Source: Heterotrichella gracilis
Lineage: Eukaryota > Sar > Xanthophyceae > Tribonematales > Xanthonemataceae
Assembly (NCBI GenBank): GCA_032358255.1
Contig: JAULBX010014870.1
Location: 1 to 64,000, forward strand
DNA length: 64,000 nucleotides
Reading direction: 5' to 3'
The notes beneath the pieces are model-generated. The model was not told the origin of the DNA and searched no databases. It was given only the letters and a program-made list of their open reading frames with translations. A program made the translations under genes and the position numbers. Shown piece by piece: positions 1 to 64,000 of this stretch (position 1 is its first letter; every line of letters begins with the position of its first letter).

Positions 1-239
1 CCCCAGACGTTTGTATGAGCTCGAACTTTGCCACATATGATGCGGCTTTCGCGTAGTAGGATGTGTGCCATGATAGCCTGGAGCATGTGCTTGTGTTTGT
101 GGAAGCGGAGTCGTTCGGGGTTGTAAAGCACTGTGTTGATCAGTTGGACTGAGGTCAAGCTGTCAGTGAGAATATGGAGCTGGGTGCGTGAGCTGTGTTG
201 GACAAGGCACAAAATATAGCTCCATGCAAGCAACAATTC
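1..239 (-). mobile_element. Degenerate non-LTR retrotransposon RNase H fragment
   Basis: Read on the minus strand from about 239 down to the window edge, one open frame resembles the second half of a retrotransposon RNase H domain. It has a TDSLTS segment (the TDS motif with a catalytic Asp) and, after a His/Lys-rich helix, a KVRAHTNVWG segment matching the KxRAHxGxxGN motif. The part that should precede it, holding the first catalytic Asp and Glu, can only be guessed across frame changes between 240 and 420, so the copy looks decayed. It runs off the left edge, so the rest of the element is not visible. The assignment rests on motif recognition only. Confidence 0.6.
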
Positions 240-883
240 AGGTCAAAACAACTGGTTCTGGCTGGTTTCAAACAAATTGTTGCTAGGTTACAAGAGCAAA
301 ACGACCATCCTTTTACCCGCACAGGCTGTGGGTCAGTAAACGCCGCGCGTCGAGCACATACACAGAAATTTACACCAAGTTGAGCCCCCACGTCAGCCAA
401 AGGCATGGCGTTTTCACGGTGATGTGCAATCCAACAGGGTTGCATACACTCCCTGCATATACAGACATAAAACAGGCCAGCCACATTCGCAGCTATGCCT
501 GGAGAGAAGGCAGCTGTTGATTGCCATTAGCTTGCCTGCACCGGGAGTTTTTGATGCTAAAATGCACAGAAATACATTGCATTTTATTCAAATTGGTGAG
601 AAAGAATTGAAGTGTTGGACAATTGCTGTATTTGCTGCATATAAACCCCTGTGACCAAATTCATGTGGCAAAGGCTGTGCATTGTGGCGATAGCATGCAG
701 TGCATTGCCTTCAGCATAGACGCAACGCGAGCGCCACTGCCAAATTGCTGGACCAGCCAGAAAACCACTCTCTAAATACCCCTCCCTGCCGCTGCCTGGC
801 CCGTAAACACCATACATGTACATGGGGAGTCCATCCACTACCGGCACAAAAGCTCCCCTGACAGTGGTTGGCGGGGCCCGTGG
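240..883. other. Intergenic stretch, no gene seen
   Basis: This stretch lies between the retrotransposon fragment and the 3' end of the rhomboid gene. Short open frames occur on both strands but none shows domain similarity or splice logic. It probably holds decayed retrotransposon sequence and the rhomboid 3' UTR. Confidence 0.5.
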
Positions 884-2337
884 CTACTTGAACTTGCGCG
901 GAGGATCGGCCAGCAAAGGGATCGGTGGTCGGTCCACAAGGCTGAGCTGGCGATCGCCAATGGGACGCTCGACGACATACTTGGGCCCCAGCAGATATGC
1001 AGCAAGGGCCCCGCCCACCAAGCCACCCATGTGGCCCCTGCACAAGCAGCAGTGCAGGTTAACATAACACAACGGCCCAAATTCACAAACACAGGTGGTC
1101 ATAGAAGCACTGCTGTAGGCATGACATGGCTGGTTGCTCCAGGTATTCAGGGCAGCGGTGAGGTTCACAGTGCGTCTGTTTTGAAATGTGATGCACAGCA
1201 GAACATACCAGTTGTCCACTTGGCGCGACATGAGGCCAAACACCACGTTGTACGCCAGGTTTGTCCCCAGCTGATGCAGGACAGCGTCGCTCTTGGCTCC
1301 AAAGTAGTCCTTGTGCCTGTAGAAAAACACTGCCAAGGCACCTCCCAAGCCAAAAATGGCACCTGCGCAAATTGCGGGCATGATGTCTGTAAGCTTGCAT
1401 GGCTTTTGAGCAGGCACAATCAGGCTGTTCATTATTGCACACGAGTCCTACCCGCTTGATGTTCAGCAACTCACCTGAAGCACCAACAGAGTTGGCAGGA
1501 CTGCACGCATAGCTCAGCGCTGTGCCTGCCACCGCTGACACAGTGTACAGTGTGATGTAGCGGGAGTGGCCTGACAGCGACTCCAGCAGCGGGCCAAGGT
1601 TGTTGAGCGCGTAGCAGTTCACCACCAGGTGCAGCACGCTGCCGTGGAGCAGCGCTGGTGTGACAAAGCGCCACCACTGCCCCTTGGATATCAGTGCATT
1701 GTTCTGCAAAAGATAGTAGTTTAGCCCTTGTAGTAGCATGACCATGTAGTGAAAACGTTGCCACCAGCATTGTGCGCACATTCTTAGGCCACCACTCAGA
1801 AGTAACTGCATGACAACTGTTAGGAGGGTTTCTAGTTACCTTGAGCCCCCAGACAGTCACTGCCTGGTCAGTCAGCAGCTGTGCTCCAAACATCAGGACG
1901 TTGACAGCCAGGAGGATATCAGTCACACGCCTCTGAGGGTCACCAAACTTGTCTGCAAACCCACGTGACCGCCTCGGCCTGCAGGCAGCCAATAATTGTT
2001 TTAGCGGGCTAATCGGTACGCGACATGGATGGTCAGCAAGCTGCACAGCCTGCAATAACTAACGATTCCAATCTAAGCATATGAAACGCAGAATGTAAAC
2101 ATACGTGTTGGAGTCGTCTGCTGGTGGTTTCATGTTTTTCCCTGAGCCATAGGCAGCCAGCGCCAGGCCAGGCACGCCTCGGGCAGCTTTGCTCAGCAGA
2201 CGCCTCCACTGTCTGCTCTTTGGTGAACACCTCCATGCGTTACCAGCGGCTAGTTTTGAGGCATAACTTTGCAGGAGCGACTTTGCAGAGGCGAAAGGTT
2301 TTGGGGTGAACCCCATGGAATGTGGAAATGGTGCCAT
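884..2337 (-). CDS. Rhomboid-family intramembrane serine protease, probably plastid-targeted
   Basis: Five exons join in phase: 2337-2105, 1978-1840, 1703-1475, 1362-1209 and 1037-884, giving 302 residues. Rhomboids cut transmembrane helices inside the membrane with a Ser-His dyad. The nucleophile motif GASGAIFG is rebuilt across the exon 3/4 junction (Ser about 200). The catalytic His lies in GHMGGLVGG at the start of exon 5 (His about 254). Exon 3 carries the loop-1 type segment WWRFVTPALLHGS, followed by HLVVNCYALNNLGP, the usual rhomboid helix-2 region. The first 70 or so residues are rich in Ser, Ala, Lys and Arg with few acidic residues, like a transit peptide, so a plastid or mitochondrial location is likely. 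Plants have several organellar rhomboid-like proteins, and I cannot say which one this matches. The start is the first ATG of the exon and an upstream exon is not excluded. Confidence 0.9.
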
Positions 2338-2855
2338 TGCAATCTGACCTTCCTAACCAGCCAGGAGGATCAAGCAGGCGAAGACAGCTGAAGTCTGCCG
2401 ATACAAAGTGCTGGATACTGAGGCAACAACCATGCAAGGCTATTAGCAGTAAATGAAACGGGCTGTGGTGCATGCATGCATATAAAAAGACGATGCAAAC
2501 GTCAGAAACCACAGTGGTTGCACAGCTTTTATTCAAAACACACTCAAAGTGGCTTTGCAGCAGTCTTGTTAGTCGCTTGCACGAGACAGGAACACATATA
2601 ACAAGCGCCAGTTGGTTACAGCAAATGCCGTTCTATCTCGGCGGACTATGGAGTTGGCATGCATGCATGATGGCCCATGGCCATACAGCGATATGTGCAA
2701 CCGTGGAGTGGATATGACGAGTACAGCCAAATTTGGATGTTGCTTTGCATCTAACCCACCAGTGACTTGCCATGCATGCAATTCGATGCCCGAGCATATC
2801 AATGCCCCATGCCACAATCCATGCCAGTGCTCAAGGGTGTATCTAACACCACTGA

Positions 2856-4109
2856 ATGTCTGCCTTGAAGCTCCCTGCTGTTATAGTGGTGGAAAAGGAC
2901 TGGACGGCATCGACTGGCACCGCGGTGGACGAAGGCCTGCGTATTGGCCAGCGCGTGGGTCTGGGCTTGCAGGTAACCCACAGCGCACAAAGCCCTGGAC
3001 AAGCTTAGGCCTTTTGACCTGTAGTAGCACCTTGTTTGTTTGGCAGGGCGCTGTGTATGAGATGCTTAACCAGGAGGGACATGACGCTGGCCTTGTCCTG
3101 AAAGTGGCGCACTCAGATGGGGTTAGCAGCCTCGCCACCAAGTTCCTGGTTGGAATGGAAAGGGAATGGATTGTTGGGCGGGCTCTCATGACGTGCACAG
3201 CAGATGGCAGGGAGTGGCCACGAGGATTTATGGGGGTGTCCAGCAAACTGGTTCAGAAGAACAGTGGCAAGCTTCGGGGTGCGCCTTGGCATTGCGGGCA
3301 GTAGCTTGCCGCTTGTGTGTTCTGTTTATTTTTCTTGGCACACGATGCATCCCTTGCCTGTGTCTCCTTGCTGTGACAGGCTGTCCTATGTGCACACAGG
3401 CATGGTTTTGGAGAAGGTGCGGGGCGAGAGCGTTGACAGGCGCATACTGAGCAGGCCCAACTTCAACGACATCGGCTACATTCAGCACATGCTGCGTGAC
3501 ACGCTGCAAGCCCTGCACACAGCCTCACAGGCCCTGGGGTTCCGGCACTGGGACCTGACAGTGGCTAACATCATGGAGCATTCTGTGGAGCATGTGCCAC
3601 AGGATGCCACCACCAAACAATCCCAGCTGGACTCCAAACGTGGCTTGGAAGCGCCACAGGTGAAGGATGGTGCAGCTGCAGCTGGGCAGCCAATGGAGTT
3701 TAAAATCATCGACTTTGGTCATGCAACGATCTCAAAGGAGAAGCTTGCAACGCTAGCCGATCACGCAGCCCTGCCGCCAGCACTGCCCAGAATCCCGGTC
3801 ACAGAATGGGCGTACCGGAGGTTTTGGAACAAGAAGAACGATGTCTTCCGACTGCTCATGTCTGTGGCTGTGCTGCTGAATGGCCACTGCTGGAGCCTGC
3901 ATGACAAGGACAAGGTGCAGCAGCTGCAAGACCTCATCCACACAGTTGTGGGTGTGCGCATGGTGGTCCGATACAGCGAGGATCCTGCTACTGAACCCCT
4001 TGCCAGCGGATGCTTACACATCCACAAGACACGGATCAGGGCATGGCTCCTGCCAAAAAAGCCATCTGCAATGCCTGCGCAAGCGTTGGGGCATCCTTTC
4101 TTTTCGTAG
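2856..4109 (+). CDS. Divergent protein kinase-like protein
   Basis: Three exons (2856-2972, 3047-3278, 3400-4109) give 352 residues with matching phases. The start is the ATG at 2856, which leads straight into the first good donor at 2972/2973. A compact kinase fold is visible: a glycine-rich loop segment (GLGLQGAVYEM), a VLKV lysine, an MEREW segment that could supply the helix-C Glu, a catalytic loop HWDLTVANIM (Asp about 168, Asn about 173) and an IDFGHA magnesium-binding motif (Asp about 221). The loop has HWD in place of HRD, and the C-lobe is short (352 residues in all, ending near LGHPFFS), so this is a divergent or atypical kinase. A 30-residue Lys/Gln/Ala-rich insert sits between the catalytic loop and DFG. 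The substrate and the closest family are not recognised. Confidence 0.8.
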
Positions 4110-5151
4110 TGGTGCAGCACCCAATGCTCAAGACTTGTGTGTGGGAGCTCCGCTGCCTCATCACTCTGAGGTAGCCACTGGCGTGACTCAGAACAATCCT
4201 TGGGTCACTCAGTGGTCCCAATAGTTGGCCAGTTGGATCATCCTTTTCTATGCAAGCACCCGTCATTATCACTGGTGCTGGTTGCTTCTTGCAACAATCA
4301 ATAGATTGCTATTCTGTGCAGCGAGGGTACGGCGTACAATTCTTGACAATTGAATTACCAATAATGTACACGCCGTGGCGGTCTCGGCCTTTTTTCGATT
4401 TTAGTTTGTTGAGTATCATACTAAGTTTGTAGCGCAATATTTATGTAGCATTTTTGTTAACACTAATTGTAGTAACATGCAGCTACTCATATGAGAGCAC
4501 TGGTATAATTGTAGCATTTTTGTTTCAAATTAGTAATGCATCTTGATATGTAGCTGCTCATAGAGTGAACCAATGATAGCAACAAATGAAATTTACTCGC
4601 TGAGGCTGACAGCCTGCAGAAACTCTGCGCAGTAAAATCTGGCGCCAAGGTTGTAGATTAACCATTTAGACCGTTGGCAACCAAGTGATGACACATATTA
4701 TGTTATTAACTCAATTTGGAGAGTCGTGTATTAGAATAGAAGATTTTTTTACAGGTGACAGTCCTGGAATGTCCTGAACCAGATGAACTATGCAGGCTAT
4801 ATGTGTGCGCTTCTGTTACGCAGCAAACCGCAGCCCGGGGCCCACTGTACAGATATGCATACTTTTCTTCCAATGTATACAGCTGATGGGTGGCGCAAAG
4901 CTTCCGGTCTGTCTATGCACTAAGGTTTGCAGCTGACTAGTCTGTAACAAAACAACAGACTAAAACGCAGGCCCAGTGCTGCACCAAATTGCAGCAACCC
5001 AACTGCCAGGCGCTGTGGGCCGTATCTCATATCTAATCATACAACATGTTCGAAAGTAATGCAGATTCACCTGAAGTGTACAAGTATGTTTTCGCTGTAT
5101 TTCTAAACAGAACTGGCGCAAATCGTACAACAAAGGACAGCTGTACCCAAC
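4110..5151. other. Intergenic, AT-richer spacer
   Basis: This is the spacer between two convergent genes (kinase-like on plus, dioxygenase on minus). It is richer in A and T than its surroundings and has no coding frame of note. The 3' UTRs of both neighbours must lie here. No repeat structure was seen. Confidence 0.6.
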
Positions 5152-7086
5152 TCAGGTGATCTTGGGTTCTTGGAGGTACCCGGCGTGTGTTGCTGCATAC
5201 TTGCTGAGCAGGTGCTCCCCACTGGTTACAGGCGGAAAGCGTGGAGGGTTGTCTGCATCTGTGCAGCTTGGTAGACATTCCACCATGGTGTCGAAGTTGG
5301 GTTCCATGAAAAACGGTATTGAGTACCGCTCCTGGCCAGTCGTCACAACCCGGTGTAGTGTGGATCTGAACAAGCCATTGGTCCACCTGCAACACAGAAA
5401 ACGTCCACATCTGAGCTGTCAAGCCTTGGCAGCAAATCACAATCAATACAACATTACTAGATTAAATCCGGGTGCCAGCCAATGGCACCACAAGTACGCT
5501 CACTGCAGACTGTTGTGCATATTTCTCTACATGAGGCCGGCCATTTGCGAGGTTGGCGCCAATACATCCATGCGTACGAGCCAGACATGTCAAGTTGAGG
5601 GATATACGTTTGCAGCCAATGAGACGCATTTGTAGCAAATTAAAGATGGTCTTGCCAGGTTTCCAGTTTGGATCTTGCCTCTCAAGCATGTCTCCCAGGT
5701 TTACCACCAGCGCGCCTGGCACAGGGGGCACATCGATCCAGTCGCCATTGAGGAAGATCTGCAGGCCTGGTACCCCATCGGTGGCGAGCAAGGTGATCAT
5801 GCCATAGTCGCTGTGCGCTCCGGCGGCAAAAATGCCCTGCAACAATGTTCATGTCAATGCACTGATAACCTACGGTCCATTGTTGCACACTTGACAAACA
5901 GCAGCTTTGGCATTTCTGGGTTACCACTTGCAGCGCAGAAGCATACTCAATTGCACAGGCGTCAGAAAGGGTATTTCATGGTAGTATATATTACCTAGGC
6001 AGTATTGTGCGTTCTTCCTTTCTTGCTTACCTTCTCCGGCTGGGATTTCTCATTGGTGTAATGCAGCGGCCGTAGGAATAGCATGGGATGATCAAACTTG
6101 TCCTCAAAGTAGTTGCTAGGCAGGTCCAGTGCCAGTGCCAGCAGCTCAATGATCCTCATGCCCAGCACCCGCATGGCATCAAAGTATGCTGTCGCCACGC
6201 TGCGGAAATTGGGCAACACCGCCTGCATAAGGCGTCAACATTGGTACACGGGCCACGGAAATTTACCTTTCTCCCGTATAATGACCAAGTAGTGGAGCGC
6301 TTGGCTGTCTACGGCACATCAGACTGGACAAATCAGGTGATCGCCCAGGATGATACCATCTACCAGACTGCTGCAACACTGGGGATCAGCAGTGGTGTTG
6401 CAGGGCGTTACTCACAGGGTCAGGCCATTGATTGGGGCCATGGAGCGGCTTGGACCCCTCAGCGCTGTCACGAGCAATTTCCCGCCCGAAATACATGCCC
6501 TCTTTGCTATCTCCCTTGGTCTGTTTTTCAGGGTCCAGGGTCTCCTCGTACAGTGGCGTGTATCCCCTGCGCACCACGCGGGGTTGCTGGAGGCTCCAGT
6601 GCACGCTCAGAGCCGTGCATTAGGCCATGGCAGATTGCTGGTCCATACCTGTTGTTGTCATCCTGTAGAATTTTCATTTTCTCCTCCATTGGCAACTCGA
6701 AGAAGTTTTTGCACTCTTGGAACATGCCGTGGAGAAGGCCGTTGCTCACACCATGGTTACTTACTGCAGCATAGCAGCAAATGAAAACGATGGCTGATGA
6801 GTTCTCATAGACAGATCCAACATAGTTGGATGGAAAGTAAGCGATAGTGGACAGTCTTCACTTACCGTACAGGAACCCGTGCTGTATGCATGCGTTCCGA
6901 ACAGACTTTACAGCTGTCCCTGAAGGCTGGCTGAGGTCTATCACAGGCACCTGAACCACAGATATTATGTCCCAATGGTTTAGTATGGCAAAAGCAGAAT
7001 GGGGGTACTTGCTACCTGCCACGTTGTGTGAGGTCTGCTGCTATGCAGGAAACACAACACCCGAAACTCACCTCTACAGCGCTCAT
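5152..7086 (-). CDS. 2-oxoglutarate/Fe(II)-dependent dioxygenase (isopenicillin N synthase-like)
   Basis: Seven exons (7086-7072, 6950-6866, 6763-6649, 6566-6416, 6222-6031, 5836-5679, 5386-5152) give 316 residues with all phases consistent. The first exon encodes only MSAVE and joins directly to VPVIDLS, the usual start of this family. Key residues are in place: iron ligands H194xD196 in AGAHSDYG and H250 in STLHRV, and the 2-oxoglutarate-binding R259xS261 in ERYSIPFF. The N-terminal DIOX_N part includes VSNHGV and a KMKILQDDNNR helix. Enzymes of this group hydroxylate or desaturate small molecules such as flavonoids, gibberellins and other acids. The substrate cannot be told from sequence. 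The intron between the last two exons begins with GC rather than GT (donor at 5679/5678), and no GT donor keeps the frame there. The start faces the NAA38-like gene across about 435 bp. Confidence 0.92.
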
Positions 7087-7521
7087 ACTTCACTGCTGAT
7101 TCTGACTGCCAGTATTTCACAACAGTTTGTTACCAGCGCTCTCCGTTCATCCCGCAGGCTGGGAAAACCCTAGCCGTGAACATGCAGCACTCCAGCCTAG
7201 TGTATCTCTTGCCGATGCAGTGCTTTGCGGCAGTTGACTGCTACTTTCCAAGACCCAAATGACTACTATTGAACAGGCACTGGGGCTTTAGAACTCGTTA
7301 TGGCTGTGCCCAGTTGAACTTGGCCCGGTCAGGTCTCAGGGGGCAGGCACTGGAGATCCAACATCCTGGGAGCATTCCTCCACACCCAGATACAAAGCGT
7401 TCGCCTAGATATGTGTGCAGATAGGCATTTCATGCCTCAACTTAGAGTTACACACATATTGGGTACCCACGGACAACAGACGAATATGCATGCATGACAA
7501 ATAATGCATGCATAGGAAGAT
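7087..7521. promoter_or_regulatory. Divergent promoter region between the dioxygenase and the LSm-domain gene
   Basis: The start codons of two divergently transcribed genes lie about 435 bp apart, so both promoters and 5' UTRs must sit here. TGCATGCAT-type palindromic motifs occur near 7487-7512. I see no canonical TATA box that I would defend. Confidence 0.5.
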
Positions 7522-8156
7522 ATGGACACCCAAGAGCAAGACTGTGTGCAACGAGCATCCAAGTTGCTGTACAGAAAAGTAAAGGTAACATCCTTCATTC
7601 TTACACGGTTATGAAGTGCGCAATCGTTTGTATCGAGCCGCGACGCTTGTCTACAGGTCACAGTCAAGGACGGAAGGGTGCTGGTAGGCGAGTTTACGTG
7701 CTTGGACAAGCAGGGCAACCTGATTCTAACCAATACCAAGGAGATAGTCAAAACGAATAGCAGGTAAATGTTGTTGTTGACGAACAGTCGGCGCGTAGTC
7801 GTATGCATGCCATTGGCATATGCATGCATGCATCCGTTGGCAGTATATTATGGTTGAAACACTCACATAGTGGAAGCCGTGTAGCGTTGCCGACTAAGTT
7901 ACTGAAAGTGTGTGCTGTTTCTGCAGCTCTGGAGCCAGACAATCTCGGCTTTTGGGTCCAATCTTGATACCAGCAAGCCACCGCGTCACATGTGAACTGG
8001 AGGTACTGGTGGTTTCCAGAGTTGCTGGGCTTGCTGCTGCCTGTTCACCTTTCCCATCGACTCCTGAAGCTGGTTTTGCCGCAGGTCTTCACTGGTGAGA
8101 TAGAACAGGTTTTGTGCCTACTGCAAATGCCTGACAAAACTGGGCAAGCAAGCTAG
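7522..8156 (+). CDS. NAA38: LSm-domain protein, NatC auxiliary subunit NAA38-like
   Basis: Four exons (7522-7578, 7657-7763, 7927-8002, 8085-8156) give 103 residues with matching phases. The protein is essentially one Sm fold. An N-terminal helix (residues 1-19) precedes the Sm1 motif VKDGRVLVGEFTCLDKQGN, then an LILTNTKEIV strand, and an Sm2-like end with LGPILIPASHRVTCEL. The DGRxLVGxFxCxDxxxN pattern is characteristic of the LSMD1/NAA38 branch, the small auxiliary subunit of the N-terminal acetyltransferase NatC. Other LSm proteins (LSm1, LSm8) are the main alternative. It acts in the cytosol if NatC-linked, or with RNA if it is another LSm. It lies head-to-head with the dioxygenase gene. 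Confidence 0.8.
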
Positions 8157-8880
8157 CACTTGTTGACGGGTGCATGGCGCCACCCACCGTTGTCATGGGG
8201 GTCGACCTATGTCGTTGACAATTGGATAAGGTTGTCTGGAGCACAGCCATTCCTGGCATGGCTGGGGAGTATGGTGGTACCGCTGCGTTGGCGCCATCAA
8301 CCTATTGAAGACTGATGCGGCTATGGCTGTGTTGGTATTGCCAGGCATGATTCTGTGTGGAGAACTTCGGCAGTTACATGCCTACAGCAATACAGCCACA
8401 TCAGCAGTCAAGTCATGCACACTGTTTGAACCACTCAGTACAAGTAGAATACATTCCAGTAGCTCACAAATCCCTTAGCACTGATGTGCACGTTTATTTG
8501 GGCCAGGCCTGGTGCTCAAAGTAATGTCTGGCTCAGCACAAGACAAAAAAATTCTGTGACATGTCTCTTGGCAGTCATTGCAAACAGTATTACACTGCAC
8601 CGTTGTGCAAGTGAATATCTCAAGTTGAGGTTGCAATCTGAAAGTGTGGAATTTATACCATCGATGGGAAAAGTGAACAGGCAGGCATGGTGCTCGCATC
8701 AATGTCTGGCTCAGCACAAGACACAAAAGTTATGAAGCATGTGCCATACACAGCCAATGCCAGCAGCATCACACTGCACCATTGTAAAGTTGAAATAACT
8801 CCTTGACAAGTTGAGGTTGCGATCTGCAGCTGTGAAGATGGTACCTACATTACCCCAGCGCCATCTTAGCAGCATCCTCT
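8157..8880. other. Convergent intergenic region with a diverged tandem duplication
   Basis: This is the 3' region shared by the NAA38-like gene and the ENGase gene. Apart from the duplicated segment listed separately (8523-8850), no gene is seen. Confidence 0.5.
8523..8850. repeat. Two-copy diverged tandem repeat, period about 180 bp
   Basis: The 20-base string beginning ATGTCTGGCTCAGC occurs at about 8524 and again at about 8702. Later matches, CACTGCACC (8594, 8773) and CAAGTTGAGGTTGC (about 8620, 8803), follow in the same order. Two copies of about 150 bp (8523-8670 and 8701-8850) therefore lie in tandem just past the ENGase stop codon, with small insertions between them. Confidence 0.7.
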
Positions 8881-11800
8881 TCAGTTCACCAGCAAGGTTA
8901 GAGTACCACAGCGGCCCCAGCCCACTCGGGCTGCCCCCGCATCCTCGTGTAGACCCCATTCAGCCATGTAAAAGGTCACCATGCATCGCCTGTTTGGGAC
9001 TGGCAGCTGCACCACCTTGAGTGCATGGGCTGCTGTCAGACCCAACCATTGTCGCCCTTCCCAAGCCGTGAAAGCATCTTCCGGCAGAGCTTCTGCTGTG
9101 GGCTGCTGTCCAGTGTGCGCCCCTGCGGTGGGGCCTGCCAGCTCCAAGTCAGTGATCTTGTACCACACATGGAATACGCGGCTAGGCACGGCATGTGTCC
9201 CAGCCTGCCATTGCAGCACCAGGTTGACACACCACGCCGGTTCCTCGCGGCCTGTGGGCTCGCTAACTGCATCTGCAGATCCACCATGACCTGCCAGTGC
9301 CATGGCGGCGCCCAAGAGCCAGCGCAGGGTGTGCCACACGGTCATTACCGCGGCGCACATGCCACGTTTGCTTGCCGTGTTAACCTTGTCGCATAGGCTC
9401 CAGGAGATGTTGCGGCATTGCAGTCCCAGCGGCAGCGTATCTGCTGGGGCCTGGGGCCAGTAGGCCTGCGAGCCACCTGCATGCTCAACCGGTGTCGTCC
9501 TCACACCCTGCTCTAGTACCTCGTGGCTTTGCGCAGTGATGGGCTGCTGATCAGCAGGGCGGTGTCGTTCCACCAGCTTGCGAGGCAGGCTCGATGGTGT
9601 TGCAGATACATTGGTGTGCTGTGGCTGTGGCTGTGGCTGTGGCCGCATAGGCGAGTGAGCCAACTCAACATGACTGCCGGCATTTGGTTGATCAACAGGC
9701 GGACGGGGTGGATCGTAAAGCGCGGCTTTGGTGAACGTAATGTGCCCTAGCTGCACGTCGATTGAAGCCAGGGGGCTAAGGGCTGCTGCACCGGCGCAGA
9801 TCAGGACAGAAATACTGGTGATGGCTGCATTGGCTACTTGCGGTTGCTGCAGCAGATGTGAGTGCACCGCCCAACCATTGGGTGCGGCATCAGATGTGGC
9901 GCCCATGAAGGCTTCTGAAGGGGCTGTCAGCCTGCAAGGCAATGCGTGCCAGAATGAGTGTCACATTGCACAGGGTTGTTCAACAGGTGCGGGATGTTCA
10001 ACATAATAAACTTGTGCCCCACACAGGCAATACTTGGAGTGCAATGGTGGGCTGTGCTGCACTGCATCGGCACTGTGGCATCTGGTGCTCTGCAACTGCA
10101 TGCAAACTGTACCTGTGAGATTTGCAGCCACTGATGATGGTATCGAGCGGCAGACAAGGCATGTAGTCTTTCAAGCCTTTCCCCACATCCAACATCATGC
10201 CTGGGCTGCCTCCTGCAAACCGGGCACAGGCGTAACATTTAGATACAGCATTGTCCCGCATGCTGCACATTAGGTACAGCATTTGACGGTGCATTGTTTA
10301 CCTGAGGAGGCCACAGCTTACTAATATGTGATCGGATTGCATCAGTCGCATGTATGCATCTAAAAATAATGACAGTAGTTCAGCAGCTTAGCATATACTT
10401 TATTTTGAACGCTTAGAAAGATACAGGAGTAAACAACCAAGTTTACCCACAGCGTCTCAACATGCCTGCTCGGGACCCTTTAAAATGCTTCGTCAGAACT
10501 GCAATGAAACAAGGGTTTCGCGGCCTAAACACAGCACCTGTGTGCTCCACAATGCTGCGCCAGTGCTCCACATCACCATCCTCCACCAGCAGCACCACTG
10601 ACTGTCGTCCACTAGAACTGGCACTGACAGGTTGGACCAGGCTTGGTTTCCCACAATTGGGTTTGCCTGTATGGTCCAAAACCAGGAGCAGTGCTACACA
10701 CGAGTGCCTGGTGCATTCGGTGCTGAACGTGGCGGTCAGAATGCTCCCTGCAGGGGCTGCGAGCTGTGCCAAGAACAGGGTGAAAGCTGCACAGTCACCT
10801 GGGGGAAGCTTGCCTGCGTCACAGCCAAGGCACATGCTCCAGGTCAGTACACTCATGACAGTTAATCTTGACAAGGATCTGCCTGCAACATGGTGCATGC
10901 CCCCCCTGCTAATGAGGCAAAACCATCAGATGTTGCTGGGAATGTGAGCCATGGCAAATGCTACACGTACAACGGTATACTAATGTCCTGGCACCAATAC
11001 CTGTGAAGGACATGCAGGCGCTCCCATGGTATGCTTGGGTGGTGTCAGCGCACGCAGTTAGTGTAGGCAGTTCCTCTGAAAGCTTGCCTGTGGCTGCACA
11101 TCCAGCTGATGCGCGTTGGAACAGGGGCTGTATTGATTGAGCAGACAGGTTGTACCAATGCTGTTCCAAGCAACGCACTCCCTGCAGGCACAATGCTGGT
11201 AATGTGTTGCCCTGCTGCGGCAATTCTGTGCAGCTGATTAGCACATGGGAATGGCCATGTAAGCACCCTATATGTGCAGGCGCCTAAGGGAACAGGATGC
11301 CTATGCCACTTTCCAATTGGATCGCATGCACGCTTACTGGCGCCCAAACCCCACTGGTCAGTGCAGATGTGGTGGATCCCATCCAAGACTGTGATCTCAA
11401 TGCACGCATGTAAATACAAAATGCATTTGCTCTGTCCCTCCCACTGCATGCATGCCTCGCACCTCAACACACCACATTGAACCGCTGCCCGGGTTGAAGT
11501 CAGTTGCAAATGGCAGAGTACATGCAAGGCGCCGCGGGGCCTCCCAGCAATCCTTTATCTTGCCCCAATACTCCTGCTGTTGATCCAGATATACATTGAT
11601 ATCCTCAGTCTCGTAAACCCATCCAGGAGCAAAAAGTGCAACAGACAACCCTGCAAAAGTGGTGATTTTTGTCACCACCCACTGCATTATGATGTGCATG
11701 CAAAGCAGGATTCAACAACAACAGCAACATTCACCGACACTGAGGATGAATTGCCGGCACATACATGCAGCATGCTCATGGATATACCTATCATCACATT

Positions 11801-13495
11801 TGTGGATTTCAGTTTGTCACCGACTATGACGGATTTCAGACTGACCTGCATCCCTAGCAGCTGTCATGGCAACATCGCATTTGAAGCCTCCACCACCATA
11901 TGTCCCCCTGCCAAACACGTCAACGCCCATGAAAACATCCAGATGCCGTTGACCAGCAAAGGCGGCTGCTTCCCGTGGAGTGTGTGCCTTCCAGGTGTAA
12001 TTCACAAAGATGGCATCACATTCGTCAAAAAAAGGCCTGCAAGGACGACATTCGTGGGCAGGCTGTGCAAGTTGTTCATGAAATGCACTCTCCAATATGC
12101 ATACATTGCTGAATGGGACACGGGTATTCTCACTTGTTCCTCTCGTTCAGCGTATCCTGCCACTTCAGGTCACCATCACATGTGACGCTGTCGTACCATA
12201 CCAGCAGTGGGTGTTGCACGCTTTGTCGCAGGTTGATTCGCAAGCACCTACAGTGCCAATAATGACATTGAAGCATGGCACAGCAACATTGACAGTATGC
12301 TATCCAGGCTGCAGCATCGGTGCCTGATCCTTCACAACTACATTTGAGAGCATGGCCCGGGAAATGACTGTCTGTGCACACATGGCGTACTTGAGAAAGT
12401 GCTTCAAATTGGGGATATTATCTGGTGAGACAGGGTTCTCAATGTTGATCAGCCACCCTTCAAACCCATGGTATTGGGCGATTGCAGCAAGCTTGACCGC
12501 AGCTGCCTCAGCACTTGCAAGTGTGGCAAATAGATCCTGGCACTTTCCTTTCCCGTCCTCCCACTCTGTGATGAGAGTGCCGAGCACCTAAAACACCAGC
12601 ATGAAAGCAAACAGGCTGTCAGGGTGTGGCGTACATGGGCGACCCAATGCGCCTGCCTGAAACATGGCGCCAGGGAGGGCATCAGCGGGCCAGCGTTCCA
12701 TACCTGCACACCGTGTTTGTGGCCAGATTGGACCCACCCAGGTGGAGGTATGGTTACGAAAGAGTGGCTGAAGTAGACAAAAATGTCGACACTGTGCCAA
12801 TCGTGCAGCCGGAAAAAGCTGCTGTCCTGGGAGCCCTGAGGAAACCTGTTGGAGATAATATGGCAGTGTCAGATTTGAGCACCGCATGGTGAAGCCCATG
12901 CCACCAATAAAGAATGCCGCTGATTTATATCTACCTGTCTTCTAGATAGTTGCCTTTCAAGTCATGGCACACAAGCAACTTGGGTCTGCCTGTGCGAACC
13001 TCCACCTGCACCCAGATACCAAGATGCCAACGTAACTGTCGATATTTTGTCACCTTAAAAATGTTAGGCTCACTATACTGCAAGCGCTCGTTCGATGTGC
13101 GTCTAATTCTTATCGCCTATTCCCCACATGTGATGCATTGCAGTGCAATGTATGCATGCATTCCCCCATCATGCAAATGCAATGTTTGCATGCATGGCCA
13201 AGTAAGGGCAACTTGAGGTAAGTGTGACCAATTGTACCTACCAGTAAATGCACAAGTGTTATTATATTCCACGCGCAATTGCACGGAGGAAAACTCGCTT
13301 TTCAGCAAGCATGCATATGAGTCTGCATATCACAGGCAGCACCTGGTTAAGGGGTTCAGTTGATCTGCAGAACTCTGCAGTACCATCGGCTGGAGGCGCC
13401 CAGCTTAGAAGACCAGCAACCGAAAGCAACGGCTGTGCTGCGGCAGGATAACTTGCTAGGGTCGGTTCTCCTCTGGTACAGTCAACAGGGCCCAT
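8881..13495 (-). CDS. ENGASE: Cytosolic endo-beta-N-acetylglucosaminidase (GH85)
   Basis: Eleven exons join in phase to give 910 residues: 13495-13343, 13005-12935, 12845-12704, 12587-12391, 12247-12134, 12036-11846, 11650-11463, 11181-11001, 10882-10538, 10212-10113 and 9931-8881. ENGase cuts the chitobiose core of N-glycans released from misfolded glycoproteins in the cytosol. The GH85 barrel is clear: LLVCHDLKGNYLEDR, IFVYFSHSFVTIPPPGWV, GTLITEWEDGK, the catalytic GWLINIENP (Asn about 170, Glu about 172), LLVWYDSV, FVNYTW, DVFGRGTYGGG and ALFAPGWVYE. Beta-sandwich parts follow, ending with VQLGHITF. In the last exon a Pro/Gln-rich stretch of about 150 residues separates this from a final module with WLGLTAAHALKV. 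No signal peptide is seen, which fits a cytosolic enzyme. The ATG at 13495 is the first in frame, but the N-terminus is the least certain part. Confidence 0.95.
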
Positions 13496-14972
13496 TTCAG
13501 CTCCGTCTGTGCATAGTAAACCTGGCTGTTCTCCTCGTCTTCTTACCCTGCCTACATGAATAATTGGCAACGCGATCTGCAAGCAACTGCAATCATTTGG
13601 GCGATACGTGCAATTGTGTTTTCTTGTTCGGTTCCCTAGCCTGTTTTTGGTGCAGTATTGCCAGCGCGTTTTTAAAAACTGTGCACTGCGCAGCGCTGAG
13701 TTGCTGTGAACTGAGTTGATTTGCCAGCTATGTCAGGAGGTCCACCTGCTTCAAACACGATGCAGTTGGGTTTCAGTTCGGGCCCCAACTGTTGGGGGTC
13801 TACCCTAAAGCTCACATGGTAGTGTTATTGTAGGGTACTGGAATGCCACCATCGGGGGTCTCGCTTGCCACAGGGCGCCCAGCACACAAGCTTCGACTGC
13901 ACGGTGGCAGCCCTGGCTAGCCCAATATCATTCTTGGAATATGTGCGCATGTGATAGCTGGCAACTGCAATGTCTTTTATCTAGACATGTAAGGGGACAG
14001 CTTGCCTGCCATGGCCGCTGGCAGCTTGCCTAATGCTCTCAGAGGTGTCAAGATGGGGCCAGCCGAGTCAGCGTGAACAGTGCAACAGGTGACTGTGGCC
14101 ACAGTTTGGTTTACAGATAACTAGTAATATTAATACAGGAAAGATTGAAATCCAATAACAAGTGAAATGTGTAGGCTAAGCGCAAGACTGAACTCTCCTA
14201 TGGGGAAGAGTTTCCTTAGGCTAGTTGGTGCATGGTTTGACGCTCCCGAGAACCCCCACCTAGGGCTCAGACTCTTATCAGGCATCAAGAGGGTACCAAA
14301 CATTTGCACTGCAAGACCGTCTACTACACAAGGTCAACCCAAAAACTCACACATAAAACATCAGGACCTGGCTCTGCAATGAAAACAGTTACTGCTGCTG
14401 CAGCAGTCGCCCTGAGGGTGGCCGCAGACAGAATATTCTCCCCACCTAACACTTTTGAAATGCAGGCTCTGAACCTTGAGGAAATTCGATCAACGGCACT
14501 GAGTAGTACTTGGAACCCTAGGCGCTGTGGCCGTACCCGGCACGGTACTATCTTATGCTTCATAAGTTATGACTGTCACGTATATTTCTAGTGCAAGCTC
14601 GTGGTGACATCAGGGATCACGCTGGTGGGGCAGACATAAATGAGAGAAAAAATGCATGCATAGCATCAAGATTGCACTACAAATCAGTGCAGTCCGACAC
14701 TTGCATTAATAACGGGATTGTAAGTACCATACGTAATTCATGCAAGCAGCACACCCTTGTCCTAGCAACGATGAGAATGTCGTGCCAAGCTTCTGCAGTA
14801 TACTACGGGTGAATGGCTGGCTGCACAGTGGCACCGACACCTGGCGGGCACTGCACACCCCTTGCTCACCACCCAGAAAGACCAAGTGCATTTATTCATA
14901 CACAGCCGCATGTGCTCCCATATGAGATATCGCCAAAAGTGGAGCCTGAGAGTCTCCAGATAGATGAGGCTG
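13496..14972. other. Intergenic region upstream of ENGase
   Basis: About 1.5 kb separate the ENGase start from the end of the DP gene. Both lie on the minus strand, so this holds the ENGase promoter and the DP 3' UTR. No coding exon or structured repeat was recognised. Confidence 0.5.
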
Positions 14973-17900
14973 TCACCGCAGCTCTGAAAACTGTGGCCAC
15001 GGTCCCTGCTGCATGCTTCCACCCTGCATGGGCCGCTGCGGCTGCTGCGGCTGCTGCTGCTGGCCGGGCACCTGCATGGGCATGTGGCGCATCTGATTGG
15101 ACATCATGTGCTGCGGCATCTGGCCCTGCATCCCGCCCTGCTGCACGGGCATCTGCTGGTACTGCCCCTGCATGCCACCCATGTGCATGCCTTGCTGCTG
15201 GTGCATCCCCATGCTGCTGTTGTGCATGGAGCCCTGCATCCCGGTCCCCATGCCCTCGTCCATCCCCACCAGGCTCCCCTGCCTCATCTCCATCCCACTG
15301 TGGCTCATGCTCGCCGACTGGTTGCCCATCATCCCCTGCATGCCCTGGGACATGCCCATGCCCATCCCATTGCCCTGCTGGCCCTGCATGCCCATCCCAG
15401 AGCCGCGGTACTGCTGCTGCTGCATTTGGTTCATGCCCATGCTGCCATGCGGGTACTGGCCGCCCATCTGGGGCCCTATGCGGCCCTGCCCATATTGGTC
15501 CTGCATGCCGCCGCCGTGCATCATTCCGGGCGGGCCCATGTTGCCTCCCCCCGTCATCTGATTGGCGCCGTACTGGGCGCCTGGCCCAGCGCCATGCATG
15601 GGCGAAGGGGTCATGTCCATGCCACCCATCTGCCCTGACGCCATGGGCACTGCATGTGCAGACACACGTGTTTTAGAAAGCTATTGTATTAAAACGCTAG
15701 GCCGCTGGATACGCATGGACCCAGTTAATGGCAGGGCTTGTTAAACAACAGGCACAAGGAAGCATGTGTACAAAGTAAAATGGCTTGAAAAGGACTGCAT
15801 GAGCTCGAGCAGTTGCCTTACTTTCTGGAGTGTTGGAGGGCATTGCCACCTGGGCGCCCGCACGGGACGGCGCTGGGCCAGCCGACGTGGATGGCTGGTC
15901 AATGATGCCTGGACCCTGGTGCAGCCCCATCTGGTACAAGATGCTGTTGTCGTCATAGATCTTAAAAGGCGACCTGCATACACCAGCGTGGCCTCTTCAG
16001 TCAGAGTCACATGCAAGCAAGCAGCACTCTGCCAGGAGCCGCAACCTGGGGGTACAAATGGTCACAGAGCCCACACTTCAAGCGCGCAGCTTACCCATGG
16101 AAGTCAAAGTGGGCATCCTTTGCATCGTCAGAAATCTGGATCTCCACAGCAGCATCTGCATCCGCCTGTACAGAACAAAACGGGAAGCCTCAGTGCCGAG
16201 GAGGCCACAACAATTGAATTCACTGAAAATTGCTGTACATGGCACACCACCTATATGTGCAATCGCGTGCCGACACCATGTGCTTGACCTGTATGCGTGT
16301 CTATTGCCGACCTAGTGTTGGCGCACCTGGATAAGGATGAAGGGCAGCTGCAACACGGTTGGGCCGGACCCATCTGCCTGCGCCTCGGGAAGCGGGCGGT
16401 CCTTGTTGCGCACAATCAGGTTCTTGTACGCCGTGAGCTGCTTCAACAACTCCTGCAGCAAAGCCAAGCTGTGTAAACGTGCCATCACTGCCGCACAACT
16501 GTGCAAGGTACAGCGCAGGCAACGGCGCAACAGCAGGACTTAAAGCACAATACCACAAGACTGCATATATATGGCCTAGTACCTTGAGGTACGCCTGCTG
16601 CTTTGAGATATTGCCTGTGAGGCGCGCCCGTTCGTTCTTGAGCCTCTCAAGATTGCTGCCTGAGCTGGAAGGCAACCCCTTCCAGTGGATCTCCTTCTTG
16701 TCCTTCACAATGATGTCCATGGCCATCAACACGTTCAGCGCGTCGTACACCCTCCTGCGGATGTTCTTCTCATCGTACTGCATGCCGCCTGCAGTCCCTT
16801 CTGCAGAACACCACACGCCGGCGGTTAAGCGCTGCCCAACACAAGGTCAACAAAGGCCAACAACAGTTGGGCTCTGAGAGAACGGCAAGCTGTCAGGTAT
16901 ATACTACACTGGGGGGATGTATGCACCCTATGGGTATGATAGCGTACCATCCAACTGCTGCTGGCTGAACTCCTGCACCAGCTCGTCTGCCACTTCGTTG
17001 TAGGTGGTGGAGCCCTTGGCCTCAACCTTCTCACAGACCTTCATACTAAAGTGACGGAGCCCCTTGTTCGCAGACTTGGAAGCTGCATCCTGTGCAGACG
17101 CAGCTTTGGCCCTGCAAAATTAAACAGTTGAGTTGCCCAGCCAACAAAACATCCCATAAGCCACAACCTGTGAAGACCCCACTACGTTTTCAACAGCACC
17201 AAACACCCTGAGGTGGGCTGGAGGCGTACCTTCGGCGACGCCCTGTTTTTGCCGGGCCTGACTGCTCTGAGTTGGCTGGCTCACTTTCATCTGCATCGTT
17301 GTTTGGGGAGTTGGCTGCTTCCAGCACCTCAGCCACCTTTTGGCTTGCCAGTTCCATAGCTGTAGCTGCCTCAGCAGCGGCTCTGTCAGCGGCTTCAATA
17401 TACATATTCTCTGCGCGAGGCACACAGCAGCAAGTTAGCATAAGTAACAGATCTTGCCATTCCTACTGGGCGCTGGACAAAGGCAAGTTTGAAGGTCTGG
17501 GGAGCACATACCGTCTGCATGCCCCTGTGGTTGGCCATAGTACCCTTCATGGTACTGCAACCCTCCAGGGCCAGCGTGCGGGGGAAGGCCACCACCTGAT
17601 TCAGTACAAGCTTCACTTTAGACTTCTTTGCAACCCAGCAGAGGGACGCAACGCCAAAAGATCAAAGGTTGCAACGAGGACGTATGAAGCCACGTGCACA
17701 GGAATTCGCCCGCGACAATGACAGCCCACCAGCAAAGCGGTGACGCGGTGGGAAGACTTACTGTGCGCACCTTGGCGCTGCTCCTGCATCATTGCGACTC
17801 CGTGGCCAACATCATACCCTGCCTGCACAAATCATACCCTTCCTCAGACAGTTGCACGGTGCTCGAATTGCAGGCCCCAGGTACATATTGCCAGTGCCAC

Positions 17901-18138
17901 CCAGAGAAGAAGCGATGGCGTGGTGGGAGGAAAGTGATATAGATTAGCAGACCAACATGATTTGAGGTATAGCGCCTGGGAGTCGCGTGCAAATAGGCGA
18001 TGGGTCATGAGCACGCTGTTTGGGTAGGGACCCAATTGGCACCTTGAGGCAAAACCTTACCCGTTGGTCTGCGAACGAACGCAGCATATCGTCGTGCATA
18101 GTGTCTGTATCCCCTACAGGCGTGCTTGCCGCTGCCAT
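14973..18138 (-). CDS. DP: E2F dimerisation partner (DP transcription factor) with Met/Gln/Gly-rich tail
   Basis: Nine exons (18138-18061, 17822-17762, 17410-17230, 17111-16948, 16800-16583, 16452-16327, 16165-16095, 15973-15822, 15649-14973) give 575 residues in phase. DP pairs with E2F to bind cell-cycle promoters. The winged-helix DNA-binding domain runs over exons 4-5: [26 protein letters not shown] and [20 protein letters not shown], the last including the [10 protein letters not shown] core. The coiled-coil/marked-box part follows: [49 protein letters not shown] and FKIYDD. Exon 3 adds an Ala/Glu-rich helix before the DNA-binding domain. The last exon encodes about 225 residues made largely of Met, Gln and Gly, an unusual tail that could be a transactivation or condensate-forming region. 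This is the only E2F/DP-type gene in the window. Confidence 0.95.
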
Positions 18139-18806
18139 ACTGCAAGAAAGGCTAAGAATCGGCGTTCAAACGCCTTTTACAGGCCACGGCGATTCCAGCT
18201 TTTACTACCCAAATATGGGGGTTTGCGATCACGAGAGCCGCAAGCCAGCGAGACCTGTTCAGTGCAGCCAGGACCCAATTGCTGACGATGACCACCGAGC
18301 CGTCTGCAATAATGAGCTGAGTGCAGCGGAGGGCAGTAGAAAGTACGTTCTGAAAAAACAGCCCAAAAAAGATTTGCGTGGCACTTTCCGATTTGCGTTC
18401 CGCGGACAATCCTTCGGACACAATTTTCGTCCGGCGGATGAAAGGTTCCAAACCCTTGGCAAGGGTTTCTGATGCTGAGCGTGCATTAGTGCCCAAAACA
18501 GACAGAAAACGGCCAATTTTGGTGCAAAGGCGCCCGAAATGACAACGTCAGACAGGTTGCAGTGCTCTAAACATCTGGTTTATTTTTGTTAACCGTTATG
18601 CATGCGCACGTCCTCGACTTTTGGTGTGCAGAAATGTGGACATGCCGAAGTTAATTCAAACGTTGGTTCAAATCGTTGCCCACAATATATGCGGCAAGGC
18701 ACTGGCGCTGCTTGAGCCTGTTTCATTCAATTGTATCAAATGAACTTCGGGGTTCGAACCAGGTTTCGTAACGTTCAGCTCTTGAAGGTGAGGAGGTTGG
18801 GCAATC
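18139..18806. promoter_or_regulatory. Divergent promoter region between DP and an unrecognised gene
   Basis: The DP gene starts at 18138 on the minus strand and an unrecognised plus-strand gene starts near 18807, so both promoters lie here. Several short open frames are present but none is convincing. Confidence 0.4.
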
Positions 18807-21800
18807 ATGACGCCTGCAATGGGAGTGCCACATTGGGTGTCAGCTGGCGGAGATGAGTACGTTGCTAAGCTTTGCGTTCTTTTTCACCTGATGTTGAGCA
18901 AAATTCTATTGCCGTGCAGCACTTCTGCTTGACACCACCGGTAGAAGGTCTTGACACGACGTCTCCAGAACCACCACTGCCCAACAGAAGAACATGTACA
19001 GACGGCTCCAGCTACCAGCCAGACACTGGTTCCCCAGCAGCAGACTTACGTATTGCACCTGAGTCAGTTTCTTCGTGCGATATCCTTGCTTCCCTGGTGA
19101 GAGGAAGGCCCTTCCGGTTGTGCACTGTCTTGTGTGGATTGTTGTTATGTGCCTAATTTCGTTTGGCATAAACTTCTCCCTTGTGTTCAATGGTTATGCA
19201 ACTGGTGCAGGACCCCTTGCTTCTGAGTGTACATGAACCAGAGGCTATAGAAGTGTCATACCCTCCGAGCTGCTTTCAGCCAAGGGCAGAAGTCTTAAAG
19301 CGATTGAGCGAGCACCAGGTGGCTGAGCGGACCCGCAGGAAGCAAGACCTTGATAGGCGGGCAGCAATACTTTGTGAAAGCAGAACAGAAACCACACAGT
19401 ACAATAAGTGGAGTATTGCCAACCGACAGATGGGTTTCCTCAACCAGCCAGGTGTGAAGTCTCCACAGTCAGTTCACACAACATTCTCTGTTGTGTCATA
19501 CGGGGTGCTGAGGGACAGTACCAGACGTTGGTGTTGATTGCAACTGGGCTGCCCATTTTTGCTGTATGTGTTTACGTAACAAGGGGCACTTGCTGTAAAA
19601 GCGTGCCATGAAATATGGGGAGCAGAAATAAGTTTCCCCACACATGTGCAGGAGCGACCCCAGAACCTGCCATGCAATGTGCGGCGATTTCATATGCGGA
19701 TGAACGGTGTGTTCTGTATGCATCAAGCGCTGACCTTCATTGTTTATTTTCCTGCATTAACGCAATACAATTTTCTCAGATGCATCTTTTCACTCATGTC
19801 AGGGGCATCGACATGTGCTGAGCAGCCACAGTCAAAATCCAAGCTTGCCATTTGCACAGAGTAAGGCCTGACAACACATATCTGAAAAAACATGCTGACT
19901 TGACCTTGTTTTCTATGCATGCAGTGCAAGAGCCTGCTCCTGCAGGTTGGAGTACGTGGAGCAAGCCAGTGGCTGGGTGCTGCAAGGCCGTACCTGTGCG
20001 CTGCATGCAAGCGACATGCCAAGAAGCAACATGCTGTCACAGCAAGGGGGCGAGTGTAGTGCGCACTATGCTCCTGAAGCACCAACACATCTAGCAGTCA
20101 CTCCACGCACGCCACGGCACTGTGATGCACAAGAGGATAGGCTGCAGCCTGCATCCTCGAGTGGCAGCCTACTGCATTGTGCAACCCGCAGCCCTGGATT
20201 CACTGGGGCCCAGCATTCCCCCTTGGAAGGTCAGCATGAGACCCCAAATACAGGCAGCACAGGCCAAATGGTGGGCCACCAATGTGCAGCTGGCCCCTAT
20301 GTGGTGAGCATAAGTTCCCCAGCAGCATCTGCAGCACCGCAGGTATCTCCAACAATGGAGCACTCACAAACAACCATCCCTGGACACCAGCATGCCTCGA
20401 GTACCAGTTCCCAAGTCACGTCAAGGACGTGCACACTACCCGATATGTGTGCGCTGGGTTTGCCTGGCTGGCAAGATGCAGCGGCACAGCAGGAGGAGCG
20501 CAATCGCAAACGTCAAAACGGCATCCCCTTGACTGGGCAAGAGGTCATTCAGCACCTCATACAGAGCTTCAGGGAGGGAGTGATCAGGCGACACCGGGAA
20601 AAAAACGGCAGTGCACCTCTCTCTGACAATGGCACTCTGGGATATGGTAGTGCAGCTGTGGAATGGGCACTGCAATATGACAAAGGGCCATCTGTATACA
20701 TAGCAGGTGCACAACTGCCAGAGAAAGAAGCTTCTTGCAGCAACTTATTTTGTGGCGACTCCAGTGAGGAACCTCAGACCTCTCAGAGCGCCAGCACACA
20801 GATTCCTGTGGATGCACCCTACACCAGCTGCCAGCCATGCCCAACACAAATCACTGAGAAGCTGCACAGCAGCCATCACACTGATGATAGGTCATCAATG
20901 AGACATGGCAAGCATCAGCATGGCGTGTCATCAGCCCTTGCCAGCAAAGGCTTGGGAGGGGTACCAGCACACAGCGGTGGCGCGAAATTTGCAGAGCAGC
21001 AGGTGCATGAGCCCATTGCTGCTTCACAAGCGCAGGTGGTGCTGATGTCCAGTGACACACATGCAGAGGCTGCAGAGCAAGAGGTGGCTGACGAAGCAGC
21101 CTCATCTAGTGCAGTGGAGGCCCACTTCTTGCACCTACAGACTGCTAGTGCAAGCAGCAACCACACAGATTCCATGCCCCAACTTGGAGGCTGTCGGCTT
21201 GCTTCTGCTGAGACATTAGAAAGTTGCATAGATAACGGCAATGAATTGCTTGTATATGATTCAGCTTGGATGGATGAGCATGACACTACATGGCTACATG
21301 TACCAGGGGGCCAACGTGGTGGAGATTGCAACGCCACTGATTTGAAACAATTTATGCAAATCAGTGCGCCTGCCTCCCCAAGGTACCACAACAGCAGCAG
21401 CACAGTCAACAAATTGGTTTTGCCGCAAGTAAGCAGCCATACAGCACAGCCACACTCCATTGACAACCTTGCGCCTGTTCAATCCCGGTGTCATGGTGAC
21501 TTTCATGGGCCAGCCCTTCAGTTTGGCAGCATTGATGAGTACAACCATTTGAAGCGCTTACCAAGGAAGGAAATGGTGCGTGGTAGGTGACAGCATGCGC
21601 ATATGCTGTGCGCAAAATAAATTATTCTGATTTTATTTCCATATGGTGGCAATTTTCCTGTGGCATATGTGACAATTGTTCCCACCATAAAATCGTTAAA
21701 TTTATAGCAACCGCTGGGTGGTGGGCCCGGTGGAATCCTTTATTTATGAACCACCATCTCGCAATGACACCTTCATTGGCACATAGACATGTGCAATATT

Positions 21801-22141
21801 GATGTTCCAAGCGTAGCTAATTGACTATGCGCGCTGGCATGCATGTACATTGCTTGATACATTATTTGCCAAAAACAATTTGTAGCAATTGTAATAGGTG
21901 CATCCGCTCGCATATTGCAAGGCATTACACAGCGCATGCGTGCAGTTTTGCACAGTGCCTGCGCACAATCATGGCATCAGTTAATCGTTAATTAAATTGC
22001 AGAATGCCTATAATGCCACAGTGAACCATTTATTGTTGCATTTAGCAACTGTTCTTTTTGCAGAGCCTTCGACAGATTGCGCGATATCTGGAGCTGTTAA
22101 TAGACATCATCAAGAGCCGCAAGAAGAGTTCAAGTCAATAA
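18807..22141 (+). CDS. Unrecognised large protein, low-complexity, basic helices
   Basis: Exons 18920-19096, 19211-19451, 19652-19706, 19946-21575 and 22064-22141 join in perfect phase and give about 727 codons. The first exon is uncertain: the ATG at 18807 followed by a weak donor at 18836/18837 would add ten residues. I do not recognise the family. Exon 2 (19211) encodes a basic helical stretch, RLSEHQVAERTRRKQDLDRR. The large exon is rich in Ser, Gln, His and Ala, with a more ordered island near 20480-20610 (EERNRKRQNGIPLTGQEVIQ, then SFREGVIRRHREKNG). The last exon encodes a short helix, SLRQIARYLELLIDIIKSRK, and a stop. The composition suggests a nuclear regulatory protein, but that is inference only. 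The spliced last exon and the phase agreement are the main support for its being a real gene. Confidence 0.55.
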
Positions 22142-23293
22142 GCCACTCAGGACATTTCATTATGAACCTCACTGCACTGCCAGCCGACACACAGCCGCTG
22201 CAGCTGTCGTAGGGAGCAGGGAGGGGCAAGCATTCAACTACCTGCGGCATGCTCAACCATGAGTAAATATACATTAAATTTAATTTGTCCCAAGGATCCG
22301 CATGTATTTGATACGCCCACCTTTCAGAGGGCGTGTGATAGACAATTTTTATTCTCCTTTTATTGCTCGACAGTTTTACAACAATATTTTGATACGTTAT
22401 TCAACTTGCATTGCAGTTTGTAGTGTATTTAGTTTGCCCAACATGTTGCACTTACATGATCCCAAAGAACTTGGCCAAAACACCGCCATTTCAGTGCACG
22501 TGTAGCAGTGACATGTCAACTTGATGATCACAGTCCACTCACAGTGCACAGTTGACTCAGCTCAGACCTGTTTACAGATTCTGCAGCGCATCAGAAAGGG
22601 GTGGTATGTACTGAACTTTGTCTTTGTACTGAACAATGTTAACAGCAGAAAGAAAACCAAGTCGCTTATGGGCCATTATGGAACGCAAAATTCGTACGTT
22701 TTTTGCGTTGGCAGGCACAATGTTGGCAGGCAACGGCAGCACTGGCAGGCACAACAAGCTTTCAGCGTGCGCAAGCTAATTGCCTTTATTTATGTATCTC
22801 TGACTCACATGCGACACTATCCAAGCGTCCTTCTGAGCATGGTCGGCCAAACCATTTCACTTCACAACGTACACACGCATGACTTAGGCTGGCAGTGCCA
22901 TATACTGCCCTGAGAGCACTGTAAGTACATATATCCTCTTCTGAAATGTACAACGTTTTCTACCGCTATGGCACATGCGTGTGCGTACTGTTGGACAAAG
23001 CTGTTGCGACGCAGCGTACAAAGTTCAAAACAAATTCATTTAGATCATGCGCTTCAAGCTGGACTCTGATACTGATCAGAGACACATCTAATTGAAGGAG
23101 TCAATTGAATTGACGTTTATCAATCCCCAGCCACATTGTCGGTGTGCTGCATGTGGTGTGCGGCCATGCACCTGCCCCCTGAGACCTCCAGGGCCGTCCC
23201 CTGACGATTAGAAAATTATAATCTCTCAAGACCTTTACTGTTTGTGGAGAGGTCCACAAGCTAGCCGCCCTTTGCACCAAGGCTTGTAGTCTT
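22142..23293. other. Convergent intergenic region
   Basis: This lies between the stops of the unrecognised plus-strand gene and the pterin dehydratase gene. It is AT-rich in places and has a 130-codon open frame at 22521-22913 without family resemblance. No gene is claimed. Confidence 0.5.
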
Positions 23294-25339
23294 CTATTGC
23301 TTCAACAAATCCTCTTTCATAAGACTGTCTATTTTGGCTGCCAGGATGAAATCGTTCTGCGTCAGGCCTTCGCAAGCGTGCGTCCAAGTGACCACAGTCA
23401 ACTTGTTCCATCCCTGCATAAAAAATAGTCACTGGCGTGAGCTCATCATGGCATGACAATTAGTGCCCCAGTGGCCATGGCCACTCCATGCCGGGTCTAC
23501 TGTGGGACAGTCGCATGCATTAGTAACAGTTGCACTGCCATGTGTCTGACACATGTGGTTCTGCCACTGGTGGTCATCGTCTTGAAATCCACAAGCATGT
23601 TAGCTGGTGCGCCTGTTTGCCATCTCAGTGGCCTGTGAACTAAATTCCCAACACATAGGCTGCCTCAGAACAGAGTTGCCATCGCATGTCACTTTATGGC
23701 ATTGCAATTGAGTTTTGTGAGATTGTCGCGATCATGATCCAGTCGTGGCATGATTTACCCAAGTTCCTCGCATTGTGTCGTACAAATTGATTTGATAGGC
23801 CTATTCCAGGGAAGGGGTTTCCGAAATTGAGTTGTGTGTCGCCAATTTGCATTGTTTTGAAAACAACATGCATGCTTTCAACATCAAGCTAGGACAACCA
23901 TGCTTGGACAATTTGATCGAAAGTGGTACAGCTAGCCTACACAGGTTGATATGATAAGTACACCCACCTCCAAGTGCAAGTCTGGGTGGTGTCCCTCCTG
24001 CTCAGCGACCTCAGCGATGCGTTCCATGAGCTGAATTGCCTGCAGCCAGGGGTCCGTCACATGGTACATGTAGCCGCATTGTTAAATTCCTAGATTTCCA
24101 GCAGTATACAATTCCAGTCCCGCCTGCCACATGTGGACAGCTGCACAGCTGCACAACCAACTGGATAGCATCAATTGATGCTATGCAGAGCTACCAACTC
24201 AGCTGTGTAAGTGGAGGTGGAAGAAAAAACCCACACCCCAGGGCCGGCTTGGTTCACCCCCCTGCTTGGTTCACATGTGACGGGCCATAACAGGGGAGTG
24301 CTCCCTGCTGCTGATCACAGAGTATATGCAGCTATCAACATGCCATGCTATATACAACACTACGCATTGCACATCCGACTTGCAACCCAGGCATCAACAT
24401 TTGCACTCAACATTTGCCTCGTTGACCAAACCCCGAATCAGGTGCTGAGGCTTGGATGCATTTCCATGGCGCACGACCAAGAATCCATGGGTGCAGTGCG
24501 TAATTTCCACGCAGCCTGTTCAGCAGCTCATGACCTGTGCTGCCGGGGCAGCCAATAGCACATATACACATGCATGCATATGGTATTCACCTTGACAAAA
24601 TTCTTTGTCGTATAGGTGTGCTGCAGGCGCAGGTGGCCATGGGTGGGCTCCTTTTCCACCTGCCAAAGAGGCACCTGCATGGCACGCCAGTTTTCAGTGC
24701 CGCATGAAAGTACGGTGTGCATGCAGAAACTGTGACAGTCAGTGATTTGAGATCCAGCAATGTGGTGCTAAATATTATATAGACTTTCTGATGACCAAGG
24801 ATGGCAAAGCAAGTCTGAACTATCCTGGACTTTACTGAAGGGCCAACATGCAATCGTTGGCCCTCCTCCATGGCATATACCATGGCACTGGATGACATCA
24901 CATCACATGTGAATCTCTCGATGCAGGGCCACATCCACACCACCATGCAGACGCATGTGCATCTTGATGCCTCGAGTGATCCAGGCAATTGCTTAACGTT
25001 AACGCCATGTCCCTGCCAGATGCCACCAACCTGCTGTGCCATGGCCAGTGCGTCCTCCATGTTCAATGGCGGCAGCCCTCCCTCGCATGGCACACAGCGC
25101 TTGTTCTTCAAATCCTCCTGGCCAACAAGAGGGCTGCTCTTGCCATGACCGCTCTCATCCGCAGTTGAGGCAGCACACAGCTGGCGAAAAAGAGGGCGCT
25201 TCCTTGAAGGAGCACAGCTGATGTAATCGTGCTTCAGAGGCGTAGAATTTCTGAGCTGAGCTGCCGAACGCTGTGCTGCAGCAGGGGCTGTCTGATGCCA
25301 GGCAGGCGCGGTGGCAAAGGAGGCACGAAGGGTTGCCAT
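23294..25339 (-). CDS. Pterin-4a-carbinolamine dehydratase, organellar type
   Basis: Four exons (25339-25031, 24674-24591, 24039-23968, 23413-23294), all joined in phase 0, give 194 residues. The enzyme dehydrates 4a-hydroxy-tetrahydropterin. In plants related proteins act in plastids or mitochondria, in pterin recycling or molybdenum cofactor metabolism. The catalytic signature is complete across exons 3 and 4: EGHHPDLHLE, then GWNKLTVVTWTHACEGLTQ followed by ND, matching the family pattern with HH and a downstream W-x-H. The plant-type N-terminal motif KRCVPCEGGLPPL is present near residue 80. The first 70 residues are rich in Ala, Ser, Arg and Gln and look like a transit peptide. The start ATG at 25339 faces the TL29 gene across about 1.06 kb, and both products are predicted to be organellar. 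Confidence 0.93.
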
Positions 25340-26397
25340 GGAGTTCTGATGGAAGTACTGACAGGTCTTATGAAGTGCCACTGGTGTATGCAATAGGTCC
25401 CTGTGGTAAATGAAGGCCTGGTCACTTGGAAAGTCAACTGGACAAGTCTGGATGATGCCGTATGGGATGGCGAAGTTTGGCCAGCCTGACTGTTGGTGGC
25501 ATAAACTTGTCAGAGTACTCTGGAAAATGCCGTGAAGGTACCTTATTGCAAGGGAATCTGATAACCAGATTTTCACGAAGCAGCGGGCCTGGACATTACC
25601 ACTTCATATTTGTCTGGGGTTGCGTATTGACCTTGGGCAATAAAACATCTCTGATTGCAAGATGCTGGCTGAAGCAAAAGCACAGAGACCGAGCAAGAAC
25701 ACAAATGACAATACCTGCTGCTGCGAAGCCTTCACGATGCCAATGTGCAAGTGTCCTGAAAATCATTTGGACTTTCCATTGCTGCAACCTGCAAGTCCAC
25801 AAAAATGCGCCACATGGCATGCCACGCTGGCACACACACAGATAAACTGATGGCGATGGGATAAACATCAATACGTGAGGTGTGAGGCAAGCAGAACCTA
25901 TTCTAGCTTCCTCTGCGGCAGAGTTTGAGTAGTCAAGATCGGGGTTGCTGGTCTCGTGCTGACAGTGCTGCGTTGGGTGCGTTGGGTATTCCTAATAGGT
26001 GAGTGCAATTGGTTTACAGGGTAGCGCGAGCCGGTACTGACCCATAGCAACCTGCCTTTGTGTTTATGCGGTGGCCAAACGCTTTGCAAATCACCTGCCT
26101 TGTCCATAGCCACCTAATAGGTAGTGCTCGGCATTATTGGAGCTTATTGCCCATGGCAGTGGCAACACTGTGGTCACAAATTACTTCCAGGGCACACAAC
26201 CCACTCTACTGTTAGGCAGCGCACCTGGTCTTCCTCCTCTGAGATGTCCTCACATTCTGCACACTTCTCTAGTTAATTGCAGTTTACAAGATCAGCTGCG
26301 ATGGCTTGTCCATCGTGTGTTGCATATTCTGGGTCAGTCTATATGATGGTACTGGCAAGGTAATCCTGACACACTCATCCTATTGGTGCAGGTTACG
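25340..26397. promoter_or_regulatory. Divergent promoter region between the pterin dehydratase and TL29 genes
   Basis: About 1.06 kb lies between two divergent start codons. Both promoters must be here. No coding exon was recognised and no specific element is claimed. Confidence 0.45.
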
Positions 26398-29149
26398 ATG
26401 ATCGCCACCATTCCCCTCCGTACTGCCTTTGTGTCGGTGCAAAAGGCACAATCCGGCAGACCAGCCAGGCGGGCAAGCGCAGTTCGATGCGTGGCCCAAC
26501 AAGGAGATGGGCATGTGGATCGCAGGCAGTTGCTCCAAAGCGTTGCAGGTAGCAACCTCTTTTCCTGCAAGTCATGCTCCTGCTCAAGCTTGGTTCTCTG
26601 GCAAGCCTTTGTCTGTCAGTAATCCACCAGTTGTGGCTGGGTGATTTACTGCTCGAGCCGCTCCTGTGACAGGTGCTGCCTTGCTGTCCCAAGTGCTTGC
26701 GCCCAGCCCAAGCGCTGCTGTTGAGTACGGAACCCTCGAGGTCAAGAACCTCAACAACTTCCAGAAGAAGGACCAGCGTGCAGCCTACCAGGTAAACCAT
26801 GCGCACTGCTCTCCAAGCGGGATCTTGACCTGCACCACAATGCCGCTGCCTGCTAGGCATTGGGGGACGGTGTTCATTAGGGGGGGATGGCAGAAACTAC
26901 TATTTTTGCACATACAAGCCATCTAGTCACCAATGCAATACCATTTGCAGGGTCCCACTGCATTGCCCCGCCGCACCCTGTATTAAAGCAACGCATCCTT
27001 TTTTTCACAGCGGCAAGGCCCCCTTGCATGTGACCCTGTTGCGTGACTGAACAGCACGTGCCGATTCTCTGCAGGCCACGGCAGAGGCCGTCCTTCGCAA
27101 GGTCCTGACCAGCAGTGACGCAGCAGCGACTGTGCGCCTAGCGCTGAACGATGCCGCAACATACGACATTGCGACCGGCACCGGCGGCTTTGATGGGTCG
27201 ATCGTGTTGGAGTAAGTGGCTAGAAGCCTGCAAGTGCCAGCATGCAGCTTGCCTCTGCATCAAGCTGCAACTGTGCATGGTGATGAGCCGCAATCATGCA
27301 TGGTGATGCCACATGATGTCGCGGGTGTTCAAGTATGGGGTACCCACATGGTGTTGACGCTGTGTGTGGGGTGTTGCTTTGCAGTGGGGAGCTCAACAGG
27401 CCTGGAAACGCAGACCTGAGCGACATTGTTGGCAAGCTGAAGGAGACAAAGGCTGAGATTGATGCCAGTGCCAGCAAGACAGGTGCGGTGCTAACATGGC
27501 TCATAATTAAGTAACCAAGTTTAACAGGCATCACCTGGTGTGATCAATCAGTCTATGCTGTAACCTTGCAACCAGCGTCTAGTGTTCCCTTCATGAGTTG
27601 GAGGAGGGATGGTGGTTGCCGTAAGCTTAAAATACAAAATGTTCGTCATTGAATCACATTTTGTTTTGAGGTGTCAGCCTGGATTGCGGTAGCAATGTAC
27701 CAATGAGACTAGCTTACTTTATTCCCCTGTGCCAACACTGCCCACTGCTTTCTGTCCAGGCCAGGGCCCCATCAGCTGGGCAGACCTCATCTACCTGGCG
27801 GGCAAGGTGGCTGTGTCAAAGCAGTGGAGGGAGGCCAAGGTGGGCAAGGCGGCCACCGAGGATGGCGGCTCTGTCATTGCTGACAACTTCAAGGCGGAGT
27901 GGCCTGTGGTGCTGGGCCGTGTGGATGCTGTTGAGCCCGCGCCAGCTGGGCGGGCGGCACCCGGGCCAGGCGCAAGCGCGGAGGAGGTCAAGGTGAGTGC
28001 TAGGCTTAGGGCTCTAGAATGTTGTATCAGGAATATAATACAATATATCAAACAAATATATAATTACGGTTTATCAATTATTTTCGTTTATTTATGGTTC
28101 GTGAGGGCGGTGCCCTGGGTGGGGAGTCATCAGGTTGTGTAATTTGTAATGATCTAAACACACGCCGAAGGGGCACTCACCAGCGGTTTATGAAGCATGT
28201 ACCTCACACTGTTCGACAACTTCTGCTAGTGGTTGGGGTGTGGGGCTAGGGAAAGGTTGCACTGGTCGCAACCTGATGCTGCCCAGCCAAACAACCCAAG
28301 GATGAATCACAGTCAGGTCTGCAGCCTCATGCAAATTGCACAATCACCTTCTGCTGCTGTATTAGCAACCCACCATGCCCTCACACCAGCACAGCACCCC
28401 ACCCACCCACCTCCCACCCCCACCCTACCCCGCAGAGCTTCTTCCTTAGCCTGGCCAGCAAGGGCGAGAGCGGGCCCTTTGCCGGCAAGCCGCCCTTCAG
28501 CGAGCGAGTGTCTTTCCTGCTGTGGAGCGCCGCACAGCCCGACCAGGCGGCCGCCGAGGCGCTGCTGGGTGCCGACCCCGCCTATGCCAACTGGAAGACC
28601 AAGTATGACCGCAGCCGCAAGACTGTCACACGGACAGGTACGGAAGCTGGGTGACGGTGGGCCAAGCTGGTGAATATATGGCCCGCGATTCAATGCCATT
28701 GGGAACAAGGGCATTTTTGGGGTAGGGGGTAGAAGAACATGGTGCTGAGCAGTGGCATGGCATGTGCCATTGGTGGCAGTGATACAGCGTGTGCATGGGT
28801 GTGTGCTGGCGGCGTAGAAGGCAGAAATGAATATAAACCTATGCCAAAGACAACACACAGCCATGCTCAGCCCCCAGTCATGTACCGTGCCCATTCCTCC
28901 ATAATTTGTAAAGCTGCCGCGGTGGGTCTTCAGGAGCAGTGCTGCCATGTTGTATTGCGCATGGCCATCAAGCCCTGTCCTTTATTCAATCCAAGGTCAC
29001 GCAATGCTCAATCCTCTTGCCCCCCTTGTGCAGAGTACGAGGTTGACTTTATTGAGTACTACAACAAGCTGACCGGGCCGCTGACAGGCGCCAAGTTTAA
29101 CCCAGAAGCATACCTGGCACCAATCAAGTACGAGAAGAAGAGGCTGTAG
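26398..29149 (+). CDS. TL29: Thylakoid lumenal TL29 (ascorbate peroxidase-like, APX4)
   Basis: Seven exons (26398-26548, 26673-26791, 27075-27211, 27385-27482, 27760-27992, 28436-28637, 29034-29149) give 351 residues in phase. TL29 is a heme-peroxidase-fold protein of the thylakoid lumen, associated with photosystem II and thought to lack ordinary ascorbate peroxidase activity. The N-terminus is a two-step target: an Arg/Ser/Ala-rich stromal transit peptide, then a twin-arginine segment DRRQLLQSVAGAALLSQVL ending before AVEY, as expected for Tat export. The mature part has RLALNDAATYD, GPISWADLIYLAGKVAV, SFFLSLASKGESGPF and, in the last exons, ADPAYANWKTKYDRSRKTV and EYEVDFIEYYNKLTG, the characteristic TL29 C-terminus. 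I find no active-site His pair like that of true peroxidases, in line with the family. It starts head-to-head with the pterin dehydratase gene. Confidence 0.93.
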
Positions 29150-30151
29150 AGGGCCTTAGGCACCAGCTGCCAGTAGGACTATCCGGCGGCCACAAGTTGG
29201 AATTCTGCTTGAACTTGGTTGGATTGAAAAAATGCAACGTTTTAACTGGGGATTGGTGGCGCACCCTGTGCAAGGGTTGCTCAGCGGCTGCTATAATTTT
29301 GGGGGTCTGAGCTCCACTTATTTTGGGGGTCTCGGATATATGTTAACATGATCATTTGACCGGAGAGTTGCCTGTACTACATGATGCTTCCAGCGCTGAC
29401 TCCATGGTGCCTGTAACTAGAGTCACTGTGGGATCAGGAGTCCGACTCGATGCATGCATGCCACGTCTTACGTGATGGCATTTAATGCAATACTTATTTG
29501 CTCAGTGAGGCGGATACATTGATGTAATGAATTCAATCTGCATGCCCACATCTACACAGCCAATGTAGTGCGTACCTGCCACTGGGATGGTAATCATTGG
29601 CCAATTTGAAATTGGCCAGATTTATCGTGTGCACAATGTGGAAGAAATTACAACGTTAACATAACTACCAAGGCTGGTAGCGGTCACTTTGCTGTGATTG
29701 ATTCTTCTTGTCTACACCCGACCAGTGCAACACAGTCTGGCCAGTGCACAATATTGATTGATCACTGAGTGACTCTGCCCTCAGGCTGTACGCCTTAGAT
29801 CTACGGACACATCGAGGGCATATCCCTCCTCCAATATCATACCAAGTACCGCGGGCCGCAACGCTGCCATATGATATCCTCAACGGATAAATTTGAATCA
29901 TTACTGGGTGTGAGGCTGCCTACCCAGCATGCTAATCTGCTTGTAAAGCTGCCTGTAGCACGGTCTCAAGTAATTGCTGAGTGCCGCCACATCCAACGCA
30001 TGCATAAAAACCATGCGGGAAAAACCCTGCTGCCAATGCATGCCACAGGACTCAGTCCATTAGCTCCCACCCCCTTGCCGCCGCCATGTCATGCCATGCC
30101 TCAAAACCACAGCAGGCCGACTGCACACAACTGACTCACCCAGCGCAGGCA
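29150..30151. other. Convergent intergenic region
   Basis: About 1 kb lies between the TL29 stop and the end of the unrecognised 403-residue gene. No coding exon is seen. A short phrase, TTTTGGGGGTCT, is repeated near 29298 and 29320. Otherwise nothing structured was noticed. Confidence 0.5.
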
Positions 30152-32939
30152 TTACAGCAGGTGGTGGATCCCCTTGTTGCTCTGCTGCAGCAAAAAGTCC
30201 TCCGCATCGTACACCGCCCGCCCAAACCAGCGCGCCTCCTGGCACATGTCGGTCCACGCCCCAAGCGTGGTGATGCACTCGTCCTGGTCGCCAAACAGCG
30301 CCCTGCGGAACGTGATTAGGGTTTATGGTCGGGCACTGATGTACATGTGCATCACGCACTGTGCTGGCCACCACCGCCCGATGCACGCACCTGCATGTGC
30401 ACACAGGCCACCGCCGCCGTGCCGCCACCGCTACTGAGCGCATTTCTGACAGCAACCACACCCTCCCTCACTCAAGCGCAACCGCTGCATACTTGCATGC
30501 AGCAACTATTTCATACACCCCACACCCTACATGGTACGCCCTGTATATACCCTGCACCCTGCATGCTGCACCCTCATCTCCCACCATCGAGAGTCCAATG
30601 CTCGCCTGGTATGTGGACCCCGCACCCACATGCTATATCATATCTCCCCGCCAGGGGGATATACTAGTTTACGAATCTAAATTTTACTATAAGTACTGTA
30701 ATTAGTCCCCTCCAACGGTCGACCCAGCCGTTGGCTCAGCACCTGAGTTTGAGTTGAGTCTTGAGTTCAACTAAACAAGGGGTCGCAGGTTCGAATCCTA
30801 AGGGTAGCGATATTTTTCGAATTTCCCTGAACTTTGCGACGGGATAAAATGGGGAGCACGAAAGTGCGGTAAGCGGCACGACTGGTTGGCCACCATCTGC
30901 CACACTCGAAAGAGTGTCAGTTCAGCCTTGGCTCTAGGACTGGGGTGAGGCATACCCAGACATGCTAACCTGGCTTCGAAGCTGGAAAGCAAATACTTAC
31001 TTACTTACTTACTTACTGTAATTAGTATATTATAAAGTGTATCCCTGCCCACACCAGTGAGTCCACTGCGTACCTGATGTGTCTGCTGACCACCGCCGCC
31101 GCTGCTGCCGACCGCATCTCCGCCAGCTCATCCGGCACATTCTCAAAGAAGCGCCACACCTTGCTGACGGAGCCGTAGTACGACTCCCGCTCCTCGGTAG
31201 GCCCCGTGTACACACCGGATTTGGCGGGCGCAGGCCGACCCTGCACATGGCCACACGGCTCAGGCCCCTGGCTTTTGTGTGGATTGAATTTGCCATTTCT
31301 CAGCATTTACTTACACGCAATACATCTGCATGCCACCACATGAGCAGCCAGCCTTGCACATGCACCTGCAATCACCCATGCAGCTGCCTGCAAACTCCAG
31401 ACCCCTTGCCTACCTGTCTGTGCAGGTGCATGCGCCTGTTGAAGTAGCCCCAGTCGGCATACATGTGGTAGGTGCGGGCGGCACCAAAGCGGTTCATCCG
31501 GCTGGGCCGCTTGCTGTCGAAATCCACCAGCATAGGGAACGAGCCACTGCTGCCGCTGCTGCTGCTGCCGCTGTTGCTGTCGATGCGCGCTGCTGCGCTG
31601 TGGCTGCCGCCCCACCACACGCCGGATTTGAGGGTGGTGGGTGGGTACCCAGGGTCTGCACGCAGGTGGTTCCTTGTGGGTGGCTTGGCCAGTATAACAA
31701 TGCACAGCAGATATGGCAGGCGTGGTGCAGAGGTGCGGTGCCAGGACTGTAGGATGCATAAGCAGTGCATTAATGCCCATAAGCCCATTGGACCAAAAAC
31801 CTGCAAGTGCTTGCGCCGGACCATGGCAACTGTACGTTTTGGGTTGGAGCACCATCCCTATGCACACGGGTACGGGGACACCCAAGCCAGTGACACACAT
31901 GAGACGCCGCCACCATGCCAAGTGCGCGTGCAAGTAAGGCCCACCTTGGCTACTGCCGCTTGCTTCCTCGCGTTCCGAGTCCTGGAAGCGCACCGAGCCA
32001 ATGAGGTACAGCCCGTCTTGGCCTGGGAGCAGGTAGGTTGGGGATACCATGTGCTTGCCGTCGGTGCCTTGCGCCAGCCAGCCAGTACCAGGCCGTCCTA
32101 GTAGGTGCCTGAAGAGGCAAAAGAACAAAGGGTTTAGGGTTTAGGTTTAGGAGGTCCTGACCAAGAAGCAACAAAGGCCAAGGGTGTGAAGCATGTCCTT
32201 AAGTGAAATGCACCAGTCAGGCAAATATATGGTTAGGTGTATGCCTGGGTGCTTGCTCAACATTCCCAAGTTGTCGAGATTGGCATATACTCATGTAAGG
32301 ACTGGGCGCTGACGGGGTTGCACCAGACGCACCGCATGCTTTCTTGCATGGAGCTGTTCAGACAGTACGCCTCTGCAAGCGCCCAGGCATACACTATGTC
32401 CTCCACCACAGCCTGGTGCCTGGCGGTGGCCACCCGGTCCCCGTCCAAGCTGCCGTGCAGGATGTTTTCGCTCGTTTCCCATATGGCTTGCAACGCCAGG
32501 GTCACAAACTCCTCGGGCTTGTCTTCCAAGCAGTGCAGCAGCCCGCTGCCTACTGTCGTGAGGTTGATGGCAACTGGAATGCCCGCTGGAGGGTGCTGGC
32601 AGCTGACGGTGACTGATAGCCTACTTGCTTTGACGTGGGTGGCTCTGGACAGGGTCAAAGGCTGGCCAAACACTGCGCTAGTGCTAGCCCGCACACGAAC
32701 CTGTGAGTTGACTCGTTGTGAGGGTACCTGCGAGACGCAAAAGGGCCATAAAAGTTGTGTGTATTCACACAGGCTGTGCATCTGAGCACAGTCTCGTCGA
32801 ATGCATGCATTGTTGGGCAGCATGCATGCAGTGTGTGTGGTTATGCATGCATAGTGACAGCACGTTTTGAATGGTCAATACTACCAACCTGGGCGCAGTG
32901 CAACGTCACTGGTAACGTGGTTGCCGCTAACGAAGCCAT
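30152..32939 (-). CDS. Unrecognised 403-residue protein
   Basis: Six exons (32939-32889, 32727-32291, 32108-31945, 31655-31414, 31240-31074, 30302-30152) join with consistent phases and strong splice sites to give 403 residues, so the gene is real although I do not recognise the family. Visible features are an N-terminal stretch with few acidic residues (MASLAATTLPVTLHC, then basic RVRAS-type sequence) that could be a transit peptide; a helical region with FVTLALQAIWETSENILHGS and AVVEDIVYAWALAEAY; a Ser-rich run in exon 4 (SNSGSSSSGSSGSF); then aromatic-rich segments such as FGAARTYHMYADWGYFNRR, VWRFFENVPDELAEMR and QEARWFGRAVYDAEDFLLQ. No catalytic motif stands out. The intron between the last two exons carries an intact SINE. 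It could be a plastid-associated conserved green-lineage protein, but that is a guess. Confidence 0.75.
30694..31026. repeat. 13-bp target-site duplication flanking the SINE
   Basis: The identical 13-mers at 30694-30706 and 31014-31026 bound the SINE exactly. They mark the insertion as made by target-primed reverse transcription. Confidence 0.88.
30707..31013 (+). mobile_element. tRNA-derived SINE, intact with target-site duplication
   Basis: A 307-bp insertion is flanked by the identical 13-mer TACTGTAATTAGT at 30694-30706 and 31014-31026. The left part carries a box A-like sequence, TTGGCTCAGCACCTG (about 30731), and a perfect box B, GGTTCGAATCC (about 30788), spaced as in a tRNA promoter. 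A tRNA-unrelated body follows, and the element ends in five CTTA repeats. These are the hallmarks of a tRNA-derived SINE moved by a LINE machinery. It sits in the intron between the last two exons (30303-31073) of the unrecognised minus-strand gene, in the opposite orientation. The perfect flanking repeats suggest a recent insertion. Confidence 0.88.
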
Positions 32940-33471
32940 GCTGCTGGTGGCTGACGCGCTCATATAGTACAAAGTCACTGTGGTCGCTTATTCATAGGTG
33001 GTGGCCGTCTCCCAGCTGTTGGCAGATGTACATGTGACCCGCAACAGACGCAAAGTCGCACATATATATTATTGGGCGTCCGTGGCTTGTTACTCTCGTT
33101 CTTGTGGTAGTTGCTGTAGTTACCTAGCCGTGTAATACCAGATGGCAACTTGCAAAATGGCAGAGGGCACGCTGGACCAGGGTTCTAATATAGGCCAGCA
33201 GTACGAGCACTAGCCTTCCCAATACTACAACGCCACAAACTTTCTCAATCTGCTAGGCCTACAGTGCTTGTGAACGTGCCCCCTGGCCTGAAAGCACGCC
33301 AACGATTTGTTCAAGCCCTTGCGGCGGCATGTGCATGTGCCTTCCAATGCCACCCCACTCGGTTGTATCGGTAACTGGTACCCTATATACCCTAATACCT
33401 GATACCTATACCCAGTAACAGCTCTTGTGCATGTCTGAGCAGCAGCATCTCTGAGAGCAACCCTCAACGCA
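32940..33471. promoter_or_regulatory. Divergent promoter region between the unrecognised gene and TRM13
   Basis: About 530 bp lies between divergent start codons. CTGATACC/CTATACCC-type runs occur near 33380-33415. No gene is seen. Confidence 0.45.
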
Positions 33472-36365
33472 ATGCAAGATGGCCAGGAGGCAAGTGGGCA
33501 GGAAGCCTCAAGGGCACCCAAAAGGAGGTGTCAGTTCTACCTGGAACACAAGAAAAGGACGTGCAAGTTTGAGGCAGGGCAGGGCACCGACTACTGTGGT
33601 AACCACCTCTTCCTGGCTACAAACACGGGGATCAAGCGCGTTCCTTGTCCAATAGACCCCAAACAGTGCGTTCCACATCCATGCACACTGTATCACAACA
33701 ACCGTAATGCCTGATTGTGCTTATTCTTGACAAGTTGAGCACTGCAGCACTTGCCAGTCAGTCTGCACCATACCTGCTGACAAGAATCCTCCTTCTGGTG
33801 CAGCCTTGTCATTGCCAGCGACCTAGACGAGCATATGACCAAGTGCCCAACTTTGTTGAGAGATAGGTCCAAACAGGTGAGGAATCTCCCTTGCATTGCC
33901 GTGTTCTTCATGAACGAATGAAACACAAAGTTTCTTCCACGCAGGTTGCCTAACGTAGCCCGCTTCATACACATCTGCCCACTGCTGCAGGAACAGTCAT
34001 TCTGTACAATAGATGTGAACGCTGGGCCCGGTCCAGCTGTTGATTTGGCAAGCATGTCCAACACTCCTGCTGCTGATCGACCTGCCGGCATTGGAGCTGT
34101 TCGCGTGGCTTTTGCTCAGCAACTAGGGGAGGATGGGCTGAATAGGCTGATTACCCGGGTTTCCAAGGCATATGAGGAGGTGGGGCGCATGTTCAGCTTT
34201 GCTGTGCATGACTGACCTACCAATGCATTTGCGGGACACGCACATACAATGTGCTTGAGCACTGGCAATATTTGCTCAAGCTCAACAAGCAGCCTAGTCG
34301 CACATGGAAACTGTTTGTGTTCAGTGTATTTATTGCCGTTCCCCTGATACGATCATACCGTGTACCTACAGGTGTGCACTGACACTGAGAGCATGCGAGA
34401 GATAATGCCTGAGGAGTGCAAACCTCACATGAAGGTTGACGGCTTGAAGCCCTTTCAAGAGAAGCACGCTGTGCAGCAGGCCTCGATATTGGGCAACATG
34501 CAGCTGAGCGGCCTCCTGCAGGTGAGGGCTGCAATTCAAAAGGTTGGGGCGCTCCAGCCCTCTACAGGTGCACTGCGCCTGAAACCATGCTTTGGGTGAC
34601 CTGCAACCACCACATTTGCGACAGCGGGCCTGCATTATGCTGTTTCATGAGTCAGTATTCATTGTATTCAGTATCTGCGAGGTACAGAATTGCATTTTCC
34701 ATGCATATACTCTCTGCACCATCCCCGCTGAGTGGGCATTCCCCCCCACCCCCTTGCAGGACGCCGAGCGGCGGGTGTACATCGAGTTTGGGGCCGGGAA
34801 GGCATTCCTGTCCAGCATGCTGTCGTACAGCTTCAACGCCCAAGAACTGGTAGTGGTGGACCAAAAGGGTTTCCGTAACAAGGCGGATCGCGCACTGCGC
34901 CACATCAAGCTGCTGCAGCGCATTGTTGCAGACATCAAGGACTTTGACCCAAGTGGGCTGGACTGCCTGCAAGCCTTGGCGCGCCCCTGGGTGGCGATCG
35001 GCAAGCACCTGTGCGGCGCTGCTACGGACTTCACGCTGCGGTGCTGTGTCACATTCCAGTCCCCCAAAGGTTGGTCCATGCGGCATGTGCATGGGGCATC
35101 CAATGGCATCGCCATCATGCTGCACCCCTTGCCGCTGTCGAACCATGCCTAGCATTTGAGCGGCGTTCTGGCTACACCTCTGCACAGAGATGTATGAGGC
35201 TTCTTTGGACCCTGCGCAGGCATGGTGGACAATGGTCATGCTGGTGATGCTGGTGCGGGTGCCGGTGGGGGTGCGAATGCGGGTACGAGTACAGTTGCAG
35301 GTGCTGGCCTTCAGGGCCTGGCTGTTGCCACCTGCTGCCACCACCGCTGCACCTGGCAGCACTACGTGGGCAAGCGGATGTTCAAGCAGCTGGGATTCAG
35401 CCCCGAGGAATTCGAGCTGGTCAGCTGGATGACAGGTATTGACCTCGCGGGGCAGCAACAGTGCACATGGGATTTATGGGCAGGCTTAAAACTATCCATT
35501 GCTAGTGGTTCAGGAAAAATTGTGCCGCCTGCATACGGTGTTTGCACTGTATTTCTTCTATTAAATTATCTATCAAGTTATTGCATGTCAGCCTTAATGC
35601 CGGAGCCCCTGATTCTCTAGGTATCATGCATGATTCATGCACCATGATGCTGTGAGTTTGGGGCGGTGTCTCTGGCTTGTGTAGTTCTTTTATCAACATG
35701 CCTTGCATGGGGCACATGATTGCATTTTCTGGCATGCCACCTAGCCACCGTGTGTGTCTTCAGGGTGGGCGCTGTGTGGGCATGGCACACCGGCAGGGCA
35801 GCAGGAGGAGGGTGGGGAGGACATCGATGGCGATGACGCTGGTGACGCATGCACAAGGTGCCGCAACGATGCTTCTCACAGCACTCGCCATGCACAGCAG
35901 AATGGAGCACCGGAGAACATCACAGGAGGAGTGGAGTACACAGCGCAGAGTTGTATTGACCACAGCACGCCTCTAAATGAGGCAGCAGACAGTGAGGCAA
36001 ACGCATCGCATAGCCAGGACGCTTCCCAGCCAAATGATGATGCACCAGAGAGCGCTTGTGGCCCAGCCAGTATCACACGTGCAGTGGGTGTGGATGGGCA
36101 TAGCGGGCTGGCGTGCAGTGGGGCTGGGGTCTCCACTGATGCTGCGGCTGGCTGTGCGCAGGCGCCACAGGTGCCCCATCCCTCTGTGTGGATACCCAGG
36201 CAGCGCCGCATCCAGATAGGGCAGCAGTGCAAGTGGCTGATCGACTACGGGCGCCTGCGGTGGCTCCAGGAGCAGCAGTTTGACAGCCAGCTGACCATGT
36301 ATGTTTCACCCCTGGTGACGGGGGAGAACCGCCTGCTGCTGGCCACACCCAAGGGCAGCAGCTGA
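33472..36365 (+). CDS. TRM13: tRNA 2'-O-methyltransferase TRM13
   Basis: Seven exons (33472-33665, 33819-33876, 33991-34179, 34372-34521, 34760-35069, 35220-35435, 35764-36365) give 572 residues in phase. TRM13 methylates the 2'-OH of position 4 in the acceptor stem of some tRNAs. The N-terminal CCCH zinc finger is visible as RRCQFYLEHKKRTCKFEAGQ followed by DYCGNH, and a second small-finger segment, HDLDEHMTKCPTL, follows. The methyltransferase core has the SAM-binding EFGAGKAFLSSML and VVVDQKGFRNKADR, then WVAIGKHLCGAATDFTLRCC and CTWQHYVGKRMFKQLGFS. The C-terminal motif RRIQIGQQCKWLIDYGRLRW, then ENRLLLATP, closes the protein. Two low-complexity inserts are odd: a Gly/Ala/Asn run at the start of exon 6, and about 130 acidic and Ser/Ala-rich residues in exon 7 between GWALCGHGT and the C-terminal motif. 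Confidence 0.93.
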
Positions 36366-37050
36366 GGCATCGCACATCAGCCAGCAGTCGGAAGGGTGAC
36401 GCTGGAAGCTATGGGGCACGGCTTGTTGTCCTTAGAGGGGTAGTTTCTTGACTGGCAGCAGTGCGGTGGTATCACAGTAGGCAACGTCGGCTGCCTCCAC
36501 CCGCAGCTCGATCACTGAGCCAGTGTCCTTAGCTTCTTAGCCTAATCCATGGATGTGGGGCCCTGACGGGTGGTACCACAGTAGTCTTGCAGGTTCATGG
36601 CATGTGCACTGGGCATCCGGGTCTTGGTGGTTTCGGAAACGTACCAGGCCTCTGCTGATACAATATCTTGCTGTATCTCCATGCATGTATGCGTCAGATG
36701 GTGCCCAAATTGGGCGGACACTTTTTGCCCACCAGGCCTGATTTCGTCCCTGCTGTCCAATCACATCAGACCAACTTTCTATCTGAAACCGCCTTTTAGG
36801 GGCACTTTTGGGGCCACGGGGGCGCAGGCACTGATGTAAAGTGCAGGACAAATGACGTCAACATCTAGTGGTGTGACGCGGCGCTGCATGTTTCAACTTT
36901 TGCGTGCTTGTTTGAAAAACAGAGTGCGTCTGTGTCGTGACGGTAAAGCTGCCACCGCTGGATAACTTGGCTTCAATCCCAGCGAACCCAACCACGAGAA
37001 ACGAGTGCTCTTGTTCAATCAAAGCGATATATCGAAGCTCCACACTCGAG
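36366..37050. other. Intergenic region upstream of the TIGR01589 gene
   Basis: This holds the TRM13 3' UTR and the promoter of the next gene on the same strand. No exon or repeat is recognised. Confidence 0.5.
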
Positions 37051-37935
37051 ATGGCTGTTGGTGCCGCTGAGGCCGCTGGACCCACTGGGCAGCAGTGCTT
37101 TTATACGCAGGCCAAGGACATGGGCGACTCTGCTCGCGCACAAAGCGGAGTAACCCTGCACGACGTCCAGAAGGTGGGTTTTCAAACCACTGTTGCCTGA
37201 CTTGAACGATGTTGGGTGGTGCCTGAGGCAAAACCGTGCACAAACGAGCAACTTGTCACATCTGTCCTGACCCTTGGGCTCCCACCTGCAGGTGCACCAC
37301 CTAATTGAATGCTGTTTGTTGAGGAGCTTGAGCCAGGAGCAGACAGTCGGGACGCTTGAAACATACGGGGTACAACCTGCCTTCACGAGAATAGGTATGC
37401 AAAGCCACGCAATCGCGACGAACCCTGTCAACCCGGTGCCCGTTGGCTCCCCCCGCGCGACTACCCGTCGTGGAATTTGATTGCCTGCCTTCTCCGATCC
37501 TGCGCCTGTTAACGCTTGTGGGTTCTTTTTAAACCCATATCACCTTAGGGGCCAGCTGATTGGTTTCGGTGTGCCTGTGCAGTCTGGTCCAAGCTGGAGG
37601 AGCAAAATCGGGAGTGGTTCGATGCCTACAGCCAAAGGCTTGAGACACTGGTGAGGACACTGCCCACAACCGTTTGCTTCCGTTATTGCTGTACATGGGT
37701 GAATCGCAGAACTTGTGTGTGCCCGGCCTTTGCCCTGAGCGGTGAATTGCATGGCGGGGGCCAGGCTTACGCGCATGCAGTGAAAACACTGGTGTCGAAA
37801 ACCCCACGCCGCGCAAGAACAGTTCTTGTGTGCGTCTGTGCACCGCATGATGCCCAAGCCTCTGCCTTCCCGCGGCTTACAGCGCTTGTATGTTTCTTTC
37901 AGGTAGAGCTGGAGAGGTTCACTCTTGCAGTGTGA
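37051..37935 (+). CDS. Small plant-specific TIGR01589-domain protein
   Basis: Four exons (37051-37173, 37292-37394, 37583-37650, 37903-37935) give 108 residues in phase. The last exon has only ten codons plus a stop. The region VQKVHHLIECCLLRSLSQEQ, then TLETYGVQPAFTRIVWSKLE and EQNREWFDAYSQRL, matches the plant-only domain described as TIGR01589 (VQxLIExCLxxYMxxxE...FTxxVWxKLEEENxEFFxAYxxRL). Its biochemical role is not known. The protein is soluble and has no signal or membrane segment. The first 40 residues are Ala/Gly/Gln-rich and probably unstructured. The start ATG at 37051 is the only one in frame before the domain. Confidence 0.85.
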
Positions 37936-40001
37936 GGCCTTGCTGAGCTGAGGCCAAGACTTGATCCCTATCTTCACCACTACTGTAGCAAGGCCCAGGC
38001 GCCAAAAGATGGTTTATGACTACCTAATACTCGACCGCTCGCTTGGGATGACACAAGGACCCAGCTTTGTATTCAGTTCCATTATTCAGTGGCTTGTAGA
38101 GGGCCAGTAGAGTGGCATTCCTCTGCCTGTAGCAAACTTATGGTGATCACGCCTTCTCTGCAGGCAACATAGTCGAGTGTGTCTTGAATAGCACAGTAGT
38201 ATGTGACAGGTGTCAGAGGTACAGATGCCTCTAGTGTCCCTTGTCAGGATAAACTACACAAGCAACTGCCTGAGTATCGTGATGCGCCGCAACTTGATAG
38301 GTGTTTTCTTGGCCCAGAGAAGCTGTGTACCATATGATTTGCCGAAACGCATGGTTTCTTTGTCTTAAATGGTTTGTACTGTACAGTATTGGTGATTGTG
38401 CTTTTGTTTGCCTTGGTTTCTTTGTTAAGCTTGAGAAGAAGTAGAAGAAAGAGTTGTAGACGAGCCAGTGCAAAATTGTGTGCAAGGTAGTCGTTCAGTT
38501 TGTCAAATTTTTTGTCTCTACGGTTTCTGTTGATCCAATTGGTTCGTCCAAACAGGTTGGACTTGGAAAATTACTCCTTTTTAGATGCAATAACTTGTTT
38601 GAAGTTGACTGAGAACGTATTTATGAACGGTGATGATTGGTGTTGAACGAACGTTTGCCGTATTTTTGGCCAGTATGTGTGATATGCAACTTTTTCAGAT
38701 TCTTATTTTTGGCAGCATAACAGTATTCAATCAGTTATCCAATTTCCAAGAAGGTTGCCTAAAGTGTGTTGTTTTGAGGCGCAAAGCTCAGAGGTGGACG
38801 GCAATGCCCGAAGACGCCAAGTGTGTAATGATACTATCGGAAGGAGAAATGTTGGGAGTTAAAAGGTGTGACTGTCACAGCAGGGCAACAACTACAAACA
38901 GTGTTTGCGGCGACAGCAAGTGTGGCTCTGAACCAACTCCAATCACAACTTTCAAAGTTCCAAATTGGATAGGACGAATGATTACTTGGGCACCAATATC
39001 GCTATAATAATTATGGGATATACGTAGTACATGGCAATTGAGGTGCCTTGGTGCAAGGCTCAGCCAGTGATCACCTACCTCCGCCTGTACATGTGTGCGT
39101 GGCCTTTTTTGGCAAGGTGAGTACTGCAGCGTGAAAATCTGAGTGCAATTTAACAGGGGCACTGGACTAATTGACTCCATCTGGCAGCCCCAGGGTCTGT
39201 TTTGCCACAAATTACTGTTCATCACTGCCGCAGCGGCTCTTTAGAATAGAGGTGATGATCACAACGTGAAGGATCCACACTATGCTCTATGGTTTTACAC
39301 TTGATGGGTAAAATTTCGTGCTACTGGATAGGATATTCTGCGCATGTTGGTTCATGCATGTGCGCTAGGCCTGCAGTTACTGTGCCATCATGGCGCAACC
39401 TTGGCATGGGAGTTCAACATGTGGTAAAAGGACTGTTTGTCTGGCACATCTGTAGAGTGGCTGACACCATCATTATGTGGAGATAAAGCAGCACCACAAG
39501 ATGCAGGATGCAAAGCAGACTGTGGAAACCCTAGGACCAAAACAAATAGTTGTTTGTATGCAACAAGATCATTGACAAGTCATTAGGAGAAATAATTTAT
39601 AATTAAGCTGCCATGGCATCATACCCAGTGCGCAATCCCTGATAAATAAGAACGGCAAGCATATCTGCAAAAGTCTGGATACCTCACACCCCCAGGGGCC
39701 AATGGGTAACTACGTACCACCCTCGCTCATTCAGGTCGAACTGCATCAGCAAAAGCACGATGGCAATCGGCTGCAATCTCGATTTGCTTGGTGAAAAAAC
39801 AGCAAAGTTGATAGTTGTGAGCCGCTGGCACTGGCCATATGCCCAGGCTGTGATGTTCCAGTTTCTGCCTGAAATCTAGCCAATAGGGGTTGGATCTACC
39901 CCGCCTGGTCCCCCCATACACGATGCCTGTGCGCCTAGGCATCGCGCTCTGATGCCATTGTGCGGATGTTCTATCAAAAGCTTTCTGGGCAGTGGCTGGC
40001 G
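37936..40001. other. Convergent intergenic region, 2.1 kb, no gene seen
   Basis: This lies between the TIGR01589 gene and the 3' end of the kinase-globin gene. It is AT-richer than the genes. A 125-codon open frame at 38630-39007 shows no domain similarity and no intron logic, so it is not called. No repeats were recognised. Confidence 0.5.
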
Positions 40002-43000
40002 TCATTGGCTGGCGTCAGGGACCTCTGGAAATATGTCTGCTGTGGTTGCAGCAATGGCCATCACCTCGCCTGTCAGGTTCTGCAGCAGGGCACCAGGGAC
40101 TGAGTGCCAGCACAGGACTGCATGTGCGAACGCAGCAATAGTTGTCCAAAACCCCTAGCTACAGCATGCCATGTGCTCAACCGCGTACACTTGCCAAGCT
40201 GATTGCATGTGCTTCGTGAGGTACACAGCGTTGGAAGCCATGCACTCCTCTGCCTACTGGGTATCTAAGACGTGGTGTACTGCAGGATGCACACGCACAC
40301 GCACGCGCAAGGCAATGAACAGCAGGCTGCATTCAGGATTTGCACAAAAAAAACACCGTGCACCACAAAAGCCATCCTCGCCGCCACGCCCACGCCAACC
40401 ACCACCTACCCCTGGTACATTCAGCTCCTCCAGCGAGGCCTGTAGGTGCCCCGCAACTGACCGCCAGTGGCTGCGGTTCAGGCCGCGCGTTTTGATGAGG
40501 TCGGCGTGCGCCTCAGCCAGGTCCTTGCCCTTGTACTTCTCTGGCCCGCCAAACACGTAGCTCATGAACTGGGCCTGGGTGGATGCAAGGGGGTGTAAGC
40601 AAGCGGACAGAGGGAGAGGAGGAACTACAGTGGGTGAGCTTGGTGGTGGTGGTAAGACACATGTTGGTGAGGCTACCCACATGGTGCGGGGCACTAGACC
40701 CCATGCCGTCATGAGCCCGGGATCTAGGGTTTAGAGCAAGGGGGGTAAGCAAGATGACATGGACAGGGAAGAGTCACAGGTGAATTTTGGCGGTGGTGGT
40801 TGCCTCACCTGCTTGTTCATCAGGCTGAGCATGTCCACCCCATCGAAAAAGTAGGAGATGTAGTCATCCTGGAGGCACTTTTGGTAGAACAGCTGCACCA
40901 CCGCGCTCACCGCCCCCAGGCCCCCCAGCCGGTCCACAAGCGGGGGCTCGGGCTTAGGGAACACATCAGCGGACTTGGCCACGTGGCCCATGGCCTCGTC
41001 TATCAGGTCCTGCAAGGGGTATGGAGGAATGGTACAGATGGTGCAAGGGGGGCCCTGAATCGCGCGAGACAGCTATCCTTGGGAACCAGTGGTCACAAGT
41101 GCTTGGCGCCGCATGTGCAAGGCTGGCTGCTAATCTGTCTGCATAACTGAATGGATTTCACTACCTATCAAAGGGAAGGGATAGAGGCTGCGAACACATG
41201 CCAGTAGGACAAGGTGGTGTATGAGAATGACCACAGAACACACATGATGGGAACACACAGCTGCAAGTAGCCATGCCATGACGTGAAACCAACAACCACC
41301 CCCACACGCCAAACCCCCCTTTCCCTTCCTTCCCCCATCCCTACCTGTGGCACGTTGAGTTCCTCCAATGACTGCTGCAGGTGGCCCGCCACCAGGTTCC
41401 AGTGTGTGCGGTTCAGGCCCCGCTCCTTGATCAGCTTCTCGTGCGCTGCCGCCAGGTCCTTGCCACGGTACTGCTCCGGCCCGCCAAACACATAGCTCAT
41501 GAACTGGGCCTGGGGATGAGAGGGGGGAGGGGCGGCGGGTGAGAAGGCAAGATTCACATGCTTGAGAAAAGCCACAATGGGGATTTACATTTTCTTTTCT
41601 TCTTGTGGGTGTTGACTACTTCTGGATGCCGATGCTGAAAGCTGTCAACAGACATCTGGCTGGCAACAGAGCACTAAAACTTGACGACTGAAATGCAACC
41701 CTTGTCCTACCTGCTACACGATATTCTAGTATATTTTCTGACAACATACAAACGCCATTAATGGTCGGCCACCGCCTCCCATGCCATCCCCATCTCCACG
41801 CACCTGCTTGTTCATCAGGGTGAGCATATCAATGCCCTCAAAAAAGGGCGCCAGCTCGAGATCAGCCAGCGACTTCTGATAAAACAGCTGCACCACAGAG
41901 CTAACCGCCGCAAAGCCACCCAGGCGTTCAAAGAGAGGCTGCCTCGGCGGAGGGGCCTGCAAGCAACCAGCCACCACGTCAACATGTGCAGGGAGCTTGG
42001 TAAGGGTTTGGGGTTTAAGGCCCCTACGCAGTGGTGCATGGGGAGCACAGCCACCGCGGCGTCATGTGCATGGGTGAAGAAATTGATTTGTGCATCTGGG
42101 GATCGGGTATGTGTGGGGCGGGGGGGGGGCTGGGCTATTTTGGCCAGCGCATCCGCCTAGGGGCGGCTAACATGGGTTGGTGCAGGGGGCCCACTGGCAT
42201 AGGGAGCAGCACATGCCGCTTGAATGCATGGTTTCAACCACCCCTTGCAAACGCAACACCACATGCACACGCAGTGTATAGAATGCAGCCAGCCTAAGCT
42301 GGATCATGCTCGGGTGCAGCAGCCCATTACCTGTGAGCCACTGTAGTTGCCCCCGCTAGATCCTGATGCATACTGGCTTCCAGAACGATGGTTTGTGCGT
42401 GAATCATCGTAACCACTCATGACTGAGTCCCGCCGGGGCATGCGGTCCTCGCTCCTGGCATATGAGTCCCGCGAGTAGGCATCGTCATTCCTGGGATTGG
42501 AGTCCCGCCGCGCAAATGACTCGTCATTCCTGGGATTTGAGTCCCGCCGCCCAAATGGCTCCTCGTTCCTGGGGTTTGCGTCCCGCCGCCCAAATGACTC
42601 GTCATTCCTGGGGTTTGAATGCCGTCGCCCAAAGGACTCGTCATTCCTGGGATTTGAGTCCCGCCGCCCAAATGACTCGTCATTCCTGGGGTTAGAATCC
42701 CGCCGCCCAAACGCCTCGTGATAGTTAGGGATTAATTCGGGCCGCACAAACGGCTCGTCGTTCCTGGGATTTGAGTTGCGCCGCTCAAAGGGTTCGTCAC
42801 CCCTAGGGTACTGGCCCAATGAATCCCCCGTCCTGGGGTACCCATCCCTGCCTGCTGCCTGGTCCCTGGTGCTGCACATGCCCTGCGCATCCATCTGCCC
42901 CATGCCGCCCTCCGGATATCCCCCCCTGTGGAACTGCTCCGTCCCCGTGGTCAGCGCCGACGCCATGCTGAACCCCGTCAGGCCCTGCTCCAAGCCATTG

Positions 43001-45688
43001 CTGGCGACGCTCATGCCCGCAGCGCCCGACCGGGGGCGGGGCGCGGGCCCGCGCGCGCTCAGGCTGCGCTCCGCCCTGCGCCCCGCAGCGCGTGCGTGGG
43101 GGCGCAGGAGCTCCACCAGTTGCCCTGCGCTGGGGCGGTTGTTGGGGTCCTTGTCCAGGCAGCGCCACACCAGGTCGTCGATCTCGCGGGAGCACTCCTC
43201 GGGGATCCTGCAGGGCAATACGATGGTCAAGGGTTAAGGGTTTTCAGGCAGTGCCCGTCGACCCTGGCCAGGGTTGAGTTGCCCACACATCCCAAAGAAG
43301 GCATTGGTGGCGCCAAGGCACAGCAGTGCACTGCTGGTGCAGGGCGCCCTGTTTAGATGGATACAGCAACATGGCGTCGGTGAGAACACTACATGGGGGC
43401 AGTTCAGCAATTTTGCCATTGTGGTTCAAGGGTTAGGGTTTAGGGTTGAGCAGCGTACATGAGGTGGCGCAGGCGGCCACGGATGGGCAGCTGCCCCGTG
43501 ATGATCTCCCACAGGATGACGCCAAAGCTGTACACATCCACCTTCTCGTCGCACTTGGAGTTGTCAAAGAGCTCTGGGTGGGAGCAGGGGGAGGAGTTAG
43601 GGTTGAGCAGGCACAAGGGCATGGCGAATCATACCTAGAGTTGACAAACATGACAAGCACAGGTGCAAGATTGACTGCTAATCCGGCTGTATTGCTGGAA
43701 TGCATATACTTAGCCAACTAACTAACTAACAGTTACAGGCGCCAGCAGCGCACCTGGCGCCATGTAGTTGAAGGTGCCAAACACCCCCGTGATCATGGTC
43801 TCCTTGGCCACCTTGGCCAGGCCCACGTCTGCCAGCTTGGCTTGCAGCGCGGCCGACAGCAGGATATTGGAGGACTTGATGTCAAAGTGGATGACGTTCC
43901 GGCTGTGCAGGAAGTGCAGGCCAAGGGCAGTCTCGTACGCAATCTTCTTGCCCCTGCAGCAGCACCTGGTCAGACATGTGAGGAGATTGACGCTGCCCAG
44001 CGTACTTTGGGCAGTACCTGATTGATCAATCTTGGGCCCCGCACCCACCAAGGCAAAGTTCCACCACCCAACAGCACAACCACCAAACGGCACCACATCC
44101 TGTCCAACATCTCACCGTTCCTCGCCCAGGAACAAGCGTACAAGCTCCCAGGTTGCAAACCCTAAACCCTAACACAGGGTCTAGCACCTACCGTTTTTCA
44201 AAGTCACCAACTCTGACCACCAGCACCACAAAGAGACAACCCCTAAACCCTACGCCCTAGACCCTACCATTTCTCCCAAATTGGGACCCTAAAACCCTAA
44301 CACAGGGTCTATAGCACCTACCGTTTCTCCCAGGTCACCAGCTCCGACTCCAATGCTGACCTCAGGTCACCGCCAGCCATCAGCTCTGTCACCAGCATGA
44401 GCTGGTTGGCCACCACGTCCACGCACACGCCCAGAAACTGCACGATGTAAGGGCTCTGCATGTGGCGCAGGAGGGCAATCTCCCGTATCAGGTGCTGCGT
44501 GGCTGTGTTGGATGTGCCTTTGACGATCTTGACAGCAACAGGCAAGGCGCCGTTCATCAGCCCCCGGTACACCTGCACCACCACAAAGGGGTTTTAGAGG
44601 GTGGCTGCAAGGTGCCCAGATCCTCTGCACTGCTACTTTGAAGCAGGTGACCCTTGAACGCGGTGACTGCTGGGCAAGCAATATGATGAGCACAGTAGGT
44701 TTGCTACCCAGAAGTTGTCAAACCAAGGCGGAGCACCATTAGCAACACATCCTGCACAGGACAAGTGAACCGGGCAGTGCCCATCTCCCCCGCCACTTAC
44801 AAAGCCATACGCTCCCTCGCCAAGTACGTTGTCCCTGCCATCTAGCGTCCTGGTAATCTCAATGTCACCCGCACTCAACACGCCATTCTTCCACTGCAGG
44901 TCAGTGGCCATGCTGTCCAAAGCCTCCTGCAGGGTCATCCTCCCGGACCCAGAGTTGTTGCTCTTGTGGGAGTCGTTCTCCCGTTGCCCGGACCGGTTCT
45001 GTCCCTGTTTGGCCTGTTCTGACACTGTTTGGCCACTGTCAGGCGCCGCCTCCTGGCGAGTCATGCCAGGCGTATCAGTGCTGCCAGAGTGCTGCACGGT
45101 CTCGACAGGGGTCATGCGCTCCACAGAGAACCTCAGCAAGTCCACTGCTTGGAACGAGGTGCGCTTTGAGGTTGGGTTCCCATGGGCGGTGGCCTGGACA
45201 AAGGCAGAGTCAGACAGCCCTCTCTCCCCTGACCTATCACCAGTGGGCTGCTGACCAGAGTGAACAGCAGCTGGCCGGGGCTGCGAACCACTAGCAAGGC
45301 TGCCGCTGCCGCCACTGGCATCTGCTTGGCTGCTTCCTGTCTGGTCAGCAGGGGCGGCTGCAGGGACTGCATATTCACCAGAGGTATCCAGTGGCTGGTT
45401 GGCTGCAGCCTGAGACTGTTGAGGCTCAAACTGAGCTGCCCGCGCCGCTTCAAGCACGTCATCCGCAAAGGTGACGCTCCTGCGTTTTGTGAACTCCGCC
45501 CGGGGAGTGCTTTGCTGCCTGTTCCACCACACTGCTGCCAAAAGGCACAGCAGCAACGTGAGTAGGACGGCTGTGGTTGTCTGGAAAAAGGCTGCTTGAG
45601 CGTTCACCTCGCTGCTTGAAGTGAGTACAGCCCCCACCACACAAGCTGCGCTTGCACTGGCAAGGAACGCAAACTGCCACCTAGCCAT
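40002..45688 (-). CDS. Membrane-anchored TKL-type kinase fused to two truncated hemoglobin domains
   Basis: Ten exons (45688-44801, 44572-44322, 43953-43754, 43573-43459, 43207-42331, 41956-41804, 41509-41345, 41009-40809, 40574-40410, 40079-40002) join in frame to give 1030 residues. Two hydrophobic helices (about residues 4-24 and 35-56) are followed by a Ser/Gln-rich linker. The kinase domain (about 272-510) has GEGAYGF, AVK (Lys 311), [10 protein letters not shown] (Asp 404), ADVG in place of DFG (Asp 422), an APE rebuilt at a splice junction and [11 protein letters not shown]. About nine 13-residue repeats (consensus [13 protein letters not shown], residues about 611-731) come next. Then come two group-1 truncated hemoglobin domains, each in two exons, with [25 protein letters not shown] (first) or FGGPEKYKG (second) and proximal His 851 and His 973. 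Each globin is followed by an amphipathic ExMxxxxxxxADxFP helix. The globin exons have no in-frame ATG of their own, and the kinase exon ends in a consensus donor (CAG/GTAATG). Without that splice the kinase would stop eight codons later and the globins would be a separate gene. Confidence 0.75.
42470..42835 (-). repeat. Coding minisatellite, about nine 39-bp units
   Basis: A 39-bp unit, GC-rich and in frame, is repeated about nine times inside the fifth exon of the kinase-globin gene. It encodes 13-residue units of consensus [13 protein letters not shown]. Units 3-8 are close copies, and the outer ones (for example [13 protein letters not shown]) are decayed. Length variation between strains is expected. 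Confidence 0.9.
43640..43735 (+). repeat. Possible 3' end of a SINE related to the 30.7-31.0 kb copy
   Basis: The segment from about 43671 reads GCTAATCCGGCTG, then GCTGGAATGCATATACTTAG, and ends in AACT repeats. The SINE at 30707-31013 ends with GCTAACCTGGCTTCG, then GCTGGAAAGCAAATACTTAC and CTTA repeats. The ordered matches suggest a truncated or diverged relative. It lies in an intron of the kinase-globin gene. Confidence 0.4.
44158..44355. repeat. Duplicated exon-end/intron segment with telomere-like motifs
   Basis: The segment AACCCTAACACAGGGTCT, then AGCACCTACCG, at about 44165-44194 recurs at about 44296-44323. In the second place it spans the real donor of exon 2 and runs into the exon. 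The first copy, within the intron, continues with a diverged version of the exon end. CCCTAAA repeats flank both. Confidence 0.65.
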
Positions 45689-48038
45689 CTCAAGTGCCGG
45701 CCCTGTAACAAAGGTGATAGAAGGTTTCAGCTCTGTAAACCTCCACAAAAGAGTAGCCAGGTATAAGACAGTGAGACAAAGCTGTGAGCCATAACATGCC
45801 CTGAATATACGTACCTGCTGCGCCCCCTTTCTGCAAAGTTTGAGTGGGCTATCCCTAGCTTGTCAGCATCGTGTCATCCGCTGTCAAGGGTGAAGCTGGC
45901 GTAGTTTGCCCAGTGAAAGGTCAAGATATTCACCCAAACTCACAAGCCTGCATGACAAGGACAAAGTTGCTAGTTACTCTTGCTGCTGGCTGTGACTCTA
46001 GCCTAGGCAGTGCATGTATGGAACTCCATGGCCAAGAACGGGACAACCCCGGTACCAGGCTGGACGGCAACTGCAAATAGTCCAAGCTCAGAGATACGGT
46101 GTATGCTTAGGCACCTCGTTGCGGTAGATTCGCGCACGCAAATGCAAATCAGTGGTGGGCAGCTTGGGCCCTGTGGCGCCTCACCTGGCCACCCCACACC
46201 CCGGTCGCAAGGGTTTCAGCAGCGCATCTTTAACCCACAAACGGCCAGGACGACTTTGGGCGGAGGTTGACCCCGCATGCGCTTGGAAATAGGTTGGGTT
46301 CCTTGTGTGTTACTATGGATACAATTGGCCCCGGGAAAATAGGAACAGTCAAGACCTCATCACGTGGGCACTTTGGTGACGGTGCAAGCGAAAGTGCGCA
46401 GACCAAACTTCACTAACGCAGTGTGCTCAAGTACTGGGAACTGGAGACGCGTTCTGCATGGCGTAGGGCAACAACCTGTGTTCGCCTTGCTTTTAAAACG
46501 TTTTAACGCCGCACACCTGCCAAAACAGCTGTTCGGCTCGAGGGGAGTGAGTCGACTCGCAACCAAAGTGACGGCGTATGCTTGCAGTCCGGCAGCTTAA
46601 CCTTTGACACAACCAAACAAGCACACCTATCTACTCTTTTGACGGAAACACCGCAAAGTTCTGGCCGGCTTGTTATGTGGCCACTACTGAAAGCCTGCAG
46701 CCAAACTGCCCCAAGTGTGGATATATTACGTCATCTGGTACAGCAGGGGGAGGGCAATTACGTCGTCTGGTACAGGTGGATCTCACTGAGGGTTTTTAGG
46801 CCCCAGGCAAGGGTCAGGGGTTCCTGCCAGGCAAGTCATTTTGAACACGTATGGCTCCTAACGTCGCCCTCCCCAACTTCCTTAGAGGTTGGATAAGCGT
46901 TGTGACTAGATAGGGGAGACTAGGTAGCAATGCTAGGTGGGGAGGCCCCGCCCAGTTTGGGGTCAGAAGTGGTGTGCACAGCGGTGCCCGCGGTGCCAGC
47001 GGTGCTTGGCAAGTAGCTGTGTAGCTTCGACTGCGGAGTTTGGGTTTCGTCTTCCGTTACCGCAGTGTGAAAGTTGGCACGTTTCACGACCAGATGCCAT
47101 CTAAGATGGGCGGGGAGGGGGGTGTGGGGGGGGGTGAGGCGTAGCCGGGGGGTCCCCCCATCTTCGTACCTCGTCGACAGTCAGTTGGGTAGATCTGTGC
47201 GGTGGCAAACTAGCTTACGGCGAACTAGCTTACGGCTATAAATACTCTTTCGTTCCGCAGAAGTATCAGCGTTGGAAGGTTTCAAGCTTTGAAACATGCG
47301 TTTGATGTGAACCGTCCGTGTGCACGTGTTCCGACCTGTTTGGCATCGCATGCCATGGGCGGGGAGGGGTGTGTGTGGGCGGGGTGAGGCGTAGCCGGGG
47401 CCCACCCCACTGTACTGTATGTAAGGTTCGAACGATTTGCCAACGCTTCAACGTTGAACGTTTGCCAACGAGCAAGCTTTAAAGCAAGCTTCAAGGTTGG
47501 CGGCAAAAGTGGCTCCACGCTGGCTCCACGTTGGCAGTACATTTGGGAAACCCTCGTTGAGAGAAACCCTTCGGGAAGAAAGCGCGGGAAGTCCACAGAC
47601 ATTTCTCTATATGCACAAGCACAACTCCCGTAGGGCTGGAAGTTGGGGACAAACCCACTTGCTTTCCCACTTGAAATGACCACCACCACTTGGCTAAGCT
47701 TGTCGAGTCGACATAGGGTACTGACGAGGTCTGACAAACTTGGGGGTGAACTGTTACAGCGTGTCAATTCTGGAGGGGGAAACAGTATGATGCCAATTAT
47801 ACCTTGCCGGACCTTCCAGCGTGATTTGGGCTTGCAATCTTTGGTGCAAAGTCATGACCAGCGTAAGCAGCCCATTAAATTCTGGCGTCAAGATGACAAC
47901 AACGCAGCACTGGTGTCACAAATGCAAGCGGCAGGCGCAGCCCATAGGAAACAGTGCTCCACTGTGACAGCCAACAAAAACGTAGTGCAGCACATGCAGC
48001 TGCTCATTTTGTAGGTTCTAATGATCACTATCTGGTGT
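45689..48038. other. Intergenic region, 2.35 kb, with G-rich direct repeats
   Basis: This spacer carries the promoter of the kinase-globin gene and the 3' UTR of the EH-domain gene, both on the minus strand. Several open frames were examined and none shows family similarity. Repeats at 47100-47412 are listed separately. Confidence 0.5.
47100..47412. repeat. Two-copy G-rich repeat and short tandem repeat
   Basis: A block GGGCGGGGAGGGG, then GTGTG and G runs, then GGTGAGGCGTAGCCGGGG, occurs at about 47110-47150 and again at about 47357-47400. Between them the 16-mer containing AACTAGCTTACGGC is repeated in tandem at about 47208-47238. The G runs have quadruplex-forming potential on the plus strand. 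Confidence 0.6.
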
Positions 48039-51000
48039 TCATGATGCAGATCCTTCATGCAATGCAATCTCCATGTCACCCGGGGTCAGCCGCTTCTGGC
48101 GGCGCAGTGTCACGTCCAAGGGCTTCTGGAAGAGTGGCACTGTGATTGGGCCCGTGCGGATGGTTGGAATTGCGCCTGTGTAGTTCATCATGTCCACGAT
48201 GGGTAGATATGCCCAGGCCAGCAGCGACAGCTTCTTCTCCTTGGCCTTCCAGTGCTTCACCTCCAGGAACAGCACCGAGTCTGCACAGGGACACACGCAC
48301 GCAACAATCAGCCTATGCCCCGATAGGTAGAGAGTACTGGAATTTCACTCAAGTCAATCGGCATAAAATGCTCACCGCACTTTGTGAGAATTACAACTCC
48401 CAAGCGGTTCCCACTCCCAGGGAGGCAGGGAAGAGCAACACGCACCCACTTGCAAAGATTGAGTAAAACCCTAAACCCTAACCCATGCGCATGCTGCTGG
48501 TGTGGCAGTGTACCTCGAGCTATGCCAGCGGCAGGCGTCCGGAACTTGGTGAACTGGTCCGTAAACAGGATGGTGCCCGTGTTGCGGTTGAAGCTGCCAG
48601 GTGGCGTGTCCTGAGGGGGCTCCACCAGGGAGCCAGTCTTGGACTTGAGTGTGAGGATGACAAACGGCCGGTCCAGTGGCTTCCTGTAGCCGGTGGAGCA
48701 GCTCTTGACCTCAATGGCAAGGTACTTCCAGTCTGTGGTGGAGGAGGAAGGGAAGGGGGGGTGTCTTGGCAGTGCGCAGCAGTAACAGGGGTTGCAGGTT
48801 TGCAGGAGCGTGAAGATGTCATTTTTGACAATTTAATGCTACGGCCGGCTAGGAAACCAAAGCATCGCGATTGAGGTTGTGTTAAACAATGCACAACCAC
48901 AAAGAAACGCTTTGCTGCTGGTGGCTTACCTTGCATGCTAGGGTTCTGCGACGTGCCCGTTACCCCTTGTGTGTCCTGGCCGTTACCCCGCGCCAGGCCT
49001 TGCGACTCCAGCCAGTCATATGCTTTGACTAGGTCAATGCCATTGGCCTCCAGTGCTTGCTGCACATGCCACACAACATCACTTGTAAGTCTGCTACATG
49101 GCTATATTTGGACAGCAACGCATGGTGGATGCCTACATGACTCATGTGTTGTCTGCTTGCAATCCGCCCTGCGTCACCACTACATATCATGCCGCAGACC
49201 TCTTAAGCAATCCAACCACAGCAGCGCTACAGGTCCCACGACACATGGCCACCAAGCACACTTGTAATCGCCAAGCCCCGTGTGCCTCGTCCTGTGCAAC
49301 AGTAACTGCTTGCTGCGTGTATCAAGTGACACTGCAAGACCACCCGCAACTCAGTAACACCATGCATGCCACCTACCTTGGCCAGATCCTCAGATATGCC
49401 CAGCAGCTGCAGCTCGCGAATGGCCGACTCCAGCTCAGCCGTTTCCAGCGAGGGCATGGCCAGCCTGGCGCCGCTTGCTGACACGATCACCACCCCCTCT
49501 GGTATGTCGCCGATGAGGTAGCGCGCATCCTCCCGCGTCAGGCAGGGCGGCAGGGGCACCGCCTTGGTGGCGTGGCGCAGCAGGCAGATGAACACAGCAA
49601 GCTCCTGCGGCACCAGATAAAACAGAATTGGTGTAAGAACATTATTGTTTATATCATTATTGATGGTTTTTGTGTGTAACACATGATAAAATGACAGCAT
49701 GCAATGTATTCCATTTCATTCAATACAGTATTTAGACAAATCACTTATAGTTAGTTAAAAAGGTGCGCTGCAATGTGCCAGACGGCGCTTATACTATCAA
49801 GCTTGTGGGCAGGAACGTGGTGTGCATGTTCCTGGCCAGGGTGTGGCCATGCAACAAGTGCCGCTCCATGTCCATTGAGTTAGCTAGTGCCCTCTCATTT
49901 GAAATACGCAGCCATGGTAGGGTGACAACGGGTACATGACACCCCCCGGAGTGGTAAGCATCTTCTCTGAGATGATGCGGGGGCAGTTACCCCTCCTCAG
50001 ACTCCTTAACCCATACACACTCGTGCCACCACTGGCAACGCCGTCATGGAAACCTGACTACGGGAATGTGCCTAAGTGAGGGTTGACACATGTGGCTGAA
50101 TAGTGGGCCTACAGCCTAGGCACTTACGCAGCACACACATACACCCACCTCCTGGTTGAGCAGCTCATCCTGGTCTATGTCACTGAGGGCAAACAGGTGG
50201 TCTTGCACAGGCAGCGACACGGCCTCAGCGCACAGCTGGCGGGCAAATGGCTTGGCCACGCCCCCGCTCAAATTGTAGCCCTGCACAGGATGAGGCACAT
50301 GTGTGGATGGGGTCCACCTTGTAGGTGCGCTGGGTGGCTGTGAAAATTTGCAAGCACATGCGTTGCAATGTCGCACACATGTATAAGGCATGCAGGAAGA
50401 AAAAACCCTTCCTCCTGGAGGAAAGCCATGCTGATGCCACAAGGAAACATTTAGCACCATGTGCAGGAAAGGAGGGCTCAGGCACAGCTGCCATGTGTGC
50501 CGCAGGGTCTGGGCTCGCACCTTGCTGATGTACACTGCGCTGATGTCCCGCCGGTCCTTGGGCGACAGAGGGCTGAATACGGTGGTGTCTGCAGCAACAC
50601 ACAAGTAAGCTCAGTTGCCCTGGCCCCCACAATCCCACCCGGTCATTGAGAGATAGGTATACGGTGCGCTATAGAATTTGAACAAGGTGTGCCAGAGCTG
50701 GGTATGGCACCCTGTGCAAGGGTGCAACCTGCCAATCTGACGGCACCACATGAATAAAATAAACTGAACAATCCATCCTTGCAACCGTATAGCTGGTGGT
50801 CACAATTGCACTGTGCGGTGCTGTCAAGATCTGGTTCACAAGGACAATGCCACTGCCAATGGAATACAGTGTCAAACACATGGTAGGGACACGCAAAGCA
50901 ACCACCAGTCCTTAATCTCCATTACGCAGTCCCTACTTCAACCAATGGCCTCGTATGCATGTGGTCATAAAGAAAAATCAAGCCAAATACATGGGAACCG

Positions 51001-54000
51001 CACCGATGGTCAGCTCCACCCTGGGCTCGGTGATTGGGTCCGTCAGCTGCACAGGCGCAGCGCCATTGGCCTCCACGCCACTGTCCATCTCCGGGGAGCC
51101 CATGGCTGCGATCGCCGCGCCACCCCGGGTCGCATCCAATGGCTGCGCTTCCGGTGCGCCTGGAGCACCGGCATCAAAGCTGGTCCATCCAGGTGGTGAG
51201 GATGGCTGTGGCGCAGCTGCAGTGGGCGAAGCGCCCTGCGCACCAGCCGCTGTCGCCGCGCCAACAACCCCCACCACTGCACCCGCGGCTACAGCATCCC
51301 TGGTGGAGAAGCCATTTGAGGCAGCAGGGGTAGCCTCCTCGCCCTCAGCAAACGATGTCCATCCTGGTTGCACCTCCGGCTCGGTCTGCTGGCTGTTGAA
51401 TTTTTCCAGTGCAGCGTCCAGCAGCGCGTCATCGTCATCGCCAGTCCCCTCGCCCAGGTGCATGGATGCGCGCTCTGCCGACTGCCGCCGCCCCTCAGCC
51501 TGTGCGTCCACCCATGCTGTGGTTGCGGCTGTGACAGGCATGCTGACCTCCTCGCCCTCTAGCTCGACCGGCTCTGCACCCTCCTCCTCCCCAAATCCAG
51601 CCCAGCCGCGCGAATCTGCCACTGCTGCATCAGGAACCGCAGCTGAGGCAGCTGAGGCGTCACCAAATGCATAGGAACCCTCGTCCTCGTACTGGGCAAT
51701 GAACACTTTAGCTACATCCTCCTCTGCCTGTGGCGCTTCTGCAACACCTGGCAGTGCTGATTCCTCTGCCGGCGGCTCAGGTTGGTACTCAGGTGCCGCC
51801 TCCACAGCCACTTCCTCTGCCGCTGCCAGATCAGTACCAGGCTCCTCTTCCTGTGCAGGAAATGACAAATTTGCACTCAATTTGGGTGGGTTGCAGATAG
51901 CATATGCATGCATACCACAGTGCATGCACACAGGATGTGAAGTTACATGCATTCCAGTAATACAGCCAAATCAGCATGCATGCAGTAATGCAGTGTCCCT
52001 TGTGCTTTGGGGGGCACTCACTTGCACCGGGGCTGGTGCGATGACATCATCCTCGTCAGCAACGGCAGCATCCTCTGCAGCGATGACCTCATATTCATCA
52101 GCTGCATCGGCTGCATCTTGGGCCACCGGTGCAGGCGCAAGCTCCACCTCTGCCTCTGCTTCAGGCTCAGCCTCATCCCCCGCTGCATCCAAAGCAGGCT
52201 CCTCGGCATGGAGAGCCCTGTCAGCCTCAACACCTGCCGCGCCCACCACGTTTGCACTGGCTGGAACCTCCGCAAATGCAGCTGGCTCTGCAGCAGGCAC
52301 CGCTTCCTGGGCAGCAGTAGTGTCAGCTGGGAGGTCATCGGGGACGCCCTTTGCAGCGCTGCCGCCTGCCAGCGCCGCTATACCAGTACCAACCGCCGCT
52401 GCACCAGTGCCAACCGCCGCTGCCAACGCAGCCAGGGAGCCGACGCCAAACCCGCCCTTGCTCTGCCCCTCATCTTGGTCAGGCTCCGCGAAAGAGGTCC
52501 ATTCTGCAGGCGCTGCAACTGGCTCAGGCTCGGGCGCCGGCTCAGCGAATGTGGTCCAGTGGGTGGTTGCTGTGTCCTCTGGAGGCTGGATGGCGGATGG
52601 CGCTTCCTCTGGCTCTGAAAAGGTGGTCCACGCAGCAGCGGTGCCAACCACTGCCGCAGCCCCAACAGCCGCCACAGTCCCCACAGCGGCCCCAGTGGCA
52701 GCAACTGCCCCCACAGCCACAGCCCCCGCCGCAGCAACTGCAGCGGTGCTAGCCACTGAGTGCCCCTCCTTGGCGTCCTCCGCAGAGGCTGCATCGCCAA
52801 ACTCCGAAGCCACTGGGGTGGGGAATGGTGCATTGGTGACTTCTTCTGATTCCACATTGCTGTCCTGCGCGCCGGCAATGGGCGCTGAAGCTGCAGCTGC
52901 TGGTGACTCATTGCTGAAGGTGGTCCACGTCGGCTGTACAGGTGGGGTATCCTGTACCTCGCTGTAATCTGCAGAGGGTGGCGCATCCTCCACAGGCTCC
53001 TCATCCTCCACCACATGCTCCTCCAAGTGATCCTCGGGCACAGCTGATGCAGCTGCCAGGACTGCCGCTGGCCCCTCGTTGAAAGTGGTCCACGCTGACT
53101 GGGTGGGTGGCTCATCAGGTGGGGATGGCGTGTCTGCCACCACCTCCCGGGGTGCGGCCACAGCATCAGCTGCAGGGACTGTGGGCACAATGGTTGTTGC
53201 AGCAGCATCCTCCGCCGGTTCCTGCGCACTGCCGCTGTCTGCCACCACCTCGCCGCCACCATCCTCATCCCCAGCATCGTCACCATCCTGCAATGGGCCA
53301 GCAATGGCACTCAGCATGCTTGCACCTTGGCGTAGGCATGCACCCCGTCCACAAATCCGCCAGTGCAGACTGCCAGATGCACAGCCATGCACAGTCACTG
53401 ACCCAGCACACCGCACACCGCATGCAAATCCGCCAGCGAGCGCATAACGTGCCGCATTGACAATTCCACCGCCCCGGCCCTGCTCCTACCCTCCGCACCC
53501 ACCCCTTTCCCCCCACGCGCACCTGCATTTCCTCCAGCTGCGCCTGCACCACCAGCAGCTGCTCCACCTGCGCCTGCACCGCAGCCAGCGACCCGGCCCT
53601 GTCGCGGTACTTACGGCTGCTGGACAGCAGGGTCTGCAGCCGCGCCAGCTCAGCGCTCACATTCTTGGCAAGCACCTGCAGCAGCAAGAGGCCAGCGCAG
53701 ATGGTTTAGGGTTTGAACACGCTGACACGTGGCACCCGGCATCGCCATGCTTTGGTGAACATGAGGTCTATACGGCAAGGGTGGCGGAGGGAAAGAGTGG
53801 CCAGCAGATACATGGCACTTGCCACTAATGGTGGTATTACCATGCATTTGTAAATTGTGATGGTGGCATGACGATGGCGTTATGCAAAACCACTAGCCAA
53901 TCATCTACATGCGGTCCGTCATGCTGGACACACACAGCGCCATGTCTCCTTCTGCACAACCGCATGGCTCAACTAAGGGTAATCAGCCTCACTTCGACTT

Positions 54001-56207
54001 CCTCCTCCCCTAGCTCATCATCTCCCTCCCCACCCTGCAGCACTGCCGCCGCATCCGACAGCACAGCACCAGCCTCCGGTACAGAAGGCAAAGCAGCTGG
54101 CGCCGGCTCCTCCACAGCTGGTGCGGAGAACAGGTCCTCAGGGAGCGGCGAATCAAACCGCACGCCTGAGGCCTGCTTCACCAGCACTGGCGCTGAAGCC
54201 TCCTCTGGCGCTGGGGGCTCCACAGCAGCGGGTTCTGGCGATGGAACTTCAACCTGGGTCTGCTCTTTGTCACCAGCTGCTGCCACCACAGCAGCAGTTG
54301 TAGCTATTGTTGCCGCAGCTGCGACCGGAACGGCAGCAGGCTTGTCCCCAGAGAACGACACCCAAGATGCGCCGCTCTGCTGTGCAGGGGCGGGTGCTGT
54401 CCATGGGTTATCAGCTGCAGCTGGAGCCACGGCCGCAGGCACAGGCTGAGTAGGAAACTGTTCCCAGGTAGCCCCGCCAGCAGCCACGGCCCCGCCCATT
54501 GCCGCCGCCGCGGCCAGGGTTGCTGCCCCGCCAGATGACTGGCTGTGCAAGGAGCCCTGCTTCTGCAGCGAGCCCTGCGTTTGCAGGCCAGTGGGGGTGG
54601 TGACGCTGTCCGCCATGCTTGACGTGCGGGAGTGGCGCGAGGGCGGGATGCCCATAGCGCTGGTCATGCCCTCCGCCAGCGCATCATAGGGCTGGCGGTG
54701 CACGTATGAGGCGGACGCAGAGCCGGTGGGGGAGGTGGGCTGACTCTGGGTCTGCTGGAACTGAGTCCATGTGGAGGGGGCTGGAGGAGGCGCAGCCGCG
54801 GGTGGGGCAATGGGTGGGGCTGGTACAGGGGCGGGGCCGCTGCTGAAGCTGGGTGGCGCGGCGCGTGCCACCGCTGTGGCCGCTGCAGCAGCAACAGCTG
54901 GCGCGGCGGATTCTGAGAGGGTTCTTGAGCGGGACACGCCTTTAGGCGCTGCTGCCCTGGCAGTGTAGATGAGGTCCATGCACACGAAGAACTGCTCCCG
55001 GGATATGAAGGAGGGGTTCCTGCCAGCTGCAAACAACACTATCTCCTCCAGCACTGACTCCTGCAGGCACAGCAGATTACGATGGGTTAACCCTCTCACT
55101 CCCAGACGAAACCCTAGCGACCGCCGAAATTGCACGCTATTGAGGCCTCCCAGCCGGTCGGGTTTGCCTATACCTAGATGAGTTTGGGGAGAGCTCTACT
55201 CACCGGCAGGGCGCCCCGCTGAAAGAAAGCTTTTGCGTCTGTAGCAGGAATCTGGGGCCGCCCTGTGTTGCCGGTGAGCTTGTTCCAAAACACCACGTAC
55301 TTCCCGTTGTCCTCGTCTGAGATGCGCGCCAGCACACTCATGGGCATCTGCATACACGCACAGTGGTCAGTTACAGGCGGTTGGGTGGGTTGTTCCAATG
55401 CTGGGTCCGCAGGTGAACAAGCAGTCAAGGCTGCCAGGCGGTAGTGAGTGGTACCTTATAGGTGTCGATGATGTTGAGCACAGCGTCAAGCTGCGGGTCA
55501 ACCACAGCCATGGGGGCAGGGGCTGGGGCAGTCGTCAGTGGTTTGCCTAGCTTGCCTTGCAGTACTAGCTCCAAGGACTGCCTGAATTGGGCCTGTAGCA
55601 CACAGGACAGAGTGACATACAAGCACACACCCAAGCGGACTGATAAAGGGTAGGACTCAACGAGGATGGCTCACCTTGGTCCTGATGTTCCCTTCAGGTG
55701 CCACTGACATCTTCCAAATGGCACTGAGCATGGACTTTGGAAGCCCAGAAGCGCTGTAGAACACTTTTGCATCACCCCCGCCAACACAACCATCCCCATC
55801 TGTGACAAGGGTAGCAAAGCAGTCACAACGAGCACTGATGTACTGCATTTAGGGGCTTTTGAGGAAAGGTACGCTCCTCGGGTGGAGGTTCCGTATTTCA
55901 AACACCAGTGAGGGTGGGTAGCAGTTCCACATTCAAACAGCATTGGGGGTGGCAAGACTGGTTGCAGTCAACCAAACCTTCAGAGCTTCTGCTGCCAGAT
56001 GTAACCAATTCTTACCTCTGTCGGCCTCGTGGAACGCATTGGTCAGGGCGATAGGGTCCTCCAAGCACTTGTAAATGTTGTCCACTGCAAGCATGGCCAA
56101 GTCAGTCACACACCCTTGACCACACTGGGGTTCTCGACCTAGCTCAGCTATCAGCTAACCACACCCAGGTCTGGTTTGCACTCACCAGACCAGTCAAACG
56201 CCGCCAT
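48039..56207 (-). CDS. Giant EH-domain endocytic-type adaptor with WxxF repeats, UBA and C2-Aida domains
   Basis: Fifteen exons join in phase to give 1616 residues: 56207-56186, 56084-56016, 55799-55675, 55592-55455, 55347-55204, 55060-53993, 53675-53523, 53287-52022, 51850-51004, 50588-50521, 50280-50149, 49604-49377, 49059-48930, 48732-48514 and 48280-48039. The start MAAFDWS opens a first EH module (DRDGDGCVGGGDAKVF, then SGLPKSMLSAIWKM). A second follows: YVVFWNKLTG, PATDAKAFFQRGALP, then FISREQFFVCMDLI. EH domains bind NPF motifs in clathrin endocytosis (Eps15/Pan1 and plant TPLATE-complex EH proteins). A coiled coil (about 523-573) and very Ala/Pro/Glu-rich linkers carry 11 W-x-x-F motifs. 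A third EH-like module (about 1278-1400) has RRDISAVYISK and ALSDIDQDELLNQEELAVF. A UBA follows (RELQLLGISEDLAKQALE, then DWLESQG). The end (about 1464-1616) resembles a C2 domain of the Aida type (LFLEVKHWKAKEKKLSLLAWA). Function in vesicle formation is inferred. Confidence 0.88.
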
Positions 56208-57094
56208 CGTTGTGGGCTTCCAGTCTTGTTGCGGACAAGCCTAGGAGCCACAAATTGGGTTAGGAACCTGATTATATGGTTGCCGAAGATCGCTGATCCT
56301 ATCGCCGCCACCAGTATGCTTGGCAATAGTTCGCTGGTAACACTCCTAGTGCTTCAGATACAGTGCACCAGGGCTCTTGTGGGCATCAGTTCTGGTAGCG
56401 TGGTGAGGTGAGATGCGAGCATGTGCAAGTACAACGAAGTAGCCTATCTGGAAGTCTTGGATGGTTGTTTCAAGGTAAATACTACCTCGTAGTGTAAACC
56501 ATACCTGAAGATCTCAGAAGTGGCAGTGGGAGGGGGCTTTGCCCTGCCTCACAGCGCGAGGAGCAAGTTCGAACGAGGCAAGTTCGAACCACATGCAACC
56601 TCCATCCCCATCCCGTAATTTGGTGGATGTTCTAGAAAAATGCCTAGAGACTAGGCAGACAACGCTGAATAGTTGGCAGCAGGAAGCGCCACGAGGGTTG
56701 GGTGGAGGTTCGAACAACGATGACAACTTTCCGAGTGCAAACAACCTTTTATTCCTCGATTGGGACCACACCCACCCCACTGGGAGATATCGCTCTGGGC
56801 ACTGGCCAAGACCAAGTGTCAAGGGCTCGGCGACTCTTGTTTATGTATAGGTGTGTGTCACCTGGGTTTGGTGCGTGTTAGTGTTACTTCCAAACCCAGT
56901 ATCTACGTAGCAGTGTCATTTACGATGACATCGCAGCGATGTGGTTTCCCGCCCTGTTTTAGGCACTGCACTCTAGTGGGGAGTAGACTCCATGCTGGGT
57001 GTACTCCTTGACACAGGTTTGATAAAGTGGCTGTTATACCAGGTTGCTTTGGTTTCACGGAGTGTCACTTGAGGCTTGATTGCGAGGAACATCC
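56208..57094. promoter_or_regulatory. Divergent promoter region between the EH-adaptor and P-loop kinase genes
   Basis: About 890 bp lies between divergent start codons. A GCAAGTTCGAAC phrase is repeated at about 56561 and 56578. No coding exon is seen. Confidence 0.5.
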
Positions 57095-60000
57095 ATGGAC
57101 TGCAGTTTGGGACTTCCCGTCTTGGGCTTTCTGTCGGGACTTGCCGCGTATTTTGCGTGGGAAAGGTATGTCGAGACGATACTTAACTATAAACGTTCAC
57201 TAGGAACATGACTGGACCAACCCTCCGACACGCTCTTGGGGAGCGTTGTTGCTGTGCATGCAACTGGAGATGCATATTGCATGCATATGCGGGTCTAGCC
57301 GCAGCAAAGCAACCAGGCAACCCTGGCACTGCTACTTCATTTCTCACAATACCGTGGAGCCCTAACGACCTTTTATGTTCAGCAGTCACATCCTCCATAA
57401 AATAGTACCATACTGCTGCCCAATCTCCCATCGTGTCAGTGTCGCAATAGGCACAGTCTCACAGTCATATTTGTGCAGCACAATTTGGTTGGTTATAATG
57501 CGCTTTTTCAAGGCCTAGCCAAATGGGCTGACCTTCTGCCACGCAGACCTGGCAGAGTGCAGTGCCAGGCCTGTTGAACTGATTGCATTGCTGGAACGCA
57601 TATTGCTGTATAAATATCACCACTAAGTGGTGCCGCGTTGGGTGACACCATACAGTCATGTTCCACATAATGTAAAGCCAGTCATTCTGCCCAAATTTTG
57701 GTCTGGGTTCTGGCGTCACGAGATTCGGAATTGAGTTCTCGTCTTATCCATGCTTTACAATATTTTGCCACAGACTCAGCAGAAGATGGAAGCACCGAGT
57801 GCCTGCAGGGGGTCCAGCGCTCACGGCGCTGCCCACGGCCCGCAACCTGCCCTTCAGGTTCTTTGGGGTACAAGCTGAGGGCCGGGATGCTAAAGCTATC
57901 CAGCGGCCTGCTGTGGTGAACTTCCCCGAGTATGCCGCCTGCCGACTGCTCGATACGTTGGTGGAAAGCAAGGTGATTGCATGGGAGAGGTAGTGTGGAA
58001 AATCCAAAGACATATGGCCGTAAGCCTTTTGGATTGTTGAGGAGGCTTGAATGTTCTGTGACCATATCTTAATGCATTTAAAGGGCTAGCCATGCAGAAT
58101 AATAGGCAGGCTGTGGCAACCCCGATTGCGTGCACCAACTGCTGGTGTTGCATTGTGACGTTGCTCACAATGGCCCGGATGCAGGGGAAGGACGCCATGT
58201 TCGAGGCGATTCGCACAATGGCGGCCACATACCTGCGCTCCGACGCTGAAGGAATGGCTGACTGTCTGGAGGTTTTTGCTGCCGATTTCTGCGCCATTGC
58301 GCAAGTCATCACAGAACACACGGAAATTGAGCACTTGTTCTTCCGGCGCAAGATGAACGGAATGACAGGCAAGGAGCATCCGCCTGAATTTGCAAATTAT
58401 GCCATGCCATGGCATGCCATGATTATGCCTGCTCCATGGGTTATATGATGACACTGTGTACTTGAGCATCGCATGCACATTGAGGTACCTGTGGTATGGG
58501 AGCGCTCAGTGCGCTGAGCTCATTGCTTTGCCATGGGCTGCAGGATCGCTCAGCTGCAAGTTTAGGGGCCTTTGCTCCTGCCCGTCTGATGATGCAGCTA
58601 TAGAGGTGCGCGTCCCCACCCTGCTCCTGGTCTCCTTAATCCATCTGATTGTACTGCAGAGGCTCATGGGGAAGCAGTCATGCACGGCCTTGTCAGCCAT
58701 GTCTGCTATGGATATTCATGCTTCTTTGCACTCCTGCTGATCGGTTATCAATGCCCATCTGATGTGTGTGAATGATGAAAACCATTTATGTTTGCATGGT
58801 AACCAACGCACACTGCTCGCATGAGAAATTACACACCATGTCCTGCCGCCGCAGAGGGTACAGCAGAAGGTTGTCCAGACCATCCTACAGGACATGGAAT
58901 GCATCCTATTTGAGTACCTGTCTTTCAACTGGGACCGCACCCTCGATGTCATGCTGGCCAACCGGGAGATCCTGATTGGGGATGGCCTTGTGTGCAAGTG
59001 GGACGGGCCCAAGGACAGCATGGTTTCGGGTACACTGAGCGTAGACAACAGCGCAAATAGTGACGGCAGCGTGTCTGGTATCCGCAGCCGCTTCTCGGGG
59101 ATGCTGCGCGAGTGCTGCAAGGAGGAGGCATCCTTGGAGCGTGTATCAGGGACCCTGTTCCGCGACAGGTGAGCATCAGCTGCACCATTAGCTGTGAATG
59201 CACCTTCATACTGGCACTGCGAGTGAGGGTGAGTAGCAGGAGTGTGCTTTAGAGTTCCATCGAGGTCTATAATTACATCATGATCTAGGGATTCATGATG
59301 CGTAATGCGTAATGCGCATGCGCAATGCGTAAATGCGTAAAAATACGCATTGTTTTCTTCAGCATGCATTAAAAATGCGTGAAAATGCGTTAATTACATA
59401 ATATATCATTAAAAGAAAAAGACAAAAGCCACACCCAACTACATGAAAGATCCCACATCTTAACTCATTTGGCAAGCCCTGATTGTTTCACAGCTTTAAT
59501 AAAAAATAGAGATCTTATTTCAATATATTTTAATTTAATCTGATTTTAATATCTATTTAACGCATTTTTCACGCATAATGCGTACGCATTCCGAAAAAGG
59601 GCTAAAATGCGACGTATTACGCATTTGTTTTCGAAAATGCGACGCATTGTGAATCCCTATCATGATCTGCCCACCTGGCATGCCCCGTAGCTGTTTGTTT
59701 GACACCAATCCACCACTGCCCCATGGCCTTTGGTCACACTCTTGCAAATGCATATGCACACAGCCATGGCAATGCCCCTGCAAATAGCAAGCCATGATCC
59801 CCATGCTTATGTACTCCATTATCCCCCATTGACCAATATGATGCTCTGCAGTGGGGTGGATGACAAAGCGCTGCGCTCAGAGCGTGCCATGGCCAACTGG
59901 AAGCGCGCCAAGCAAGCAGTGATGAAGAAGCTGACCCTGGACGTGCTCATGGCGCAGCGACGCTTCAGAACCCTGTACGACCTTGTGAAAACCCTGAATG

Positions 60001-62178
60001 AACACCCTGCGGACGCGGAGCATGAGCAGCGAGCGCCTGTGCTACTGATGCTGGGTGGTGGCATGGCTGCCGGGAAGAGCACTGTCAGGGAAATCATTGG
60101 CCATGAGGACCTCTGGACCAAGGTGGGAGCATGGCCTATGCCGTGGTTGATCTAAAATCAGATATCCTGAGCTGCCAGTATTTCTGCTGTTTTTTCAGAC
60201 ACACATGTGCACAAACCAGGGGTACATTTTCAAACAAGCCCCCTTTCTTTTTGCAGGTTGGCAAGAACGCTGTGGTGGTTGAGGCAGATGCCATCAAGAA
60301 CAAGGATGTGCTCTTCAAGACAGCGTCCTCCCACCTAGACCTGCAGGTGGGCACTGGTACAGGGCAGGGCACAACCATCCATGCATGAAACTCTGCCTCA
60401 ATCGGGCCTTCAGCAGAGCATTATCCTTATTGCTTCTTGCCCACATGCGCTAGTTTTGGCATCACATGAGGGCTGGTGCTGGTGCTGATGGTCCCTTAAG
60501 GCTGGTGATGGGGTGACAGTGACATGCGTGCCCGGGGTGGGGGCAAGGGCAGTGGGCTGGCAACATACATAACTGTACATACATATCCAGTAAATGGCAA
60601 GGGCGGCGGTATGGCTTACTGTACATGCATGTCCACTAAGCACTTCCCCCCATCTCCTCAGGCTGACAAGCTGCTGCGCCATGTGCACGAGTACAGCACC
60701 AAGGCAGCGGAGCACCTTCTGGTGAGTGCCATCGATAAATAGCTGCGACATTGCTGTTGTAGCCCCTTCCTTTTTATGTTGTTTAAAATGCTATGTGAGT
60801 TTTTAGGTGTTTATGTGTGTGTTTACTTTGTTCGCTGTCACTCCATAGGTGAGTGCCATCAATCAGCAGAAGGACATCATCTTCGATGGAACCATGATGT
60901 GGGCACCATTTGTGGAGCAGACCATTGCCATGGTGCGCGACCATGGCCACAACTACAGGCGCGGCCCTGGGTACCACATGGATGAGAGCGGCCAGGTTGT
61001 GGAGAGGTGGGTGTGATGATCAGTAGGGCTGGCGGGCGGATGCATGCATGACTTGTGTCATTTGAAGACATGCTCTGTACATTGCGTTGCGTCTGATGGC
61101 TCTTCAACTGGAAACCTAATGAAAATTGTAATTCAAAAGAAACCTCACAAGGAATGCCTGTCTTGTGCCTCTAGTCTTGTTGGGTGCAAGGGAACCCGTG
61201 GCTCCTTAAGCCCCACAAGGCATAGAGGACACAGGTCCGCCATTCTTTGTGATTGTCCTTGTGAATTACAGTTTCCATTAGGGTATTAGCTGTCCCACAT
61301 TGGGTTGAGCAAGTGCTGAGTACCAGCAATGCTGTTTATGCACCAGGTATTGGGAGATAGATCCCGACAGCCAAGTGGCGCCTGGCAGCAAGCGCGCCTA
61401 TCGGGTGGAGCTGGTGGGGTGCACATGCGACCCAGGGCTGGCAGTGTCAAGGGCGATATGGAGGAAAATGAAGACGGGGCGAGGTGTGCCGCTCAGCAGC
61501 CAGCTTCGCTCCTTCACGCTCTTTGCGCAGAACTTTGAGAGATATGCGGAGCTGGTGGACTCTGCCATTCTGTACCACACAGGTGAGTGACATGCAATGT
61601 GCATGTGCATGCAGGCCACAGTGTGAGCAGCTGCATGCTGTGGTATATTTTGTCACAACACACCGCAATATGCGCATACTGATGCATACAGACAATCATT
61701 GGTGATGCAAACAGACAATGGCACAGGTTACAGTTGCATGTGAGTTTGAGCTGCTGAATGGTCCTGTGCCATCCTTTATTACAGAGATTGAATGGTGCGT
61801 GTGTGGCTGATTTCTAACCCTGCATGGTGCCCTCCTGGTGTACAAGCTCACCCATTACCTCCCCACTTCCCAGGCTCTGCCCTCACCACCTTCTACAAGG
61901 ACAAGGACAGCCAGGACCTGCACCCCAAGGTGGTGGCCTACTGCGGCCCCAACACGCAAAAGGAGATGCTGGTCAACACGCCCGCGTGGCAAGACTTCCT
62001 CAAGCAAAAGCTGATTGACGAGCATGCGACATGTGGCACGAGGCTGTACAAGGGGATGTGTCAGCTGGAGGAGCGCAGGTTGCCCGCAGGCAATGTGGAC
62101 CGCCTGTGTGCGCTGCGGGTGGCGCTTAAGCTGGCAGATGAAAACCTGCATCGTGAGGGCAAATGTAAGCAGGTCTAA
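57095..62178 (+). CDS. Membrane-anchored P-loop protein with zeta-type kinase domain
   Basis: Ten exons (57095-57165, 57774-57972, 58185-58439, 58855-59168, 59852-60122, 60257-60346, 60662-60721, 60849-61006, 61347-61582, 61874-62178) give 652 residues in frame. Residues 1-24 (MDCSLGLPVLGFLSGLAAYF, then AWER) form a signal anchor. A middle region (about 90-330) has helical segments without a known domain. The P-loop kinase domain starts at LMLGGGMAAGKST (Walker A Lys 355) and continues with VVVEADAIKNKDVLF, IIFDGTMMWAPFVEQT and YRVELVGCTCDP. This arrangement is that of the plant zeta_toxin-domain family, whose bacterial relatives phosphorylate UDP-N-acetylglucosamine. The plant substrate is not known, and nothing suggests that this gene is a toxin. 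No antitoxin-like gene lies beside it. The donor of exon 3 (58439/58440, CCATGG/GTTATA) is weak and is the least certain junction. The next intron carries a MITE. Confidence 0.85.
59287..59658. mobile_element. MITE-like element with terminal inverted repeats and 10-bp target duplication
   Basis: A 372-bp AT-rich element begins AGGGATTCATGATGCG and ends CGCATTGTGAATCCCT, so the ends are inverted repeats. The similarity continues inward, with many ATGCGTAA / TTACGCAT motifs, to about 120 bp on each side. The 10-mer ATCATGATCT directly flanks it on both sides (59277-59286 and 59659-59668) as a target-site duplication. It carries no open frame and lies in the fourth intron of the P-loop kinase gene. 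Such short non-coding elements are moved by a transposase encoded elsewhere. The 9-10 bp duplication would suit a Mutator-like source, but the superfamily is uncertain. Confidence 0.85.
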
Positions 62179-62303
62179 GAGAGTGCTTGAGGGCAGCTGT
62201 TTTTTTAGGAGATGGCGAGGGGGCACATGGTAGGGGTTGGGGGCATAGACTTAATACGGAGTGTTGCGAGAATTCTTAAGAGGGATTTGAGGGCACCATG
62301 CCA

Positions 62304-62325
62304 GATGGCGAGCTAGCTCGCCATC
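62304..62325. repeat. Perfect 22-bp palindrome
   Basis: The string beginning GATGGCGAGCT is followed at once by its own reverse complement, with no spacer. It lies in the probable 3' UTR of the P-loop kinase gene, 126 bp past the stop codon. Confidence 0.92.
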
Positions 62326-62332
62326 CTGTGCA

Positions 62333-62384
62333 TGGCAGCACAGGACAGTACTTGCAAGCTTGCAAGTACTGTCCTGTGCTGCCA
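62333..62384. repeat. Perfect 52-bp palindrome
   Basis: Positions 62333-62358 are exactly the reverse complement of 62359-62384, centred on AAGCTT with no loop. As RNA this would fold into a 26-bp hairpin with only the minimal turn. It lies 155 bp downstream of the P-loop kinase stop codon, beside a 22-bp palindrome. Confidence 0.95.
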
Positions 62385-63740
62385 GGTGTCGCTACCAGGT
62401 CGAGTTTGGAGTGTTGGTGTGCATCCATGCTGCAGCTATGTCTGTGTTGTATAAAGCCAATATGTACAGCTGTGCTTGGAACCTTGAAAGTGGTTTTCTT
62501 ATCCGGGAATGTGTATCATAACGTGTTGGGGAGTTTGTCTCTCGTAAAGAGAGATCACAGTTTGCATAATTAGTTAGGGAGTGCCTGATCGTTCAAGAAA
62601 CATTTCATCTTGCTGGGGGTTTGGGTTGTCAGTGTTGAAATTTTGCAGGATATTCTTGTTGTTTCCTCGGCAATTGCTATGATTTTGACAGACGCCATAT
62701 CGCTGGTGTGATACGCCCAGTTTTGCCACTTGTGGAGCGGGACGGAGGCGGAACGCTAAATGTTGCGGCGACGGGCATCGTTTCACATTTCTGATTTCTT
62801 GTGCATACTTTTGTACACATACGTGTTATCGCAGTAGGCATACAGTAATAGTATTTTTTGTACACCTGGCAGCTGGATTTCTGGCGGCAGCGCCTCCGTT
62901 GTATACATCCACTCGTTGAGTGTGCATGGGCTAGTTACTTTGATCGCCAAGCCCTTACTTTGATCGATAAGCCCCATATGGCTACCATGTTTGGCAAGGT
63001 GGAACACACCCTTTGTGTGTGTTGTGCCTGGCTGCCACCTGTGGGTGTTTCCTTTCTTTCTTTCTTACCGTAGTCATGATAACTAGCCGAGGTGGTGGCA
63101 CACTTGTGGCAGAGATACAGCGTGTACCGTATGTTGGTATGTTGTTTCAGAACTGCGAATGTTTTCTTGCTAGTGTTTTAGTGGCACTGTTGGTGCCAAG
63201 CTGTAGAAAGGCATCTCTCCAGCAGCACCCCCTTGGCCATGTGACATGCCAGCGATGGACAAAGCTAATTTGTGGGCGAGACCACCCAAGTCTGGACATG
63301 GACAACAAACGGCACAGCTTGCGTGACAGCTGTTGTACACCGCTTCAATGATGTTTTGCTTCCTGTGGATATTCGACCGCCCAAAAAGGCACACCTTGAC
63401 TTTTCGCCCACGTGCTGCCCCACCCCCCCTCTTTTCCAAGGGCCGCCACACATGTATATCACTGCCACAGCTCTACTTAACCTGGCCAGACGTCTTAAAG
63501 CACAGATTCTCAGTTCTAGCCAGTGATATGCAGTGGACATTCAGCTTTGTGTAGGTGAACGAGGTTCACCACGATCGGTTGTTGAAAGAACGGCTGCTCA
63601 GCAAAAGCGGCGGATTGTCCTCTTACGCTACTTTGGGCAATTGCTATTCTGGCGCCCTTGTGACGCCCAAACCTTGAAGCTTCTGTTCGTCAGTTTGACC
63701 TCTGTTTCATTTAGAAGGTTGGGCTTTCAAGTAGTTCGCC

Positions 63741-63845
63741 ATGGCGGGCAGGGGTCCCCCCAGAGTATCGAACTTCGATGGGCAGGCCCCGGAAAGCACA
63801 GACTATGCCAACTATTTCTGCACGTACGCCTTCTTGTATCACCAG
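63741..63845 (+). CDS. PRMT10: PRMT10-like protein arginine methyltransferase, first exon only
   Basis: The ATG at 63741 opens a 35-codon exon that ends in a good donor (CACCAG/GTACGC). It contains STDYANYFCTYAFLYHQ, the conserved N-terminal helix of plant PRMT10, just before the part that contacts S-adenosylmethionine. PRMT10 is a plant and algal type I enzyme that makes asymmetric dimethylarginine, mainly on histones. The rest of the gene lies beyond the right edge. The remaining 155 bases look intronic. PRMT1 or PRMT4 relatives are less likely because of the FCTYAFLYHQ wording. Confidence 0.75.
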
Positions 63846-64000
63846 GTACGCGCAATGAAATGCAATAATAAGGACCATTCAACTTTTGCACTGCAGTGGA
63901 CGCTACGGGGTTGTATGCCTTGCGAGGATAGCCTGGCCACTGCTTTTGAACACATATGCATGCATGCATCTTGCTCGAGCCAAGACGGCGGTTATGCGAA
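63846..64000 (+). other. Intron 1 of the PRMT10-like gene (partial)
   Basis: The sequence from the donor at 63846 to the right edge has no in-frame continuation resembling the methyltransferase core, so it is taken as intron. Confidence 0.5.

Follow-up and report, generated by a model that had tools for sequence, protein, structure and literature searches.

In the window, that is, the whole stretch of 64,000 nucleotides that was analyzed, a gene predicted to encode a protein kinase followed by two truncated hemoglobins (trHbs) was found on the minus strand between 45688 and 40002. It is called C150 here. The gene model was rebuilt from the sequence and consists of ten minus-strand exons (Table 1), which amount to 3093 nt or 1031 codons with one terminal stop, and all nine introns are of the GT-AG type. 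The exon coordinates and the intact 1031-codon frame given in the initial annotation were reproduced, as was its claim that the kinase exon ending at the donor 42331/42330 and the group-1 trHb exon starting at 41956 would be joined in phase 0. From the N- to the C-terminus, the predicted protein has two hydrophobic segments, a TKL-like kinase domain, a repetitive linker, and two group-1 trHb domains. A Pfam search of this protein recognized Pkinase (residues 287-516, 1.2e-53) and, at 1.4e-26, two Bac_globin stretches. Both families score over their Pfam cut-offs, Bac_globin with 93.5 bits against a curated cut-off of 21. Neither a reductase domain nor Protoglobin was among its Pfam matches.

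Table 1. Predicted exons of C150 and the intron at its kinase-globin junction.
Feature	Position in the window	Strand	Content
Exon 1	44801..45688	-	start codon, hydrophobic segments (6-24, 35-53), extended N-terminal stretch of low complexity, kinase start (P-loop)
Exon 2	44322..44572	-	kinase N-lobe (VAVK lysine)
Exon 3	43754..43953	-	catalytic loop HFDIKSSN (non-RD); ADVG replacing the usual DFG
Exon 4	43459..43573	-	kinase C-lobe
Exon 5	42331..43207	-	end of the kinase domain, then a linker (about 250 residues) containing a 39-base tandem repeat
Intron 5 (kinase-globin junction)	41957..42330	-	374 nt, phase 0
Exon 6	41804..41956	-	first half of trHb 1 (TyrB10, LeuE7, LysE10, GlnE11)
Exon 7	41345..41509	-	second half of trHb 1 (proximal HisF8)
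Exon 8	40809..41009	-	last helix of trHb 1 and first half of trHb 2
Exon 9	40410..40574	-	second half of trHb 2 (proximal HisF8)
Exon 10	40002..40079	-	end of trHb 2, C-terminus, stop codon

Several repetitive elements accompany the gene. The 39-base tandem repeat lies at 42453-42789 and is translated as the repeated units of the kinase-globin linker. At intron 2 of C150 (44182-44332) there are three copies of a 21-nt piece of exon end and donor. Degenerate copies of the preceding exon end and donor were also seen in introns of C106 (76135-76336), C314 (2733-2804), C443 (66679-66771), and C277 (223359-223625), where they repeat partial kinase or globin exon ends. Telomere-like CCCTAAA stretches occur at 32133, 43432, 44160, and 48469, two of them inside C150 introns; these four matches, each with one mismatch, compare with 0.03 expected from shuffling. 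Elsewhere in the window, minus-strand ORFs at 1083-2058 resemble a rhomboid-type protease in a sequence motif, and the minus strand at 50978-55195 has long ORFs that are rich in Ala and Glu and in which WTxF-like repeats are numerous.

In the kinase domain, HFDIKSSN stands at the usual HRD site and ADVG at the usual DFG site. In this genome, 21 kinase pieces are readable; their loop reads HFD in 19 cases and HLD in two, and the Phe residue of DFG is replaced by Val, Ile, or Leu in every one. Non-RD regulation is expected for such a catalytic loop. Since the catalytic Lys, Asp, Asn, and Asp residues are all present, the C150 kinase is likely to be active. Its assignment to the TKL/RLK type comes from the catalytic residues and from the nearest relatives in sequence comparisons. 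Among the PDB relatives an EGFR construct came first, and CTR1, SYMRK, and IRAK4 were among the best of the next ones. TKL-like kinases from plants and green algae are of the same broad kind, trebouxiophyte kinases being 39-46% identical to the C150 kinase, whereas the best 120 of 1029 matches include no protein with Bac_globin.

Both globin units of C150 belong to the group-1 trHbs, since Bac_globin scores over its cut-off and HisF8 and TyrB10 are present in each. The closest PDB matches are Chlamydomonas THB1 (2.8e-32) and THB4 (6.8e-31), while THB11 also matched (2.6e-17). HisF8, TyrB10, and LysE10 are shared with THB1, and LeuE7 and GlnE11 with THB11. The complete distal set of C150 (Tyr B10, Leu E7, Lys E10, and Gln E11) equals the one given in PMC7082302 for THB11, for which nitrite reduction has been measured and whose terminal extensions promote oligomers. 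That paper describes THB1, THB4, and THB11 as single-domain proteins or as proteins with extensions of unknown function, whereas the C150 globins stand in tandem behind a kinase. Across the genome, HisF8 was found in 19 of the 20 kinase-linked units for which both halves were found (the exception, in C106, has Tyr at F8), and TyrB10 equally in 19 of 20 (the exception, in C413, has Leu at B10). LysE10 is present in five of the nine units in which this column is filled, the column being blank in 11 units owing to a short profile match.

The N-terminus of C150 is probably located at a membrane, as judged from its sequence. The membrane anchor proposed in the initial annotation agrees with the two N-terminal hydrophobic segments, which were read from a hydropathy scan that marks residue 339 of the kinase domain as well and is therefore not specific. 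ORFs with a hydrophobic segment were also seen upstream of paralogue kinases (two of the ten listed for C272, one of eight for C427a, and none of eight for C749), but these upstream ORFs are not tied to the paralogue genes and thus the tether is predicted for C150 alone. The label of a receptor, which had been proposed as well, is doubtful. Only about five residues precede the first hydrophobic segment and about ten lie between the two, and an extracellular domain would not fit into such short stretches of the present gene model; the pairing of an extracellular ligand domain with a transmembrane segment that marks receptor-like kinases is thus not seen in it. C150 may have an unseen upstream exon.

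How are the kinase and the globins connected? The splice from 42331 to 41956 is very probably used. If left unspliced, the kinase frame meets a stop at 42304, and the globin exon follows 348 nt later (about 320 nt later in C272), a short spacing for two separate genes. On the minus strand of the window, the junction donor ranks at the 96.4th percentile of all GT and the junction acceptor at the 91.2nd percentile of all AG, both within the range of the other eight introns of C150 (donors 84.5-100, acceptors 73.2-99.9). The scoring matrices were built from other loci of this genome and comprise 15 donors and 46 acceptors, a few of the latter being doubtful. C272, C427a, and C413 likewise offer a phase-0 donor and acceptor at the junction. 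In C106, the sole phase-0 acceptor near the globin exon falls within the domain, so that an extra exon would be needed there. Frame, phase, splice scores, and the 11 loci described below agree in pointing to both domains on one chain; the counterpoints are that the C150 junction acceptor failed a cruder pyrimidine-tract filter and that the kinase-globin gaps of C427a and C427b do not align, so that their comparison gives no confirmation of the junction.

Is this arrangement common in this alga? The genome of 68.5 Mb in 903 contigs was searched, and globin matches were found on 13 contigs, in the case of C306 by the Pfam model only. The fetched pieces were scanned with exon profiles, and from the table of matches up to an E-value of 0.05 the loci and the globin units were read. 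In this way 15 trHb loci were counted, and 11 of them (C150, C106, C272, C749, C427a, C427b, C413, C376a, C376b, C277, and C270) have a kinase of the same lineage upstream on the same strand. In all 11, the first globin-like match lies 0.4-1.8 kb past the last kinase exon. The number of globin units per kinase ranges from one to about six, the highest number being that of C277, C376a, and C376b. No kinase was detected near C161 (about 4.5 kb upstream), C141, C556, or C306 (about 1.5 kb each), and none of the matches listed in the kinase search lies on their contigs. No globins were found near the same-lineage kinases C392, C465, C198, C314, and C443, either in the genome searches or in the downstream stretches, which covered about 1.2 kb for C198 and 2.0-2.8 kb for the other four. 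Chance adjacency was considered and rejected: about 0.3% is expected per globin locus (83 kinase matches x 5 kb / (2 x 68.5 Mb)) versus 11 of 15 observed. The kinase search scored 79 of 451 candidates and the true kinase density is higher, yet a tenfold density leaves the rejection unchanged. Because 11 of the 15 trHb loci have a same-lineage kinase directly upstream on the same strand, a one-polypeptide fusion is likely. Thus, the kinase-trHb fusion of the initial annotation gains support from ten further loci of the same genome, while its interpretation as a whole is supported in part. C150 looks less like an isolated oddity or a pair of neighbors than like a member of a globin-kinase family that has expanded in this lineage.

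In a kinase tree of 31 rows, the globin-bearing kinases fall in a single lineage of this alga (86/78) that also includes five kinases for which no globin was detected, and C150 is sister to C272 (97/90). The presence of globins requires two changes on this tree, against a mean of 9.3 after shuffling, and none of 500 shuffles was as low. A single clade of globin-bearing kinases was not rejected (p-AU 0.346). The globin tree, which has 24 rows and is weak, repeats the grouping of the C150 units with those of C272 (80/54) and of C427a with C427b (100/99). On it the kinase-linked globins are not one clade (two changes, with four of 500 shuffles as low), and the stand-alone globins THB1, C556, and C141 group beside those of C150 and C272 (97/89). 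The dN/dS values, which are rough since they were obtained by the Nei-Gojobori method on short exons, are all below 1, namely 0.20-0.55 in five comparisons of globin exons and 0.25-0.46 in three of kinase exons. Between C427a and C427b, the globin exons can be aligned together with their splice sites (69-72%), and most of the introns cannot.

The initial annotation knew of no described kinase with such an architecture. This was too strong, since PMC7082302 states that fusions of 2/2Hb domains with protein kinase had already been revealed, as had proteins containing several 2/2Hb domains. The fusions mentioned there have a trHb and a protein kinase on one chain, as in the C150 model, and may or may not belong to the C150 family. 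The proposed search for proteins with both Pkinase and Bac_globin gave none among the matches listed in the protein database (28, the best 120 of 1029, and 2), and it was within the genome itself that further kinase-globin loci appeared. These protein searches need shared 5-residue words, and one of them scored the 7997 candidates sharing most words, so that distant cases may be missed. No description of a kinase-trHb family was found in the literature searched, as judged by titles and the beginnings of abstracts. One scan for viral relatives of the C150 globins gave six pattern matches in viral contigs, none of which was confirmed.

Signaling fusions of another kind make up 26 of the 28 listed trHb proteins (P0003-P0028), 16 with an MCP signal domain and 10 CheA-like. 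They resemble C150 in having a group-1-like trHb of bacterial type on a signaling output, which in CheA is a histidine kinase, but they are prokaryotic two-component or chemotaxis modules, whereas the C150 kinase is of the Ser/Thr type. Globin-coupled sensors also have a globin joined to a signaling domain. According to PMC7082302, however, they are a 3/3Hb family, whereas the globins of C150 are 2/2 group-1 trHbs that are C-terminal and in tandem; in place of a 3/3 sensor globin, they match Bac_globin and 2/2Hb structures. Among the proteins with several trHb units, P0001 by my count has three units plus ankyrin repeats and P0002 about eight, and P0149 has seven Bac_globin stretches without a kinase.

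The favored explanation is that C150 is a heme-based sensor kinase on one chain, to which I give a probability of about one half. C150 would be one protein, a non-RD TKL-like kinase tethered to the membrane by its N-terminus and carrying two group-1 trHbs in its C-terminal tail, and this alga would have about eleven genes of this kind, C150 included. Binding of O2 or NO, or the redox state of the heme, might alter the conformation or the association of the globins. The flexible linker could relay this change to the kinase, which would then phosphorylate partners at the membrane. Given the fusion, the odds that a gas controls the C150 kinase appear about even, to judge from the sequence.

Another explanation assumes two neighboring genes, a kinase gene that stops at 42304 and a tandem-trHb gene whose short 5′ exon lies in the gap, copied as a pair. 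The in-frame stop lies shortly past the donor, and separate genes duplicated as a pair would give the same arrangement. The gap contains six candidate 5′ exons with an ATG, four of which leave an intron of at least 71 nt; the donors of these four, however, are at or below the 87.5th percentile and thus weaker than the junction donor. The initial annotation had claimed that the globin exons lack an in-frame upstream ATG. This is true of exon 6, whose 41-aa upstream open frame contains none, but exon 8 has one in the last helix of globin 1. Since exon 8 codes across the boundary between the globins, from the last part of globin 1 into the first part of globin 2, both globins are on one chain if this exon is used as modelled, regardless of whether the kinase is joined to them. 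The absence of an ATG was rejected as a proof of fusion because it is not diagnostic; the kinase-less globin C141 also has no ATG in its open frame. Upstream of the first half of the first globin, an in-frame ATG is absent in C150, C106, C272, C427a, C427b, and C376b (with 9 aa open in the last), and it is present in C413, C749, C277, and C376a, as separate globin genes would have it. TGTAA serves as a poly(A) signal in other green algae. It does not occur in six kinase-globin gaps totalling 4521 nt, which speaks weakly against a gene end there, since this word is not enriched in the window (12th of 30 words of the same composition; found in two of the nine C150 introns). With gaps as short as those of C150 and C272 and an arrangement preserved at 11 diverged loci, two separate genes are quite improbable.

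It is also conceivable that the globins of a fused protein are enzymes (NO dioxygenase or nitrite reductase) or a membrane-held NO sink, and that the kinase is blind to their ligand state and maybe regulates them. As stated in PMC4620153, THB1 of Chlamydomonas is an NO dioxygenase that works together with nitrate reductase, and raphidophyte nitrate reductase itself bears a trHb. The likeness of the C150 distal set to that of a nitrite-reducing globin, as given in PMC7082302, fits an enzyme, and the arrays of about six units in C277, C376a, and C376b fit a sink. Yet kinases upstream of globins at 11 loci are more easily explained by signaling, and Pfam found no reductase in the C150 protein, so this explanation seems unlikely. 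A fused protein whose globin fold is a dimerization or scaffold module, with heme ligand binding being unimportant, is about as improbable as two separate genes. C106 without HisF8, C413 without TyrB10, and the oligomer-promoting extensions of THB11 mentioned in PMC7082302 would suit it, while the retention of each of these residues in 19 of 20 units stands against it.

For the family as a whole, I tentatively propose that the heme-based sensor kinase has become a set: about eleven tethered eukaryotic-type kinases with trHb arrays would be graded O2/NO sensors that arose independently by exon shuffling, the number of units perhaps tuning the response. If so, they would be a eukaryotic counterpart of the bacterial heme-based sensor kinases. 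The expansion, the tandem trHb arrays that follow a TKL-like and probably tethered kinase, and the naturally graded array lengths seem to be new. It is poorly resolved how algae perceive NO and O2 upstream of their responses to nitrate and hypoxia. A chain that combines a heme globin with a protein kinase, if true, would provide a direct link for such sensing, and the different array lengths found in one genome offer a natural series for the role of tandem globins.
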